DNA of 64,000 bases from Clostridiales bacterium. Lineage in GTDB: Bacteria; Bacillota; Clostridia; Oscillospirales; CAG-272. The DNA lies in the NCBI GenBank assembly GCA_012727435.1, contig JAAYHB010000021.1, positions 311,918 through 375,917 on the forward strand, read 5' to 3'. The position numbers and the translations under genes are program-made. Shown piece after piece: positions 1 through 64,000 of this stretch (its first letter is position 1; each line of letters begins with the position of its first letter). Below the pieces are notes generated by a model. It did no database searches and had not been told where the DNA came from. It saw nothing but the letters and a program-made list of their open reading frames with translations.

Positions 1-2
1 TT

Positions 3-338
3 GAGGATGCTATAGCCTGCTGCGGCTACGGAATGGATGTTCACAGCCGCGACGGGAAGATGAGCGGAGGCTTTCACGGCGAGGTGGCCAAGGTATACAC
101 GATACCCTATCGCTGCATGGTCCCGGTCGGCTGCTCGAATCTGCTTGTGGCCGGTAAAACCATATGCGCTGAGTCACAGGCGGCCGGCAGCTTTCGCATA
201 ATGCCGGGCTGCATGGCGCTCGGCCAGGCGGCGGGGGCCGCCGCGGCGCTTGCCTGCGAGGGCGGTATTTTGCCCGGGCAGGTTGACACCGCCCGTTTGC
301 GTGAACTGCTGAAAAAGCACGGGGCGTATATTATCTAA
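3..338 (+). CDS. FAD-dependent oxidoreductase (PF12831-like), C-terminal part, truncated by window start
   Basis: Frame 3 is open from the window start (EDAIACCGYGMDVHSRDG...); C-terminal motif VAGKTICAESQAAGSFRIMPGCMALGQAAGAAAALA is typical of FAD_oxidored proteins. Confidence 0.8.
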   Translation, partial: EDAIACCGYGMDVHSRDGKMSGGFHGEVAKVYTIPYRCMVPVGCSNLLVAGKTICAESQAAGSFRIMPGCMALGQAAGAAAALACEGGILPGQVDTARLRELLKKHGAYII

Positions 339-393
339 GGGTCGGCATGGAAAACTTAATATAAAACGGTTCTGCCGAAAGAGGGGGTTTGAT

Positions 394-1860
394 ATGAAAA
401 CCAAAATAAGAGTGATTAGTTTTATACTTATGCTGGGACTTGTGGTATTGGCCCTGTCGGCGTGTACCAACAGCGGAGAGGGGGAGGAAACCACCACTGC
501 CGGAACACAGCCCGGGGAGTCCAATACCGGTGGCGAGACCACCGCAAGGAACAGCCTGCCGCCCGGCCTCGACTTCGGGGGCGCCGAGGTCAAAATTCTT
601 TACTGGAGTGACGCTAATAACGAAGAGTTCAACATCCCGGAGCAGACCGGCTCCCTTATATACGACGCTGTTTGGAAGCGTGACCTCAATGTTCAGCAGA
701 GCCTTAACGTCAAATTCAACTGGAACGGTCAGCCCGGGAACAAATCCCAGCTCGCGAATTTCCAGCGCTATGTTCAGAACAGCGTGCAGGCGGGGGATAA
801 AAACATCGAGATAATCGCGGTCCACAGCATGGTCATGGGGGCGCTTGCCGCCTCGGGGCTGATGCAGAACCTGCTCGACACCGAATACCTCGACTTTGAG
901 ATGCCCTGGTGGCCCGACGACCTTATCGAAAACTCGACGATTCGGGACCGGTTGTATTTTGCCTCGGGCGACATTTCGCTCAACACCCTGCTCGGGATGA
1001 TAGGTCTGTTTTTCAACAAGGAAATGGTGCGGAATGATTATTATGCCTATGTCGACGCCGGGACGTGGACGCTTGACAGGATGCTTGCCGAGAGCGAGAA
1101 TTTTTACCGCGACAACAACGGCAGCCAGTCCAAGGACAAAGACGACACATATGCGTATGTGACCTATTCGGGAATGATAAACCCCCTGTTTGTCGGGTCG
1201 GGAATCCGCTTTGTAACCAAGACCGCCGACGGGGATGTTGCGGTGTCCGAGACCTATGCCTCGGAAAAAACCCAGGGGCTGCTTCAGAAGGTCATATACA
1301 ACCTTTACGATAAGAACGACTGGATTTACTTCCCGAATATCGACGATTGCACCGACGTGTTTGTCGCGGGAAGGTCGCTGTTTTATATGGCCTCTGTGCG
1401 CCTGACCCTTAATGCGCTGGTCGATGTCGAGGGACTTAAGTACGGAATTCTGCCCAATCCGAAATACAACGAGGAGCAGGAGTCCTATTACACCCTCATG
1501 GCGAACACATACTCGATGTACGGCATATGCGTGTCGGTTCTTGACACCGATATTCAGAGCGCGGTGATTGAGGCTATGGCAAGCGAAGGCTATTACGAGG
1601 TCACCCCGGCGGTGTTCGAGACGGCGCTGAAGGTGCGCTACTCGAATGACGACAACGACTCACGCATGTTTGACATACTAAGAGAGACTTCAATCTTTGA
1701 AATCGGCCTGATTTTCAGCGACCAGCTCGGCAAAATCCCGAGCACCGGGCTCTTCAGCCGCGTAGACAATCGCAGCTCTGATTGGATGTCCTATATGAAG
1801 TCTCAGGAAAAGAGCCTGAATAATTACCTCAGAATTCTGAACAGCTCATTTAGCAAATGA
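394..1860 (+). CDS. Secreted lipoprotein, extracellular solute-binding-like protein
   Basis: Signal peptide with lipobox (LALSACTN), Thr-rich linker, then a long domain resembling extracellular solute-binding proteins. Confidence 0.65.
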   Translation: MKTKIRVISFILMLGLVVLALSACTNSGEGEETTTAGTQPGESNTGGETTARNSLPPGLDFGGAEVKILYWSDANNEEFNIPEQTGSLIYDAVWKRDLNVQQSLNVKFNWNGQPGNKSQLANFQRYVQNSVQAGDKNIEIIAVHSMVMGALAASGLMQNLLDTEYLDFEMPWWPDDLIENSTIRDRLYFASGDISLNTLLGMIGLFFNKEMVRNDYYAYVDAGTWTLDRMLAESENFYRDNNGSQSKDKDDTYAYVTYSGMINPLFVGSGIRFVTKTADGDVAVSETYASEKTQGLLQKVIYNLYDKNDWIYFPNIDDCTDVFVAGRSLFYMASVRLTLNALVDVEGLKYGILPNPKYNEEQESYYTLMANTYSMYGICVSVLDTDIQSAVIEAMASEGYYEVTPAVFETALKVRYSNDDNDSRMFDILRETSIFEIGLIFSDQLGKIPSTGLFSRVDNRSSDWMSYMKSQEKSLNNYLRILNSSFSK

Positions 1861-1882
1861 AAACAATAAAGGAGAAAAAACC

Positions 1883-3325
1883 ATGAAAAGGCTTATTCCT
1901 GCAATACTTCTGGCAGTGATACTCTCAACCTGTCTCTATACGTTCCCGGGCATGGCGGTCGCCGAGGTGAGCGCATGGGACGGCACCCCGGGCACGGGAA
2001 TTGCACAAGGTTCGGGCACCGAAGCCGACCCCTATGTCATTACAAAAGCCGCCGAGCTTGATTATATTGCAATGGCATGTATGAGCGGCGAGACCTTTGC
2101 CGGCAAATACATAAAGCTCGGCGTCAATATCGACTGGGGCGGCAGGGAATGGACCTCTATTGGCTATTCGACAAGTGCGGTGTTCAGCGGGTATTTTGAC
2201 GGCAACGGTAAGACAATCTTCAATCTCACCTGCTCCGACGTGACGGTAGGCATCTTCGGCTATGCGACAAACGCAACTATCAAAAACCTCAATATCGATT
2301 ATGCGACCTTTACGACCAACACCCGCTATGCCGGCGCAATTGTCGGACTGATGCGTGGCAGCGTGGTCTCGAACTGCTCAGCCGGCGAAAACACCAAAAT
2401 CACCACTACAGACAGCATGGAAAACACCGCTCAGATAGGCGGCCTTTTCGGGCTGGTCAACAGCAGCTATATCGACAACTGTACGTTTTACGGCGAAGTG
2501 GTGGCGACCTCGATAACCGGAACGTCCTTTGTCGGGGGAATTGCCGGTGTTATAGGAAATGTTTCCGAGGTGAGTTACTGCATCAACTACGGTTCGGTAT
2601 TGGTGACAAGCCCCAGCACTCAGGAAGGCAAATATGCCTTTGCCGGTGGGATTGCCGGCTGCATAGGCTCGAGCAGCGCGGTCGGCAGCATTAAAAACTG
2701 CATAAACAAGGGCACTGTCACGGCGATTGAATATGCCGGTGGCGTGCTCGGGCGGGTTCATGTGGCAGGCAGCAGCATGACCGACTGCTACAATGTCGGC
2801 GATGTTTCGGCAAACCAGGGCTTTGCCGGTGCGATTGTCGGGGAGGTAGCCTATAACTGCGAGATCTCAGGCTGCTATGGTCTGCCGTCAGGCTCTGCGC
2901 TCGACGCATGCGCGTCAATTGTCGATGGTGTGACGGTTGCGTCGGATGCGCTAAAACTCGGCACGACAGCCGAAATTGAGGCGCTTGAAGGATACAAGAA
3001 CACCGAAAAATCGGTATCGGAGAACATTCCGGTGTTTGATGTTGTAGTCCCGACCGAGCCGGCTGAGACCACCACCGAGGCGGAAGAAACCACCACGGCG
3101 CCTCAGGATGAAACCACGGCCCCCAAAGACGAGACCCCAGCACCTCAGGATGAGACCACCACCTCGCCGACCGAAACCACCACAGCATCCCCCGGCGGCA
3201 CCTCAGGCACTTCCGAGCCCAAGCAAGAAGGATGCAAAAGCGTACTCGGCGGCAGCGCCCTTGTGGCCGCGGCTTTTGTTACACTTGTTGTTATCAGAAA
3301 GAAAAAAGATAATCAGGTTTTATGA
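1883..3325 (+). CDS. Cell-surface protein with GLUG-like repeats, Thr-rich linker and C-terminal TM/basic tail
   Basis: Signal peptide; repeated motifs (GGIAGVIGNVSEVSYCINYGSV, GGIAGCIGSSSAVGSIKNCINKGTV, GGVLGRVHVAGSSMTDCYNVGDV); ETTTEAEETTTAPQDETTAP linker; tail CKSVLGGSALVAAAFVTLVVIRKKK. Confidence 0.75.
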   Translation: MKRLIPAILLAVILSTCLYTFPGMAVAEVSAWDGTPGTGIAQGSGTEADPYVITKAAELDYIAMACMSGETFAGKYIKLGVNIDWGGREWTSIGYSTSAVFSGYFDGNGKTIFNLTCSDVTVGIFGYATNATIKNLNIDYATFTTNTRYAGAIVGLMRGSVVSNCSAGENTKITTTDSMENTAQIGGLFGLVNSSYIDNCTFYGEVVATSITGTSFVGGIAGVIGNVSEVSYCINYGSVLVTSPSTQEGKYAFAGGIAGCIGSSSAVGSIKNCINKGTVTAIEYAGGVLGRVHVAGSSMTDCYNVGDVSANQGFAGAIVGEVAYNCEISGCYGLPSGSALDACASIVDGVTVASDALKLGTTAEIEALEGYKNTEKSVSENIPVFDVVVPTEPAETTTEAEETTTAPQDETTAPKDETPAPQDETTTSPTETTTASPGGTSGTSEPKQEGCKSVLGGSALVAAAFVTLVVIRKKKDNQVL

Positions 3326-5433
3326 AAAAATCAGTTAAGCTGACGGCAATGCTGCTGTCCCTGCTTTTGGTTGTATTCTGCCTTAATGGATGCCAAAATA
3401 CAGATACACCCGGCCGGGACAGCGGCACCGTCTCGGATGAAAATTCTGTCCCAAGTTTTACGGTTGATGTTTCCCAGTATACGATAATCCGGCCCGAAAA
3501 AGCCTCGGCGGCCTGTACTCAGGCGGCGGCAGAGCTCAAAAAGCAGATAGACGCCCTCACGGGCGGCAACATCGCCATACGCGATGACTGGGTTGCCGAT
3601 ACCTCTGCCATACCCGAGGATGCCTGCGAGATTCTCGTAGGCGCGACAAACAGGGCCGAGTCTAATGGCCTTGCCGCCGAGCTCTCCGGCATGAAATATG
3701 CGATACGGCTGAGCGGCTCCCGGATTGTCATCTCTGCCGTAAACGACCAGTTGCTCTTATATGCGGTCGACTATTTTGTCTCGGAATATGTAGCCCCGGG
3801 TGCTGGAGAGGGGACCTTCAGCCTGCCCGAGAATCTCAGCTACACAAGCGGCGAGCATAACTCGTTGCCGGTAGTGGTGTCGGGGACCCCCCAGTACCAT
3901 ATCGTATATCCGGTCGGCGCTAATCCCGCTATAAAGCCCGAGTATCTTAAGCTTAAGGACGAAATCGACAAGCTTGTCGGCAACCAGAGCCAGACAATAG
4001 GAACCGACCTCCTCTCAAAAGGAGGCAGCTACGACAGCAGCAAGCGAGAAATCCTGCTCGGCGACACCCGGCACGACGAGGTTGCCGAGGCAATGGAGCA
4101 GCTTGCCGCCGACGAGTACGGGATTTTTGCCATCGGCAACAAAATTGTCGTCTGCGGCAGGACGCGCAGCAGCGGCGTGCTTGCGATAGGAAAGTTTATT
4201 GAACTTTTAAAATCCTCCGTCACAAAGGACGGCGAGGGTAAGGTGAGCCTGAGCCTTGTCTACGAGCGCCCGCTGATTTTCAAGAATACAAGCTACAAAA
4301 CCGACATTCCCGAATTTACCTCGGGCAGGTTATCGGGCGCTTATGACTGCGGGGACGGCGTGCTCGAGATGTATTACACCGGGGTATCTCCGGCCGATTA
4401 TGATTCCTACTGTGAGGCGGCCGGAAAAGCCGGGTTTTCTCTGACCTATTCCCACACCGCTGCGTCTAATACATTCAGGACATATTCTGACGGCAAAACG
4501 CGGTTTTTTGCCTCGTATTCAGCCGGGAAGGGCGTGCTCAGAATCATAACCGAGGATGCCTCAATGACGCCGGCACCTGTCGAGGCGGCCACATATTCGG
4601 AGGTCTGCGCGCCCTCTGTCACACAGCTTGCCCTCTCCTACACCAAGGACAACACCAACGGCATGGGGTATGTAATACAGCTCTCGGACGGCAGCTTTAT
4701 CATCTATGACGGCGGCTTTACCGCCGACGCCGAAAATATACTCAACACGCTCAGTGGGCTCACACCCCCCGGAACTACGCCATACGTCAGGGCATGGATA
4801 CTGACGCATATGCACGGCGACCATTATCAGGCTTTCGTTGAGTTTGCAAACATCTATGCGTCACAGGTAAAGCTTGACTATGTCGTCCTCAACGTCGCCG
4901 ACAAATACTACGATGTGGGTTACAACATTTATACAAACGGCAAGATCTCGTCGGCGCTGGTGAAACTGAAAGCCACAAGACTGCTCAAGGTCCACGCCGG
5001 AACTGTGCTTCGTTTTGCCGATGCTGAAATTGAAATCCTATGTACCCATGAGGAGCTTTACCCGGAGGTGCTCAACCTTGAATACACAAACGACACCTCA
5101 ATTGTCAGCCACGTGAGCCTCGGCGGGCAGACAATCATCTTCCCGGGGGACATGCAGACGCTTGAGAGCAACATACTGGTCTCGATGTACGGCACATATC
5201 TCAAAAGCGATTTTGTGCAGATATCCCACCACGGCTCAATAAAGTACCCGGCGACACTGGAGTTTTATCAGACGGTCGACCCGACATGGGCCTTTTTCCC
5301 GGGCTCAAAGTCGCGTTATGCCGAGAATTCCGGCACTCCCGAAAACTCATACCTGATAAAAAGGCTGGGCGCCGGCAATATATTCGTAGCCGACTCTGGG
5401 AACAAGACCATATTGCTGCCGTTTGGCAAATAA
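3322..5433 (+). CDS. Lipoprotein with duplicated N-terminal domain and C-terminal metallo-beta-lactamase-fold hydrolase (ComEC/Rec2-like)
   Basis: Lipobox (FCLNGCQN); THMHGDHYQAF and ISHHGSIKYP metal-binding motifs; ATGA overlap with the upstream gene. Confidence 0.75.
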   Translation: MKKSVKLTAMLLSLLLVVFCLNGCQNTDTPGRDSGTVSDENSVPSFTVDVSQYTIIRPEKASAACTQAAAELKKQIDALTGGNIAIRDDWVADTSAIPEDACEILVGATNRAESNGLAAELSGMKYAIRLSGSRIVISAVNDQLLLYAVDYFVSEYVAPGAGEGTFSLPENLSYTSGEHNSLPVVVSGTPQYHIVYPVGANPAIKPEYLKLKDEIDKLVGNQSQTIGTDLLSKGGSYDSSKREILLGDTRHDEVAEAMEQLAADEYGIFAIGNKIVVCGRTRSSGVLAIGKFIELLKSSVTKDGEGKVSLSLVYERPLIFKNTSYKTDIPEFTSGRLSGAYDCGDGVLEMYYTGVSPADYDSYCEAAGKAGFSLTYSHTAASNTFRTYSDGKTRFFASYSAGKGVLRIITEDASMTPAPVEAATYSEVCAPSVTQLALSYTKDNTNGMGYVIQLSDGSFIIYDGGFTADAENILNTLSGLTPPGTTPYVRAWILTHMHGDHYQAFVEFANIYASQVKLDYVVLNVADKYYDVGYNIYTNGKISSALVKLKATRLLKVHAGTVLRFADAEIEILCTHEELYPEVLNLEYTNDTSIVSHVSLGGQTIIFPGDMQTLESNILVSMYGTYLKSDFVQISHHGSIKYPATLEFYQTVDPTWAFFPGSKSRYAENSGTPENSYLIKRLGAGNIFVADSGNKTILLPFGK

Positions 5434-5470
5434 TATGGCGCTTAATTTGTCAGGCTGACTTCATACCCGC

Positions 5471-5499
5471 AAAAAAGCACCCGGTGAGGGTGCTTTTTT
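5471..5499 (+). terminator. Rho-independent terminator of the MBL lipoprotein gene
   Basis: AAAAAAGCACCC-ggtga-GGGTGCTTTTTT. Confidence 0.85.
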
Positions 5500-5500
5500 G

Positions 5501-5528
5501 CCCCCCGTTGCCATGCGGCAACGGGGGG
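5501..5528. terminator. Second stem-loop immediately after the first terminator
   Basis: CCCCCCGTTGCC-atgc-GGCAACGGGGGG, 12-bp perfect stem. Confidence 0.6.
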
Positions 5529-5536
5529 CTTTCTGA

Positions 5537-5881
5537 TTAATAATGTCTCATTATTTGTACCTTTACGGCTTCAAGCAGGGTTTTCCACGCTTCATTGTCG
5601 TAGTCTTCGCGTTTCTGGGACTTTAACCATTCTGTCAATTCAGTTAACCGGCTTGTCGTGTTGCTTTGGGAAACACTCTTGGGTTTTAAGTCATCATACA
5701 TCTTTTCGTAAAACTTGATGAGCTGCTGATTTGTTGTTTCTCTGTTCCGGACAACCGCGACAAGTAAATTTGCCTTTGACAAATTTGCATCATTGGCTTC
5801 GTCGCTGACTCCCTCGCCGATTTTCATTTGCCTCAGTTCGCCGATTACGCTTTCAAGATAAGCGGTCGAAGCAGCTATTTA
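5537..5881 (-). pseudogene. 5'-truncated remnant of an uncharacterised protein
   Basis: Frame stays open upstream of the listed ATG (IAASTAYLESVIGELRQMKIGEG...) back to in-frame TAA TAA, with no clear start or RBS; only a C-terminal part appears to remain. Confidence 0.45.
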
Positions 5882-6214
5882 TTACAAAAATACAATACAT
5901 TGTCAAGTACAATGTTTTCGGTATAAACAAGTGATGCAAAATGAATCCGACCCGCCGCTCTTACCTCGGCTGAGCAAACCTACAAGACGGGGCGCCCAAT
6001 ATGCTTGACTTTTCATTGGCTTTGATTTATAATTTACATGAATATCCAGAAGAGCAGGCATTGTTTTAAAAAATCGTTGTCTCAACCCTCCTCTCAGCCG
6101 GTCTTGGCCTTCGGCGATTAATACCAAACCCATAAGTCAAGTGGAATCAGGCTATGTCGGCTCAATGGAAAATGCACCGGATAACGAAACCGAGAAAGCC
6201 CAAGGGGAGATAAA

Positions 6215-7132
6215 ATGACGTTAAAATCAATCCGGATACTGTTCCGCGCTCTGACATTCATTATTCTTGCGGCTGCGCTTGGCTTCTGCACGCTGCTGCT
6301 TGCCTCCTGCGGCACTTCCAAACCGCCGTTGACCGACGGCAACCGAACCGGCGAAACTTCGGGCACGGACACGGACACAGACACGGACACGGGTGAAGCC
6401 CCCGGCACAGACGAAAGTCTGATCACAGCAAAGGACAGTGAAACCTGCGAGACCCCGCCCGATACAATTTTGAGAGTCGGAAGCTATAATATTAAAAACG
6501 GCTCACAGGTTAACCACAATTTTAAACTGATTGCCGATGATATAATTGAGATGAACCTTGACATAGTCGGTCTTCAGGAAGTTGACCAACTGACCAACCG
6601 AAACGGCAGAATCGACACCATGAAGAACCTGGGCCAGTTTACCGGCTACTATTACAAGTTCGCCAAAGCGATATCCTATCAGGGCGGCGAATACGGAGTG
6701 GGGATTCTCAGCCGCTACCCGATTGAATCCTTCGAGATAATTCGGCTTTACAGCGGCGGCAAGGAACAGCGTGTTCTCAGCCACGCCGTCATAAACATAA
6801 ACGGTTTTCAAGTCGATTTCTTCAATACCCACCTCTCCTACGAATCCAGGGACATCCGCGACGAGCAGTTCAAGGCTGTCGCCCGAAAGCTCGCCGATTA
6901 CCAATACTTCATCCTGACCGGCGACTTCAACACCTCCGACACCGCCGAATTTACTGTTATCGCAAAGTCATTTCTAGTCAACCCGAAAAAATATGTTACC
7001 TTTCCGGGTGGCAAATCCCACATCGACAACATCGTCCTCTCTGAAAATTGGGCCGTGATTGATTCCGGAACACTTGAAAAAGGCCACTCTGACCATTCGA
7101 TGCTCTGGGCTGAGATAAAACTTCAAAAGTGA
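6215..7132 (+). CDS. Endonuclease/exonuclease/phosphatase family lipoprotein
   Basis: Lipobox (LLASCGT); VGSYNIKNG, DIVGLQEVDQ, TGDFNTSD, SDHSMLWAEI motifs of the EEP superfamily. Confidence 0.85.
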   Translation: MTLKSIRILFRALTFIILAAALGFCTLLLASCGTSKPPLTDGNRTGETSGTDTDTDTDTGEAPGTDESLITAKDSETCETPPDTILRVGSYNIKNGSQVNHNFKLIADDIIEMNLDIVGLQEVDQLTNRNGRIDTMKNLGQFTGYYYKFAKAISYQGGEYGVGILSRYPIESFEIIRLYSGGKEQRVLSHAVININGFQVDFFNTHLSYESRDIRDEQFKAVARKLADYQYFILTGDFNTSDTAEFTVIAKSFLVNPKKYVTFPGGKSHIDNIVLSENWAVIDSGTLEKGHSDHSMLWAEIKLQK

Positions 7133-7201
7133 GAGAAAGTGTGCCTCGCCGCCCGAATATCCGGATATCGACTGTTCGATTCCGCACTCCCGTGGCAAAC
7201 A

Positions 7202-7232
7202 GAAAAGCCCCATGCGCTGCACGGGGCTTTTC
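7202..7232 (-). terminator. Terminator downstream of the tRNA cluster
   Basis: GAAAAGCCCC...GGGGCTTTTC inverted repeat just 3' of tRNA-Cys on the minus strand. Confidence 0.75.
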
Positions 7233-7235
7233 GAT

Positions 7236-7310
<75 letters not shown>

Positions 7311-7355
7311 ATTGACTTCAAACGGGCACGATTATTGGTCGCGCCCGTTGTCATT

Positions 7356-7431
7356 TGGAGCGGATTACGGGGATCGAACCCGCTACCTCGACCTTGGCAA
7401 GGTCGCGCTCTACCAAATGAGCTAAATCCGC
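7356..7431 (-). tRNA. tRNA-Gly (GCC)
   Basis: GCGGATTTAGCTCATTTGGTAGAGCGCGACCTTGCCAAGGTCGAGGTAGCGGGTTCGATCCCCGTAATCCGCTCCA. Confidence 0.95.
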
Positions 7432-7446
7432 ACGGCACAAAGCCGA

Positions 7447-7522
<76 letters not shown>

Positions 7523-7526
7523 AAAT

Positions 7527-7603
7527 TGGCGACCCGGATGGGGCTCGAACCCACGACCTCTAGCGTGACAGGCTAGCGTTCTAACCAACTGAACTACCGG
7601 GCC
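7527..7603 (-). tRNA. tRNA-Asp (GTC)
   Basis: GGCCCGGTAGTTCAGTTGGTTAGAACGCTAGCCTGTCACGCTAGAGGTCGTGGGTTCGAGCCCCATCCGGGTCGCCA. Confidence 0.95.
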
Positions 7604-7636
7604 GTACTCGGCCGCCGGCCGCCGCCCTTTTGGGGC

Positions 7637-7712
7637 TGGTGGGAACAGCAGGGCTCGAACCTACGACCCCCTGCGTGTAAAGCAGGTGCTCTCCCAGCTG
7701 AGCTATGCTCCC
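7637..7712 (-). tRNA. tRNA-Val (TAC)
   Basis: GGGAGCATAGCTCAGCTGGGAGAGCACCTGCTTTACACGCAGGGGGTCGTAGGTTCGAGCCCTGCTGTTCCCACCA. Confidence 0.95.
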
Positions 7713-7927
7713 AGACACGATTCTTGCCTGCTTTCCGTGTTGGCGACGGCTATCATTATATCACAGACATATTGCTTTGTCAACACCTTTTTTATTTTTT
7801 ATGCACCCTCCGGGCTATGTGGAAAAGCTATTATAACAAAGCCAATCTGCGGATTTTAACACCATTCCGGCCGGTGCGGAAGCCGTTGATTATTCAGCCC
7901 AAAAGTCTGACGAAAGATAGCAGGCGG

Positions 7928-8863
7928 CTACATTTCGTTCTCCTCATATTCGGACTTTGCGGCGTTTATCAGGTCATACACGTGCTTGGCGTCGGCAATG
8001 TCGATGAAGGAGTTAAGCAGGCTGTTTGTGTATGCCACTCTGTCATAGCGCCTGCCATAAGGATACTCGGGGGCGTGTGCCGGGGTGACAAACACAATAG
8101 TCCCGCAGCCTGTTTTGCGGCGGCTGAGTATCAGCCTGACCTCGGTCAGCCGGCGATAGCTTATATCCCTGAAGCGGTTGACCCGCCCGGTAATGCAGAG
8201 CATCACCCTCATGTTGGTCACAGCATAATATATGTTCGGCTTGTTGATATAGAGCACAATTTTCTTGCCGAAAACGGTATAAAGCCACATCCAAAAAAAG
8301 AACAGGCCGAATACCGCCACAAAGCTGTTGAATCTGATGGTGTAGACAAGCCAGAAAATGATAAATCCGAATACGATAATGTTGAATATGCGTTCGGCCC
8401 CGCTCATGCGGCCCCCGACATGCTCGGGGGTCGGCTGGCCTGCCCAGAGCACCTTTTCGTTGTCGGCAAGATAGGCGGCAAGCGGGCTTTTCCAAATATC
8501 CGACCGGCCGCCCGTCTCACCGGCAAAGGTCGGGTTTCTGTCACCCGAGTCAAAAGCCCCTTCACCGATATCCCCAAAGCCTCTACCGGCGCCGGAGGCA
8601 CTACCCGCCGTGGTCTCGTCTATGCCGGGCGTGGTTTCGGTCTGCCGGATAGTATTGGCCTCGGATGTTCCGTTGAGTTCCTCGACCGTGACGTCGAACA
8701 GCTTTGCAAGCAGGCCAAGTTCGGCCGGCTCCGGCAATTCTCTCCCGGATTCCCAGCCTATAACTGTTGCCGGCTTAACCTCAAGCATCCTGGCAACGCG
8801 CTCGACAGACATCTCGCGCTTTTCTCTGAGTTGCCTTATGTTCTCTCCTATATTGCTCTTCAT
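7928..8863 (-). CDS. XRE-family HTH regulator fused to a membrane PH-like domain
   Basis: N-terminal HTH (NIRQLREKREMSVERVARMLEVKPATVIGWESGRELPE); EKVLWAGQP motif, two TM helices and YAVTNMRVMLCITGR typical of bacterial PH-like domains. Confidence 0.75.
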   Translation of the reverse strand: MKSNIGENIRQLREKREMSVERVARMLEVKPATVIGWESGRELPEPAELGLLAKLFDVTVEELNGTSEANTIRQTETTPGIDETTAGSASGAGRGFGDIGEGAFDSGDRNPTFAGETGGRSDIWKSPLAAYLADNEKVLWAGQPTPEHVGGRMSGAERIFNIIVFGFIIFWLVYTIRFNSFVAVFGLFFFWMWLYTVFGKKIVLYINKPNIYYAVTNMRVMLCITGRVNRFRDISYRRLTEVRLILSRRKTGCGTIVFVTPAHAPEYPYGRRYDRVAYTNSLLNSFIDIADAKHVYDLINAAKSEYEENEM

Positions 8864-8987
8864 TTGCTCACCATGCCGCCCTCGCGGGCAGATCGCGAAG
8901 TTGCCTATCCCCTGAATCCGGGGTTATAAGAAAAACTCGGCCATAATACCCATTTTGGCCGGTTTTTCAGAAATTTATCCCTTTATG

Positions 8988-9290
8988 CTACCTGCGCTTT
9001 TCAAGCTTCTCAAGTTTTTCGAGCACGTTGAGATAGCCGTCGCTGCCGTATTTGAGGCAGCGGTTGACCCGGCTGATGGTTGCGGTGCTGAGTCCGGTCT
9101 TCTGGGCGATTTCCGAATAAATGTGGTTTTCGTACAACATTTTTGCCGCCTGCATCCTCCGCGACATTTCCTGCAGTTCGGATACCGTGCACAGGTCCTC
9201 AAAAAAGTTATAGCACTCCTCAATCGTCTCAAGCGTAAGTATTGCCCTGAACAGGAAATCAAGCTTTTCGTCTCTGATCTTGTTCTTCAT
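8988..9290 (-). CDS. YerC/YecD family TrpR-related protein
   Basis: LTLETIEECYNFFEDLCTVSELQEMSRRMQAAKML...YSEIAQKTGLSTATISRVNRCL. Confidence 0.9.
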   Translation of the reverse strand: MKNKIRDEKLDFLFRAILTLETIEECYNFFEDLCTVSELQEMSRRMQAAKMLYENHIYSEIAQKTGLSTATISRVNRCLKYGSDGYLNVLEKLEKLEKRR

Positions 9291-9428
9291 CTCGCCTCTC
9301 CTCGCCTGACATGCCGGCCAAAAGGCCGCTTATTTTTGCCGAGCTGGCAACCCCTTGTGTCTTGACTTATTTTAATACTTTTCCTGCTTAAAGTAAAGTG
9401 CTTTTTGTAATTTTCAGATAAGTCCGGC

Positions 9429-10856
9429 TCAGCCGGGCAGGTCCCCCTCTGCCGGGTCGAGGTCAAGCATGGGAATCAGTTTGTCGATATCTCCTGCTCC
9501 CATGATAACGACCTTATCCCCGGGCAGAAGATGGTTTACAAGAAAGGCGGCGGTTTTCTCCATGCTGTCCATATACTCTGCCTTGTCCCCGATTGCGGCG
9601 GCGAGTTTCTTTGAGCTCACTCCGTAGTCCTCCGATCCCCGCGCGGCATATATGTCTGTGACAAGGACGCGGTCGGCATACCCAAAGGCGGCGGCAAAGT
9701 CGTCAAACAGCGCGGCGGTTCGGCTGTATGTGTGGGGCTGGAAGACGCAGATAAGCTCGCCCCCCGTGCCCATATTTGCCAGACTTTCGAGCGAGGCGCG
9801 TATCTCGGTCGGATGGTGGGCGTAATCACTGAATATTACTGCCCCCTTCATTATGCCGACACGCTCAAGCCGCCGTTTTGCGCCGGTGAAGGCCTGCAGC
9901 CCCGCGGCAATTTTGTCGGCCCCGATTCCGCACAAATCGGCCACAGCCGCGGCTGCCAGCGCGTTGTAGACATTGTGTACGCCGGGCACCGACAGCGAGG
10001 CGCGGCAGAAGAAGGTGTCGTACTTCATCAGGTCAAAGCTGCAAAAGCCGTTTTCCCTCACTATATTGGCCGCCCGGAATACCGCGTCGGGGCTGTGGAT
10101 TCCGAAGGTGATTGTATTCATTCTAGCGCGCGACACCACCTCGCGCACCTTCTCGTCGTCGGCGTTGGCCACAAGAAAGCCCTGTGGCGCGGCAATGCGG
10201 GCAAACTTCACGAAAGAGTCTTTTATCTGTTCAATACCCGAAAAATAATCGAGGTGCTCGGGTTCTATATTGAGTACAACCGCGATGTTGGGGTTGAAAT
10301 CGAGGAAGGAGTCCATGTACTCGCAGGCCTCGAATATGAAATTTTCGGTCCCGCCGATGCGGTAGGCTCCGTTCATCGAGGTCATCTCGGCGCCAGACAT
10401 GACGGTCGGGTCGGCGCCGGCCTCCATGAAGACCTGCGCGCACATGGTGGTGCAGGTGCTCTTTCCGTGCATGCCCGAGATGCCTATCCGGTTTTTGTAC
10501 CCGGTCATGAGATACCCGAGGTAATCTGCCCGCGAAATAAGGGGCAGTTCCGCGGCGGCGGCCGCCGCGTATTCGGGGTTTTCGGGGGGGATGGCGACCG
10601 TGTAGACTATGACGTCGTAGCCGGCTATGTTTTCGGCGTCGTGCCGGTATTTTATTTCGATTCCTTCGTTCTCAAGCCGGCGGGTGAGCTCGCTTTCGGT
10701 TCGGTCCGAGCCGCCGGTGCGGTAGCTGGCAACATGGGTCAGGTGGGCCAGCGATGACATGTTTATCCCGCCGATCCCGATGAAAAAGACAGACTTGGCC
10801 TCCTTCATCCATTCACCGATGCGCCGGGGGCCGAAGTGCGTGTTTTCAGTCAGCAT
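9429..10856 (-). CDS. murC: UDP-N-acetylmuramate--L-alanine ligase
   Basis: FIGIGGINMSSLAHL, GISGMHGKSTCTTM, NIEPEHLDYF, DYAHHPTEIRASL motifs. Confidence 0.95.
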   Translation of the reverse strand: MLTENTHFGPRRIGEWMKEAKSVFFIGIGGINMSSLAHLTHVASYRTGGSDRTESELTRRLENEGIEIKYRHDAENIAGYDVIVYTVAIPPENPEYAAAAAAELPLISRADYLGYLMTGYKNRIGISGMHGKSTCTTMCAQVFMEAGADPTVMSGAEMTSMNGAYRIGGTENFIFEACEYMDSFLDFNPNIAVVLNIEPEHLDYFSGIEQIKDSFVKFARIAAPQGFLVANADDEKVREVVSRARMNTITFGIHSPDAVFRAANIVRENGFCSFDLMKYDTFFCRASLSVPGVHNVYNALAAAAVADLCGIGADKIAAGLQAFTGAKRRLERVGIMKGAVIFSDYAHHPTEIRASLESLANMGTGGELICVFQPHTYSRTAALFDDFAAAFGYADRVLVTDIYAARGSEDYGVSSKKLAAAIGDKAEYMDSMEKTAAFLVNHLLPGDKVVIMGAGDIDKLIPMLDLDPAEGDLPG

Positions 10857-11164
10857 ATGGGTTCCTTTCAGAGTCGCAATTTGGGCAGGCCTGTTTTTTC
10901 AGTATATGGACCGGGATAATTATCAGTTCTGATGATTTTATCCCAACCCCGAGAACCGGTGCGGCCAGAACCTGCCCGCAGCCCTCACCGGCAATTTTCA
11001 GTTTTCACAGAAAAGTTTACTTTTCTTTGAATAACCGTCACAATGATATTCTATACTAATACTCGTAGGTTGGTTATTTATGCAATGTCTGACACCGTCC
11101 CGTCGGGACCAATCATCTCACGGGCACAGCAAATTCGCAAGCCGCGATTCGACAGGAGGTAAGT

Positions 11165-11491
11165 ATGCAGATTACGGACATCAAAGTAAGAAAGCTGTTT
11201 AGTGACGGCCCCATGAAGGCAATTGTATCGGTGACATTTGACAGCCAGCTTGCTGTACATGACATTAAGGTCATCCATGCGCGCGATAAGTACTTTATCG
11301 TCATGCCCAGCCGCAAGAATCCCGACGACACCTACCGGGATATCGTACATCCCATCAACTCCCAGTTCCGCTCGGTGCTTGAATCGGCCGTGATCGAAGC
11401 ATATCAGGCCGAGCTGAAGAACGCCGAAGCCAAAGCAGAAGCCACAGCAGACACAGCCGACGCTGTTCCCAACACTCCGTCGGTTGTCTGA
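11165..11491 (+). CDS. spoVG: Septation regulator SpoVG
   Basis: MQITDIKVRKLF...AIVSVTFDSQLAVHDIKVIHARDKYFIVMPSRKNPDDTYRDIVHPINSQFR. Confidence 0.97.
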   Translation: MQITDIKVRKLFSDGPMKAIVSVTFDSQLAVHDIKVIHARDKYFIVMPSRKNPDDTYRDIVHPINSQFRSVLESAVIEAYQAELKNAEAKAEATADTADAVPNTPSVV

Positions 11492-11503
11492 TAAAATATG
11501 GCG

Positions 11504-11534
11504 GCACTCCCATCCGGGGAGTGCTTTTTTTTCG
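11504..11534 (+). terminator. spoVG rho-independent terminator
   Basis: GCACTCCC-atccg-GGGAGTGC followed by a T run. Confidence 0.85.
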
Positions 11535-11611
11535 GGGGTTCTACCCCCGGACCCCCGCTTAAGGAACTTTTTTGAAAAAAAGTTCCTTAAGAATCTTCAA
11601 AAAACTTATAA
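11535..11611 (+). repeat. Dispersed two-module stem-loop repeat, copy 1
   Basis: CGGGGGT-tct-ACCCCCG then CTTAAGGAACTTTTTT-ga-AAAAAAGTTCCTTAAG (16 bp perfect, 11560..11593), then GAATCTTCAAAAAACTTA. Confidence 0.8.
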
Positions 11612-11674
11612 CCTTATATGATGCCGGATTATCAGTCACTCTAACCCGTGTGATGCGGTCGGTGAATACCGCCC

Positions 11675-12181
11675 TCAAAACTCGCCCCAGCTGAGAAGGA
11701 TTTCGCCCCGCCTTATCTCTATTATTCCGAACGAGGCGTCGCGGTATCCCCCGGCAGAGCCGGGATTGAAAAGCCAAAGCGGCTTTTTTGTTTCCATATT
11801 CCCGAGCCGGGTTCCGGCGGGGATATACTCTTCGAATTTTTTATGCGTATGCCCGAAAAGCAGGATATCTGCGCCGGCCTCGGCCGCATGCCGCGCGGCG
11901 GGCTCAGTCCCCGCCTTGACCCGATATGCATGTCCGTGCATCATCATAATCCCGACGCCGTCAAGGTTTATAAGCCTTTCTTCGGGCGCACCGAAAAAAC
12001 CGAAGACATCGCAGTTGCCGCGCACCGCAAGTACCGGCACATCCCCGGTGTCGCAGCGCGAGAGGTCGGCAAGTCCGTCCCCGAGAAAAAGGAGCATATC
12101 GGGCGGCGGTATCTGGCGGGAGAGCGCCGCCTTTATCCTATCCGGGCGGCCGTGTGTGTCTGACAAAACCAGAATTCTCAT
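11675..12181 (-). CDS. YfcE/MJ0936-family metallophosphoesterase
   Basis: MRILVLSDTHGRPD, LFLGDG, VRGNCD, MMHGH, LFGHTHKK motifs. Confidence 0.92.
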   Translation of the reverse strand: MRILVLSDTHGRPDRIKAALSRQIPPPDMLLFLGDGLADLSRCDTGDVPVLAVRGNCDVFGFFGAPEERLINLDGVGIMMMHGHAYRVKAGTEPAARHAAEAGADILLFGHTHKKFEEYIPAGTRLGNMETKKPLWLFNPGSAGGYRDASFGIIEIRRGEILLSWGEF

Positions 12182-13119
12182 GGCTCAAAAGGCGGCGGCT
12201 CGATTACCTCACAGCCGGCCGGCAGGCAGAATCTCAGCGCGCCGGGTCTTGTGCTGACAGATAATTTATCACACTCGACCAGCTCGCCGTCAATACTGAC
12301 ACTCCGGACCCCGCAGAAGTCTACCTCAAGGCTTTTGCATTTTTTATACTCGACGATTTTGTCAATCCCCTTCTTTTGCAGGTAGGTCCCGTCCTTATAT
12401 GAGCTAAGCAGCGATAGGAAGGTCAGCCTTGACACGTTTCTGATAAAGGCAACGTCGAGCAGGCCGTCTCTGATGCTCGCGTACGGGCCCGAATGGAACC
12501 CCCCGCCGCAATAGGCGCTGTTGCCGATGCAGACAAGAAGCAGGTCCTTTTTCTGAGTCTCTCCGCCGACAACAGATACACTCATCTTTACTCCGGGCTT
12601 GTTGATAAGCTCGATAAGGGCGCCCAGCAAATACGCCGCCTTGACGGGTACCATCGGATTGCGTTTGATGCGCAGCACTCTCTTTACCACCTCGGCGTCA
12701 AAGCCCGAGTTAAGCGTTGTGGTGGCAAGTTTCCGGTTATATTCTATGAGGTCAAGCCCGACAATGCGCCCCCCGACCTGAGCGGCGATGTCAAGAAAAT
12801 GCTCGCGGCAGGTGAAGCTCCGGACAAAGTCGTTGCCGGTCCCGGTGGGTATGACCCCAACAGATGCGCCTGGGTATCCGGCAGCCCCGTTTGCCACCTC
12901 GTTTAAAGTGCCGTCCCCGCCGCAGGCGTAAAAGCGGAGCTCGCCGGAAGCTTCCCCACAGGTGCGCCTAATGTAGTCCTCGGCGTCGCCGATTCCTTTT
13001 GTATAATAGATTTCATAGTCCACACCCTGCCGGTCGCAGTATGCCCGGATGTCGCCGTCAATCGAGCGGAACAGCTTCCCTTTGCCGGCGGCGGGATTAA
13101 TTAAAAAACAATGCTTCAT
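12178..13119 (-). CDS. Diacylglycerol/lipid kinase family protein (YegS/BmrU-like)
   Basis: FLINPAAGKGK, FYACGGDGTLNEVANG, GVIPTGTGNDFVRS; 4-nt overlap with the next gene. Confidence 0.92.
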   Translation of the reverse strand: MKHCFLINPAAGKGKLFRSIDGDIRAYCDRQGVDYEIYYTKGIGDAEDYIRRTCGEASGELRFYACGGDGTLNEVANGAAGYPGASVGVIPTGTGNDFVRSFTCREHFLDIAAQVGGRIVGLDLIEYNRKLATTTLNSGFDAEVVKRVLRIKRNPMVPVKAAYLLGALIELINKPGVKMSVSVVGGETQKKDLLLVCIGNSAYCGGGFHSGPYASIRDGLLDVAFIRNVSRLTFLSLLSSYKDGTYLQKKGIDKIVEYKKCKSLEVDFCGVRSVSIDGELVECDKLSVSTRPGALRFCLPAGCEVIEPPPFEP

Positions 13120-13425
13120 TTGTACCTCTGCCGCAGTGCGGCCGCCCTTTCGTTGCCGGTTCGGTTCCGGAGAGCTCCGGCTGCTCTTAGCATCACTTTG
13201 CGTGCCGGATGTCCGGTATGCCTTATTTTATCATAAATTGTGAGAGTTGTCCATATATCAGATAGTTTTTCAGGAGGCGGCGCGCTTTTTGCGTTGCCTT
13301 TTGTCATTATTCGTGAATACTTCATATACTGTCGGTGACAGGCGAAAAATCCGGCAGAGTCGGGTTGGCTGCACGCCCTGCGGCGCGGTTTGTCAAGGCT
13401 AAGAAACGCAAAATCGGAGGTATAT

Positions 13426-13653
13426 ATGCAACTTGATAGAGATGCGGTTGAGCGTCTGCTCGGGATGAACGACACTCAGCTTAAATTCCTGATAAAAAAA
13501 CTGGCCACCGAGGCCGGGCTCGATCTTTCTGCTTTTAATATAAGTTCAAATGACATCTCGTCGCTCAGGAACGCGCTTGCCAAGGCGTCTGATGAGGACA
13601 TAGCAAAGGCGGCCGAGCAGCTTTCGCGGCTGAAGAAAAGGAGAGAAACCTGA
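13426..13653 (+). CDS. Uncharacterised small protein (75 aa)
   Basis: RBS GGAGG before ATG at 13426; tightly linked to the next gene. Confidence 0.7.
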   Translation: MQLDRDAVERLLGMNDTQLKFLIKKLATEAGLDLSAFNISSNDISSLRNALAKASDEDIAKAAEQLSRLKKRRET

Positions 13654-13654
13654 C

Positions 13655-14137
13655 ATGGACGAAGCTAAAAATACCGACAGGGAAGAAAAAGGGGCCGAGG
13701 GGAATCTCGGCGGCATTTTGGACTCCATGCTAAAGAACCCCGAGCTGATACAGAAAATTTCAGGCGTGTTGTCGGGCCTGAACAACCAGGAAAGCCCGCC
13801 CGCAGACTCCCGGGCTGCTGAGAGCGGGGATGACGTAGAAATCCCGGCTTCATCGCCCGATACAGACGAGCTCTCGAAAAAGCTCTCGGCACTCCTTGAG
13901 AACAAGGAGCTCATGGCAGCCCTGCCGGGCATATTGTCGGGACTGAGGCCGCCGGGTCCGGCGGGTCATGGCGGACATCACCACGGACATCACGGACATC
14001 ACCATAAACCCGGGGCCGATAAAAAAATAGCGCTGATGTGCGCACTCAAACCCTACCTGAGCGGGCGCCGGCGCGAAATGATCGATTACCTGATAAAGGT
14101 AAACAAGCTCAGCGACATCTTTCATTCCCTTACATGA
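13655..14137 (+). CDS. Uncharacterised protein with internal repeat and His-rich segment (GHGGHHHGHHGHHHK)
   Basis: Starts 1 nt after the previous stop codon; two similar helical segments (ILDSMLKNPELIQKISGVLSGL / LSALLENKELMAALPGILSGL). Confidence 0.75.
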   Translation: MDEAKNTDREEKGAEGNLGGILDSMLKNPELIQKISGVLSGLNNQESPPADSRAAESGDDVEIPASSPDTDELSKKLSALLENKELMAALPGILSGLRPPGPAGHGGHHHGHHGHHHKPGADKKIALMCALKPYLSGRRREMIDYLIKVNKLSDIFHSLT

Positions 14138-14177
14138 CCCGGCCGGCGCGGGACTGACGAAAGGAGATGACCGGAAA

Positions 14178-14744
14178 ATGTATATAAGAGAACAGGGGCC
14201 GAAAGACAGTCCGGATATCAGGCTGCCCGACAATTACAGCGGTACCGCCTTCCGCGGCGGCATGAGGCACCCGCCAGAAGCAATTGCGCTGCCGCCCGGC
14301 CTTTTGTCCGACGAGGGCGCGAAATACTCAAAAGATATCCCTCCAAGACAGCCGCGCAGCTACATAAAGAAGGTGCCGCCCGAGCGGGACCTGCCGTCCG
14401 TGGAGCAACCCGGCACAGAGGACGTGAAAAAATCCTCCTTCCCGGATGCAGGTGAGGCAAGGCCGGTTCATGAGGAACCCGAACCGAGAGGAGATCTTGA
14501 GGTCGAACACAAGCCCTCGCACAGTGAGCAGGAGGGCCATCCGGTTGCGGCCTGTGAGAAGCCCAATCCCAAAAACCCGCTCAAGGGGCTTTTCTCCTCA
14601 ATTGTGCCTCCGGGGTTCGGGAAGCACGGGGAAGGGGAGTTCGGTTTTGAGGAATTATTGCTGATCGGCCTTATCCTGCTGCTATCCCAGAGCGACGCCG
14701 ACAACGATATCCTCCTTTTGCTTGCCCTCCTTTTGTTTTGCTAA
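14178..14744 (+). CDS. Uncharacterised protein with Leu-rich hydrophobic C-terminus
   Basis: AAGGAGATGA RBS; C-terminus FGFEELLLIGLILLLSQSDADNDILLLLALLLFC. Confidence 0.7.
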   Translation: MYIREQGPKDSPDIRLPDNYSGTAFRGGMRHPPEAIALPPGLLSDEGAKYSKDIPPRQPRSYIKKVPPERDLPSVEQPGTEDVKKSSFPDAGEARPVHEEPEPRGDLEVEHKPSHSEQEGHPVAACEKPNPKNPLKGLFSSIVPPGFGKHGEGEFGFEELLLIGLILLLSQSDADNDILLLLALLLFC

Positions 14745-14829
14745 ATAATGCCTCCGCCCTGCCCGGTTGACAAACTCCGCCACGAATGATATACTTGACG
14801 CAAACAAATCAGGGGGGCGGAGGCCGGGA

Positions 14830-15291
14830 ATGAAAAACAGGGTGGCGAAAATAATCCTTGAGATGTTGCGTCACCACATGAGCGCGTACGTGCTGGTGAC
14901 GCTTATAAATATTATACTCATCTCGCAAGGGGCCGGCACAAACCTGTATTTTTCAGCCTTTTTACCCCGGTTTGTCACAACCTATGCATATTACCGTGCC
15001 GGAAATCTTTCATACCCCGCTGTTATACCGGCAGGCATTTTGACAGCCTTGCTTTTTCTTTCGCTCTTTGCGCTTTGCGTCGTGTTCTCATATCGGGCCG
15101 CCGGCTGGCTGCTCTGCGGTGCCGGCCTTGTCGCCGCCGATACTGCTGTTATTATATGGTGGTCTGTCTGGCTCAGGGATTCCGGATATATTCCCGAAAT
15201 CCTCATCAACCTCTGGGTTATAATGGCACTCGTTGCCGGATATGTTGTGGCAATTTATCTGCAGGGGCGCCGCCCCCGAACCCACGCTTAG
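14830..15291 (+). CDS. Multi-pass membrane protein, uncharacterised; last residues encoded by a dispersed repeat
   Basis: GGCGGAGG RBS before ATG at 14830; four predicted TM segments; tail LQGRRPRTHA lies in repeat copy 2. Confidence 0.6.
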   Translation: MKNRVAKIILEMLRHHMSAYVLVTLINIILISQGAGTNLYFSAFLPRFVTTYAYYRAGNLSYPAVIPAGILTALLFLSLFALCVVFSYRAAGWLLCGAGLVAADTAVIIWWSVWLRDSGYIPEILINLWVIMALVAGYVVAIYLQGRRPRTHA

Positions 15292-15372
15292 ACCCTTTTT
15301 GAAAAAAGGGTCTAGGAACCCAAAAACTTTCAATGCGCGGGGCCTTGCCCCACACCCCACTTCAAAACCTTT
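15262..15372 (+). repeat. Dispersed two-module stem-loop repeat, copy 2
   Basis: GGGGCGCCGCCCC, TAGACCCTTTTT-ga-AAAAAGGGTCTA (15289..15314), AGGAACCCAAAAACTTT, GGGGCcttGCCCC. Confidence 0.75.
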
Positions 15373-15430
15373 CTGAACCATGAGCTTAAAAAGCAGCGCG
15401 GGCGATCATGGATCGCCCCCGGCCTATAAA

Positions 15431-15474
15431 ACCGTGAAGGGGAACGGTTGACCGTTCCCCTTCACGGTTGTTTT
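15431..15474. terminator. Bidirectional terminator between convergent genes
   Basis: ACCGTGAAGGGGAACGGT-tg-ACCGTTCCCCTTCACGGT (18-bp perfect stem) followed by a T run. Confidence 0.85.
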
Positions 15475-16041
15475 TTACTGAATCGGCTCACCGTCAGGTG
15501 TGAAGAGCGGCAGCTTTTCAAGATAAATCAAATCGTCTCGGGTCTGAGCATCACCCTCGGCAAGTATTGTCATCCTGCCGCATACGATGCCGCCGGCATG
15601 CTTTACCAGCTCCTCAATCGCCCGCATCGACTCGCCGGTCGAGACAACATCATCGACCACAAGGATTTTCTTTCCCCGCATAAGCTCGGCGTCGGCCGTG
15701 TCAAGGTAGAGGGTCTGTTCCCGCGCAGTGGTTATCGAGCGGACCGTAACCTCAAACACCCCGGTCATATAGAGTTTGGGTGCCTTTCTTGCCAGAAAGT
15801 ATTTTTGGTTCCCGGCCAGACGCGCCATCTCGTGGACCAGCGGTATGCCCTTTGCCTCGGCGGTGATCAGGTAATCATATTCGGGGGCGCGGGCAAGCAG
15901 CTCGCGCGCACAGGCTGTCGTCAGCTCGGGGTCGCCGAAGATGACAAAAGCGGCAATCGACAGCTTGTCGTTGAGCCGACATATGGGTAATGTGCGAGTG
16001 AGCCCCGCTACTTTAATGGTATAGCTTTTCATTATATTCAA
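15475..16041 (-). CDS. Phosphoribosyltransferase family protein (adenine/xanthine PRTase-like)
   Basis: YLITAEAKGIPLVHEMARL and ILVVDDVVSTGESMRAIEELV (PRPP-binding motif). Confidence 0.9.
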   Translation of the reverse strand: MNIMKSYTIKVAGLTRTLPICRLNDKLSIAAFVIFGDPELTTACARELLARAPEYDYLITAEAKGIPLVHEMARLAGNQKYFLARKAPKLYMTGVFEVTVRSITTAREQTLYLDTADAELMRGKKILVVDDVVSTGESMRAIEELVKHAGGIVCGRMTILAEGDAQTRDDLIYLEKLPLFTPDGEPIQ

Positions 16042-16091
16042 CCTCCGTCAAAAGCTGCAGCCCCAGACAAAGCGCCTGCGGTTGCGGTGCT

Positions 16092-17270
16092 TCAGTATTC
16101 CGCTCTGATTCTTATTGTCTCAAGGGTTGCCTCGGCCCCGGCTGCGAGCGAGTTAAAATCCAGCTTCCTTTCCTCGGCAAGCACCCGCTCAATCTGCGGG
16201 CGGGTTTTCGGATGCCGCGGCGTGAAAACCGTGCAGCAGTCTTCATACGGCAGGATCGAGGTGTCATATGTCCCGATCCTTCTGGCAAGCCTGATGATTT
16301 CCTCTTTGTCAAGCCCGATAAGCGGCCGGAAAACCGGCAGGCCGGCCACAGCGTCGGTGACCGCTATCGCCTGCAAAGTCTGGCTGGCCACCTGTCCGAG
16401 GCTCTCCCCGGTAATAAGCGCGCCGCAGTCCCGCGCGCGGGCAACTCTTGAGGCGATATGCATCATATACCGGCGGAGCAGCAGCGTGAAATACTCCTCG
16501 TTGCAGGTGCGTTTGAGCTCTTCCTGAATCCGCGTGAGCGATACAATGTGCAGGTCGATATCCCCCGCCCAGCGGGCAAGGATTCGGGTAAGCGCCATCA
16601 CCTTTTCCTTCGCGCGTTCGCTGGTATAAGGGAAGGACTCAAAGTGCAGCGACTCTACCAAAACACCCCGCTTTGCCATCATCCAGCCGGCTACCGGCGA
16701 GTCGATACCCCCCGAGAGCAGCAGCAATCCCCGGCCGTTGCTGCCCACCGGCAGGCCGCCGGCTCCCGGGAGCTGTCCGGCATGGATATAGGCGCCAAAC
16801 TCGCGAATCTCGACCCTGACTACCACCTCGGGTGTGTGGACGTCGACCGCAATACCCGGGCAGGCCGCATGAAGAGCCGTGCCGACCTGTTTTGCTATTT
16901 CAATTGAATTTAAGGGAAAGCTCTTGTCCGAGCGCTTGGCCTCGACCTTAAAACTCTTCTTCCCGGCAAGAAACTTCGGGATATATTCGACGGCCGTGTC
17001 GAGAATGCTGTCCATATCCTTTGCGGCGACCACCGCTCGGCAGACGGCTATAATCCCGAAAATCCGCTGCACCGCCTCATACACTCCGTCAAGGTCAGAG
17101 CTCTCGTCGATCGGTTCAATAAAAACCGTACTCTGGGCGCGGTATACCTTAAAATTCCCGTAATATCCGGCACACTCATTTATCCGCCGGCAGAGCATGT
17201 TCTCAAACCAGCCCCGGTTGGCGCCCTTGAGCACTATTTCTCCGTATTTGCACAAAATAACTTCTTTCAT
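16092..17270 (-). CDS. thiI: tRNA 4-thiouridine synthase ThiI
   Basis: LCKYGEIVLKGANRGWFE N-terminus, LLSGGIDSPVAGWMMAKRG PP-loop, ITGESLGQVASQT. Confidence 0.96.
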   Translation of the reverse strand: MKEVILCKYGEIVLKGANRGWFENMLCRRINECAGYYGNFKVYRAQSTVFIEPIDESSDLDGVYEAVQRIFGIIAVCRAVVAAKDMDSILDTAVEYIPKFLAGKKSFKVEAKRSDKSFPLNSIEIAKQVGTALHAACPGIAVDVHTPEVVVRVEIREFGAYIHAGQLPGAGGLPVGSNGRGLLLLSGGIDSPVAGWMMAKRGVLVESLHFESFPYTSERAKEKVMALTRILARWAGDIDLHIVSLTRIQEELKRTCNEEYFTLLLRRYMMHIASRVARARDCGALITGESLGQVASQTLQAIAVTDAVAGLPVFRPLIGLDKEEIIRLARRIGTYDTSILPYEDCCTVFTPRHPKTRPQIERVLAEERKLDFNSLAAGAEATLETIRIRAEY

Positions 17271-17291
17271 ATCCTGTCTGATACTGTGCTT

Positions 17292-17612
17292 TTACTCGGG
17301 ATTTCCGGTGGTGTCGCCGCTGTCTCGGGCACCGTCTTCGTTGTGATCGCCGTTGCCGGCACCCTCATCGGCGTCAGACTCCAGCAGCCCTGAGGCGACC
17401 TCAAGGTCCTCTTGGCGGACATAGATGTCTGTGCCGAACATTGAATACCCGGTGACCGTGCTTCCGATTCCTCTTTCCTTTATGAGGTAAGGAATCCCGG
17501 CACCCTCAAGTATGCTGCGGACCACAGCAAGCTCCGCATTGTCGTATACGGTGGTCAAAAACTCGAGTCCTTCGGGCGGCCTTTTGGGCTTGTCAAGTCC
17601 GAAAATATCCAT
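17292..17612 (-). CDS. DUF2007-like signal-transducing protein
   Basis: LTTVYDNAELAVVRSILEGAGIPYLI...TDIYVRQEDLEVASGLLE; start reassigned to MDIFGLDK. Confidence 0.75.
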   Translation of the reverse strand: MDIFGLDKPKRPPEGLEFLTTVYDNAELAVVRSILEGAGIPYLIKERGIGSTVTGYSMFGTDIYVRQEDLEVASGLLESDADEGAGNGDHNEDGARDSGDTTGNPE

Positions 17613-17646
17613 ATTATCTGTCCTTTCCGCGCCGGCTGTAACCGCG

Positions 17647-18819
17647 CTAATCCCTGTAATAATTCGGGAAGAGCCTCTCCCAGACCCTGCGGCAGGCAAA
17701 GGTATCGGCAATCGACGTGTGTGCCGTGCCCTCCCATTCAATGCCGAAGCATTCCATCGCGTCGCCAAGGCTTGCGTGCTGTATGTCGGGCCTGCACTCA
17801 TGAATATAGCGCACGAACTCGTTTGCGCAGCAGCGCAGCTTCAGCTTCAACGCCTCGCGTTCCTGTTCGGTGGGGTAAATATATTTGATATGGCTGTAGT
17901 CGGTGGACACGCCGTAGGCAATCAGTACGTCTGCGTTGTCGAATATTTCCCTGATTCTCGGTGCTATTTCCTCAAGTGTCGGAGCGTTGAGAGTCATATC
18001 CGGGGTTATCCCGTGGATTTTCTCGGTCTTTTTCCACTTTTTTGTGTGTGTCGGGCGGATGAGGCTGTCCAGAATCACATCCCCGTGCCCGTTGACAACA
18101 GATATCGAAATAATCTCGTCGCGCTCGTAAAAACCGGTGAGCTCAAGGTCAAAGAAAAGCACCCGCGAACGCTCCATGTTGTAATGCGCATTCCGGTGTT
18201 GCTCGCCTTCGGCGCGACGGACCGCCAGCTCCTGATTGTAGCAGGACTCGCACAGCTTCTTGCGGTATCTTGCCGCCTTGCCGCACCGGGCGCACATGAG
18301 CGGCTGCCTTATCGCGGTTTTCTTGTCGAAAAAGAACAGAATGCTCTTGTCACTTCTGTAGGTATATGCCACAGGCTCCTCAATTACGTCGTAATGCAGC
18401 CTCTGGAGCCGTTCTTTTGTATAGTAACCGCAAGAAGCGGCGCGCTTGATGCTCATGCGGGGTATCCGGTTGCCGCTTGGCAGTGTAATGGTCTCTGCTT
18501 TGGCTTCGGGAAAGTACCAAAGTTCGGGCTGTGCCTCAACAACAGTCTCGGGGTCATAATAATAAACCACGCTGCCGTCCTCGTTTGTGCTGTATGCGAC
18601 CGGGTCGCCGCTTGGCATCAGATGCATCTGATACAGCATGCCGCGGGTCAGGAATCCTTTTGCTTCTGCGTCTTTTTTCCGGATTTCGTTTATGGTCGCG
18701 CCCGAGCGCAGCCTGATAGCGGTATTCAATATATGCCTCCACGCGAAGAAACTACGACAATGCCCCGAAAAAGCCGCCCAAAAACGGCGGCAAACAGGCT
18801 TGAGGCTCTGTCGGTACAC
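17647..18819 (-). CDS. DnaQ-like 3'-5' exonuclease domain protein with N-terminal zinc-ribbon-like module (start uncertain)
   Basis: CARCGKAARYRKKLCESC followed by VLFFDLELTGFYERDEIISISVV, KIHGITPDM, HTSIADTFACRRVWERL. Confidence 0.8.
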   Translation of the reverse strand: MYRQSLKPVCRRFWAAFSGHCRSFFAWRHILNTAIRLRSGATINEIRKKDAEAKGFLTRGMLYQMHLMPSGDPVAYSTNEDGSVVYYYDPETVVEAQPELWYFPEAKAETITLPSGNRIPRMSIKRAASCGYYTKERLQRLHYDVIEEPVAYTYRSDKSILFFFDKKTAIRQPLMCARCGKAARYRKKLCESCYNQELAVRRAEGEQHRNAHYNMERSRVLFFDLELTGFYERDEIISISVVNGHGDVILDSLIRPTHTKKWKKTEKIHGITPDMTLNAPTLEEIAPRIREIFDNADVLIAYGVSTDYSHIKYIYPTEQEREALKLKLRCCANEFVRYIHECRPDIQHASLGDAMECFGIEWEGTAHTSIADTFACRRVWERLFPNYYRD

Positions 18820-18931
18820 TTAAATATCCAAATTATTATATCACACAATTAAATACTATTCAATACCGGCGGTAAAAATTATAGCCCGCGGGCGGTCGGG
18901 AAAACCTGGCGAAAGCCGACCCCCCGCGTTT

Positions 18932-19999
18932 TTATGAAAGCACGCTCTTTGTCGCCCAGGCCGCAAGATATGTAAGAATGCCTGCAACAAGCGGTGAGCT
19001 GACCCATGAGATAGCGATGTTTCTGAGAATTTTGAAATTGACGTTTTTTGGACTTTTGACAAGCCCGGCTCCCACAATCGCGCCGATTAGGGCCTGAGAG
19101 ATCGAAACCGGGATGCCCATAAATGTTCCCATCAGCACAATCGTCAAGGCCATTGCGATTATCACCAAAAAGCCTTCGATTTGCGAGAGCTGCGCGATGC
19201 TTGTGCCGACCGCCATCATGACCCGCTTTGAAAATGTGAGCACTCCGAGTGCTATAGCCAACCCGCCGATAGTAGCGGTGAGGCGGGCATCGGTCAGCAG
19301 GTTGGTCGTGACGCCGTCGTTAATATGGTCATAATAAAGCGCCGTGACATTGGCTGCGCTGTTCATCCCTATGCTGTATGAAGCAAAGGCTCCGGCAACA
19401 AGATACCCGATTTTAATCAGTTTGTCATATCCGGCAAGCTTTGTGAGCCTTGTAATCAAAAATTTATTCGCCAAAAAAACCAGCGCAAAGGATATTGCGG
19501 CGGCTCCTACGGGGTTTAAAATCCAGGTCAAAAAAAACTTACCGATCTGCGGGAGATTGACGGCAAGAACCTGTGGGTCGGTGTAATCGGCATGAAAAAG
19601 CCCCCATCCGATTATGGCGCCTGCTATTGACTGATTCGATGAAACCTTCATCTTCAAACAGGTCATTACGAACACGGTGAGCCCCGCGCAAAAAAAGATA
19701 ATTGAGGCCTTAATTGCCGATTTGAGCGCCAGAGATGCTTCGGAGCCGTCCGAGACCGCGGCCTCGATTGCGTCGTCGGAGGCTATGACCTTATTGCTGA
19801 CTGCAAGCTCGGATATGCTTGTCAAGTTATGGCTGCCCGAAATAAAGGCCCCCAGAATGACGAATATTGCAATGATTATTACGGCGGTTCGGTATTTTAT
19901 GACCCTTGCTGCTACTGCGGTTCCGAAAGCGCTCGAAGCATCGTTGGTTCCGAGCGACCACCCCATGAATACTCCGGCAAGCAACAAAAGATATTTCAT
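18932..19999 (-). CDS. PiT family inorganic phosphate transporter
   Basis: GWSLGTNDASSAFGTAVAARVIKYR N-terminus and multiple TM segments; paired with a DUF47 gene. Confidence 0.92.
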   Translation of the reverse strand: MKYLLLLAGVFMGWSLGTNDASSAFGTAVAARVIKYRTAVIIIAIFVILGAFISGSHNLTSISELAVSNKVIASDDAIEAAVSDGSEASLALKSAIKASIIFFCAGLTVFVMTCLKMKVSSNQSIAGAIIGWGLFHADYTDPQVLAVNLPQIGKFFLTWILNPVGAAAISFALVFLANKFLITRLTKLAGYDKLIKIGYLVAGAFASYSIGMNSAANVTALYYDHINDGVTTNLLTDARLTATIGGLAIALGVLTFSKRVMMAVGTSIAQLSQIEGFLVIIAMALTIVLMGTFMGIPVSISQALIGAIVGAGLVKSPKNVNFKILRNIAISWVSSPLVAGILTYLAAWATKSVLS

Positions 20000-20006
20000 G
20001 GAGGGA

Positions 20007-20666
20007 TTATGTCTCTCTTTCTACGAGCATGACCTGGATCTGGTCTGAAATATCTTCAATGATGTCGGATATCTGGCATATATCGCCGAGCAGGGTTCTG
20101 TAATAAACCTTCTCGCACAGCGTTATGTCGAGCTCGAATATCCGCTTGTGCAGCATATGCTCGATATTGTCGACCTTGCTTTCCTCACCGCGGATGTCGT
20201 CAAGTATTTTTCTGTCCCTGAAAATAACATTATATTCGTTGAGCAGCTTGTCAACCGCACTGTACATCAGGTCGAGCTGGCGTTTTGTGATTGAAATGAT
20301 TTCAAGAATATCCGCGTTAAGCACTTTTGGAATTTCAATTTTCTCAAGATACACCTGCCGAGCGATTTCCTGACAGTGGTTTGCCACCTCGTCGGTGCTC
20401 ACGACAAGCGAAATCAGCTCGGAGCGGGTTGCCGGCAAAAATGACTGGCTGAGCAGGTCGACGATATGCCGCAGTTCAAAGTCAGCCGCCTCCTCGTAGT
20501 TGTCGATGGCGGTTTTAAGTGACTGGAGCGCATTTCTGTCGGGAGAATCCTCCGAGAAAAGCAGCCTGAAAAATTCCTCGAATTTTTCAAAACAGCCCCT
20601 GACGTCGTTCTGATGGTCGGTAAAGCAACCGAGAACCTTTTGGTTTTTGGTTGAGAAAATGAACAT
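20007..20666 (-). CDS. DUF47 family PhoU-like phosphate transport regulator
   Basis: All-helical PhoU-like protein ending in ISDIIEDISDQIQVMLVERET, directly upstream of the PiT gene. Confidence 0.88.
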   Translation of the reverse strand: MFIFSTKNQKVLGCFTDHQNDVRGCFEKFEEFFRLLFSEDSPDRNALQSLKTAIDNYEEAADFELRHIVDLLSQSFLPATRSELISLVVSTDEVANHCQEIARQVYLEKIEIPKVLNADILEIISITKRQLDLMYSAVDKLLNEYNVIFRDRKILDDIRGEESKVDNIEHMLHKRIFELDITLCEKVYYRTLLGDICQISDIIEDISDQIQVMLVERET

Positions 20667-21183
20667 ATTACCCCCTCTCCTGCCGCTGGCGGCGGCCCGG
20701 TTGTTAATTTCCCCGTCTCAATCATTCCGGGAGCAGACGGGGACCTGTACGGGAAAAACGCTGTATTTGTCACAATATTTTTTCAATTCTCCCGATGTTA
20801 TTATATCAAAAAGGCGGCACACTTGCAAGCCCTGCCCGGCCGATTGGCTCCTCCCTTAATATGGCCTTATCTGGTTTTTATTCCAAGCCGGCGTGCGGGA
20901 CACAGCGATTATCCGGCTCCTGTAACGGCCAGCAAAAACATTCCCCCGCAGCAGGAACTTAAGGCAGGATGCTGCGGGGGGCTGAAGATATTGCATTGTC
21001 AAACAGGAGGAATGGAGAAAAGCACACAAATAGTCTAAATATATAGACTACAATTTCATTATAACACAATATGTTGTGGTTGTCAATATTTTTGTTATAA
21101 CATCCGCCCGAGATGACGTTTTTTCGCAAAACCCTCTTGCAAACAAAGAGATGGTATGTTATAATATGAGGGCCGTAAAACAC

Positions 21184-21259
21184 AGGGGTGTAGCTCAGCT
21201 GGTAGAGTCGCGGTCTCCAAAACCGTTGGTCGAGGGTTCGAGTCCTTCCGCCCCTGCCA
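21184..21259 (+). tRNA. tRNA-Trp (CCA)
   Basis: AGGGGTGTAGCTCAGCTGGTAGAGTCGCGGTCTCCAAAACCGTTGGTCGAGGGTTCGAGTCCTTCCGCCCCTGCCA. Confidence 0.95.
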
Positions 21260-21262
21260 GAA

Positions 21263-21295
21263 AAACTCCAACTTGACTGCAAGTTGGAGTTTTTG
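21263..21295 (+). terminator. Terminator after tRNA-Trp
   Basis: AAAACTCCAACTTg-actg-cAAGTTGGAGTTTTTG. Confidence 0.85.
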
Positions 21296-21434
21296 TGTTA
21301 TATTCGCCCATTTTGCAGATTGTTGCTTCGGCCTGCAACAATTTTCCTCATGCCTCAACGTTTGGTTTATTGCTTTTTTAGACTTCGGGTGATATAATCT
21401 TAAGGAATACGCCCAAGGGGAACATACTCAATTT

Positions 21435-23276
21435 ATGATAGAACAAAAGAAAAACAAAGAAAAGGGCAGGGCAATGAGGAGGGCAAGGCTGCTCTGGGAC
21501 CTGCTTTGCGGCTCCAGAAGGTACTTTATAATTTGTATTGCCGCCTCCTTTATGGTCGCCTCCTGCGATATGCTCCTGCCTCAGATTATCAGGACGACGA
21601 TTGACAGCGTTATCGGCGACAAGGAGACTGACGCTCCCGGGTTTTTATTGAGAATGATTGATCTTGCGGGCGGGGTGGACGCTCTGGCCTCGAAAATCTG
21701 GCTGATTGCCCTCTCGATTGTTGTTATCGCGGCGCTGCAGGCGCTTTTCAGATATGTGACAATCACAAGCAACACCCGCGGCGGGGAAGTCCTGCTCAAG
21801 GGCATGCGCGACCGGCTTTTTTCGCATATTCAAAGGCTGCCGTACTCCTGGCATATGAAAAACCAGACCGGCGACATAATCCAGCGCTGCACATCTGACG
21901 TAGATGTTATCAAGAACTTTGTTTCTGACCAGCTTACCTCGGTTTTCAGGATCATCATACTTATCGTCTTCTCGCTTTTCTGCATGTATTCCATGGACCT
22001 GCGGCTGGCTACGATCGCCGCCCTGTCGGTGCCGGTGATTGTCGGTTATTCGGCTTATTTTTACAGCAGAATGAGCAAGTCCTTCCTTGTTTGCGACGAA
22101 CACGAGGGGGTTCTCTCTACCATTGCCCAGGAGAACCTGACCGGCGTGCGGGTGGTCCGCGCCTTCGGCCGTGAGGTTTTCGAGAAGGATCGTTTTGAGA
22201 AGCAGAACAACATATACACCGATGCCTGGCTGAAACTCTGCCGGCTGCTGACCGCCTACTGGTCGTCGGGAGACCTGCTCTCGGGGCTGCAGGTGGCTTT
22301 GGTCTTTGTTTTCGGCACGATATTTTGTATTCGGGGGACACTGACCGAGGGCGAGCTTATAGCCTTTATCTCGTATAGCTACATACTGATGTGGCCGGTG
22401 CGCCGGCTCGGGCGGATGATTGCCGAGATGAGCAAGGCCGGCGTCTCGATTGACCGTATCGCCCACATACTCGACTCCCCGCAGGAAACCGACAAACCCG
22501 GCGCGCTCTGTCCGGACATGAGGGCCGACATAGAGTTCTCGCACGTCACTTTCGCCTATGAGGAGGGCAAGGAAGTCCTCTCGGACGTCTCCTTTAAAAT
22601 CCCGAAAGGGACGGTGTTCGGGATACTCGGGGCAACCGGATCGGGGAAAAGCACGCTCGTTCACCTTTTGTGCCGGCTCTATGACCTGCCGCCTGAAAAC
22701 GGGAAAATCACAATCGGGGGCGTGGATATTGCCGACATCAAGGCCTCATGGCTGAGAAAAAACATCGGGATCGTGCTTCAGGAGCCCTTTTTGTTCTCCC
22801 GCACCTTGGGCGAGAATGTAAAGATCGCCGCCTCAAACTGCACCGACGAGCAGCTCGAGGAGGCGGCGGCGACCGCCTGCCTTGATACGACCGTCAAAAG
22901 CTTTACCCAGGGTTGGGACACGCTGGTGGGAGAGCGGGGGGTCACGCTCTCGGGCGGGCAGAAGCAGCGGGTGGCGATAGCCCGGATGCTCCTGAAAAAC
23001 TCGCCGGTAATGATCCTCGACGACTCGCTCTCGGCGGTGGACACAGAAACCGACGAAAAAATCCGCAATGCGCTAAAAAAACGCTTCGGAGATGCCACAG
23101 TTATACTTATCTCCCACCGCATTACCACCCTCATGCTGGCGAATCAAATTATTGTGCTCGACAAGGGCAGGATTGTCGAGTCGGGAACCCACGAGCAGCT
23201 GATCGAGCAGAATGGCATCTACAAGAAGATTTATGACCTGCAAATGAAGATGGAGGAGGCTGAGATAGATGCCTGA
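21435..23276 (+). CDS. ABC transporter ATP-binding/permease protein (type IV exporter half)
   Basis: N-terminal TMD, Walker A GATGSGKST, LSGGQKQRVAIARMLL, Walker B VMILDDSLSAVDTETD. Confidence 0.94.
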   Translation: MIEQKKNKEKGRAMRRARLLWDLLCGSRRYFIICIAASFMVASCDMLLPQIIRTTIDSVIGDKETDAPGFLLRMIDLAGGVDALASKIWLIALSIVVIAALQALFRYVTITSNTRGGEVLLKGMRDRLFSHIQRLPYSWHMKNQTGDIIQRCTSDVDVIKNFVSDQLTSVFRIIILIVFSLFCMYSMDLRLATIAALSVPVIVGYSAYFYSRMSKSFLVCDEHEGVLSTIAQENLTGVRVVRAFGREVFEKDRFEKQNNIYTDAWLKLCRLLTAYWSSGDLLSGLQVALVFVFGTIFCIRGTLTEGELIAFISYSYILMWPVRRLGRMIAEMSKAGVSIDRIAHILDSPQETDKPGALCPDMRADIEFSHVTFAYEEGKEVLSDVSFKIPKGTVFGILGATGSGKSTLVHLLCRLYDLPPENGKITIGGVDIADIKASWLRKNIGIVLQEPFLFSRTLGENVKIAASNCTDEQLEEAAATACLDTTVKSFTQGWDTLVGERGVTLSGGQKQRVAIARMLLKNSPVMILDDSLSAVDTETDEKIRNALKKRFGDATVILISHRITTLMLANQIIVLDKGRIVESGTHEQLIEQNGIYKKIYDLQMKMEEAEIDA

Positions 23277-25122
23277 ACTATCCGAACATCAAGACAGCTT
23301 TAAGCCCCTTCCGTATTTCGGGCTTAACAAGCTGTTGCCCTACATAAAGCGCCACAGCACCACGATGATCCTGATGGTGGTGTTTGCGGCGGCGGGAATA
23401 GCTATGGATACCATTACGCCGCTGTTCCAGCGGTATGCCATCAACAATTTCATAGCCAAGTCCACGCTTGACGGCTTCGGGCTGTTTGTGGTGTTGTTCT
23501 GCGGTGCACTTGTGCTGCAGGTTGTCTTCAACTTCATCTCGCTTTACAGCGCCTGCCACATCGAGCTCTGTGTCGGGCGGGACATGAGAAGAGACTGCTT
23601 CAACCACCTGCAGACCCTCTCGCTTTCATACTTCAACCGCAACAGCGTAGGCTACATTCACTCCCGCCTGATGAGCGACACCTCGCGGATTTCCGCGGTG
23701 GTATCCTGGAGTCTGGCCGACGGCGTCTGGAATATCAGCTATCTGATTTTTGCCAGCATCATAATGCTCAGGCTCAACGCAAAACTCGCGCTCTGCGTTT
23801 TGGTGATAATTCCCTTTGTCGCGGTTTTCTCGGCCTTTTTTCAGAGAAAACTGCTGCATCTGAACCGCAAAATCAGGGAGACAAACTCAAAAATCACCGC
23901 GGGATTCAACGAGGGCATTACCGGCGCCAAAACCACCAAGACCCTTGTCACCGAAGAAAAAATGGAGCGGGAATTCAGCTCGCTTACCCGGGAAATGAAA
24001 GAACTCGGAATACGCGCCGCCCGGGTGCGCTCGCTCTTTGTGTCGGTTATAACCTTCTCGGCTAACGTGGCGCTTGCGCTGGTGCTCTGGCGCGGCGGGA
24101 TAATCACCATGGAGCAGCTCTTTGAAATCGGCACCCTTTCAGTGTTCATGACCTATGCGATAAACATGATGGAGCCGATACAGTGGTTTGTAAACGCCAT
24201 AGCCCAGCTTGTCAACGCGCAGGTCAACATTGAGCGGTTCAGCCGGCTGATGGAGACAAAGCCCGATGTCTGCGATACCCCCGAGGTTATAGAAAAATAC
24301 GGCGACACCTTCAGCCCCCGGCGCGAGAACTGGGAGCCGCTGTACGGCGACATCGAGTTTTGCGATGTGAGTTTCAAGTATCCCGACGGGGACGAGTATG
24401 TACTTGAGCGCTTCAATCTTAAAGTGAAAAAAGGTACGAAAGTAGCTATCGTAGGCGAAACCGGTGCAGGGAAGAGCACTCTTATCAATCTCCTCTGCCG
24501 CTTTTACGAGCCGACCGAGGGGAAGATTCTCATAGACGGGCGGGATGTGCGTGAGCGCTCGCTGCTCTGGCTGCACAGCAATATAGGTTATGTGTTGCAG
24601 ACCCCGCACCTCTTTTCGGGTACTATTGCCGAGAACCTGCGCTACGGCAAGCCCGACGCCACCGACGAGGAGCTTTGGCGCGCCCTCGGGAGCGTTTCTG
24701 CCGACGGGATAGTGCGGCGCATGGAGCACGGGCTTGACAGCAAGGTCGGAGAGGGAGGCGACCTGCTCTCTACCGGCGAAAAGCAGCTCATCTCCTTTGC
24801 CCGGGCCCTTCTCACCGACCCGCGCATATTCGTGCTCGACGAGGCGACCTCCTCGGTCGACACCATGACCGAAGGGCTGATACAGCGGGCTATTGAAAAG
24901 GTAATGGAAGGCAGGACCTCCTTCATTGTGGCGCACCGGCTCTCAACCATCCGCCGCGCCGATATTATCCTTGTGTTCAAGGACGGTAAAATAATCGAGA
25001 GCGGTACCCACGCCGAGCTGATAGCCAAACGCGGCGCCTACTACAACCTCTATACCCGCCAGTTCCAGGAGGAATCGGTCATGGATGTCATGGGCGGCAG
25101 TAGCGAGACCGTGAAGGTATAG
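23269..25122 (+). CDS. ABC transporter ATP-binding/permease protein (partner half)
   Basis: Walker A GETGAGKST, LSTGEKQLISFARALL, IFVLDEATSSVDTMTE; overlaps the upstream half-transporter by 8 nt. Confidence 0.94.
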   Translation: MPELSEHQDSFKPLPYFGLNKLLPYIKRHSTTMILMVVFAAAGIAMDTITPLFQRYAINNFIAKSTLDGFGLFVVLFCGALVLQVVFNFISLYSACHIELCVGRDMRRDCFNHLQTLSLSYFNRNSVGYIHSRLMSDTSRISAVVSWSLADGVWNISYLIFASIIMLRLNAKLALCVLVIIPFVAVFSAFFQRKLLHLNRKIRETNSKITAGFNEGITGAKTTKTLVTEEKMEREFSSLTREMKELGIRAARVRSLFVSVITFSANVALALVLWRGGIITMEQLFEIGTLSVFMTYAINMMEPIQWFVNAIAQLVNAQVNIERFSRLMETKPDVCDTPEVIEKYGDTFSPRRENWEPLYGDIEFCDVSFKYPDGDEYVLERFNLKVKKGTKVAIVGETGAGKSTLINLLCRFYEPTEGKILIDGRDVRERSLLWLHSNIGYVLQTPHLFSGTIAENLRYGKPDATDEELWRALGSVSADGIVRRMEHGLDSKVGEGGDLLSTGEKQLISFARALLTDPRIFVLDEATSSVDTMTEGLIQRAIEKVMEGRTSFIVAHRLSTIRRADIILVFKDGKIIESGTHAELIAKRGAYYNLYTRQFQEESVMDVMGGSSETVKV

Positions 25123-25223
25123 AGGAAGGGGGTTCTCAGGGCGGAAACCATAGGTTTCCCCTGAGCGTGTTTCTTTGCACGGCCAAAGAAATGAACAAGA
25201 AATTAATGGCATGAAAAATTAAC

Positions 25224-25252
25224 CGGTGTGCGGGGCTTTGCCCCGCACACCG
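25224..25252. repeat. GC-hairpin module related to the dispersed repeat family
   Basis: CGGTGTGCGGGGC-ttt-GCCCCGCACACCG, 13-bp perfect stem between convergent genes. Confidence 0.6.
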
Positions 25253-25271
25253 ATTGTGCATCAAAAACCTA

Positions 25272-26450
25272 TTATATCTCCGGAATAACTACCTCAACCT
25301 CGCGCCCGAGTTTGGTCGACTTCGCAATGGCGTCGATAATGGCCTGATTGTAGAGAATCTGCTCGCTGGGTATCGGCGCCGGAGTGTTGTTTTTAATCGC
25401 GTCGAGGAAGGTGCGGATTTTCAGCTCAAATAGGCTCTTCTTCATGGGGATAATCGGAATTTCGGTCTCAACCTGCTGTCCGCACACCTCGCGATAAATC
25501 TTCATCGGCCCGCCCACCGTGCCGTTCCAGCACTCGGTCGAGGGGATACGCAGACCTCCCTTTGTACCGAGAATGAGCGTGTCTCCCGAGGTGTCCATGT
25601 TCATGGCCCACGAGATTCTGAAGTCAAGTATAATATCGCCCTCAAGCCTGATGAAAGCGGCCGCAAAGTCGTCGACCCCGAATATCTTTGCATGCTCGGC
25701 GCGTTTGTCGGCCCTGTATCCGCTGTAGTTCGGGTCCTTGCCGAAGAAGCTTGAGGTGTAGCCGGTGACGGTCAGCGGTTTGGGATAGCCTATGGCGTTG
25801 AGCACCATGTCGAGCGAGTAGCAGCCGATGTCGCCCAGCGCCCCGATTCCGGCGGTATTCGGGTCAATAAAGGTGGTTCCGAAAGGGGTCGGGATGCCGC
25901 GACGGCGCCCGCCGCCGGTCTGGATGTAGTAAACACGGCCGAGCTCGCCCGACTCGACAATCTTTTTGATCATCTTCATGTTCTCGTCAAAGCGGGGCTG
26001 GAAGCCGTGGGTGAGTATTTTGCCGCTTTTTTTCTCTGCCCTGACCACCTCGATAGCTTCATCAAGCGTGACAGTGAAGGGCTTCTCGAGCAGCACGTTT
26101 ACTCCCTTTTCAAGTGCGTAGATTGCCGGGGCGGCGTGCTGGCGGTTATATGTGCAGATGCTGACCGCGTCGAGCTTTAGCGACTTGTCGTCCAGCATTT
26201 CCTTGTGGGAGGCATAGTCGGTTTTTACTCGCTCAATTCCGTGTTTTTTGAAGAATGCGGCGGCCTTGCCGGGGATGAGGTCGGCTCCCGCTACAATTTC
26301 CACGTCGGGCTGGGCGAGGTAAGCCTTGATGTGCGCGTCGGCAATCCATCCGCAGCCGATAATGCCGACTCTGAGCTTTCTGTCCGCGCTGATTTTCTCG
26401 ACGGTCTGGTCTTCTTTAAAGGCGTTGAGTATGGCGTCGTCTTTTCCCAT
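25272..26450 (-). CDS. Gfo/Idh/MocA family oxidoreductase
   Basis: LRVGIIGCGWIADAHIKAYL, GVNVLLEKPFTVTLDEA, GALGDIGCYSLDMVL. Confidence 0.94.
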   Translation of the reverse strand: MGKDDAILNAFKEDQTVEKISADRKLRVGIIGCGWIADAHIKAYLAQPDVEIVAGADLIPGKAAAFFKKHGIERVKTDYASHKEMLDDKSLKLDAVSICTYNRQHAAPAIYALEKGVNVLLEKPFTVTLDEAIEVVRAEKKSGKILTHGFQPRFDENMKMIKKIVESGELGRVYYIQTGGGRRRGIPTPFGTTFIDPNTAGIGALGDIGCYSLDMVLNAIGYPKPLTVTGYTSSFFGKDPNYSGYRADKRAEHAKIFGVDDFAAAFIRLEGDIILDFRISWAMNMDTSGDTLILGTKGGLRIPSTECWNGTVGGPMKIYREVCGQQVETEIPIIPMKKSLFELKIRTFLDAIKNNTPAPIPSEQILYNQAIIDAIAKSTKLGREVEVVIPEI

Positions 26451-26466
26451 TTTTATAGCCCCCCTT

Positions 26467-27282
26467 TTATTTATTAATTGTCTTTAAGAAATCAATGCTT
26501 ACTTTGATGCACTCAAGCGGCGTGAGCCCCATGCTCGGGCTGTCCTGCTCGACCACAACCCACTCGCAGCCGGCGTCGCGCGCCGCCTCAAGTATGGCCG
26601 GCATATCCTGAAGCCCCTTGCCGAGCGGCCGGTACTCAAAGTTCTTCGGGCGCATCGGCGCCTTGTTTTCGACGCCTATGAGCTCATAAGCCGCGCCCGA
26701 GCGGTCTCCCCAGAAATCCTTGAGGTGCACTAACGGAGCGCGCCCCGAATACTTCCTGATGTAGGCCGCCGGGTCCTCGCCGCCCACATTAACCCAGCAG
26801 GTGTCAAGCTGGGTACCGAACAGGTCGGCGGGGATTGTCTCGTACATAATGTCAAGCCCGTATTTGCCGTCAATTTTGATAAACTCAAAATCATGGTTGT
26901 GATAAAGCAGCCTGATGCCGAGCGCCTTCGCCGCCTTTCCGATTGTTTCAATGAACCCGAGCACATACGGGAAGTTGGGCGTGCCGGGGCGCTGCGGCTC
27001 CTTGAGGTGGGGAATCGCCACATACTTGCAGCCTATCTCGACATATTGCGAGAGCACACCGACCGGGTCCTCCAGCAGGTCGTAATACGAGACATGCGCC
27101 GAGATCGGCTCAAGTCCGACTTCCCTGCACATCGTCTTGACAGCCCCCGGTGTGTTGCCGTACAGCCCGGCAAACTCCACGCCGTCATATCCCATTTCCT
27201 TGATTTTTTCAAGCGTTCCGCGCAAATCCTTTTCCGCGTCCCAGCGCACCGAATAAAGCTGAACAGCTACCGGAAATGACAT
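26467..27282 (-). CDS. Sugar phosphate isomerase/epimerase (xylose isomerase-like TIM barrel)
   Basis: VAVQLYSVRWDAEKDL, MGYDGVEFAGLYG, YHNHDFEF, QLDTCWVNVGG; start reassigned to MSFPVAV. Confidence 0.92.
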   Translation of the reverse strand: MSFPVAVQLYSVRWDAEKDLRGTLEKIKEMGYDGVEFAGLYGNTPGAVKTMCREVGLEPISAHVSYYDLLEDPVGVLSQYVEIGCKYVAIPHLKEPQRPGTPNFPYVLGFIETIGKAAKALGIRLLYHNHDFEFIKIDGKYGLDIMYETIPADLFGTQLDTCWVNVGGEDPAAYIRKYSGRAPLVHLKDFWGDRSGAAYELIGVENKAPMRPKNFEYRPLGKGLQDMPAILEAARDAGCEWVVVEQDSPSMGLTPLECIKVSIDFLKTINK

Positions 27283-27421
27283 GATACCGCCTCTCCTTTC
27301 AGGTTTTGTTGCGTCCTTTCGGCCGGCGTACACCACCGACTATTAACCTTAATTATAAATTATCCCAAAGACCAATTCAAGACATCTGATGACATTAATA
27401 AGACAAATATTGCTATGCTGG

Positions 27422-28504
27422 TTATTCCCCGACAACTTCAAAGCCTACCGGGTTTCCGGGGAGCCTGCGGCAGAGCTTTACCGTGCAGGTAAAGAGCTGC
27501 TCGGGGGGCGGCGTTCTGCCGTTGTAGGACATGTAAAAATATCCGTCGCCGAGCGAGCACATTCCGGTCTGGCCGCAGGGGTAGGTTATCCCCCAAATGC
27601 CGCTTTTCTCATGGAACACGCCTTCGGGCTTGAGCGAGAGCAGAAGCCCGCGCTCGCCGTCTCTGTCTTTAAGTTCACCCTCGCGCGGCGGCACCGAGCC
27701 GTCGATTATGAACATGGGATAGTTGGGGAATTCGGGCTTCTTCCCGACATAAACCGCTGCATACCAGTCGCCGGTGTAGGCGTCATATTCAAGATTCTGA
27801 ATTCCCCAGGAGGTGTTTCCGGTAAACAGGAAATACTTGTTATCGGCTTCCGGTCCCGAGTGGTGCGGGAAGCCCTGCACAAGCGGCTGTTCGTATTTTT
27901 CGAAGGTGCGCCAGTCGTACTGCAGAATAATCTGATGGTCGTTGCCGACACGGTTCGGCTCGCCGTAAATCCCGTATGCGACCATTAGCATTTTTGGGCT
28001 GTCCTTTGCCGTGCCGAATACCGGACCGAAGGAAATGCCGTCGATTCCCGAGCAGCCGTAACGGTGGGGCAGGCCGTTCGGGTCGGCTGAACTATAATCG
28101 CGGACAACCTCGCCGAGATAAACTGCCGTCATTATGCCGTCGCGTTCGGCGTCCATGCCAACACGGTCGATTTTGTCCACGTCAAATATTGCCACATAAA
28201 AGGAGTCCTCCTCGGCGATAGTGACGCCGGTTCTTTTCATGACGCCCCTGCCTATGGAGTCGTGTTTCAGCTCAAGCGAGCCGTATACCCTACGGTCGGC
28301 GTCGTTGAAGGCCAGGCAACCGAGGTGGCCGTAAAGTCCGGTAACCGTGCCGACAACCCTGCCATTGAGGTCGGCTTTTACCAGCACGGTTGTGTACGAA
28401 AAGTATATATACTTCCTTTCACAATCAACCGCAATTCCTTGAACATGTCCGTTTGTCCATGCCCCGCCGTCGATTTCCCGCGGTAAATTCATCGGTTTTT
28501 TCAT
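27422..28504 (-). CDS. Uncharacterised beta-propeller-like protein
   Basis: IAVDCERKYIYFSYTTVLVKADLNGRVVGTVTGLYGHLGCLAFND repeated-strand pattern; downstream of the sugar isomerase genes on the same side. Confidence 0.6.
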   Translation of the reverse strand: MKKPMNLPREIDGGAWTNGHVQGIAVDCERKYIYFSYTTVLVKADLNGRVVGTVTGLYGHLGCLAFNDADRRVYGSLELKHDSIGRGVMKRTGVTIAEEDSFYVAIFDVDKIDRVGMDAERDGIMTAVYLGEVVRDYSSADPNGLPHRYGCSGIDGISFGPVFGTAKDSPKMLMVAYGIYGEPNRVGNDHQIILQYDWRTFEKYEQPLVQGFPHHSGPEADNKYFLFTGNTSWGIQNLEYDAYTGDWYAAVYVGKKPEFPNYPMFIIDGSVPPREGELKDRDGERGLLLSLKPEGVFHEKSGIWGITYPCGQTGMCSLGDGYFYMSYNGRTPPPEQLFTCTVKLCRRLPGNPVGFEVVGE

Positions 28505-28604
28505 TTTTGTCGTTTCTCCGGTAAAATATAATATAATCGGAATATATTATACCAGAAACCTGAAAAAATAAAAGGGTCCCCGCAAAAAAAAACCGTTTTT
28601 CAAA

Positions 28605-28640
28605 CGAGAAGAGCGGACCCGTCCGGGTCCGCTCTTCTCG
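28605..28640 (-). terminator. Terminator of the M23 peptidase gene
   Basis: CGAGAAGAGCGGACCC-gtcc-GGGTCCGCTCTTCTCG, 16-bp perfect stem. Confidence 0.8.
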
Positions 28641-28655
28641 CTTTACCGTGCCCCC

Positions 28656-29414
28656 TCAGCCCTCATAAACCTTGTCGACAGTGAGTGAGGCGATTGCCGC
28701 CTGATCAAAATAATCAAGAGGATTGACCTGCACCCCGTTTACTGTCATTTCGAGGTGCAGATGAGGTCCCTGGGCAACCTCAACCATCGCGCTCTCGCCC
28801 ACAAAGGCGATAAGCTGCCCGGCGCGCACGGACACCCCCTCGGCTATCCCCTCGGCCGGGGTCTCACCGAGGTTGCGATAAATCGTGTAGGTGTCCTCGC
28901 CGTGCTTGATGGAGATGCAGTAGCCCATTTTCACGTCCTCCCAGATCTGGGACACCACCCCGTCGGCCGCGGCGTAAACCGGCGCGTTAGCCTCGGTGGC
29001 GATGTCGACGCCGAGATGAACCCTGTAGTCCCGCATGGTTATCGACCAGACCTGCAGGTTTTCGTCATGGTATGCAACAAGTGTGCCGCTGCAGGGAAGC
29101 GACAGCGTTACCACATCATCACCCGCATTGGCGGCGTTTGTATCAGGCGGATTGTCCACAGGCCCCACGGTGGTCTCGGGCGGGTTTGTAACCGGCGCGG
29201 TGGTTTCGGGTGTTCTGGTAGTCTCCTGTGTCTCGGTGTATGAGGAGGTTATCTCGTCGGTCTCGGTTTCCGATACCTTCTTTTTTGCCCTGTTTGCGGC
29301 AACAGTTATCGCGATGATGACGGCGAGCGCCACAAGCAGTGTGATGGCGGTGATGTAAACGACACGGTTGGGCTTGAATTTTTTGAAGATGCCTTTTGAT
29401 TTGTTGTTCTCCAT
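28656..29414 (-). CDS. M23/LytM family peptidase, membrane-anchored, Thr-rich linker (SpoIIQ-like candidate)
   Basis: Single TM then ETQETTRTPETTAPVT linker; HLGVDIAT and GPHLHLEM LytM motifs. Confidence 0.85.
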   Translation of the reverse strand: MENNKSKGIFKKFKPNRVVYITAITLLVALAVIIAITVAANRAKKKVSETETDEITSSYTETQETTRTPETTAPVTNPPETTVGPVDNPPDTNAANAGDDVVTLSLPCSGTLVAYHDENLQVWSITMRDYRVHLGVDIATEANAPVYAAADGVVSQIWEDVKMGYCISIKHGEDTYTIYRNLGETPAEGIAEGVSVRAGQLIAFVGESAMVEVAQGPHLHLEMTVNGVQVNPLDYFDQAAIASLTVDKVYEG

Positions 29415-29650
29415 TGTTATTGCTCCTTTTGAGGTTTTCATCTATATTTTTGCCTATTGGGGACTGTTTATTCAAATAATGTAAAAATAATCCGGATTTT
29501 TCGGTTTTGCCGACCTGAAGCAAAAAAGCCCGCCGGCAAAAACCTGCGGGCAGGACAAATTTCACCTTGTTGCTTGTAATCAGGGGGCGTCTGATGTATA
29601 ATAATGCTGTCAATTACTGCCCGCGCCTGCGGGCGGCACGGAGAGTTTAT

Positions 29651-31039
29651 ATGAAACACATTGATATAGCAGAGCTGCTCGGCGCGCCCGGGAAGTATTA
29701 CGACAAGGATGTCACGGTCTGCGGCTGGGTTCGGAACCTGCGGGATTCGAGTAATGTCCGCTTTCTCGCCGTCAATGACGGCACCTCGCTGGCCCCGATT
29801 CAGGTTGTAATCGATAAAACCCGGCTTGCCCCCGAGGCATATGAGGCGATAAACAGTATCGGCTGCTCGCTCATGGTTAAAGGGAAAGCAGTGATTCCGG
29901 GCGGCGGCAAGGAAAAAATCGAAATCAGCGCCGATTCGCTGACCCTGCTCGGCGCCTGCCCTGCCGACGAATACCCGATTCAGCCCAAGCGCCACACCAT
30001 GGAGTTTCTGCGCACCCTGCCCCACCTGCGCGTGAGGACCAACATATTCAACGCCATGCTGCGGGTGCGTTCCGAGCTCTCGGCGGCAATTCATAAATAC
30101 TTTGGCGACCGTGGGTATGTCTACATCCACACTCCGATAATTACCGGCAGCGACTGCGAGGGCGCCGGCGAGATGTTCAGGGTGACCACTCAGCCCTGGG
30201 ATGCTGCCTATGATTCTGCCGAGGCCTACTTTGCCGACGATTTCTTCGGCAGAAAAGCCGGGCTGACGGTATCGGGTCAGCTTGAGGGCGAGGTTGCGGC
30301 TATGGCGATGGGGAAAATCTACACCTTCGGCCCTACCTTCCGCGCCGAGCACTCCTTCACGCCGCGTCACGCCGCCGAGTTCTGGCAGGTCGAGCCCGAG
30401 GTGGCCTTCGCCGAGCTTGAAGATATAATCGAGATTGCCGAGGAGATGATTAAGTTCATTATCGCGCGGGTCATGGAGAGATGTCCCGCCGAAATGGCGT
30501 TCTTTGATAAATTTGTCCAGCGCGGCTTAGTCGAAAAGCTCAACAATGTGGTGAATAACAAATTCGATATCATCACCTACACCGACGCGATTGAAATTCT
30601 GAAGAAGTCGGGGCGTAAATTTAATTATCCCGTCGAGTGGGGGCTTGACCTGCAGACCGAACACGAAAGGTATATCACCGAGGAAGTCTGCGGCCGCCCG
30701 GTGTTCATTACCCACTATCCGAAGCAAATAAAGGCCTTCTACATGAAGCAAAACCCCGACCGGAAGACCGTCGCCGCAACCGACCTTCTGGTGCCGGGCG
30801 TGGGCGAGATTATCGGCTGCAGCGAGCGCGAGTCCGACTATGATAAACTTCTCGCCGCCATGACCGAGCGGAAAATGAAAATCGAGGAGTATAAACATTA
30901 CCTTGACCTGCGGAGGTTCGGCAGCGTGCCGCACAGCGGATTCGGTCTGGGACTTGAGCGCATGCTTATGTATATCACCGGTATCGAAAATATCCGCGAC
31001 GTAATTCTCTATCCGCGAACCGCCAAGGACCTGAAATGA
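29651..31039 (+). CDS. asnS: Asparagine--tRNA ligase
   Basis: VTVCGWVRNLRDSSNVRFLAVNDGT OB fold; TFGPTFRAEHSFTPRHAAEFWQVEPE; GFGLGLERMLMYITGIENIRDVILYPRT. Confidence 0.96.
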   Translation: MKHIDIAELLGAPGKYYDKDVTVCGWVRNLRDSSNVRFLAVNDGTSLAPIQVVIDKTRLAPEAYEAINSIGCSLMVKGKAVIPGGGKEKIEISADSLTLLGACPADEYPIQPKRHTMEFLRTLPHLRVRTNIFNAMLRVRSELSAAIHKYFGDRGYVYIHTPIITGSDCEGAGEMFRVTTQPWDAAYDSAEAYFADDFFGRKAGLTVSGQLEGEVAAMAMGKIYTFGPTFRAEHSFTPRHAAEFWQVEPEVAFAELEDIIEIAEEMIKFIIARVMERCPAEMAFFDKFVQRGLVEKLNNVVNNKFDIITYTDAIEILKKSGRKFNYPVEWGLDLQTEHERYITEEVCGRPVFITHYPKQIKAFYMKQNPDRKTVAATDLLVPGVGEIIGCSERESDYDKLLAAMTERKMKIEEYKHYLDLRRFGSVPHSGFGLGLERMLMYITGIENIRDVILYPRTAKDLK

Positions 31040-31042
31040 TTC

Positions 31043-31137
31043 GGGCTCTGCCCTGCTTTTTGTGCAGGGCAGAGCCCCCTCACCCCTACTTTTAGGGCTT
31101 TTTGACTTGAGCGGAGGTTTGGGGGCGGAGCCCCAAA
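31043..31137. repeat. Stem-loop pair with the GGGGCGGAGCCCC module of the dispersed repeat family
   Basis: GGGCTCTGCCCTGC-tttttgt-GCAGGGCAGAGCCC (31043..31077) and TTTGGGGGC-gga-GCCCCAAA (31118..31137). Confidence 0.55.
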
Positions 31138-31204
31138 AGAAAAGCGTGATTTTGGAGTGGAGCTCCCGGCGATACAAAAAAAGGAAAGAAAATCCCGCTT
31201 CCGG

Positions 31205-31234
31205 TTGACAGCATTTGTCCGGGAGTGATATAAT
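31205..31234 (+). promoter_or_regulatory. Sigma-A type promoter
   Basis: TTGACA - 18 bp - TATAAT upstream of the SGNH gene. Confidence 0.75.
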
Positions 31235-31274
31235 TAATTGGCAAAAGTATAAAGAAAACCGAAAGGAAAAGACA

Positions 31275-32300
31275 ATGGCATCCGAAATCGAATTTTTTGA
31301 TGTCCGCGAGGAGCCCTTTGAAATATACGGGTTGCTTGAGCCCAAGGCCGGCCTCGTATTCAGAAGGTTGCCCGACTCACTTGGCACAAGCCCCAACAAA
31401 AACGTAAAGATGAACTATCTGTGCCCTGCCGGCGGACGGGTGAGGTTTTCGGCCTGCACAGGGCAGGTTGCAATCAAAGTGACGCTGCCGGATATCAGGG
31501 AATACGACCACATGCCCTCGACAAACATCTTCGGGTTTGACCTGTATATCGACACCGAGGGCGACAGCCGGTTTTACCGCTCCTTCAGGCCGGGCAAGCC
31601 TGCCACCGAATATGAAGCGGTTCTGAAACTTCCAGACAGCAGGCTGCGGTATTTTACTATCAATTTCCCGTCCTACAATCCGGTAAGCAGTCTTTATGTG
31701 GGGCTGGACGCGGGAGTGAAGCCGGGTCCCGGGTTGAAGTACCGCTCGCCTCTGCCGGTTGTGTATTATGGCAGCTCTATAACCCAAGGAGCCTGCGCCT
31801 CACACCCCGGCAACACATATCCAGCGATTATCAGCCGGAGGATGAACCTTGACTACCTGAATTTCGGTTTTTCGGGCGGCGCACTCGGTGAGGAGGAGAT
31901 TGCGAGGTATCTGGCGTCGCTCGATATGCTGGCCTTTGTTTCGGATTACGACCACAACGCGCCGGACGCCGGGCATCTTGCCAGCACGCATTTTCGACTC
32001 TACAGCATCATCCGGGAACGACACCCCGATATCCCGTACATCATGCTCTCGCGCCCCGGTTTCACCTATAATATCAGCGACAGTATAGCCCGGCGCGACG
32101 TGATAATAGATTCCTTCAGACGCGCCCGTGAGCTGGGCGATAAAAATGTTTATTACATTGACGGCGAGGGCATATTCCGCGGGCCGGATGAGGATCTATG
32201 CACTGTCGACGGGACCCACCCGACCGACGTCGGTTTTCTCAAAATCGCCGACGCCCTCCACCGGATCCTGGTCCGTGCCCTGAGAAATTGCAATTTCTAA
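31275..32300 (+). CDS. SGNH/GDSL hydrolase with N-terminal GxDLY domain
   Basis: GFDLYIDTEGDSRFYRSF; YYGSSITQGACASHPGNTYPAII; VDGTHPTDVGF. Confidence 0.9.
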   Translation: MASEIEFFDVREEPFEIYGLLEPKAGLVFRRLPDSLGTSPNKNVKMNYLCPAGGRVRFSACTGQVAIKVTLPDIREYDHMPSTNIFGFDLYIDTEGDSRFYRSFRPGKPATEYEAVLKLPDSRLRYFTINFPSYNPVSSLYVGLDAGVKPGPGLKYRSPLPVVYYGSSITQGACASHPGNTYPAIISRRMNLDYLNFGFSGGALGEEEIARYLASLDMLAFVSDYDHNAPDAGHLASTHFRLYSIIRERHPDIPYIMLSRPGFTYNISDSIARRDVIIDSFRRARELGDKNVYYIDGEGIFRGPDEDLCTVDGTHPTDVGFLKIADALHRILVRALRNCNF

Positions 32301-32350
32301 GTTCCGGTCCGGATTGCCATCACACAGTTAAATCAAGCGAGGAGTAAGTC

Positions 32351-33451
32351 ATGAGCGCTGAGGACATAAAAAAAGAAGCCTATGTCGAGGTAGACCGCAA
32401 CATGCTGGTCGAGACCACCATAAAGGAGCCTGATGTTGTCTTTTACGATGTGAGAAAGCCCCCGTTTGAGCTCTACGGGTTTTACGACCCGTACGGGCAG
32501 GAGCTCTTCCGTCGGCTGCCGCAGGAGGTCGCCGAGGCGACCAGCCCGTCGGTTGCAAGGCTGGCGCGCGAGTCGACCGGAGGCCGAGTCCGCTTTTCAA
32601 CAGACTCGGCCTATATTGCAATCAAGGTTGAGCTGGGGCCATATAGGCGCAGCTCACATATGTCGCTCTGCAACACCGCCGGATTTGACCTTTACGAAGA
32701 TACCGCTACCGACAGCCGGTTCATAAAGCCCTTTCTGCCGCCCTATAATTTTGAGAATGACTACGAGCAGATAATTCAGCTCGGCTCACGCAAAATGCGC
32801 AGCTTCACCATAAATTTCCCGGTTCACGCGCCGGTAAAGAACCTTTATATCGGCCTGCAGGCCGACGCCGCGCTCGGCAAGGGTAAAAAACACTCAAACA
32901 GCGAGCCTGTTGTCTTCTATGGCAGCTCTATCGTGCACGGCACCGCCGCCTCGCGCCCGGGGCTGACTTACGAGAATATCATCTCGCGCAGGCTTAATCT
33001 TGATTATATCAACCTCGGCTTTTCAGGCAATGCCAAGGGGGAACCGGTACTTATCGAGTATATCTCGAGGCTTAAAATGTCGATTTTTGTCTGCGACTAC
33101 GACCACAACGCACCTGATGTCGAGTTTTTGCGCGCCACGCACCAGAATGTCTACGATATTTTCCGGAAAAAGCAGCCCGACACGCCGTTTATTATGATTT
33201 CGCGGCCGAATGTGGCTACCAACCCGAATCAGTTTGCCGAGCGGCGCGACGTGATAATCGACACCTACCGCCACGCCCTCTCGCTCGGGGACAAAAACGT
33301 GTATTACATTGACGGTGAGTCCTTTTTCCTCGGCAAATATGAGAACGAGTGCACAATGGATGGCGTGCATCCCAACGACCTCGGCTTTACGCTTATGGCC
33401 GACGGTATTGAGAGCACAATCCGGCGCATTCTCGGCAGGGACTGTATATGA
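32351..33451 (+). CDS. SGNH/GDSL hydrolase with N-terminal GxDLY domain (tandem paralogue)
   Basis: GFDLYEDTATDSRFIKPF; FYGSSIVHGTAASRPGLTYENII; MDGVHPNDLGF. Confidence 0.9.
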   Translation: MSAEDIKKEAYVEVDRNMLVETTIKEPDVVFYDVRKPPFELYGFYDPYGQELFRRLPQEVAEATSPSVARLARESTGGRVRFSTDSAYIAIKVELGPYRRSSHMSLCNTAGFDLYEDTATDSRFIKPFLPPYNFENDYEQIIQLGSRKMRSFTINFPVHAPVKNLYIGLQADAALGKGKKHSNSEPVVFYGSSIVHGTAASRPGLTYENIISRRLNLDYINLGFSGNAKGEPVLIEYISRLKMSIFVCDYDHNAPDVEFLRATHQNVYDIFRKKQPDTPFIMISRPNVATNPNQFAERRDVIIDTYRHALSLGDKNVYYIDGESFFLGKYENECTMDGVHPNDLGFTLMADGIESTIRRILGRDCI

Positions 33452-33837
33452 GGGCGGCCGAGTCTGCCGATGCCTCGGCGCTTGCATATCTCGGAGATGC
33501 GGTAATCGAACTCTGGGTGCGGGAGCGGCTGGTCAGAGCCGGTGTGTGCGGCCCGCGCGAGCTTCATGAGCAGGCAAAGGGATATGTCACGGCCCCCGCG
33601 CAGGCTGCAGCGATGAAGCGGATACTCCCTTTGCTTGATGATGAGGAGAATATGGTGTTTCACCGCGGGCGGAATACCGGACATACAAGCCTGCCGAAGA
33701 ACTCCACCGCCGCTGAATACCGCGCGGCGTCTGGTATGGAAGCGCTTTTCGGCTGGCTGTACCTTTCGGGGCGCGATGAAAGGATTGCAGAGCTGCTTGA
33801 AACCGGTTATAAAATACAAAATACGGTACACACCTGA
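33448..33837 (+). CDS. mrnC: Mini-ribonuclease III
   Basis: ALAYLGDAVIELWVRERLV, FHRGRNTGHTSLPKNSTAAEYRAASGMEALFGWLYLSG. Confidence 0.93.
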   Translation: MRAAESADASALAYLGDAVIELWVRERLVRAGVCGPRELHEQAKGYVTAPAQAAAMKRILPLLDDEENMVFHRGRNTGHTSLPKNSTAAEYRAASGMEALFGWLYLSGRDERIAELLETGYKIQNTVHT

Positions 33838-33914
33838 GTTTTAACAAATATTTAAGCCGCGGGCAGCATAGCCCGCGGCTGTCATTGTATGTTTGAGAGT
33901 TTTTTTATTCTTAG

Positions 33915-34013
33915 GAAGTTTTTGGGATTCTCAAGGAACTTTTTTTCAAAAAAGCTTCTTGAGCGGGGGTTCGGGGGCGGCGCCACGCAACCGGGGTGTG
34001 GGGCGGAGCCCCA
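33915..34013 (-). repeat. Dispersed two-module stem-loop repeat, copy 3
   Basis: GAAGTTTTTGGGATT-CTCAAGGAACTTTTTT..AAAAAAGCTTCTTGAG-CGGGGGTTCGGGGGCGGCGCC..GTGGGGCGGAGCCCCAC. Confidence 0.8.
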
Positions 34014-34018
34014 CATAA

Positions 34019-36046
34019 TTAATGTTGCGTTTGGTCGGGCAGGGGATTGTTCTGTCCGGAGATTTCGGAATCGCTGCCGCCCAGAGCAAGCTGCTCGGCG
34101 TCGCGCCGGGCTTTTTCGCGGTTTGCCTCGGCCCGCTTGCGCTTCTTCTCGTCGGCGATTGCCTCGAGCTCCTCGAACGTCGGGTCGCCCTCCATAGCGC
34201 ATTTGAACTGGTCGGCATCCATGACCTCGTTTTTAATGAGGAATTCGGCTATGAATTTGAGCTTTTCGATATTTTCGGTCAAGAGTTTTTTAGCGCGCTC
34301 GTAAGCTTCGGTGATAATGCGGTGGATTTCAGCATCAATTTTCGAGGCGACGGCTTCGGAGATGCTGTTGGTGTCGACAAACGACTTGCCGAGGAAGACC
34401 TCGCCGTGGGTGTTTGAATAATTTATCGGCCCGATGATGTCGCTCATGCCGAGCTGTGTCACCATCCGGCGCGCTATATCGGTAGCCTTTTCTATGTCGT
34501 TTGCGGCGCCGCCCGAGAAGTTGCCGAACATGATTTCCTCGGCCGCCCTGCCGCCGAGCAATTCGCAGATGCGCTCGTGCAGCTCATCGCGGTATACGCT
34601 GAACCGGTCCTCTTCGGGCACAATCAGGGTATATCCCAGCGCCCTGCCGCTCGGGATAATGGATATCTGGTGCACCGGGTCAAGATGGGGCAGCAGGTAA
34701 GCGAGAATTGCGTGGCCGGCCTCGTGAAAAGCGGTATTGCGCTTTTCGGTCTCGCTCATGCGCCGTGACTTTTTCTTGGAGCCGACCAAAACCTTCAGGA
34801 AGGCGTCCTCAATGTCGCTGCTGTCAATGAGGTTCTTGCCCCGCCTGGCGGCAAGCAGCGCCGCTTCGTTGAGCAGGTTTTCAAGGTCGGCGCCGGTAAA
34901 CCCGGCGGTGGTCTGCGCCACCTTTGCCAGGTCGACATCAGGGCCGAGCGGCTTGTTGCGGGCATGAACCTTCAGGATCTCCTCGCGCCCTTTGATGTCG
35001 GGGTAATTCATTGTCACCTGCCGGTCAAAGCGCCCGGGGCGAAGCAGCGCGGGGTCGAGTATGTCAGGGCGGTTGGTCGCGGCAATCACAATTATGCCGT
35101 CGTTGGTGCCGAATCCGTCCATCTCGACGAGCAGCTGGTTTAAGGTCTGCTCGCGCTCGTCGTGTCCGCCGCCAAGGCCTGCGCCGCGGTGGCGCCCGAC
35201 GGCGTCAATTTCATCTATGAATACTATCGAGGCCGGTGCCTTGCGGGCGGTTTCAAACAGGTCGCGTACGCGCGAGGCGCCGACACCGACATACATTTCG
35301 ACAAAGTCGGACCCCGATATCGAGAAGAAGGGAACCCCGGCCTCGCCGGCGACCGCCTTTGCTAACAGTGTCTTGCCGGTTCCCGGAGGACCGACCAAAA
35401 GAACGCCGTGGGGAATTTTCGCGCCAAGCCTAGAGAACTTCGCGGGATCTTTGAGGTAGGCAACGATTTCCTCAAGCTCGGCCTTTTCCTCGTCCGCGCC
35501 GGCCACGTCTTTGAAGGTCTTGCGGTCCCTGTCGTTGGGGCTTGGCATCTTGACTCTTGCCTTGCCGAAGGAGCTGATTTTGCTGCCCTTCCCGCCGGCT
35601 GCCTGGTTGAGCGCATAAAACCAAAGGGCGACAAAGACAATAAGCACAATGACATAAGGCAGGAAGCTGACCCACCACGGCCATACGGTGGGCGGCTCAA
35701 AATCATATGACTCAATGTTTTTATTGTTGATATAATATTCCGACAGGTCGGTATGGAAGAGCTCAAGGCTCTGCAACCGGTATCCGACAAACTTGGTAGG
35801 ATTTATGATTTTTCCGTCGGAGTCATAAACAAACTCGCCGTCCTTGCCGAGGTCATAAACTTCCATCTCAAGATAATTGGTGTTAGAAACGGTAAAGGAT
35901 TTCACCTGGTCGTTTTTGAAGTACCCGACGATGTCGTCGTACTTTACCGGTTCGACCTCTGTAGACGAAAAAAAGTGAGATACGACCAGTATAATGACGA
36001 CAATGACGGCAAGATAAACCAGTATTGTTTTGACGGTACTTTTCAT
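34019..36046 (-). CDS. ftsH: ATP-dependent zinc metalloprotease FtsH
   Basis: [59 protein letters not shown]. Confidence 0.97.
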
Positions 36047-36639
36047 TTTGTTGTTGGGTTCCCTTTCATAATTGACATTGACGGTCTTTCGGGGGCGCTG
36101 TATACTTCGGGCTTCAGCACCCCGATAAAAGGAAGGTTGCGGTATTTTTCATTATAGTCAAGCCCGAATCCTACAACGAATTTATCCGGGATAACGGTTC
36201 CGGTGTAGTCGGGCTCAAAGGGGACTTCGCGGCGCTCGGGCTTGTCGAGCAGCGTGCAGGACCTGACGCTGCGCGCCCCACGCTCGTTGAGCAGTTTGGT
36301 GAGGCTGCTGAGCGTGTGGCCGCTGTCGATTATGTCCTCGACAATCAACAGGTCAAGTTCCGAGATATCGGGGCGGTAGAAGTCAAGCAGTATTCTGACA
36401 TTTCCGGAGCTGACGGTCCCCGCGCCGTATGAGGACACCCTCATGAACTCGATTTCGGCAGGTATTTTCAGCGCGGTCATAAGGGCCGCGGCGAACATCA
36501 CCGAACCTTTAAGGATTGATACCAGCACAAGACGCTTATCGGGCGCAGAATAATCCCGCTCGATCTCGGCGGCCAGCCGGGCTATTATCCTGTTAAGTTC
36601 CTTTTGACTTATCAGGACGCTTTCTATATCACTTTTCAT
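36043..36639 (-). CDS. hpt: Hypoxanthine phosphoribosyltransferase
   Basis: LLIVEDIIDSGHTLSSLTKLL, VVGFGLDYNEKYRNLPFIGVL; 4-nt overlaps on both sides. Confidence 0.95.
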   Translation of the reverse strand: MKSDIESVLISQKELNRIIARLAAEIERDYSAPDKRLVLVSILKGSVMFAAALMTALKIPAEIEFMRVSSYGAGTVSSGNVRILLDFYRPDISELDLLIVEDIIDSGHTLSSLTKLLNERGARSVRSCTLLDKPERREVPFEPDYTGTVIPDKFVVGFGLDYNEKYRNLPFIGVLKPEVYSAPERPSMSIMKGNPTTK

Positions 36640-38024
36640 AGGTGTCCCCCTTTGAGTGAGTTTTCGTTTCCGTAGTATCTAAGCAGCAGGCCGCCCTCTT
36701 TGGTCTGGGCCCCGTCGCGTAGCGCTACACCGGGTATCCAGAGTACTCCGGCGTTATCGCAGACTAAAGGCAGAAGGTATCTTTCGCAGAGCGGCAGCCC
36801 TGTTTCCCAGAGCAGCTTGCGGACCTTTCTCGTCATGCCGCGGCACCTCACCGTGTCGCCCGGCAGAAGGCTCCGCGCCACAAGCGGCCCGCTGGCCATA
36901 ATCCTGACGCCCTCCCGAAACGTGAAATTCCGGGGAATCTCTGCCGGCTGCCGGTTGGCAGTTGTCAGCATGATGGCTCCTGAAGGCAACAGGTTCAGCC
37001 CTTCGGTAAGCGGTACTTCAAAGGACTCGAACGTCAGGCGCCGGCGCGGATCGGTTGTAAATTTAAGGCAGCCGCCCTCGATTACGGCGCGGATTCTGCC
37101 GGGGAGCGAGAGCGCCGAGCCGGAAATGCCTTTTTGCAAAAGCTCCGAGAGGGCTTGAACATGGACTTCCTCAAGCTCCCTGTCCGAGGCGGCGGCATAA
37201 AGCTTTGAGAGCACACAGTGCCTCACCGCCCCCGGAAGGCTGTTGAGTTCGCCGACCTGTATGCCGTCACCCGATGAGCGCGAGAGAAATCTGTCGGCCT
37301 CGCCTTCAATAAACTCTCGGGCTTCACGCGCCGACAGAATCAGCCGTGCCGTGTTTTCCCGGATATTCGGGTTCAGTTCCTCAAGCGCCGGGATTATTCT
37401 GTGCCGGATGAGGTTGCGCGAATAGTCAGTCTCAAAATTGGTAGAGTCGGTTACATAGGCAAGGTTATTTTCTTCACAATAGCGTATGATTTCGCTTTTT
37501 GTCGAACAAAGCAGCGGCCGGATAATCAGGCCTTCGCCGAAGGGACGCACCGGCGGAATCGAGCAGAGCCCGCGCAGCCCGCAGCCCCGCGCGATGTTGA
37601 ATATCATGGTCTCAAGCCGGTCGTCGGCATTGTGGGCGGTGGCCAGCAGCGGGATGCCCCGCCTTTGCATTATCGACCTGAAAAAACTGTATCTTACACG
37701 CCGCGCCTCGGTTTCAAGGCTGTTTTTATGCTGTTTTGCCAGCGACGGGACGTCGGCGTCAAGCACCTCGCATTCAATCCCGTATTCGGCGGCGGTTCTG
37801 ATGCAGAACTCGCGGTCGTGCAGGGCTTCCTCGCCGCGGATGCCGTGGTTGACATGCGCCGCCACAAGCGGGGTTCTGTACTCGCTTGAGTATTCAGCCA
37901 AAAGATGAAGTAGGGCGCGTGAGTCGGCGCCGCCCGAGAAGGCAAGCAGAACAGGGGTTGATTCGGGCAGGCCGCTGAGCTTATGAGGCGGCGTGAATCT
38001 GATACCGGTTTTATTCTTATCCAT
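36636..38024 (-). CDS. tilS: tRNA(Ile)-lysidine synthetase
   Basis: LLAFSGGADSRALLHLL PP-loop, AAHVNHGIRGEEALHD, LLATAHNADDRLETMIFNIARGCGLRGL. Confidence 0.95.
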   Translation of the reverse strand: MDKNKTGIRFTPPHKLSGLPESTPVLLAFSGGADSRALLHLLAEYSSEYRTPLVAAHVNHGIRGEEALHDREFCIRTAAEYGIECEVLDADVPSLAKQHKNSLETEARRVRYSFFRSIMQRRGIPLLATAHNADDRLETMIFNIARGCGLRGLCSIPPVRPFGEGLIIRPLLCSTKSEIIRYCEENNLAYVTDSTNFETDYSRNLIRHRIIPALEELNPNIRENTARLILSAREAREFIEGEADRFLSRSSGDGIQVGELNSLPGAVRHCVLSKLYAAASDRELEEVHVQALSELLQKGISGSALSLPGRIRAVIEGGCLKFTTDPRRRLTFESFEVPLTEGLNLLPSGAIMLTTANRQPAEIPRNFTFREGVRIMASGPLVARSLLPGDTVRCRGMTRKVRKLLWETGLPLCERYLLPLVCDNAGVLWIPGVALRDGAQTKEGGLLLRYYGNENSLKGGHL

Positions 38025-38079
38025 TTTGATTTCTTTATGAAAAATGCCCTTTCAGAGGGTAAGCAAAACCTGCGGCGGA

Positions 38080-39423
38080 TTATTGCTCGCCGTATTCGGT
38101 GGCGATTGACCGGTATTTGGTGTATTGTCCCAGCCAGCCCATGCGGACCGTGCTGGTCATGCCGTGACGGTTTTTGGCGACTATGACCTCGACGATATTC
38201 CCGCCGCTGTCCTCGGGCCCCTTGTCGCGGTTATAATAATCGTCGCGGTAAAGGAAGATGACGACGTCGGCGTCCTGCTCGATTGCGCCCGAGTCGCGCA
38301 GGTCGGCAAGCACCGGCTTTTTGTCTTGTCTTGACTCGGGGCTTCGGGAGAGCTGTGCGCAGCAGATTACCGGGACGCCGAGGTCCTTTGCCATCAGCTT
38401 CATGTTGCGGGTGATTTCGGCGACCTCCTGAACCCTGTTGTCGGTGCGCCGCTCGCCCTGCATGAGCTGCAGGTAATCTATTATGACAAGCCCGAGGTTT
38501 CTGACCCGCCGCAGCTTGGCTTTCATCGCGGTGGCGGTTATCCCCGAGGTGTCGTCTATCAGAATTTCCATGCCGGCAAGCTTTGCGGCCGCCTCGGCAA
38601 CCTTGATCCAGTCTTCGGAGCTCAGCCTGCCGGTGCGCAGGGTATAGCTGTCGATCATAGCCTCGCTTGATATCATGCGGTTTACAAGCTGCTCCGCCGA
38701 CATCTCAAGCGAGAAAATGCAGACAGCCCTATTGGTTTTTGAGGCGACATTCGTGGCGATATTGAGCACGAAACTGGTTTTTCCCATGCCGGGGCGCGAG
38801 CCGATAAGAATCAGGTCGCCTTCTCCCATGCCGACCAGCACTTTGTCAAGCCCTGAAAAACCGGTCGGAATACCCAGCGCCGATTTGTCGCCCTCGTAGA
38901 GCCTGTTTAAGTTTGTATAAACCTCGCCGAGGACATCCCTGATATGACGAAAGCCGCGGGTATCCCGTCCCTGCGCTATCTGGAACAATTTGTTCTGTGC
39001 ATTATCTATAATATGTGTTACCGAGTCCTGCTCGGAATATGCGGCGGTGCTGATTTCTTCGCAGGCCGCAATCAGCTGCCGCAGCACGCTCTTTTCCTTG
39101 ATTATGCGGGCGTAATCCTTTATATTCTGAGAGCCCGGGACAACCTGGCCGATGGTGTGTATATAATCCTCGCCGCCCGAACGGTCGTAGATGCCCTTTT
39201 TGACCAGCATGTCAACCAGGGTCACGATGTCGATGTCATTGTCGGTCATGAACAATTCGTGCATGGCAAGGTAAATGTGCCGGTGCTCTTCTATGTAGAA
39301 ATCGTCTGCGGTTATGATGTCTGCCACAAGCCGGATAGACTCGGGGTCTATCAGTATCGCGCCGAGCAGCGACTGCTCGGCTATCATCGAGAATGGCAGC
39401 TTTCTTGTCAACTCATCGTTCAT
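38080..39423 (-). CDS. dnaB: Replicative DNA helicase
   Basis: LPFSMIAEQSLLGAILID, LILIGSRPGMGKTSFVLNIA, LGLVIIDYLQLMQGE. Confidence 0.96.
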   Translation of the reverse strand: MNDELTRKLPFSMIAEQSLLGAILIDPESIRLVADIITADDFYIEEHRHIYLAMHELFMTDNDIDIVTLVDMLVKKGIYDRSGGEDYIHTIGQVVPGSQNIKDYARIIKEKSVLRQLIAACEEISTAAYSEQDSVTHIIDNAQNKLFQIAQGRDTRGFRHIRDVLGEVYTNLNRLYEGDKSALGIPTGFSGLDKVLVGMGEGDLILIGSRPGMGKTSFVLNIATNVASKTNRAVCIFSLEMSAEQLVNRMISSEAMIDSYTLRTGRLSSEDWIKVAEAAAKLAGMEILIDDTSGITATAMKAKLRRVRNLGLVIIDYLQLMQGERRTDNRVQEVAEITRNMKLMAKDLGVPVICCAQLSRSPESRQDKKPVLADLRDSGAIEQDADVVIFLYRDDYYNRDKGPEDSGGNIVEVIVAKNRHGMTSTVRMGWLGQYTKYRSIATEYGEQ

Positions 39424-39458
39424 GACTAATCCCTTTTGGTTGCGTGCCCGGACGGGGC

Positions 39459-39905
39459 CTATTTCTCACACACAAGGATGTTTATTTTCCCGGTAATCTC
39501 GGGATAGAGCTTTACGTCAAGAGTGTAGTTGCCGTATGCCTTTATCGGCTCGGGAATAATTATCTTCCGGCGGTCGATTTCAATTCCGAAGTCGCGCAAA
39601 AGCGCGTCGGCGACATCCTTTGAGGTGACCGAGCCGTAGAGCCGGCCGTCTGCCCCGGCGCTCATTTTGATTTTTACTAGAATGCCCGAGATTTTCTCAA
39701 CAATAGCCTCGGCCTCGGCGCGCTCGGCCTCAAGGCGTCGCTGCCTTGCTTCCTCGCGGTTTTTCAGGTCGGTGAGCGCCTTTTTGTCTGCCGGTATGGC
39801 AAGCCCCCGCGGGATAAGATAGTTGCGCGCATAGCCATCGGCAACCTCGATTACCTGGTCCTTTTTGCCCAGAGCCTTGACATCCGATTTAAGTATTACC
39901 TTCAT
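39459..39905 (-). CDS. rplI: 50S ribosomal protein L9
   Basis: [36 protein letters not shown]. Confidence 0.97.
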
Positions 39906-39949
39906 GACAATCATTCCTTTCTTGAGACAATAGCGCCGCCGGCAGCCGG

Positions 39950-42016
39950 TCAGGCGTTGTCGAGATATTCGTCGATTGCCTCGGTGAGCAGCTGGTAGGC
40001 GTATTCCATGGTCCCTTTGACCTGCGCCGCCGCGGCGTTGAAGTGTCCGCCGCCCTTGAGCTTTTCAAGGATGAGCTGGACGTTTATTTTGCCCGACGAG
40101 CGCGCCGAAATGCGGATTTCGTCGTTTACGCTGACCAGAGCAAAGGCGGCGTCTACCTGCCGGATAGTGAGCAGCTTGTCTGCCGCCTTTGAGGCGGCGG
40201 TACGGCCCTGTTCGGTGTTGCCTGTCCCGACGCTGCGGGTTATCGCAATATTGCCTCGGTAGAGCTCAATATCGCTGCTGAACTTGGCCTCGGCTAGATA
40301 GTCCGAAATATCCTCCTCGAAAAACTGCCGCACGACCTCGGATTTCGCGCCCTCTCTCTGCAGGTATAGCGCCGCCGCGAAGGTGCGGGTTGCGGTGTCT
40401 TTTGTGAAGAACTTGGTGTCGAGCATGAGGCCGGCGTACATGGCGTTGGCCTCGTCCTTGAGAATTGTGCCGGCCGGCAGCGACTGCTCGAGTATCTCTG
40501 CCACAAGCTCACAGGTAGAGGAGGCCGCCGGGTCGATGTAGTTTACAAGCGGCTCGAAGTCAAACTGCTCGGTCTGGCGGTGGTGGTCGATGATTGCAAT
40601 CCTGTCTACGCTGTCGGCGATGTCGGGTGCTTCTATTATATTGAAGTTGTTGGCGTCGCAGATTACCAGCAGGGTGTCGGGTTTGACCAGGTCAAGCCCC
40701 GAGAGCGGGTCGGTGAACATATCTGAATACTCGCTGTTGCGGAGCAGCCGCTCGGCGATGATACGAAAGTTGTCGCTTTTTTCGTCTATGACAATTTTCA
40801 CCGGCACGCCGCAGAAAATACAAAGCCGCGCAATGCCCACACAGGCGCCGATCGAGTCGAAGTCGGGGTTTTTATGTCCCATGACAAGCACGTTTGAGGA
40901 TTCGGAAATCCTATTGCAGAGCACTGCGGCGTTTACGCGCGAGCGCACGCGGGTGCGTTTCTGCATACCCTTTGAACGCCCGCCGAAAAATTCGGTTTCA
41001 TTCCCGTGTTGGATTACCACCTGGTCGCCCCCGCGCTGGAGCGCCAGGTCAAGGGCGAGCATGGCTTCGTTTTCGCGCTCGGAGAGCGGCCCGGTCCCGG
41101 TCGATATGCCCATCGAGACGGTTACCGACATGCTGTCGTCGCCCAGCCGGACATTACGGATTGAATCGAGTATCTCGAACCTGTTCTTTATGCACTCGTC
41201 GAGCATTTCCCGGGTGATAATCAGAAGGTAGCGGTTGCGGTCGTACTCGCGGAGCAGCCCCTTCATGCTGGCCGCCCAGTTTTTCAGTATGGTATCGATT
41301 TCGTTTGCCGCCGAGCGGTAGCTGACCCGCACGTACTGCGCCAGCTCTTCAAGGTTGTCGAGCATGATAAAGGCGACTACTATATTTTCGCGCTTCATCT
41401 TCTCGCGCAGCTCGACCAGTGCGGTTATCTCGGTAAAGACAATCATATAGCAGCGGGTTCCGCTTACCATCATCGGATAGCCCCGCGCCATAAAGCGCCG
41501 GCGGCGTATGCCGACTATCATGCCTTCGCCCGGGTTGGCGTATTCGATTTTGCCGCTTTGGATATCGAGCGAGAGCTGCCCGTCGGGCTCGCTCGCCTTA
41601 ATGATTTCCTCGGCAGAAGTCCCGCAGATTTCCTCAAGCGCCTCTCCGGTGGCCTGTCTGCCGAGAATCTCCTCAAGTGCGCGGTTTATTATAGTCACCC
41701 GGCCTTCGGCTGAGACGATGGCATAAGGAAGGTCTATGGTTTCACGGAACATCTGGTATATCTCGGTATTGTAGGCGGCGGCGCGCTCTTCCTCAAGCGC
41801 GATTTTCCTCAGCCTGTTGCGCACACCGAGAAATGTGAAAATTGCAGTATATATATAAACAACCGTCAGGATTATGCCGAACAGCGAGGGCGGCAGCGCG
41901 GTAAACGAAACTACAATTGTGTAGGCTGCAAGCAAAAAAATGCCGATGATCACACAGACCACAAGCGGTATTCTTATGTCTGCCGATGACGCGGGTTTTG
42001 ACCGGTTCTTTTTCAA
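39950..42016 (-). CDS. gdpP: Cyclic-di-AMP phosphodiesterase GdpP (PAS, degenerate GGDEF, DHH/DHHA1)
   Basis: Two N-terminal TM helices, PAS-like region, [34 protein letters not shown]; canonical gdpP-rplI-dnaB order. Confidence 0.94.
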
Positions 42017-42354
42017 AGCCTACCTCCTTGCAGTATCAGTCGAAGTGACCGTCAGCCGGCCGGAGCCTGACAATATCCTGTTCCAGTATTATTTCAAAGT
42101 CCCGTGAAAAGTATAATATAACGTGGCAAAAGGTAAAAACCCGGCTGTTTGCCCCCTTCCGCGGAGTTCTAAAATCCGGCTGTACGTTATTATAACATAT
42201 AAGTGTGAAAATGTAAACACTATTTATCGAATGAAATGTGACGCCGGCGGGAAGGGAAGGTGAGATACTGCGGCGGAGTTGAACACCTGCGGCTGACGTG
42301 TGCCGCGGCGCCTGACAAAAGATAAACCATCTCTGAAAAAATATTGAAAAACTA

Positions 42355-42383
42355 TTGCATTTTCATTTCGGTTGTGATATAAT
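42355..42383 (+). promoter_or_regulatory. Sigma-A type promoter for the rimP-nusA-infB operon
   Basis: TTGCAT - 17 bp - TATAAT. Confidence 0.8.
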
Positions 42384-42406
42384 GATTGTAAGTATTACGG
42401 TTTGCG

Positions 42407-42436
42407 TTGAGAGTGGGTTTTTATGCCCACTCTCAA
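42407..42436 (+). promoter_or_regulatory. Leader hairpin upstream of rimP
   Basis: TTGAGAGTGGG-tttttatg-CCCACTCTCAA, 11-bp perfect stem between promoter and rimP. Confidence 0.6.
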
Positions 42437-42487
42437 TTGTCGAGAGGGGAGTGCTGCCCAGCCCGACAAAACGCAGAAGGGAAGAAG

Positions 42488-42973
42488 ATGAACAACCGCA
42501 AGAATATTGCCGGCCGCGTGGCCGAGCTCATAGCGCCGGCCGCAAAGGAGGCCGGACTTGTCCTGTGGGACGTTGAATTTGTCCGCGAAGGTGCGCGGCA
42601 GGTGCTGCGCGTAACTATAGATTCGCCCGACGGTATCGGCATCGACGATTGTGAGCGGTTTCACCGCATGATAGACCCGCTGCTCGATTCGGCCGACCCG
42701 ATAGAGAGCAGCTATTACCTTGAGGTCAGCTCGCCGGGAATAGAGCGGGAGCTTAAGACCGAGGCTCATTTTGAAGCCTGCACCGGCTGCGAGGTCGAGA
42801 TAAAGCTCTACGCGCCCGACAAAACCGGCAAAAAGACCCACCGCGGCAAACTGGCCGGGCTTGTGGACGGCAGAATACTGCTTGACACCCCGACAGGGCG
42901 GCTTGAGGTCGACCGAGTCGCTGCCGCCCGGGTGCGCACCGTGTTTGATTTTGATGACGACAATATGTCATAG
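42488..42973 (+). CDS. rimP: Ribosome maturation factor RimP
   Basis: LWDVEFVREGARQVLRVTIDSPDGIGIDDCERFHRMIDPLLD, YYLEVSSPGIERELKTEAHF. Confidence 0.95.
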   Translation: MNNRKNIAGRVAELIAPAAKEAGLVLWDVEFVREGARQVLRVTIDSPDGIGIDDCERFHRMIDPLLDSADPIESSYYLEVSSPGIERELKTEAHFEACTGCEVEIKLYAPDKTGKKTHRGKLAGLVDGRILLDTPTGRLEVDRVAAARVRTVFDFDDDNMS

Positions 42974-43010
42974 ATATAACGATGATGAGGTATTGAAAGG
43001 AACAACCGCG

Positions 43011-44033
43011 ATGAACAAGGATTTTTTTGCGGCGCTCGACCTGCTTGAAAAGGAAAAGGGAATTCCGAAGGAATATATGATCGAGAAAATCGAAGCGGCG
43101 CTCATGTCGGCTTATAAAAAGGAATACGGAAACAACACCAACGTGCGAATACTTATAGACCCCGAGAAGGAGGAAATCAAGGTCTTTCAACAGAAGGAAG
43201 TTGTCGAGGAGGTAACAAACCCTGAGACCCAGATATCACTTGAGAACGCAAAGCAGATAAGCAAGCGTTACACTGTTGGCGGCATAGTCGAAACAGAGAT
43301 AAAGACCAAAAACTTCAGGCGCCTCTCGGCTGCGGCGGCCAAATCGGTTATAATCCAGAGCATACGTGAGGGCGAACGCCGCGCATTGCAGCAGACCTAT
43401 GAGAACAAGCGCGAGGAGATTATTACCGCCACGGTGACAAGGGTCGATCCGGTAACCGGCAACGCGGTGCTCGAAATCGGCACCGGACAGGCGGTTCTTC
43501 TGAAAAGCGAGCAGATACCCGGCGAGACCTTGTATGTGGGCGAGAAGATAAAGGTGTTCATATCAGAAGTGAACAAGGAGGCAAGAGGGCCGCTTATTAC
43601 CCTCTCCCGGGTTCACCCCGGGCTTGTCCGCCGCATGTTTGAGCTTGAGATACCCGAAATCCAGGACGGAATTGTTATTATCAAGGGAATTGCGCGCGAG
43701 GCCGGTTCAAGGACCAAAATATCGGTCATGTCGCGTGACGAAGATGTCGACCCGGTAGGAGCCTGCATCGGGCCGCACGGTATGAGAATCGCCGGGATTG
43801 TCGACGAGCTGCGCGGCGAGAAGATTGATATTGTCAAGTACAGCGATATTCCGGAGGAATATATAGCCTCGGCGCTCGCCCCGGCCTCGGTCGAGTCGGT
43901 GACCTTGACGGGTGAGCGGTCCTGCAGGGTTACCGTCAGCCCCGACCAGCTATCGCTCGCCATCGGTAAGGAGGGTCAGAACGCCCGGCTTGCCGCGCGG
44001 CTGACCGGTTACAAAATAGATATAAAGGCGTAA
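43011..44033 (+). CDS. nusA: Transcription termination/antitermination protein NusA
   Basis: MNKDFFAALDLLEKEKGIPKEYMIEKIEAAL; VDPVGACIGPHGMRI KH motif; SLAIGKEGQNARLAARLTGYKIDIK. Confidence 0.97.
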   Translation: MNKDFFAALDLLEKEKGIPKEYMIEKIEAALMSAYKKEYGNNTNVRILIDPEKEEIKVFQQKEVVEEVTNPETQISLENAKQISKRYTVGGIVETEIKTKNFRRLSAAAAKSVIIQSIREGERRALQQTYENKREEIITATVTRVDPVTGNAVLEIGTGQAVLLKSEQIPGETLYVGEKIKVFISEVNKEARGPLITLSRVHPGLVRRMFELEIPEIQDGIVIIKGIAREAGSRTKISVMSRDEDVDPVGACIGPHGMRIAGIVDELRGEKIDIVKYSDIPEEYIASALAPASVESVTLTGERSCRVTVSPDQLSLAIGKEGQNARLAARLTGYKIDIKA

Positions 44034-44043
44034 CGTTATAATT

Positions 44044-44331
44044 ATGGAACCGAAGAAGAAAAAGAAAACCCCCGAACGCCAGTGTCTCGGCTGCAACGAA
44101 CACAAGTCCAAGCGCGAGATGCTCCGGGTGGTGCGCACTCCCGAAGGGGAGGTCATGCTTGACTTTAGCGGCAGGAAAAACGGCCGCGGGGCGTATATCT
44201 GCCGCGATGTCAGGTGCCTTAAGAAGGCGAGGAAGTCAAAGCGGCTTGACCGCAGCCTCGGCTGCGAGGTGCCCGAAGAAGTTTATGATGCAATGGAAGC
44301 CGAGCTTGGCGAAAATGGAGAAGCAGACTGA
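44044..44331 (+). CDS. rnpM: RNase P modulator RnpM (YlxR)
   Basis: RQCLGCNEHKSKREMLRVVRTPEGEVMLDFSGRKNGRGAYICRD. Confidence 0.93.
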   Translation: MEPKKKKKTPERQCLGCNEHKSKREMLRVVRTPEGEVMLDFSGRKNGRGAYICRDVRCLKKARKSKRLDRSLGCEVPEEVYDAMEAELGENGEAD

Positions 44332-44665
44332 AAAAAACAACCGGTTGTTATTGACTCTCGGCCTCTGCGCCCGCGCCGGCGCCCTGATTTACGGCACCGA
44401 GCAGATATGTGTAGCCTTCCGGCGTGGCAGGCAAACTCCGCTTTTGGTGATTGAAGCATCCGACACCTCGGCAAACACCCACAAAAAACTAACCGACAAA
44501 TGCAAATACTATAAAGTCAGACACACAGTAATCCCGCACGGCATGGCGACGCTTGGCAGGGCACTCGGCAGGTCTGAAGTAGCCGCGGTCGGAATTACCG
44601 ACCCGCAGCTATGCCGGGCAGTAGAAAAACAGCTTGACAGGCAGTGCGGCTCAGACGAAGGATAA
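44315..44665 (+). CDS. L7Ae/L30e/S12e/Gadd45-family ribosomal-like protein (YlxQ)
   Basis: [56 protein letters not shown]; start reassigned to MEKQTEKN. Confidence 0.9.
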
Positions 44666-44681
44666 ATCCAGGAGGAAATAT

Positions 44682-47240
44682 ATGGCATTACCGCAATATA
44701 AAATCAATCAGCTTGCAAAGGACCTCGGTATCAAAACCAAGGAAATTACCGATATTCTCAAAGAGAAGGGAATAGAGGCAAGGGTACAGAAGGTGCTCGA
44801 GCCCTTTGAGTTTGACATTCTCTTTGAGACCTTAACGAGGGCGTATCAGATAAAAAATATAGAAGACTATATTGACGGGATCACATATATTCCTTCAAAA
44901 ATCGTCAAGGAGCACGAGTCGCGAAAATCACAAAAGCGTGCCGAGGCAAAGCCTGCCCAGGCGGCCGAGCAGACCGAGCCGGCCAAGTCAGATAAGCATA
45001 AGCAAGCCGGGCAGCCGAAGGAGCGGCAAAAGGCTGCAGTATCAGAGCAAAAGCCGGCCGAGAAAAAACCGGCCGAGCAAAAGGCCGAGCCGCCCAAGAC
45101 CTCCGAACCAAAAAAGATTGCCGAACAGAAGCCTGTGCCGGCGCAGCCTAAAAAGCCGCAGGAGGGGCGGCCTGCCGCACAGATACAACAGCAGGCTCAG
45201 AAAAAATCCGAAAAAGAACGCAAGGAACCCCCGAAGGAGAAATTCCAGCCCCAACCGATTGTCCGCAAGCAAACCGCAGGCTCCGAAGGGCAGGCCAAGA
45301 AGCGCATTATTGATACCAGAGGCACGACCATAGACCTCTCAAAGTATGACGACCGTTTTGAGACAATAGCACCCGAGTCGGTCCGCGATATGCGCGGCGG
45401 CAGCGAAAAGGTCAAGCGCAGCAAGGCGGCAGGCCAGTCGGTTGTGAAGGGACAGAAGATCGCGCCGAAAAAGTCCGAACCGATAAAGAAGCAGCCGGTG
45501 CATGCCTTAATACCCGACGAAATCCGGGTAGGCGAGCTTGCCTCAAGGCTGAAGGTAACGGCGAGCGAGGTCATAAAGCGGCTTATGACAATGGGAGTCA
45601 TGGTCACCGTCAACGAATATATAGACTATGACACGGCATATCTTGTCGCTGTCGACCTTGGCGCCGAGGTAACCCGGGAAGTCGTGCTCACAATCGAAGA
45701 TAAGCTGTTCGAGGAGGAGCAGGAAAGGAAGGAGGATCTGCAGCCGCGTGCCCCGGTGGTCTGTGTCATGGGGCATGTCGACCACGGCAAGACCTCGCTG
45801 CTCGACGCCATACGCCACACAAACGTGACCGCCGGGGAGGCCGGCGGCATCACCCAGCATATAGGCGCCTACCGAGTTAAGGTCAAGGGGCGGGAAATCA
45901 CCTTCCTTGACACTCCGGGACATGAAGCCTTCACGGAAATGCGCGCACGAGGCGCCATGGCAACCGACATAGCCATACTTGTGGTTGCCGCCGATGACGG
46001 CATCATGCCTCAGACAGTCGAGGCGATTAACCACGCAAAGGCCGCCGGAGTCGATATTATCGTCGCAGTAAACAAAATCGACAAACCCACCGCAAACCCC
46101 GACCGGGTCATCAAGGATCTGACCAAATATGACCTTGTCCCCGAAGCCTGGGGCGGCGACGTCATTTGCGTGCCGGTCTCGGCGCTCACGGGACAGGGAA
46201 TTGACGAGCTGCTCGAGAGCATCCTGCTGATGGCCGACCTCAAGGAATACAAGGCAAACCCCAATCGCCGGGCAAAGGGAATCGTTATTGAAGCCAAGCT
46301 TGACAAGGGCAAAGGCCCGGTGGCAACCCTTCTGGTTCAGACCGGGACGCTTCACACCGGCGACGTGGTGATTGCCGGAACGGCGGTCGGGCGTGTCCGC
46401 CTGATGACCGACTATAGAGGCAAGGTTATAAAGGCGGCAACCCCCTCTATGCCGGTTGAGATCACCGGGCTCTCGGAAGTACCGTCGGCGGGTGATACCT
46501 TCAACGCCGTGGAGGACGAAAAGATGGCCAGAGCACTGGCTGAGCAGCGCCGTGCCGAGGCCAAGGAGAAAGCCTTCAAGGCAAACGCCCGCGCCAATCT
46601 CAATGACCTCTTCGCTCAGATTTCCGAAGGTGTCAAGACCCTCAATATCATAGTCAAGGCCGACGTCGACGGCTCTGCCGAAGCGGTCAAGGCCGCTCTT
46701 GAGAAGATTTCAAACGAGGAAGTCAAGGTCAAGGTCATCCATTCGGCAGTCGGCGGAATCACCGAGGGCGACGTCACCTTTGCCGCGGCCTCCAACGCCA
46801 TTATCATCGGGTTTAATGTCCGGCCCGACAAACCGGCGCTCGATTCGGCCGCACGTCAGGGTGTTGAAATACGTACCTATCGCGTGATATACGACTGCAT
46901 CGAGGAAGTAACGGCCGCCATGAAGGGCATGCTGGCACCCAAATACAGGGAGAACCTGCTCGGGCATGCCGAGGTCAGGCAGGCTATCCGCGTTCCGAAT
47001 GTCGGGATAATAGCCGGCTCGTATGTTCAGGACGGCAAGGTTACCCGCAACTCGCTTATCCGGGTGCTGCGGGACGGGGTGGTCATCTTCGAGGACAAAA
47101 TCGCGTCGCTCAAGCGCTTCAAGGATGACGTCCGCGAGGTTGCGGCCGGCTATGAGTGCGGAATCGGACTTGAGCGCTTCAGCGACATCAAGGTCGGAGA
47201 TATACTTGAGGCATATATCATGGAAGAAATACAGGCTTGA
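44682..47240 (+). CDS. infB: Translation initiation factor IF-2
   Basis: [53 protein letters not shown]-rich N-terminal linker. Confidence 0.98.
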
Positions 47241-47251
47241 TGGAATATACA

Positions 47252-47282
47252 AAACCTCCGGAGCCGGGCTCCGGAGGTTTTT
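47252..47282 (+). terminator. Terminator after infB
   Basis: AAACCTCCGGAGC-cgg-GCTCCGGAGGTTTTT. Confidence 0.88.
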
Positions 47283-47443
47283 CCGGCTTTCGGAATAAAA
47301 CATTCCATAAACAGGTATGATATATCATTATTGAACAGAATAGGACAGAAAGCTTTACATGGATATAGCAAATTCAGGCATAGCAGTTGTACAAAAGTAA
47401 AAAGAATTGTATAGAAAAGTATATTTATTCAGTCGATATAATA

Positions 47444-47472
47444 TTGACAAAAATGATTGCATGTGGTATCAT
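47444..47472 (+). promoter_or_regulatory. Sigma-A type promoter
   Basis: TTGACA - 17 bp - TATCAT upstream of the lipoprotein gene. Confidence 0.75.
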
Positions 47473-47529
47473 TATCGACGAGAATGCTGTTAGCATTTTA
47501 CAAACAACATTCAAGGAGAGGATTTTGCA

Positions 47530-48594
47530 ATGAAAAAACTGCTTACTTTAATCCTTGCACTGTTAATGCTTTTCACATTTGTCGCCTGCCAGGGCGGTGA
47601 GGGTGGGAAGGAAACCACGCCCAAGCCTTCTGATACCACGGCTGCACCCGGTGAGGAAACCACGGCAAAGGAAACCACGGCAAAGGAAACCACAACTGTC
47701 AAGGAAACTACAACGGCAGAAGTCACCACTGCACCCCCTGTTGAGATTCCGGTAGTTCCCGAGGGCATTATGGTTTTCTATGAAGACTTCGACAGCTATG
47801 TAAACACCGAGGGAAATGACGCCGTGATGGCCCTGCTCGGCTGGCAGATACTGAACACCTCTGACGGCGCTTTAAACGACAATACCGGCATATTCTCGAT
47901 TGAGGACGGTGCACTGAAATACCTAAACCATAACGGAGGTGCAATTACCGGTAAAGACTCCTATGTAAGAATTCTTACCGACGAATACATGGCCCCCTGC
48001 GCCCAAGGCGACTACACCCTGCAGTATGACGTCAAGTACATAGATGCCGGAAACAAGAACAGATATGCGGTAATTATATTAAACTTCGACGGTACCAACA
48101 GCTACAACTCAGCCCACATACGCATTGCCGGCTCGGGCAACAATCAGGTCAGGTTTTTCGGTTCTTGGTATACTTACGATGTTGCCGGCGACTACTATGC
48201 AGCCGATACTAATGACAGCGACGGGACGTCATCAATAATCAAAAAGCTGACAGGTGCCGATTATGACGCTAACGTATATGCGCTCAAGGACAAGTGGATA
48301 ACTATCAGATATCAGGCGAACTATAATGAAGGCCCCACGATCTACATCCGCGACAACAGCCAGCCTGGCTCAGACTTTGTCTGCGTGTCAAAGCCCGATC
48401 CGGCCGGAAGCGCGACCTTCTACTGGAACGAAATTGATAGTTATGCCGTGGCGTTCAAGCTCGGCGCGACAATTGACGGTTATCTTGACAATGTCGCCAT
48501 CTGGACAGGGCTTGGCGATATGCCGGCAGATACCAGCACAGCTATATACGAAGCGGCCATCGCCGAGTATCTTGCCAAAGTGGGAAACAAATAA
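47530..48594 (+). CDS. Lipoprotein with Thr-rich linker and concanavalin/LamG-like domain
   Basis: Lipobox (LFTFVACQGG), ETTAKETTAKETTTVKETTTAEVTT linker, beta-rich domain. Confidence 0.65.
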   Translation: MKKLLTLILALLMLFTFVACQGGEGGKETTPKPSDTTAAPGEETTAKETTAKETTTVKETTTAEVTTAPPVEIPVVPEGIMVFYEDFDSYVNTEGNDAVMALLGWQILNTSDGALNDNTGIFSIEDGALKYLNHNGGAITGKDSYVRILTDEYMAPCAQGDYTLQYDVKYIDAGNKNRYAVIILNFDGTNSYNSAHIRIAGSGNNQVRFFGSWYTYDVAGDYYAADTNDSDGTSSIIKKLTGADYDANVYALKDKWITIRYQANYNEGPTIYIRDNSQPGSDFVCVSKPDPAGSATFYWNEIDSYAVAFKLGATIDGYLDNVAIWTGLGDMPADTSTAIYEAAIAEYLAKVGNK

Positions 48595-48598
48595 GAAT

Positions 48599-48636
48599 AA
48601 AAAAGACCGGGATGCCACGGCGTCCCGGTCTTTTTT
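48599..48636. terminator. Bidirectional terminator between convergent lipoprotein and spoVM genes
   Basis: AAAAAAGACCGGGA...TCCCGGTCTTTTTT. Confidence 0.85.
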
Positions 48637-48698
48637 ATGTGCCTGCAAAAAGCCGCCGACCTGCCCTTTGAAAGGCCGGGAGCGCAACCCCCGGCGAA

Positions 48699-48785
48699 TC
48701 AGCGTTTTTTTGCTTTCCTTATCCTGAAGATCCTCCGCAAAAGCGGCGCCAGGAACCCGGGCGAGCGGAACACGATGATTTTCAT
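48699..48785 (-). CDS. spoVM: Stage V sporulation protein M (SpoVM) micropeptide, 28 aa
   Basis: MKIIVFRSPGFLAPLLRRIFRIRKAKKR: Pro9, Phe11-Leu12, Arg17 and basic tail align with SpoVM; directly downstream of thiN as in the conserved rsgA-thiN-spoVM context. Confidence 0.85.
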   Translation of the reverse strand: MKIIVFRSPGFLAPLLRRIFRIRKAKKR

Positions 48786-48953
48786 ATGAATACCATGCCC
48801 TTTCTGCATAGCCGGATCCGCTGTAAGCCAACCGAACCCGATACTTTGTGTGTTCGCCGCCGGTGTCCGCCGGGCGGCGCTCTCTGCTTTCAGTATATGC
48901 GGGAATGCGGGCTGTTGATTATTCGGAATACAACACAAAGCACCAAGGGAGGT

Positions 48954-49580
48954 TTATTTATCCCTGCTTTCGATTATAAAAATACCGCCGCGGCGCACAG
49001 AAACCAGCGCGCAGTTGCCCTCGATTTCATTTGAAACGGCAAACTGCAGCCGGCGTGCAATCCTTGCGTTTTGAAGCGGGAATTTGCAGCCCTCGACCGT
49101 AACCCCTCTGACCTTATCGTCGCAGGCAAGCACCGAGAGGTACTTATATCCGCTCCTCGGTATCAGCACGCTTGAGTTTTTCAGGTACCTCACCCGGTTA
49201 TATCCGCTGAGCGCCAGCGCATATATGCCGCGTGAGCCTAAGTCCTCAAGAATCCCGAGCAGCGACAGAGTGTGGTCGAGCCTGCCGTCAAGCCCTCCGA
49301 CAAACACAAAATTGTCGGCGCCCCGGCTAAGCGCGATTTCAACGGCGAGTTGGGCGTCGGTCAGGTCCTTTTCGGGAGGGTAGTTTATAACCTCTATTTC
49401 CCCGGGTATGCTGTACCCACCCAGCGAGTCCATGTCGCCGAGCAGGATATCCACCCGCTCCCCCAGCATCTCGGCGTTGAAGTAGCCCGAATCGGCGGCA
49501 ACAGACAGCTCGCCGGGTGCCGGGTGTTCGGTTATATTCTGCGGCAGGATTTCACCGTTAAGATAAATATATGCTTTCAT
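48954..49580 (-). CDS. thiN: Thiamine diphosphokinase
   Basis: VAADSGYFNAEMLGERVDILLGDMDSLG, NYPPEKDLTDAQLAVEIAL, FVGGLDGRLDHTLSLLGIL. Confidence 0.94.
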   Translation of the reverse strand: MKAYIYLNGEILPQNITEHPAPGELSVAADSGYFNAEMLGERVDILLGDMDSLGGYSIPGEIEVINYPPEKDLTDAQLAVEIALSRGADNFVFVGGLDGRLDHTLSLLGILEDLGSRGIYALALSGYNRVRYLKNSSVLIPRSGYKYLSVLACDDKVRGVTVEGCKFPLQNARIARRLQFAVSNEIEGNCALVSVRRGGIFIIESRDK

Positions 49581-49609
49581 TTAATATTCTCCTTGGTTGC
49601 AAATGTCGT

Positions 49610-50545
49610 TTAGTCCCACGGGCGCTTGTTTTTCAGAATCTCGTAGAGCTCCACATAGTTTTGGTGCCTTGAGGGGGAAATCTTGCCCTCCCTAACCGCG
49701 GCAATAATGGCGCAGCCCTCCTCTTTGGTGTGGCTGCATTTTGTGTAGCGGCAGCGGCCGAGCAGTTCCCCGAACTCGCGGAAGGTCAGAGGCAGGTCCT
49801 CTTTTGAGAAATAGTCGAAGCGCTCGAAGTCGAGCAGCGAAAATCCCGGCGTGTCGGCGATGAATCCGGACGGCCGGCCAGGTCGCAGCACAGGATACAG
49901 GGTTACCCGGCGGGTGGTGTGCCGCCCTCGCTGAATTTTTGCGCTGACATCAGAGGTTTCAAGCCCGAGCCCCGGGAAGAGCAGGTTCATCAGGGTAGAT
50001 TTCCCCACCCCCGACGCGCCGGCAAATGCGGCGCTGTGCCCGGGCAGGGCGCTGTCGATTATGCGGCGCAGGGCGTCAATCCCTTCCCCGGTGCGGCAGC
50101 TTGTGCGAAAAACATCATATCCGGCAAGCCGGTAAATCTGCTCAAGCTCAGACGCGCGGCCGGGGTCAAGCTCCGACTTGTTGATGATTATGACCGGTGT
50201 GATTGTGTTAAATTCGGCGATAGAGATAAGCTTGTCTGCCATGTTTGTATCCGGTTCGGGGCTGGCCGCCGCCAGGGTCACGAATATGTAGTCGATATTT
50301 GCGACCGGCGGGCGTATTAGCCTGTTCTTGCGCTCGAGTATCGAGGTTATCACGGCGCAGGTGGGGTCGTTCTCGCGCTCGAATCCCACCATGACAATAT
50401 CCCCGACAACCGGCGTTTCTTTTATGTACCTAAAAACACCCCGGGCGCGGCAGCCGAATTCCTGCCCCGCAGGTGTGGGAGTGTCGGTTATGACAGTATA
50501 AATGCCGCCTGTGCTGCAGGTTATCCTTCCTTTATATTCAACCAT
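49610..50545 (-). CDS. rsgA: Ribosome small subunit-dependent GTPase A
   Basis: FAGASGVGKSTLMNLLFPG, RGRHTTRRVTLYPV, FIADTPGFSLLDF, C-terminal Cys/His zinc site; circularly permuted GTPase order. Confidence 0.95.
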   Translation of the reverse strand: MVEYKGRITCSTGGIYTVITDTPTPAGQEFGCRARGVFRYIKETPVVGDIVMVGFERENDPTCAVITSILERKNRLIRPPVANIDYIFVTLAAASPEPDTNMADKLISIAEFNTITPVIIINKSELDPGRASELEQIYRLAGYDVFRTSCRTGEGIDALRRIIDSALPGHSAAFAGASGVGKSTLMNLLFPGLGLETSDVSAKIQRGRHTTRRVTLYPVLRPGRPSGFIADTPGFSLLDFERFDYFSKEDLPLTFREFGELLGRCRYTKCSHTKEEGCAIIAAVREGKISPSRHQNYVELYEILKNKRPWD

Positions 50546-50602
50546 ATCACCATCCCTTTGCTTGTGGGTATTTTGGGTTGTGAGGTGCAGGCGAAATGAT
50601 TT

Positions 50603-51466
50603 CTATTCCCCGCCGAGGCTGACCGTGAGATATATTTTTGTCCCGGCCCGCACGCGGCTGCCGAAGGGCTCGCTCTGCGCAATCACGGTGCCCGCCGGCT
50701 TCGGCGATTTGACATACTCGGTCTTGCCGACAAGCAGACCGACCGAGAGCAGTTTGGTTATCGCCGCGGTCTCGCCGAGGCCGGTCAGCGCCGGCACCAC
50801 CACATATTCAAGTTCCTGCCCGAGGCTGACATAGAGGGTGACGGTAGTGCCTTGCGGCAGGTCGGAGTATGCCGGCGGGGAGGTGGACATGACCGTGCCG
50901 GCAAGCGCGGTCACGCTGTACTGTTGTACAATACTGACATTAAAACCAAGCGACCGCAGTTCGAGCTCGGCCTCGGCGCAGTTGTCCCCGGTGAAATCGG
51001 GTAGGATTATGGTCTCGGGTCCGCGGCTGAGCGTGAGTGTCAGCGCACAGCGCCGCTGGCCCTTTTTCACCATTCGGGCGGCGCCGGCCGGGGGATACTG
51101 TGATATTATCGTCCCGACGGGACTTGAACTGTCGAATTTGTATTCTATGTTTACATCAAAAAGCTCGGAGTCGGCGATTCCGGCAGAGTAGACCGAGCCG
51201 CAGAAGTCGGGGACAGTCACCCGGACAAGCCCGCTGCGGTCGGGGAGGACTACGGTGGCGAAGGCTGTGATTCCGGCCAGCAGCGTGATAAATATTGAGG
51301 CCGCCGCGATGCCAAAAAGGATATTCATCGAGTTGTCGAGCGAGTTGCCTATCCGCCGGAAAAACACCGCGGCCGGGGTTATGTGGGTCACCCGACGCCG
51401 CTTATGCACCACAGCCCTGTAGTAGTTATTCCTGACTTTTCCGCCGCCCCTTTGCGTACCGTTCAT
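50603..51466 (-). CDS. PASTA-domain membrane protein without a kinase domain
   Basis: One TM (MNILFGIAAASIFITLLAGITAFATVVL) followed by three PASTA repeats (VPDFCG..., LPDFTGDNCAEAELELRSLGF..., VPALTGLGETAAITKLLSVGL...); start reassigned to 51466 with GGAGGTG RBS. Confidence 0.88.
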   Translation of the reverse strand: MNGTQRGGGKVRNNYYRAVVHKRRRVTHITPAAVFFRRIGNSLDNSMNILFGIAAASIFITLLAGITAFATVVLPDRSGLVRVTVPDFCGSVYSAGIADSELFDVNIEYKFDSSSPVGTIISQYPPAGAARMVKKGQRRCALTLTLSRGPETIILPDFTGDNCAEAELELRSLGFNVSIVQQYSVTALAGTVMSTSPPAYSDLPQGTTVTLYVSLGQELEYVVVPALTGLGETAAITKLLSVGLLVGKTEYVKSPKPAGTVIAQSEPFGSRVRAGTKIYLTVSLGGE

Positions 51467-51606
51467 CCGGAGCACCTCCGACCAAAGTATGTAAGGGCGT
51501 CGGACGTCAGGTAACCTCTGAGTTTTTCGTTACCTTTTAGGACGGTAAACCTCGATTATAGTATTTCAAAAAAAAGAACAGCAAACTCATTACATATTTT
51601 TGTTTT

Positions 51607-51674
51607 AAGTTTTTGAGGAATCTTAAGGAACTTTTTTCAAAAGTCCCTTAAGCGGGGTGTGGGGCGGAGCCCCG
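51607..51674 (-). repeat. Dispersed two-module stem-loop repeat, copy 4a
   Basis: AAGTTTTTGAGGAAT-CTTAAGGAACTTTT..AAAAGTCCCTTAAG-CGGGGTGTGGGGCGGAGCCCCG. Confidence 0.8.
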
Positions 51675-51679
51675 TGTGT

Positions 51680-51752
51680 AAAAAGTTTTTGGGGATTCTC
51701 AAGACCCTTTTTCAAAAAGGGTCTTGAGCAGGGGGACGGGGGCAGCGCCCCC
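51680..51752 (-). repeat. Dispersed two-module stem-loop repeat, copy 4b
   Basis: AAAAGTTTTTGGGGATT-CTCAAGACCCTTTTT-c-AAAAAGGGTCTTGAG-CAGGGGGACGGGGGCAGCGCCCCCG. Confidence 0.8.
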
Positions 51753-51753
51753 G

Positions 51754-52815
51754 TTACTCCGCGCTCTCACGGCGAAGCTGGCCACAGGAAGCATTTATGT
51801 CGGCGCCGAGGCGCCGGCGCAGGGTGGCTCTTATTCCCCGGCGGTCGAGGACTGCTGCAAAAGCACGCGGGTCGGCGGCCCTGGCGTCGGGGCTTGCCAG
51901 CTCGCGGCCGTTCACTCTGTTCTGCGGGATGAGGTTGACATGTATCGGCATGGGCCCGTCCGCCCTCAGATGGGAGTTGAGCAGATCTGCGAGCCGGTTT
52001 GCGTCGGCGGGGCTGTCGTTCAGCCCCGGGATTAGGACATATTCAAAGGAAATCCGCCGGCCGGGGCCGGAGCGGTAGTATTCCCGGCAGGCGTCGAGCA
52101 GTTCGGCAATACTCCAGCGTCTGTTTACCGGCATAATTCTGGAGCGCTGTTTATCGTCGGCGGCGTGGAGCGAGACGGACAGGGTAATCGGCAGCCCCTC
52201 GCCGCGCAGCCTTCTGATTTTGTCAACCAGCCCGCAGGTCGAGAGCGAGATATGCCGGTATCCGATATTCAGCCCATATTCATGATTGACAAGATGCAGG
52301 AATTTTATAACGTTATCGTAATTATCGAGCGGCTCGCCGATGCCCATTAGGACTATATTTGAAATCCGCTCGCCGGAATCAAGCCGCGCCGCTATGACCT
52401 GTCCTAAAATCTCGCCGGGGGTGAGGTTGCGCACCATGCCGCCGATGGTCGAGGCGCAGAAGGCACAGCCCATGCGGCAGCCCACCTGAGTTGAGACGCA
52501 GATGCTGTTTCCGTGTCTGTATATCATCAGCACGCTCTCAATGCAGTTGCCGTCGGCGAGCCCGAAGAGGTATTTTATCGTGCCGTCAAGCTTTGAGACC
52601 AGCTTTCTGCGCACCTCGGGCAGGTGGTATGACGCGGCGGCACGCAGCTTGGCTTTGGTGGCATTGCCGATGTTGGTAATTTCGTCGGGCGAGAGGCCGC
52701 GGTGCAGCCCCTCAAAGAGCTGGCGCGCGCGGTAGCCTGGCTCGCCGAGCGAGGCCATGAGCGAGACCAGCTCGTCGGGGAGCAGCGAGAGCAGCTCGGG
52801 TCGGGAATTATCCAT
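51754..52815 (-). CDS. rlmN: 23S rRNA (adenine(2503)-C(2))-methyltransferase
   Basis: CVSTQVGCRMGCAFCASTIGGMVRNLTPGEILGQV radical SAM motif; NIVLMGIGEPLDNYDNV; ALSLHA-type motif TLSVSLHAADD. Confidence 0.96.
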   Translation of the reverse strand: MDNSRPELLSLLPDELVSLMASLGEPGYRARQLFEGLHRGLSPDEITNIGNATKAKLRAAASYHLPEVRRKLVSKLDGTIKYLFGLADGNCIESVLMIYRHGNSICVSTQVGCRMGCAFCASTIGGMVRNLTPGEILGQVIAARLDSGERISNIVLMGIGEPLDNYDNVIKFLHLVNHEYGLNIGYRHISLSTCGLVDKIRRLRGEGLPITLSVSLHAADDKQRSRIMPVNRRWSIAELLDACREYYRSGPGRRISFEYVLIPGLNDSPADANRLADLLNSHLRADGPMPIHVNLIPQNRVNGRELASPDARAADPRAFAAVLDRRGIRATLRRRLGADINASCGQLRRESAE

Positions 52816-52820
52816 TTAAT

Positions 52821-54128
52821 TCAGTCCTTTTTCATGCAGGCTATAAAAAATCCGTCGGTGTGATGGATGTCGGGGTACAGTGTTATCATGCCGCCTGTCG
52901 ACAGCCCGCCGGCAGTGAAGGGCGAGAGATGAAAGTCGGGGTGCCGGGCAAGGAAACGGCCGACAACCTCCTCGTTTTCCTCGGGCAGGATAGTGCAGGT
53001 CGAGTATACAAGCAGGCCGCCGGGCTTTAGGTATTTTGAGCAGTTGTCGAGTATCGCATACTGGACCTCGGGCAGGCCGGCGGCATCATCCGGGTTTTTG
53101 TAGCGGATTTCAGGCTTTTTTGCCATCACGCCATAGCCCGAGCAGGGGACGTCGCAGAGCACGCGGTCGGCGGCGGCAAAAAGGGCCGGGTCAGGCCGGC
53201 TTGCGTCGCCCGGCGCTACTTCGATTATCTCAATTCCCAGCCACCCGGCACCCGAGCGGATGAGCGAGAGTTTGTTTTCGTGCAGGTCAAATGCAAGAAT
53301 ACGGCCAGAATTCTGCATTGTCAGCGCTATGCCGAAGCTCTTTGAACCGGGGGCGGCGCAGGCGTCGATTACGGTCATCCCCGGGCGGGCGTCAAGCGCG
53401 CGCACGCAGAGCTGCGACGCCTCGTCCTGCACGAAGAAAAGCCCCTCGTCAAAGCCGGGGAGGGTTGCCGGCGGGGCGGCGTCAAGGCAGATGCCGTCGG
53501 GCGAGAGGGGCGTGGGGGCGGCGGTTATGCCGGCTTCTGCAAAGCAGGTCAGCAGGTCCTCCCGTGTGGTTTTGAGTATATTGACCCGCAGGGTCAGCCC
53601 AGGCGTCCTATCAAAGGCAGAGAGCAGCGACTCGGTCCGCTCGAACCCGAAAATCTCGACAAGACGCCCGCACAACCCGACAGGGAAAGAGTATTTAATC
53701 GACAAGTACTCCAAAGGCCGGCTGTCGCGCGGGGGCAGGGATATGCTGCCGCGCTCGCGCAGGAAGCGGCGGAGCAGCGCGTTGACAAAGCCGGACGCCC
53801 GGCGCGGGGCGAGCGCGACTGTTTCGCTCACCGCCGCATGAGCAGGTATGCGGTCGGTGAAAATAAGCTGATAGAGGCCGAGGCGCAGGAGAGTCCGCAC
53901 GCCCGGCTCGATTTTTCCGGGCGGGATGGCCGAGAGCTTGTCTATATAATAATCGAGGGTTATCTGCTTTTCGATGACCCCCATGACGAGCAGGGTCAAA
54001 AGCCCCCGGTCTGCGGGGGTGAGGTTATTCTTTTTTATCGCCGCGTCAAGGGCAAGATTCGAGTAGCGCCCGGCCGAGCCTGAGAGCAGATCATAGGCTA
54101 TGCGGCGGACATTCCGGGGCGCAGGCAT
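52821..54128 (-). CDS. rsmB: 16S rRNA (cytosine(967)-C(5))-methyltransferase
   Basis: NusB-like N-terminus; DACAAPGSKSFGIALTM, DVPCSGYGVMAKKPEIRY, YSTCTILPEENEEVV. Confidence 0.94.
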   Translation of the reverse strand: MPAPRNVRRIAYDLLSGSAGRYSNLALDAAIKKNNLTPADRGLLTLLVMGVIEKQITLDYYIDKLSAIPPGKIEPGVRTLLRLGLYQLIFTDRIPAHAAVSETVALAPRRASGFVNALLRRFLRERGSISLPPRDSRPLEYLSIKYSFPVGLCGRLVEIFGFERTESLLSAFDRTPGLTLRVNILKTTREDLLTCFAEAGITAAPTPLSPDGICLDAAPPATLPGFDEGLFFVQDEASQLCVRALDARPGMTVIDACAAPGSKSFGIALTMQNSGRILAFDLHENKLSLIRSGAGWLGIEIIEVAPGDASRPDPALFAAADRVLCDVPCSGYGVMAKKPEIRYKNPDDAAGLPEVQYAILDNCSKYLKPGGLLVYSTCTILPEENEEVVGRFLARHPDFHLSPFTAGGLSTGGMITLYPDIHHTDGFFIACMKKD

Positions 54129-54844
54129 TATCTGCGTCTGCCGCCGGTGGCGATGAGTATCAGGCGCAACAGGTTTAGCAGGGCGACGGCGAGCGCCGCG
54201 ACATATGTCAGCGCGGCGGCGCGCAGCACCTTGCCCGAGGCCGAAAGCTCCTCGCGCCCGAGCATTCCCGAGCCTTCAAGCGCGGCAAGAGCCCGGCGGC
54301 TGGCGTTGAACTCGACCGGAAGGGTTATCACTTGGAACAGGACGGCCAGCGAGAAGAAGATAATACCGGTCATCATCAGGGTGTAGCCGAGGCTGCTCGC
54401 GGTGGTCGAATAGGCCGATATAATGAGCCCGATTAAAAACAGGGGCATGGCAGCCTGCGAGCCGAAGGAGGTTACCGGGATTATCGCGGTGCGCAGCTTT
54501 ATGGGAGCATATCCGACGGCATACTGCACCGCGTGCCCGGCCTCGTGCGCAGCCACCCCGACGGCGCCGGCCGAGTAGTTGTCGTAGACCGACTCGGAGA
54601 GGCGGATGACGCTTTGCCTCGGGTCGTAGTGGTCGGTCAGCCGGCCGGAGACCCGCTCGATTCTGACGTGTGTGAGGCCGTTCGCGTCAAGGATTCTGCG
54701 CGCGGCCTCGGCCCCCGACATGCCGGTGCGGAATTTGTTCATTTTGTTGAATGTCGTGCTCACATTTATCTGTGCCCAGATTGTAAAAATCAAGGCAGGT
54801 ATAAGCAAAAGAAAGGTGTAGTCGAAATAGAAAAAGGGAGGCAT
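54128..54844 (-). CDS. Zinc metallopeptidase (YugP family)
   Basis: SVYDNYSAGAVGVAAHEAGHAVQYAVGYAPIKLR; TM segments; start reassigned to MPPFFYFD. Confidence 0.93.
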   Translation of the reverse strand: MPPFFYFDYTFLLLIPALIFTIWAQINVSTTFNKMNKFRTGMSGAEAARRILDANGLTHVRIERVSGRLTDHYDPRQSVIRLSESVYDNYSAGAVGVAAHEAGHAVQYAVGYAPIKLRTAIIPVTSFGSQAAMPLFLIGLIISAYSTTASSLGYTLMMTGIIFFSLAVLFQVITLPVEFNASRRALAALEGSGMLGREELSASGKVLRAAALTYVAALAVALLNLLRLILIATGGRRR

Positions 54845-54863
54845 AATAATCTTCCTTTCGTTT

Positions 54864-55802
54864 TTATGATAATTTATCCCCGACTGCAATTCTCCGCCCC
54901 CGGACGAAGTCCTCGGCGCACATGCAGCATTTGCACTTGGGCAGAACCCGCAGCAGCCGGACGGCGCCCGACCTGCAGGCGACGACAATGCCGCGCTCAA
55001 GCGATATCACGGTTCCGGGGGAGCCGCAGCCCTCTTCGCAGAAATCATTTGCCACTTCGGCCTCGGGAACCTTGAGCACACAGCCGTCAGGCAGGCGGGT
55101 GAAGGCCAGCGGGGTCGGCGAGAGGGCGCGGATGTGGTTGTGCACGTCGCGCGCCGGCTTTGAAAAATCAATCAGGCAGTCGCATTTTTCGATTTTTGCG
55201 GCATATGTGGCCTTTGAGTGGTCCTGCTTTATGCGGGTGAGCCTGCCTTCTTTCAAGAGCCCGAGAGCCTCAAGCAGGGCCGCGGCGCCGGCTTCCCCGA
55301 GGCGGTCGTGCAGGGTCTCGAAGTTATCGCGCTCATGTATCGGTACCTCGCGTGCAAGCAGAATATCCCCGGTGTCAAGCCCGGCGTCCATCTGCATGAT
55401 AGTCACCCCGGTCACGCTTTTGCCGTCGATGATCGCCCGTTGTATCGGCGCGGCGCCGCGGTACTCGGGGAGCAGCGAGGCGTGGACATTGATGCAGCCG
55501 AACTTCGGGTAGTCGAGCACGCTCCGGGGCAGGATTTTGCCGTATGCGGCGACGACTATCAGCTCGGGGTCAAGCTCTGCAAGCAGCCCCGAGAACTTTT
55601 CATCCTTCAGGGTCTCGGGCTGGTAGACCGGGATGCCATGTTCGGTCGCCCAGACTTTGACAGGCGGCGGGGTTAGCTTATATTTCCGTCCGACCGGCCG
55701 GTCGGGCTGGGTTACCACGCCGACTATATTTTCTCCCGACTCAAAGAGCGCCGAAAGCGGGAATATCGCAAAATCGGGTGTGCCCATAAACAGAATTTTC
55801 AT
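54864..55802 (-). CDS. fmt: Methionyl-tRNA formyltransferase
   Basis: MKILFMGTPDFAIFPLSAL, GCINVHASLLPEYRGAAPIQRAI. Confidence 0.97.
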   Translation of the reverse strand: MKILFMGTPDFAIFPLSALFESGENIVGVVTQPDRPVGRKYKLTPPPVKVWATEHGIPVYQPETLKDEKFSGLLAELDPELIVVAAYGKILPRSVLDYPKFGCINVHASLLPEYRGAAPIQRAIIDGKSVTGVTIMQMDAGLDTGDILLAREVPIHERDNFETLHDRLGEAGAAALLEALGLLKEGRLTRIKQDHSKATYAAKIEKCDCLIDFSKPARDVHNHIRALSPTPLAFTRLPDGCVLKVPEAEVANDFCEEGCGSPGTVISLERGIVVACRSGAVRLLRVLPKCKCCMCAEDFVRGRRIAVGDKLS

Positions 55803-56269
55803 TCTTCCTCATCCCCGAGCATTTCTATCAGAATCCCCTCGTCGGTAAACAGCCGGCCGTCAAGGTGGTCGGTCTCGTGGCAGAGCGCGCGGGCGAGCAG
55901 GTCGGTGCCGGTGACCTCAAAAGGTTCGCCCCGCCGGTTGAGCGCTCTGACCGTGACGCTTGCCGGGCGGCGGGTAATGCCCCACTGCCCGGGGATTGAC
56001 AGGCAGCCCTCGGGCGCCTTTTGCTCTCCCTCGGCGCGTATGATTTCGGGGTTTATCAGTTCAATCAGCCCGCTCTCGGGGGTTTCTATCACAACGACGC
56101 GCCGCAGCACCCCCACCTGCGGGGCGGCAAGCCCGCAGCCGTTGGCGTCGCGCATGGTCTCGACCATGTCGTCAAGCAAGGTCAGAATGCGAGGGGTTAT
56201 TTCGGTGACCGGGCGGCTTTTGCGGCGGAGCGTCGGGTCGCCTTCTTTGAGGATTTTCAGCTTGGCCAT
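55799..56269 (-). CDS. def: Peptide deformylase
   Basis: GCGLAAPQVGVLRRVVVIE, EGCLSIPGQWG, CHETDHLDGRLFTD. Confidence 0.97.
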   Translation of the reverse strand: MAKLKILKEGDPTLRRKSRPVTEITPRILTLLDDMVETMRDANGCGLAAPQVGVLRRVVVIETPESGLIELINPEIIRAEGEQKAPEGCLSIPGQWGITRRPASVTVRALNRRGEPFEVTGTDLLARALCHETDHLDGRLFTDEGILIEMLGDEEE

Positions 56270-56344
56270 TATTTAATATCTCCAGTGTTATGTTAAATAT
56301 ATTCGTAATATCGGGTGTTTTCTGCCTTCTTCGCCGGTACAGCC

Positions 56345-58822
56345 TTACAGGCTCGACGGGTTGAAGTCGACCGTGAGGGTCGGGGTGTTCCTGCCGGATT
56401 TGCTTGCCTCGGAGAGCAGTTGCGAGAAGAGGGCGCGCGAGCGCCTGTTCAGCCGGCATTTTATGACCAGCCTCATCCGGTACTTCCCGTCGACTCGGTA
56501 GACCGGCGCCTCAAACGGCCCGAATACCACCGTCGGGACGTCCGAATACTCACCGCCGAGCAGTTCGCGGAGCCGCGTCGCCAGCAGCTTTGTGGCGGTG
56601 AGCAGCTCCTTCTCATTCGGGGAAGAGAGGGTCAGAAGGACAATATCGCAAAAGGGCGGGAAGACCAAAAGGCGCCTCAGGCGTATTTCGTTTTCAAAAA
56701 AGGACTCGTAGTCCTGCGCCACCGCCTGCTTTATCACGTCGTTTTCGGGGTTGTTGGTCTGGATTACGGCAAGCCCCTGAGAGTCCCGCCGCCCGGCGCG
56801 GCCTATCACCTGGGTGAGCAGCACGAAGGTGCGCTCGTTGGCGCGGTAGTCGTCAAGATAGAGCGAGGCGTCGGCGAGCAGCACGCCCGAGAGCGCCACG
56901 TCGGGGAAGTCATGCCCCTTTGTCACCATCTGGGTGCCGAGCAGTATATCGGCCTTGTGCCGCCTGAACTCGCCGATCATTTTGTCGTATGCGAATTTGG
57001 CGGAGGTCGAATCTGAATCCATTCTCAGAACTCTGGCCTCCGGGAGCAGTTCGGCGAGGTCGCGCTCAATCCGCTGCGTGCCAAATCCCATTCGCATCAG
57101 GTGCGGCGAGCTACAGACAGGGCAGGTTTCGGGCTGCTTTTGCCGCTGCCCGCACCAGTGGCAGACCAGCTCGCCGTCGTCGTGGTTTACTCCCTTTATG
57201 TGATAATTCATGGCGACGCTGCAGCGCGGGCACTTTATAGCCTCGCCGCAGCTTCTGCAGGACACGAAATTATTATACCCCCGCCGGTTGAGAAAGAGTA
57301 TCGCCTGCTTGCCGGCGGCAATAGTTTTTTTGAGTTCTTCGGCAAGTATGCTGCCGAGCGGGTCGATATTCCCGGCCTCGGCCTCCCGGCGCATGTCGGC
57401 GATGATAACCTTGGGCAGCGGGGTGCCGCTGTAGCGGTTGGTGAGTTTGAGCAGGGTGTACTTGCCCTCGATGCACTTCTGGTAGCTCTCGACAGACGGG
57501 GTTGCCGAGGAGAGCAGCATCAGCGCCTTGTTGTAGGCGCAGCGCCAGCGGGCGACGTCGCGCGCGTGGTATTTGGGGTCGGAGTCTGATTTGTAGGTGT
57601 GTTCCTGCTCCTCGTCGATTATTATCAGCCCGAGGTGCTTGACAGGCGCAAAGACCGCCGAGCGGGTGCCGATGACAAGGTCGGCCTCGCCGCGCTTTAT
57701 CTTATTATATGCGTCAAGCCTCTCGCCGGCCGACAGCCCCGAGTGGATGACCGCCACCCGGCTGCCGTAGCGCGAGCAGAAAATCCCAATCGACTGCGGG
57801 GTCAGGGCGATTTCGGGCAGCAGCAGGATTGCTGAGCGCCCCGAGGCAAGCACCTCGTCGATTATCTTTACCATGACACAGGTCTTGCCCGAGCCGGTAA
57901 CCCCGTGCAGCAGGGCGGCCTTGGCCTCGCCCGAGCGCGAAAGGCTCACGAGCGTCTCATAGGCTGCCTGTTGTTCGGGGTTCAGTATGTAGTCGGTATC
58001 GATTTTGTCGGCGACGGCATATGGCTCTCGGTATGCCGCCTCCCGCCGGATTTCTATAATCCCCCGGTCGGCCAGCGTGCGTATCTGCTGCCGCGTGGCC
58101 CCGGTTCTCCCGATAAGTTCCTCAAAGGTCAGCCCTGGTGTTTTTAAGAGTTCGGACACCAGTTTGCGCTGCATTTCGCTGCGCAGAGGCGCTGCCCCGG
58201 GTTTTTTTGAAACCGCCTCGCCGGCTTCCTCCCGGGACATGGCAAGCGTGCAGTATTCGCGGAAGACCTCGCGTCCGCCCTCTTTTATGTCCACTCCGCG
58301 GGAGACGAGGCCGGCGTCAATCAGCCGCTTAATTGAGGCTCTCGCGCCCTCGCCGAATTTTGCAATCAGTGCCGCCTCGGTAACCTTCTTGCGCTCGAAA
58401 ACCCAGCTGCACACGTCGGCGTCGCACTCCCTCGCCAGCGCCGGGGAGCTTTCGACCGGCATGTAATACTCAACAAGGCGGGACATCGCGGCAGCCGGTA
58501 TCATCGAGCGCACCACATCCCCGACCTTCGAGAGGGTCTGCTCCTTTATAAACATACAGAGCCCGAGCAGCTCATCGTCAAGCGACATGCTGTCGGGGCA
58601 GAGCGAATCAATCGGCTTTATTTTGCCGTCGGTGCCGGGGCGGTCGCAGAGGCTTGTCACCAACGCCAGATGCCGCCGGTTGCCGCGCCCGAAGGGCACG
58701 GTAACAAAAGCACCCCGGGTAATGCCGGGACGAAGCTGCGCGGGAATGTAATAGTCATACTCCCGGTCGATAGCATAGGGGATATCGGCGATAAGATATA
58801 CCTTGGCGTATTCGCAATTCAT
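56345..58822 (-). CDS. priA: Primosomal protein N' (replication restart helicase)
   Basis: LLHGVTGSGKTCVMVKIID, LIIIDEEQEHTYKSD, zinc-binding CRSCGEAIKCPRC / CHWCGQRQ, VIGRAGRRDSQGLAVIQT. Confidence 0.96.
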   Translation of the reverse strand: MNCEYAKVYLIADIPYAIDREYDYYIPAQLRPGITRGAFVTVPFGRGNRRHLALVTSLCDRPGTDGKIKPIDSLCPDSMSLDDELLGLCMFIKEQTLSKVGDVVRSMIPAAAMSRLVEYYMPVESSPALARECDADVCSWVFERKKVTEAALIAKFGEGARASIKRLIDAGLVSRGVDIKEGGREVFREYCTLAMSREEAGEAVSKKPGAAPLRSEMQRKLVSELLKTPGLTFEELIGRTGATRQQIRTLADRGIIEIRREAAYREPYAVADKIDTDYILNPEQQAAYETLVSLSRSGEAKAALLHGVTGSGKTCVMVKIIDEVLASGRSAILLLPEIALTPQSIGIFCSRYGSRVAVIHSGLSAGERLDAYNKIKRGEADLVIGTRSAVFAPVKHLGLIIIDEEQEHTYKSDSDPKYHARDVARWRCAYNKALMLLSSATPSVESYQKCIEGKYTLLKLTNRYSGTPLPKVIIADMRREAEAGNIDPLGSILAEELKKTIAAGKQAILFLNRRGYNNFVSCRSCGEAIKCPRCSVAMNYHIKGVNHDDGELVCHWCGQRQKQPETCPVCSSPHLMRMGFGTQRIERDLAELLPEARVLRMDSDSTSAKFAYDKMIGEFRRHKADILLGTQMVTKGHDFPDVALSGVLLADASLYLDDYRANERTFVLLTQVIGRAGRRDSQGLAVIQTNNPENDVIKQAVAQDYESFFENEIRLRRLLVFPPFCDIVLLTLSSPNEKELLTATKLLATRLRELLGGEYSDVPTVVFGPFEAPVYRVDGKYRMRLVIKCRLNRRSRALFSQLLSEASKSGRNTPTLTVDFNPSSL

Positions 58823-58836
58823 GATACTGCGCTCAT

Positions 58837-59106
58837 TTAGGCGGTGTCATCTCTGACAATGACATACTCGCCCTTAAAAATCCGGTTGATGGCAACTTTT
58901 ATTGCCTTCTCATCCCGGTATTCCTTGTCGATCATCGACATGAGCGGCTTGTCTGTTTCCTTGTTCCCGGTCTGGGACTTCTCGGCCAGCTCGCGCTGCT
59001 TGACATACTCGTCGGTGATAATCCTTGCGCATTTCGCGGTGGCCAGCGCCAGCTCATAGCGGTTGAATTTGCCTTGAGACAGCTCTTCAATGGTGGGATA
59101 TAGCAT
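58837..59106 (-). CDS. rpoZ: DNA-directed RNA polymerase subunit omega
   Basis: MLYPTIEELSQGKFNRYELALATAKCARIITDEYV; located between remA and priA. Confidence 0.9.
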   Translation of the reverse strand: MLYPTIEELSQGKFNRYELALATAKCARIITDEYVKQRELAEKSQTGNKETDKPLMSMIDKEYRDEKAIKVAINRIFKGEYVIVRDDTA

Positions 59107-59154
59107 CTATATTCCTCCGTATATTCCTCGGTTATTGCCGTGTATATTCTCGAT

Positions 59155-59415
59155 TTATTCGTCAACATCCCCGGCAGCCTCGACGCCCGAGGCGCGGGCG
59201 GCGATTTTTTCGCCCGGCAGCGCCGACATGATGACGTGTTCGGTATCGGTTATTATTACCGCGCGGATTTTCCGGCCGCAGGTAAGGTCAATCGCGCGGC
59301 CTTCGTCCTTTGCGTCCTGAATAAGCCGCCTTATGGGTGCCGAGTCGGGTCCGGCGACAAGGACTATGCGTTCGGCAGCCACAAGGTTGCCGTATCCGAC
59401 ATTGATAAATTTCAT
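59155..59415 (-). CDS. remA: DUF370/RemA family extracellular matrix regulator
   Basis: MKFINVGYGNLVAAERIVLVAGPDSAPIRRLIQDAKDEGRAIDLTCGRKIRAVIITDTEHVIMSAL. Confidence 0.92.
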   Translation of the reverse strand: MKFINVGYGNLVAAERIVLVAGPDSAPIRRLIQDAKDEGRAIDLTCGRKIRAVIITDTEHVIMSALPGEKIAARASGVEAAGDVDE

Positions 59416-59454
59416 CTCACACTCCGGTTTGTTGGCGCTCTGCCCGAAAGTCGG

Positions 59455-60336
59455 CTAATCGATGTTCTGAATCTGTTCCCTGATTTTCTCAAGCTCGCAC
59501 TTGCATTCGACCACAAGCCGGGCTGTTGCCGCGTTCTGGCATTTTGAGCCTATGGTGTTTACCTCGCGGTTCATTTCCTGAATGAGAAAGTCGAGTTTGC
59601 GGCCGACAGGACCGTCTGCCAAAGCGGTGGCGGCAAAGGCGTCGATATGCGAGCGCAGCCGCACAATCTCCTCGTCAATCGATATCCGGTCGGCAAATAT
59701 CGCACATTCGGTGAGCAGCCTGTTCTCGTCGACCGGGATGTCGCCGAGCAGGCCGCGCAGGCGTTCCTCAAGCTTTTTCCGGTATCCCTCTACATCGGCG
59801 GCCGACAGACCGGCAATTTCCGCGACATGGCTGCGGATGGTCTCAAGCTTCAAGCTCACATCTTCATAAAGCCGCCGGCCTTCGGCTTTGCCGGTTTCAA
59901 GAAATCTGTCTGTTGCCTTCTCGAGCACTACAAGGACATCCTGCCAGTCGCGCTCGACGTCCTCCTCGGGTTTTGTGACCAAAAACAGGTCGCGGTTTTG
60001 GGCGACGGTCATTGTGCTGATGTCGTCGGGAAGGCCGAATTCGTCCCGCAGTTTATACAGCGCCGCGATATAGCCCGAGGCATAGGCCGTGTCGAGCGAG
60101 ACGCTTATTTTCTCGGGGCACACCGTCACGATGCCGATTGTCACATCCACTTTGCCGCGGCTGATGCCCCTTGACACAAGATAGGGCTTTACCCTTTCCT
60201 CAAGGTAAGACAGAGCGCGCGGGAGCTTTACCGAGCAGTCGAAGTAACGGCTGTTGACCGAGCGGAGCTCGGCCATAATATCCCTTCCGCCGACAATTTC
60301 GCGGTGCCGGCCGAAGGCGGTCATGCTGCGGAACAT
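59455..60336 (-). CDS. YicC family endoribonuclease-like protein
   Basis: MFRSMTAFGRHREIV, AELRSVNSRYFDCSVKLPRALSYLEERVKPYL, FLIQEMNREVNTIGSKC. Confidence 0.94.
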   Translation of the reverse strand: MFRSMTAFGRHREIVGGRDIMAELRSVNSRYFDCSVKLPRALSYLEERVKPYLVSRGISRGKVDVTIGIVTVCPEKISVSLDTAYASGYIAALYKLRDEFGLPDDISTMTVAQNRDLFLVTKPEEDVERDWQDVLVVLEKATDRFLETGKAEGRRLYEDVSLKLETIRSHVAEIAGLSAADVEGYRKKLEERLRGLLGDIPVDENRLLTECAIFADRISIDEEIVRLRSHIDAFAATALADGPVGRKLDFLIQEMNREVNTIGSKCQNAATARLVVECKCELEKIREQIQNID

Positions 60337-60491
60337 CGTTTCCCCCATCCGGTTAGATACAATTATTTTAATACATTTTGGCGGCGATGTCAAGGTAAAT
60401 TCAGGGATTTATTGCTAACAGCCTTAAACCTTCCCGAGGCGGTGGATACTAACAAAAAATTCCTTTATGCGCCATGGCCGACAGGCATCTC

Positions 60492-60520
60492 TTGTATTCG
60501 ACAGCCCGGTATGGTACAAT
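60492..60520 (+). promoter_or_regulatory. Sigma-A type promoter
   Basis: TTGTAT - 17 bp - TACAAT upstream of the flavin reductase gene. Confidence 0.65.
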
Positions 60521-60595
60521 ATAAAAAAACCGAGAGACCAGCGCCTGTGTGCGCTGTGAAAAGAGAGGGACCGTGGCCCCGGAAAGGCAGGAAGT

Positions 60596-61099
60596 ATGAG
60601 TAAATTCAAGGAAATTTCACCCGAGCAGGTGAGCAATATTTTTGGGCTTATAGGGCACGACTGGATGCTTATAACCGCGGCCAAAGACGGCGCGGTCAAT
60701 ACCATGACGGCAAGCTGGGGCTGTGCCGGGATACTCTGGAACAAGCCGGTGGCGATATGCTTTATCAGGCACTCGCGCTATACGTTTGAATTTGCCGAGG
60801 CGGCCGACACAATGTCGCTCTCCTTTTTCGGAGAAGAATACCGCCCGGCACTCAATCTCTGCGGCAGGGTCAGCGGCAGGGACTGCGATAAGTTCGCCGA
60901 AGCCGGGCTGACGCCGGCATTTTACGGCGACACTCCCTACATAGAGGAGGCAAGGTTGGTGTTCATCTGCCGCAAACTTTATGCCGACGATATAAAAGAG
61001 GACAATTTCATAGTCAAAGGACTGCTGGCAAATTACCCGACCCGCGATTTCCACAGGTTCTACATCCTTGAGATAAAGACGGCACTGCTGCGTATATAA
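60596..61099 (+). CDS. Flavin reductase family protein
   Basis: WMLITAAKDGAVNTMTASWGCAGILWNKPVAICFIRHSRYTFEFAEAADTMSLSFFG. Confidence 0.9.
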   Translation: MSKFKEISPEQVSNIFGLIGHDWMLITAAKDGAVNTMTASWGCAGILWNKPVAICFIRHSRYTFEFAEAADTMSLSFFGEEYRPALNLCGRVSGRDCDKFAEAGLTPAFYGDTPYIEEARLVFICRKLYADDIKEDNFIVKGLLANYPTRDFHRFYILEIKTALLRI

Positions 61100-61145
61100 G
61101 GCAACTTCTGCCCCGCGTACATATCATTTGAAGGGACATAATGAG

Positions 61146-62396
61146 ATGGAACAGCAGGATAAACTGAGGGAGATTTGCGCGGCCGCCCGCGCCGCGGCAA
61201 GGGCCGCCGCTGTGTCCGAGCAGCGCAGCACAGCCCTTGAGAAGGCGGCCGACCGCATTATGGCCGAGTGCGACACGATTTTTGAGGCAAACATAGCCGA
61301 CATAGAGGCTGCCAGAGACGCGGGACTGCCCGAAGGGATTCTTGACAGGATGAGGGTTGACCGCAGTAATATTTCGGTGCTCTGCGGCGCGCTGCGCGAG
61401 GTCGCGCGCCTGCCCGACCCGCTGGGCACCGGGACGGTCAGGATAAGCCGGCGGGGTTATGAGATAAAGCGGGTTAAGGTGCCGCTCGGGGTTGTCGCCT
61501 TTGTCTATGACTGCCGCCCCGAGCTGACTGTGCGCGCCTCCGCGCTTGCAATAAAGTCGGGGAATGCGGCAATCCTCTGCACCAAAAGGTACCCGGCGAC
61601 CGATATTGCACTGATCAACGCCCTGCGACGGGCTACAGAGGAGGCCGGACTTGACCCGGCGCTCATCACCCGCCTTGACCCCGGGGAAGACGGGATGCTT
61701 AAGGCGCTTGCCGGCACGCGGGGGCTGGTTGACCTTGTAGTAGCCTACGGCAGCCGGGAGGATGTCCGCCGTATTTCTGAGGGCGCCGTGGTCCCGGTTA
61801 TCGAGGCCTGTCCGGGGAACGGGCATATTTATATCGACTGGCCCTGCGACATTTCGCAGGCAGTGAAGGCCGCGCTGAGCTCCAAGGGCGGGCTTGCCCG
61901 CGAGTGCGACACCCCGGCGACCACCCTTCTGGTGCACAGCGAGGCGGCAGCAGAGTTTCTGCCGGCCTTGAGCCGCGCCGCGCAGCCCTATCATCTCGAA
62001 TACCGGGGCTGCCCCAGAACCCGCGAATACCTACCCGCGGCAATTCCGGCGGTCAGGGAGGACTGGGCGGCCGAGTGCTGCGGGCGCATACTGGCCATCA
62101 AGGTGGTTGACTCGTTTGACGAGGCTGTTGAGCACATTAACACCTTCGGGACCGGGCACAGCGAGGCGATAATTACCCTCTCGGAGCCGAATGCCCATAG
62201 ATTCGGGCGCGAGATTGACGCGGCGGCGGTATATGTCAACGCCATCTCAAGGTATGCCGAGGGCGGGGAGGTCGAGCCCGGCGCGCAGGCCGGCTTTTCG
62301 GCCCAGAAATTCGGCTTCCGCGGCCCGGTTTGTCTCGGGACACTCACCACAGACAAATATCTGATTGAAGGCGACGGGCGGCAGGCGGCAAAATAG
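61146..62396 (+). CDS. proA: Glutamate-5-semialdehyde dehydrogenase
   Basis: VPLGVVAFVYDCRPELTVRASALAIKSGNAAIL; VPVIEACPGNGHIYID; EGGEVEPGAQAGFSAQKFGFRGPVCL (diverged from typical proA wording but full length). Confidence 0.88.
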   Translation: MEQQDKLREICAAARAAARAAAVSEQRSTALEKAADRIMAECDTIFEANIADIEAARDAGLPEGILDRMRVDRSNISVLCGALREVARLPDPLGTGTVRISRRGYEIKRVKVPLGVVAFVYDCRPELTVRASALAIKSGNAAILCTKRYPATDIALINALRRATEEAGLDPALITRLDPGEDGMLKALAGTRGLVDLVVAYGSREDVRRISEGAVVPVIEACPGNGHIYIDWPCDISQAVKAALSSKGGLARECDTPATTLLVHSEAAAEFLPALSRAAQPYHLEYRGCPRTREYLPAAIPAVREDWAAECCGRILAIKVVDSFDEAVEHINTFGTGHSEAIITLSEPNAHRFGREIDAAAVYVNAISRYAEGGEVEPGAQAGFSAQKFGFRGPVCLGTLTTDKYLIEGDGRQAAK

Positions 62397-62432
62397 CAAT
62401 CATCACCGTAAAAATATACCGCAAGTCAAGTC

Positions 62433-62463
62433 AAATGCGGGCGGCCACCGGCCGCCCGCATTT
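62433..62463. terminator. Bidirectional terminator between convergent proA and thioredoxin-like genes
   Basis: AAATGCGGGCGGCC-acc-GGCCGCCCGCATTT. Confidence 0.85.
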
Positions 62464-62788
62464 ATGTCACCGCGGCACCCGACAGGACCAGCCTCCGCAG
62501 CTCATCAAGGCCGACAATGCCGACTTTTTGGTTCAACACCCTGCCGTCCCGCAGGACGAGAAAGGTCGGGACGCTCATGATGTTATATCGCCGGCAAAGC
62601 CCGGGGGACTTATCGGTGTTGACTGTGCAGACCATTGTATCGTCGCCCTGCTCCCCGGCAAACTGCGCGACGGCATCCTTTACCGCGCGGCAGGCGGGAC
62701 AGCGGTCGTTGTAAAATTCAAGAAGTATAGTTTTCCCCGGCGTGTCAAGCAGGCCGGCGTTCTTGTCGTCAATCTCGGTTATGGGCAT
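62462..62788 (-). CDS. Thioredoxin family protein (CPAC active site)
   Basis: ILLEFYNDRCPACRAVKDAV, YNIMSVPTFLVLRDGRV. Confidence 0.9.
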   Translation of the reverse strand: MPITEIDDKNAGLLDTPGKTILLEFYNDRCPACRAVKDAVAQFAGEQGDDTMVCTVNTDKSPGLCRRYNIMSVPTFLVLRDGRVLNQKVGIVGLDELRRLVLSGAAVT

Positions 62789-62940
62789 AAATTACACCTC
62801 GGATACGGTTTTTATTAGTATGCCCCTCTATATGACTTAAAATCATCAAAAAAACGTAGAAACATTAGTGGAAAACATGTTGACAAATACCAATTGATGA
62901 CATATAATTTTTTATATATTTTGAGGAGGAGCAATCAAAC

Positions 62941-63249
62941 TTGAATATCAGAAAGCTAGTGATTATAATAATTTTTTCTCTAATACCCCTAGTTTTATGA
63001 CGGCCTGTTCCTCCGATGATTTTCAGCCTGAAGCGACAGGTGTTTATACTGCCGGGGACGGCGGGGTTATTCCTATAAATTTACCCTGGAGGGGCGTATG
63101 CCGAACGCATCACGGGAAATGCGGATTTTTATGCAAACGATCCTTCGTTGACATTTGATCAGGTGACAAGAAGCATGTACAGCAGCTTATGGGAAGAAGC
63201 AAAGCTGATGTCCGAATTTTATATTGTTTCTTTTGAACATGTTGAATGA
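62941..63249 (+). pseudogene. Frameshifted small lipoprotein gene
   Basis: GAGGAGG RBS and TTG start give MNIRKLVIIIIFSLIPLVL*; a shifted frame continues MTACSSDDFQPEATGVYTAGDGGVIPINLP; a third gives GGAYAERITGNADFYANDPSLTFDQVTRSMYSSLWEEAKLMSEFYIVSFEHVE*. Confidence 0.65.
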
Positions 63250-63258
63250 CAAAAATGC

Positions 63259-63296
63259 AAAAGCCCCCGCGGCGCATATGCGCCGCGGGGGCTTTT
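63259..63296. terminator. Bidirectional terminator
   Basis: 38-bp perfect palindrome AAAAGCCCCCGCGGCGCAT/ATGCGCCGCGGGGGCTTTT. Confidence 0.9.
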
Positions 63297-63311
63297 GATT
63301 TGTGCAATTTA

Positions 63312-63722
63312 TTATTCTTCGTCGCCGTCTTCGTCCTCGTCTTCAACCAGTGTGGCGAGCTTCTCGCCGCAGGAAGGGCAGGTCAGGTCGTCGGGGTCGT
63401 CTTCACTGTCAAAACAGATAGTCTCCCCGCAGTTGGGGCACTCGATTTCATAGCACTCGTCGTCGCAGCCCTCGTCTTCATCATCCTCGTTTTCGTCAGC
63501 CGGGCCGTAGAAGTACCGCTCGACATTCCCGAGGTCCTCGTCGAGTTCCTCAATGTAATCGTTCAGATAATCAATGTCGTCCTCGATTTCCGACAAAGCC
63601 TTTGCCATATCTCCGACAAGGTCGATTAGGGCGGCAATCAGTTTTCCTTCAGGTGTGGTTTTGTCGTAATCAAGGCCCTCGGCAAGTCCCTTGAGGTATA
63701 TTGCTTTTTCGTTGAGCGTCAT
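63312..63722 (-). CDS. CD1247 N-terminal-domain-like acidic protein with zinc ribbon
   Basis: MTLNEKAIYLKGLAEGLDYDKTTPEGKLIAALIDLVGDMAKAL; IECPNCGETICFDSEDDPDDLTCPSCGEKL. Confidence 0.85.
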   Translation of the reverse strand: MTLNEKAIYLKGLAEGLDYDKTTPEGKLIAALIDLVGDMAKALSEIEDDIDYLNDYIEELDEDLGNVERYFYGPADENEDDEDEGCDDECYEIECPNCGETICFDSEDDPDDLTCPSCGEKLATLVEDEDEDGDEE

Positions 63723-63813
63723 TCTTTTGTCTACCTTTCATTTTTTCTATGTTTTTTGGGCTGCGCCGGCGGCAGCCGATATGGATTAGGGGCGAGGTCA
63801 GGATATGGCGGTT

Positions 63814-64000
<187 letters not shown>

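What the first reader, a model, noticed from the sequence alone, without database searches (positions are those of the whole stretch)
51607..51752. Dispersed two-module stem-loop repeat family with compensatory arm changes
Copies at 11535-11611, 15262-15372, 33915-34013 and 51607-51752 (two) share one architecture: a GC hairpin (GGGGCGGAGCCCC-like), then a long AT-rich palindrome, then a conserved AAGTTTTTGGGATT arm. The long stem is kept while its sequence changes on both arms: CTTAAGGAACTTTTTT/AAAAAAGTTCCTTAAG, CTCAAGACCCTTTTT/AAAAAGGGTCTTGAG, TAGACCCTTTTT/AAAAAGGGTCTA. That pattern points to selection on folded RNA or DNA rather than on a fixed sequence. All copies lie just past gene 3' ends, mostly between convergent genes, so they may act as terminators, 3' UTR stabilisers or non-autonomous mobile elements.
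Basis: partly seen in the sequence, partly recalled or inferred. Interest (0 to 1): 0.75.

Follow-up and report, generated by a model that had tools for sequence, protein, structure and literature searches.

The report
REP-like hairpin repeats at gene ends
About 110 copies of a short two-hairpin DNA repeat are scattered through this gut-type bacterium's genome, almost always just behind the ends of genes; they look like a new, transposase-less relative of the REP/BIME repeats of E. coli and Pseudomonas rather than a regulatory RNA or a terminator.

Summary
The window holds five clear copies (four loci) of a unit: AAGTTTTTGRGGATTC, a 14-15 bp palindromic stem closed by CTTTTTTCAAAAAAG, then a GGGGCRGMGCCCC hairpin. 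The own genome (1.78 Mb MAG) has about 110 copies, a same-genus genome 96, and 52 of 299 genomes of the order have some, very patchily. Stem covariation is strong in two independent copy sets. Copies sit between convergent genes or behind the upstream gene of tandem pairs and almost never in divergent gaps; the GC hairpin usually starts 3-14 nt after a stop codon. Three interpretive points change. (1) Mismatches are not strand-biased (G-U 58 versus A-C 43 in the long stem) and orientation to transcription is not significantly biased, so selection on one RNA strand is not shown. (2) The core lacks a T-tract; 43 of 53 element gaps carry a separate terminator. (3) Copies differ in presence, number, modules and stem sequence at orthologous sites, occur as tandem arrays and fixed-spacing inverted dimers, and coincide with some rearrangement breakpoints. 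Best reading: a REP/BIME-like interspersed palindromic DNA repeat family of Oscillospirales-type Clostridia, lacking the GTAG/CGTC tag and any association with RAYT/Y1 transposases. The mobilising agent is unknown.

The parts
51604..51682 (+). copy D1: AAGTTTTTGAGGAATC + stem CTTAAGGAACTTTTTT/AAAAGTCCCTTAAG (imperfect) + CGGGGTGTGGGGCGGAGCCCC hairpin
   Evidence: CM R1 81.8 bits; sequence
51680..51760 (+). copy D2: AAGTTTTTGGGGATT + perfect stem CTCAAGACCCTTTTT/AAAAAGGGTCTTGAG + CGGGGGCAGCGCCCCCG hairpin; hairpin foot 1-2 nt from the TAA stop (51754-51756) of gene 51754-52815(-)
   Evidence: CM R1 90.5 bits; fold z -5.0
33913..33995 (+). copy C, stem CTCAAGGAACTTTTTTT/AAAAAAGCTTCTTGAG; coincides with a loss of gene order relative to same-genus genome G002
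   Evidence: CM R1 68.2 bits; synteny
33993..34013 (+). second GC hairpin (CGGGGTGTGGGGCGGAGCCCC) between copy C and the stop codon of gene 34019-36046(-)
15255..15332 (-). copy B, stem TAGACCCTTTTTT/AAAAAGGGTCTA; the ORF 14767-15291(+) runs into it and ends at a TAG inside the stem
   Evidence: CM R1 68.5 bits
15333..15360 (-). extra GC hairpin (GGGGTGTGGGGCAAGGCCCCGCG) upstream of copy B in element orientation, as in tandem (core)n copies
11526..11609 (-). copy A, perfect stem CTTAAGGAACTTTTTT/AAAAAAGTTCCTTAAG, between convergent genes 11165-11491(+) and 11675-12181(-)
   Evidence: CM R1 90.2 bits; fold z -3.2
31083..31143 (+). degenerate copy with shortened stem and intact GGGGGCGGAGCCCC hairpin, in a tandem gap; G002 has a full copy, in opposite orientation, in the corresponding (enlarged) gap
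   Evidence: 27.9 bits
25221..25244 (+). solitary GC-hairpin module (AACCGGTGTGCGGGGCTTTGCCCC) without the long stem, between convergent genes
   Evidence: repeat family D8

Best explanation
The copies belong to an interspersed palindromic DNA repeat family of the REP/BIME kind, confined so far to Oscillospiraceae-type Clostridia. The basic unit (about 75-80 bp, two hairpins) is a non-autonomous element that multiplies at DNA level: new copies or exchanges arise within a genome, probably through a single-stranded or hairpin DNA intermediate handled by an enzyme not identified here, and copies then recombine with each other, giving tandem arrays, inverted dimers, composites with other hairpin modules (M1, M2) and inversions. 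Insertions survive mainly behind stop codons because 5' regions and genes do not tolerate them. Shown: copy number, architecture, covariation, placement, patchy distribution, presence/absence and stem turnover at orthologous sites, coincidence with some rearrangement breakpoints. Inferred: actual transposition, a DNA hairpin intermediate, and selection against other sites as the cause of the placement.
For: About 110 copies at E<=1e-5 in the own genome; 96, 53, 35 in G002, G020, G017, but 11 in same-genus G001 and none in most family members; 52 of 299 genomes of the order. Orthologous gaps between G000 and G002: of 11 tallied, 5 have a copy in both, 5 only in G002, 1 only in G000; at C12:208284-208568 a complete M2+core element is present in G002 and absent in G000 with flanking terminators aligned; where both have a copy, stem sequence or modules differ. 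Tandem arrays (182- and about 230-bp period) and inverted dimers with 13-14 or 60-61 bp spacing in other genomes. Composite with M2 at preferred 20-25 nt spacing, 22 of 56 cores. Inversion C12:379.6-393.8 kb bounded by oppositely oriented copies; other breakpoints at copies. Placement: 60 of 107 convergent and 3 of 107 divergent versus about 19% and 25-32% expected, as described for REPs (PMC3733652). Mismatches not strand-biased.
Against: No mobilising enzyme found: Y1_Tnp/RAYT, TnpB, rve and IS110-type Transposase_20 have no match in element-rich G000, G002, G017 and G020, and a reverse transcriptase only in G002. No target-site duplication or exact insertion junction could be read, because spacer DNA diverges too far between the two genomes. 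Hairpin feet 3-14 nt from stop codons (56 of 84) is tighter than simple tolerance of insertion predicts and could mean a function at the gene end. All genomes compared are metagenome assemblies.
Confidence: 0.68

Rival explanations
1. A functional 3'-UTR element: the GC hairpin just after the stop codon plus the long stem act in the transcript, blocking 3' exonucleases or slowing the terminating ribosome, and selection keeps both hairpins.
For: Hairpin foot 3-14 nt after a stop codon in 56 of 84 antiparallel neighbours; the core lies within 10 nt of the stop 35 times versus 7 expected if slid at random in its own gap, 0 of 10000 simulations; strong covariation. GC-hairpin mismatches lean slightly to G-U (38 vs 21, p = 0.036).
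Against: No significant G-U excess over A-C in the long stem; orientation to transcription in tandem gaps not significantly biased (17 vs 27); copies frequently absent or different at orthologous genes; in some gaps the copy lies beyond the neighbouring gene's own terminator.
Confidence: 0.22
2. The stem covariation is mostly mutational: arms of a quasipalindrome are homogenised by replication template switching, or whole stems are replaced by recombination with other copies, so no structural selection is needed.
For: Stems at orthologous sites differ by blocks of consecutive matched pairs (GGAA(T/C)/GTTCC vs GACCC/GGGTC at the finding locus); many stem sequences (72 arm combinations in 104 copies); arm homogenisation by template switching is documented (abstracts of PMC8604942 and PMC7202029).
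Against: It explains how arms stay matched but not why the copies multiplied or where they sit; it complements the best explanation rather than replacing it.
Confidence: 0.35
3. Intrinsic bidirectional terminators for convergent genes.
For: 30 of 52 copies in G000 and 30 of 55 in G002 lie in convergent gaps.
Against: The core has no T-tract: 4 of 53 element gaps have a terminator-like hairpin within it, while 43 of 53 (28 of 29 convergent) have a separate one. The upstream M2 module read backwards does look like a terminator (AGCGCGGG..CCCGCGCTTTT), so the composite may carry one.
Confidence: 0.05
4. A MITE of a classical DDE insertion sequence.
For: Size, copy number and lack of coding capacity fit.
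Against: The unit has no terminal inverted repeats (AAGTTTTTG at one end, GGGGC..GCCCC at the other); no rve or Transposase_20 match in element-rich genomes, but other DDE families (IS256, IS4, ISL3, IS1595) were not searched and assemblies drop insertion sequences.
Confidence: 0.07

Closest known systems
REP / BIME (GTAG and CGTC superfamilies; Di Nocera et al. 2013, PMC3733652)
   Same: High-copy intergenic palindromes, between convergent and unidirectional genes and rarely between divergent ones, close to stop codons, sometimes supplying the stop codon; dimers, clusters and mosaics with other repeats. CGTC REPs likewise lack a dedicated transposase.
   Different: Unit is two hairpins (75-80 bp versus 20-40 bp); no GTAG or CGTC tag at the stem feet (1 and 0 of 104 copies); no Y1/RAYT gene and no positive association with one; the paper's text does not mention Firmicutes or Clostridia.
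REPIN-RAYT systems (PMC3116915)
   Same: Inverted dimers at fixed spacing in several related genomes.
   Different: Dimers are the exception in the window's genome; no RAYT in element-rich genomes.
Stem-loop sequence families catalogued in low-GC Firmicutes (PMC2267715)
   Same: Computationally defined families of repeated stem-loops in intergenic DNA.
   Different: That survey lists Clostridium perfringens and C. tetani; the passages found name no Oscillospiraceae; identity to any family there was not tested.
Bacterial MITEs
   Same: Small, non-autonomous, high copy.
   Different: No terminal inverted repeats, no recognisable parent insertion sequence.

Membership tests
REP/BIME-type repeats (broad sense) | High-copy extragenic palindromic repeat dispersed over the chromosome | tested here: met
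   About 110 copies in 1.78 Mb, nearly all intergenic
REP/BIME-type repeats (broad sense) | Located behind genes, between convergent or unidirectional ORFs | tested here: met
   60 convergent, 44 tandem, 3 divergent of 107
REP/BIME-type repeats (broad sense) | Occurs as monomers, inverted dimers and mosaics with other motifs | tested here: met
GTAG or CGTC REP superfamilies (strict sense) | Unpaired GTAG or CGTC tag at one foot of the hairpin | tested here: not met
   1 GTAG and 0 CGTC in 104 copies within 10 nt of the long-stem feet
REPIN-RAYT | Genome carries a REP-associated Y1 tyrosine transposase | tested here: not met
   PF01797 without match in G000, G001, G002, G017, G020; 16 of 52 element-positive versus 109 of 247 element-negative genomes have one, p = 0.09 in the negative direction
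Intrinsic terminator | GC-rich hairpin followed by a T-tract | tested here: not met
   Met within the core in 4 of 53 gaps only
MITE | Terminal inverted repeats and target-site duplication | tested here: inconclusive
   No inverted repeats at the unit ends in the alignments; duplications could not be read because empty sites are too diverged
Known Rfam family | Score above the gathering threshold of a curated family | tested here: not met
   Only tRNAs pass in the window; best sub-threshold hit at the finding locus is 21.4 bits to a plant miRNA family against 56 needed
Conserved structured RNA | G-U pairs tolerated, A-C avoided on the functional strand | tested here: not met
   Long stem G-U 58 vs A-C 43, p = 0.16; GC hairpin 38 vs 21, p = 0.036

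The most novel reading that the evidence does not exclude
A transposase-less palindromic repeat that multiplies through host replication or repair enzymes and is targeted to, or retained at, a fixed few nucleotides after stop codons, where its first hairpin also modulates translation termination or mRNA decay: a selfish repeat domesticated as a general 3'-end module in a clade of Clostridia.
Probability: 0.15. Interest if true: 0.75.

Novelty: new variant of a known kind. Interest (0 to 1): 0.5.

Why it matters
The REP-like families surveyed in PMC3733652 come mostly from Proteobacteria, and the GTAG ones are tied to RAYT transposases. A high-copy REP-like family in gut Clostridia with no resident Y1 transposase raises the question of what spreads it, gives a ready covariance model for annotation, and supplies many natural presence/absence cases for testing what hairpins a few nucleotides behind a stop codon do. 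The copies also coincide with rearrangement breakpoints and with contig ends in assemblies, so they matter for genome structure and MAG quality.

Tried and rejected
Rfam at gathering and relaxed thresholds: nothing credible. Exact 21-mer in viral contigs: none. Mobilisers searched and not found as a shared feature of element-rich genomes: PF01797, PF07282, PF00078, PF00665, PF02371. Terminator reading rejected. Literature searches for a named repeat family in Oscillospiraceae, Ruminococcaceae or Faecalibacterium found none; open-access text only. Orthologous stem comparison as a clean series of in-place point compensations failed, because stems at the same site differ in blocks and modules differ. 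The exact-match Parcubacteria contig (L094) gives no hit with the covariance model and is taken as chance.

Full report
OBSERVATION. In the direction used here each unit reads AAGTTTTTGRGGATTC, then a stem of 14-15 bp whose outer part is CTYAAG/CTTRAG, whose middle varies (GGAAC/GTTCC, GACCC/GGGTC, GGGGC/GCCCC and others) and whose loop side is CTTTTTTCAAAAAAG, then CGGGG and a second hairpin GGGGCRGMGCCCC. The genome in which the window lies holds 69 matches to the 21-mer with up to 3 mismatches against 0 for the reversed control. A covariance model from 33 copies (R1) finds 148 matches at E<=0.1, 26 of them short hits, mostly the same palindromes read backwards, and 110 at E<=1e-5, about one per 16 kb.

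COVARIATION. (33 copies): 93.6% of cells paired versus 86.0% shuffled; 62 two-sided changes versus 24.7. (104 copies from G000 and same-genus G002): 94.3% versus 84.6%; 237 versus 75.9. (113 copies from other named genomes): 98.2% versus 81.9%; 371 versus 86.7; all 15 pairs of the long stem show two-sided changes. Slid controls fall sharply each time. The alignments were fitted to the model, so they lean towards it. Paired arms are beyond doubt; why they stay paired is a separate question.

RNA OR DNA. If one RNA strand were under selection, G-U mismatches should be tolerated and A-C avoided (general knowledge). In the long stem the counts are 41 versus 33 (G000/G002) and 17 versus 10 (other genomes), together 58 versus 43, p = 0.16; the GC hairpin leans slightly to G-U, 38 versus 21, p = 0.036. 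In tandem gene pairs orientation to transcription is 17 co and 27 anti, p = 0.17. Neither test gives clear evidence for a one-strand RNA function; neither excludes one.

PLACEMENT. With a simple dicodon gene caller on 790 kb of the own genome, 52 scorable copies divide into 30 convergent, 21 tandem and 1 divergent gaps, versus 18%, 50% and 32% expected from gap length (p = 2e-10 for convergent excess, 5e-8 for divergent deficit); G002 gives 30, 23 and 2. Most copies first scored as inside genes fall in spurious ORFs of 31-40 aa; the two long-gene cases are edge overlaps. Towards an antiparallel gene the distance from core to stop codon is two-peaked, -7 to +9 or 20-57 nt with none between 10 and 19; in 35 of 45 of the farther class a second GGGG..CCCC hairpin fills the space, and measured from the last GC hairpin 56 of 84 lie 3-14 nt from the stop codon. 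The core lies within 10 nt of the stop 35 times versus 7 expected if slid uniformly in its own gap (0 of 10000 simulations). The same habit is reported for REPs: convergent REPs usually lie less than 20 bp from both 3' ends (PMC3733652).

NOT A TERMINATOR. Only 4 of 53 element gaps have a terminator-like hairpin within the core, and 43 of 53 (28 of 29 convergent) have one elsewhere in the gap. Copy A lies beyond the terminator of gene 11165-11491 (CACTCCCATCCGGGGAGTGCTTTTTTTT).

MOSAIC ARCHITECTURE. In 22 of 56 sampled cores an M2 module (AAAGCGCGGGATnnnCCCGCGCTACTTTATTTGCGATATAGGTTT) lies upstream, most often ending 20-25 nt from the core, against 5 on the other side; M2 and the GC hairpin also occur alone. 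A few copies carry a further M1 hairpin (GGGCGACC..GGTCGCCC). Other genomes have tandem arrays (period 182 in L087, about 230 in L106) and inverted dimers with gaps of 13-14 or 60-61 bp (L043, L080, L056, L090, L083, L079, L065).

TURNOVER. G000 and G002 share gene order (reciprocal best hits, median 84% protein identity). Among orthologous gaps with a copy in at least one genome, 5 have it in both, 5 only in G002 and 1 only in G000 (G002 stretches were chosen around elements, so this ratio is biased). At C12:208284-208568 G002 has a complete M2+core between aligned flanks and G000 has none. At the finding's own locus G002 has one copy where G000 has two, at the same stop codon and with the same GC hairpin, but with stem CTCAAGGAAT/GTTCCTTGAG instead of CTCAAGACCC/GGGTCTTGAG. 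Such block differences suggest copy exchange or template switching as much as step-by-step compensation; template switching is known to homogenise inverted-repeat arms (abstract of PMC8604942).

REARRANGEMENTS. Copy C (33.9 kb) lies where gene order breaks between G000 and G002; its left flank maps to C10 and its right flank to C30, both away from contig ends. A segment C12:379.6-393.8 kb is inverted in G002 inside one contig, with oppositely oriented copies in both boundary gaps. Seven of 16 broken adjacencies carry an element versus 9 of 173 kept ones (p = 6e-5; p = 0.02 for gaps of at least 100 bp); sampling around elements and assembly breaks inflate this, so it is a lead only.

DISTRIBUTION AND MOBILISER. 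Exact 21-mer matches across 85,488 species genomes fall in Oscillospiraceae or Clostridia records except one Parcubacteria contig without a CM match and records titled only as bacteria or by genus (Neglectibacter, strain D16-76). R1 hits: G000 110, G002 96, G020 53, G017 35, G010 25, G004 22, same-genus G001 11, most others 0; 52 of 299 genomes of the order. Y1_Tnp, the RAYT/IS200 fold, occurs in 125 of 299 but in only 16 of the 52 element-positive genomes, and in none of G000, G001, G002, G017, G020. TnpB, rve and Transposase_20 have no match in G000, G002, G017 or G020; a reverse transcriptase occurs only in G002 among them. Metagenome assemblies lose insertion sequences, so absence is moderate evidence.

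CONCLUSION. By anatomy, placement, mosaic behaviour and turnover the family works like REP/BIME repeats. It is not a member of the described GTAG or CGTC superfamilies (tag tested, not met) nor of REPIN-RAYT systems (transposase tested, not met). What copies it, and whether a hairpin a few nucleotides behind the stop codon does something for the gene, remain open.

Noticed in passing
G000:C12:379500-394272 (outside the window; L125-L126): A ~14-kb segment is inverted relative to contig C30 of G002, with oppositely oriented copies of a sister subfamily (GGGAGAAACTTCTTTCAAGAAGTTTCTCCC stem) in the two boundary gaps: a likely repeat-mediated inversion.
   Followed up: partly
window 33815-34028: Gene order relative to G002 breaks at copy C; G002 carries a decayed copy (AAAATTTTTGAGG...CGGGGGCAGCGCCCCCG) at the same gene end next to unrelated flanking DNA.
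   Followed up: partly
G000:C12:110602-110683 (L112:10602-10683): A sister subfamily with an all-GC outer stem (GGTCCGGGGGAACTTTTTTCAAAAAGTTCCCCCGG) next to the common AT-type copy; similar GC-type stems are common in other Oscillospiraceae loci (L056, L083, L090), pointing to a wider superfamily.
   Followed up: no
L087:1660-2160 and L106:1-840: Tandem arrays of the unit with conserved spacers of 182 and about 230 bp in other Clostridia genomes.
   Followed up: no
G002 contigs C2, C47 and C52, first 65 bases: Several G002 contigs begin within a copy, so the repeat seems to break assemblies.
   Followed up: no
G000:C12:10032-10353 and L166 about 13400-13420: Another palindromic repeat, TTTCTTTGT.CGTGCAAAGAAACGAACCAAAGAAAC-like, in intergenic DNA of both genomes.
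   Followed up: no
window 15255-15291: ORF 14767-15291(+) runs into copy B and takes its stop codon from the element stem, so its C-terminus may be element-encoded.
   Followed up: no
window 3040-3186: Short direct repeat (GAGACCACCACC...) inside an ORF, probably encoding a Thr-rich repeat.
   Followed up: no
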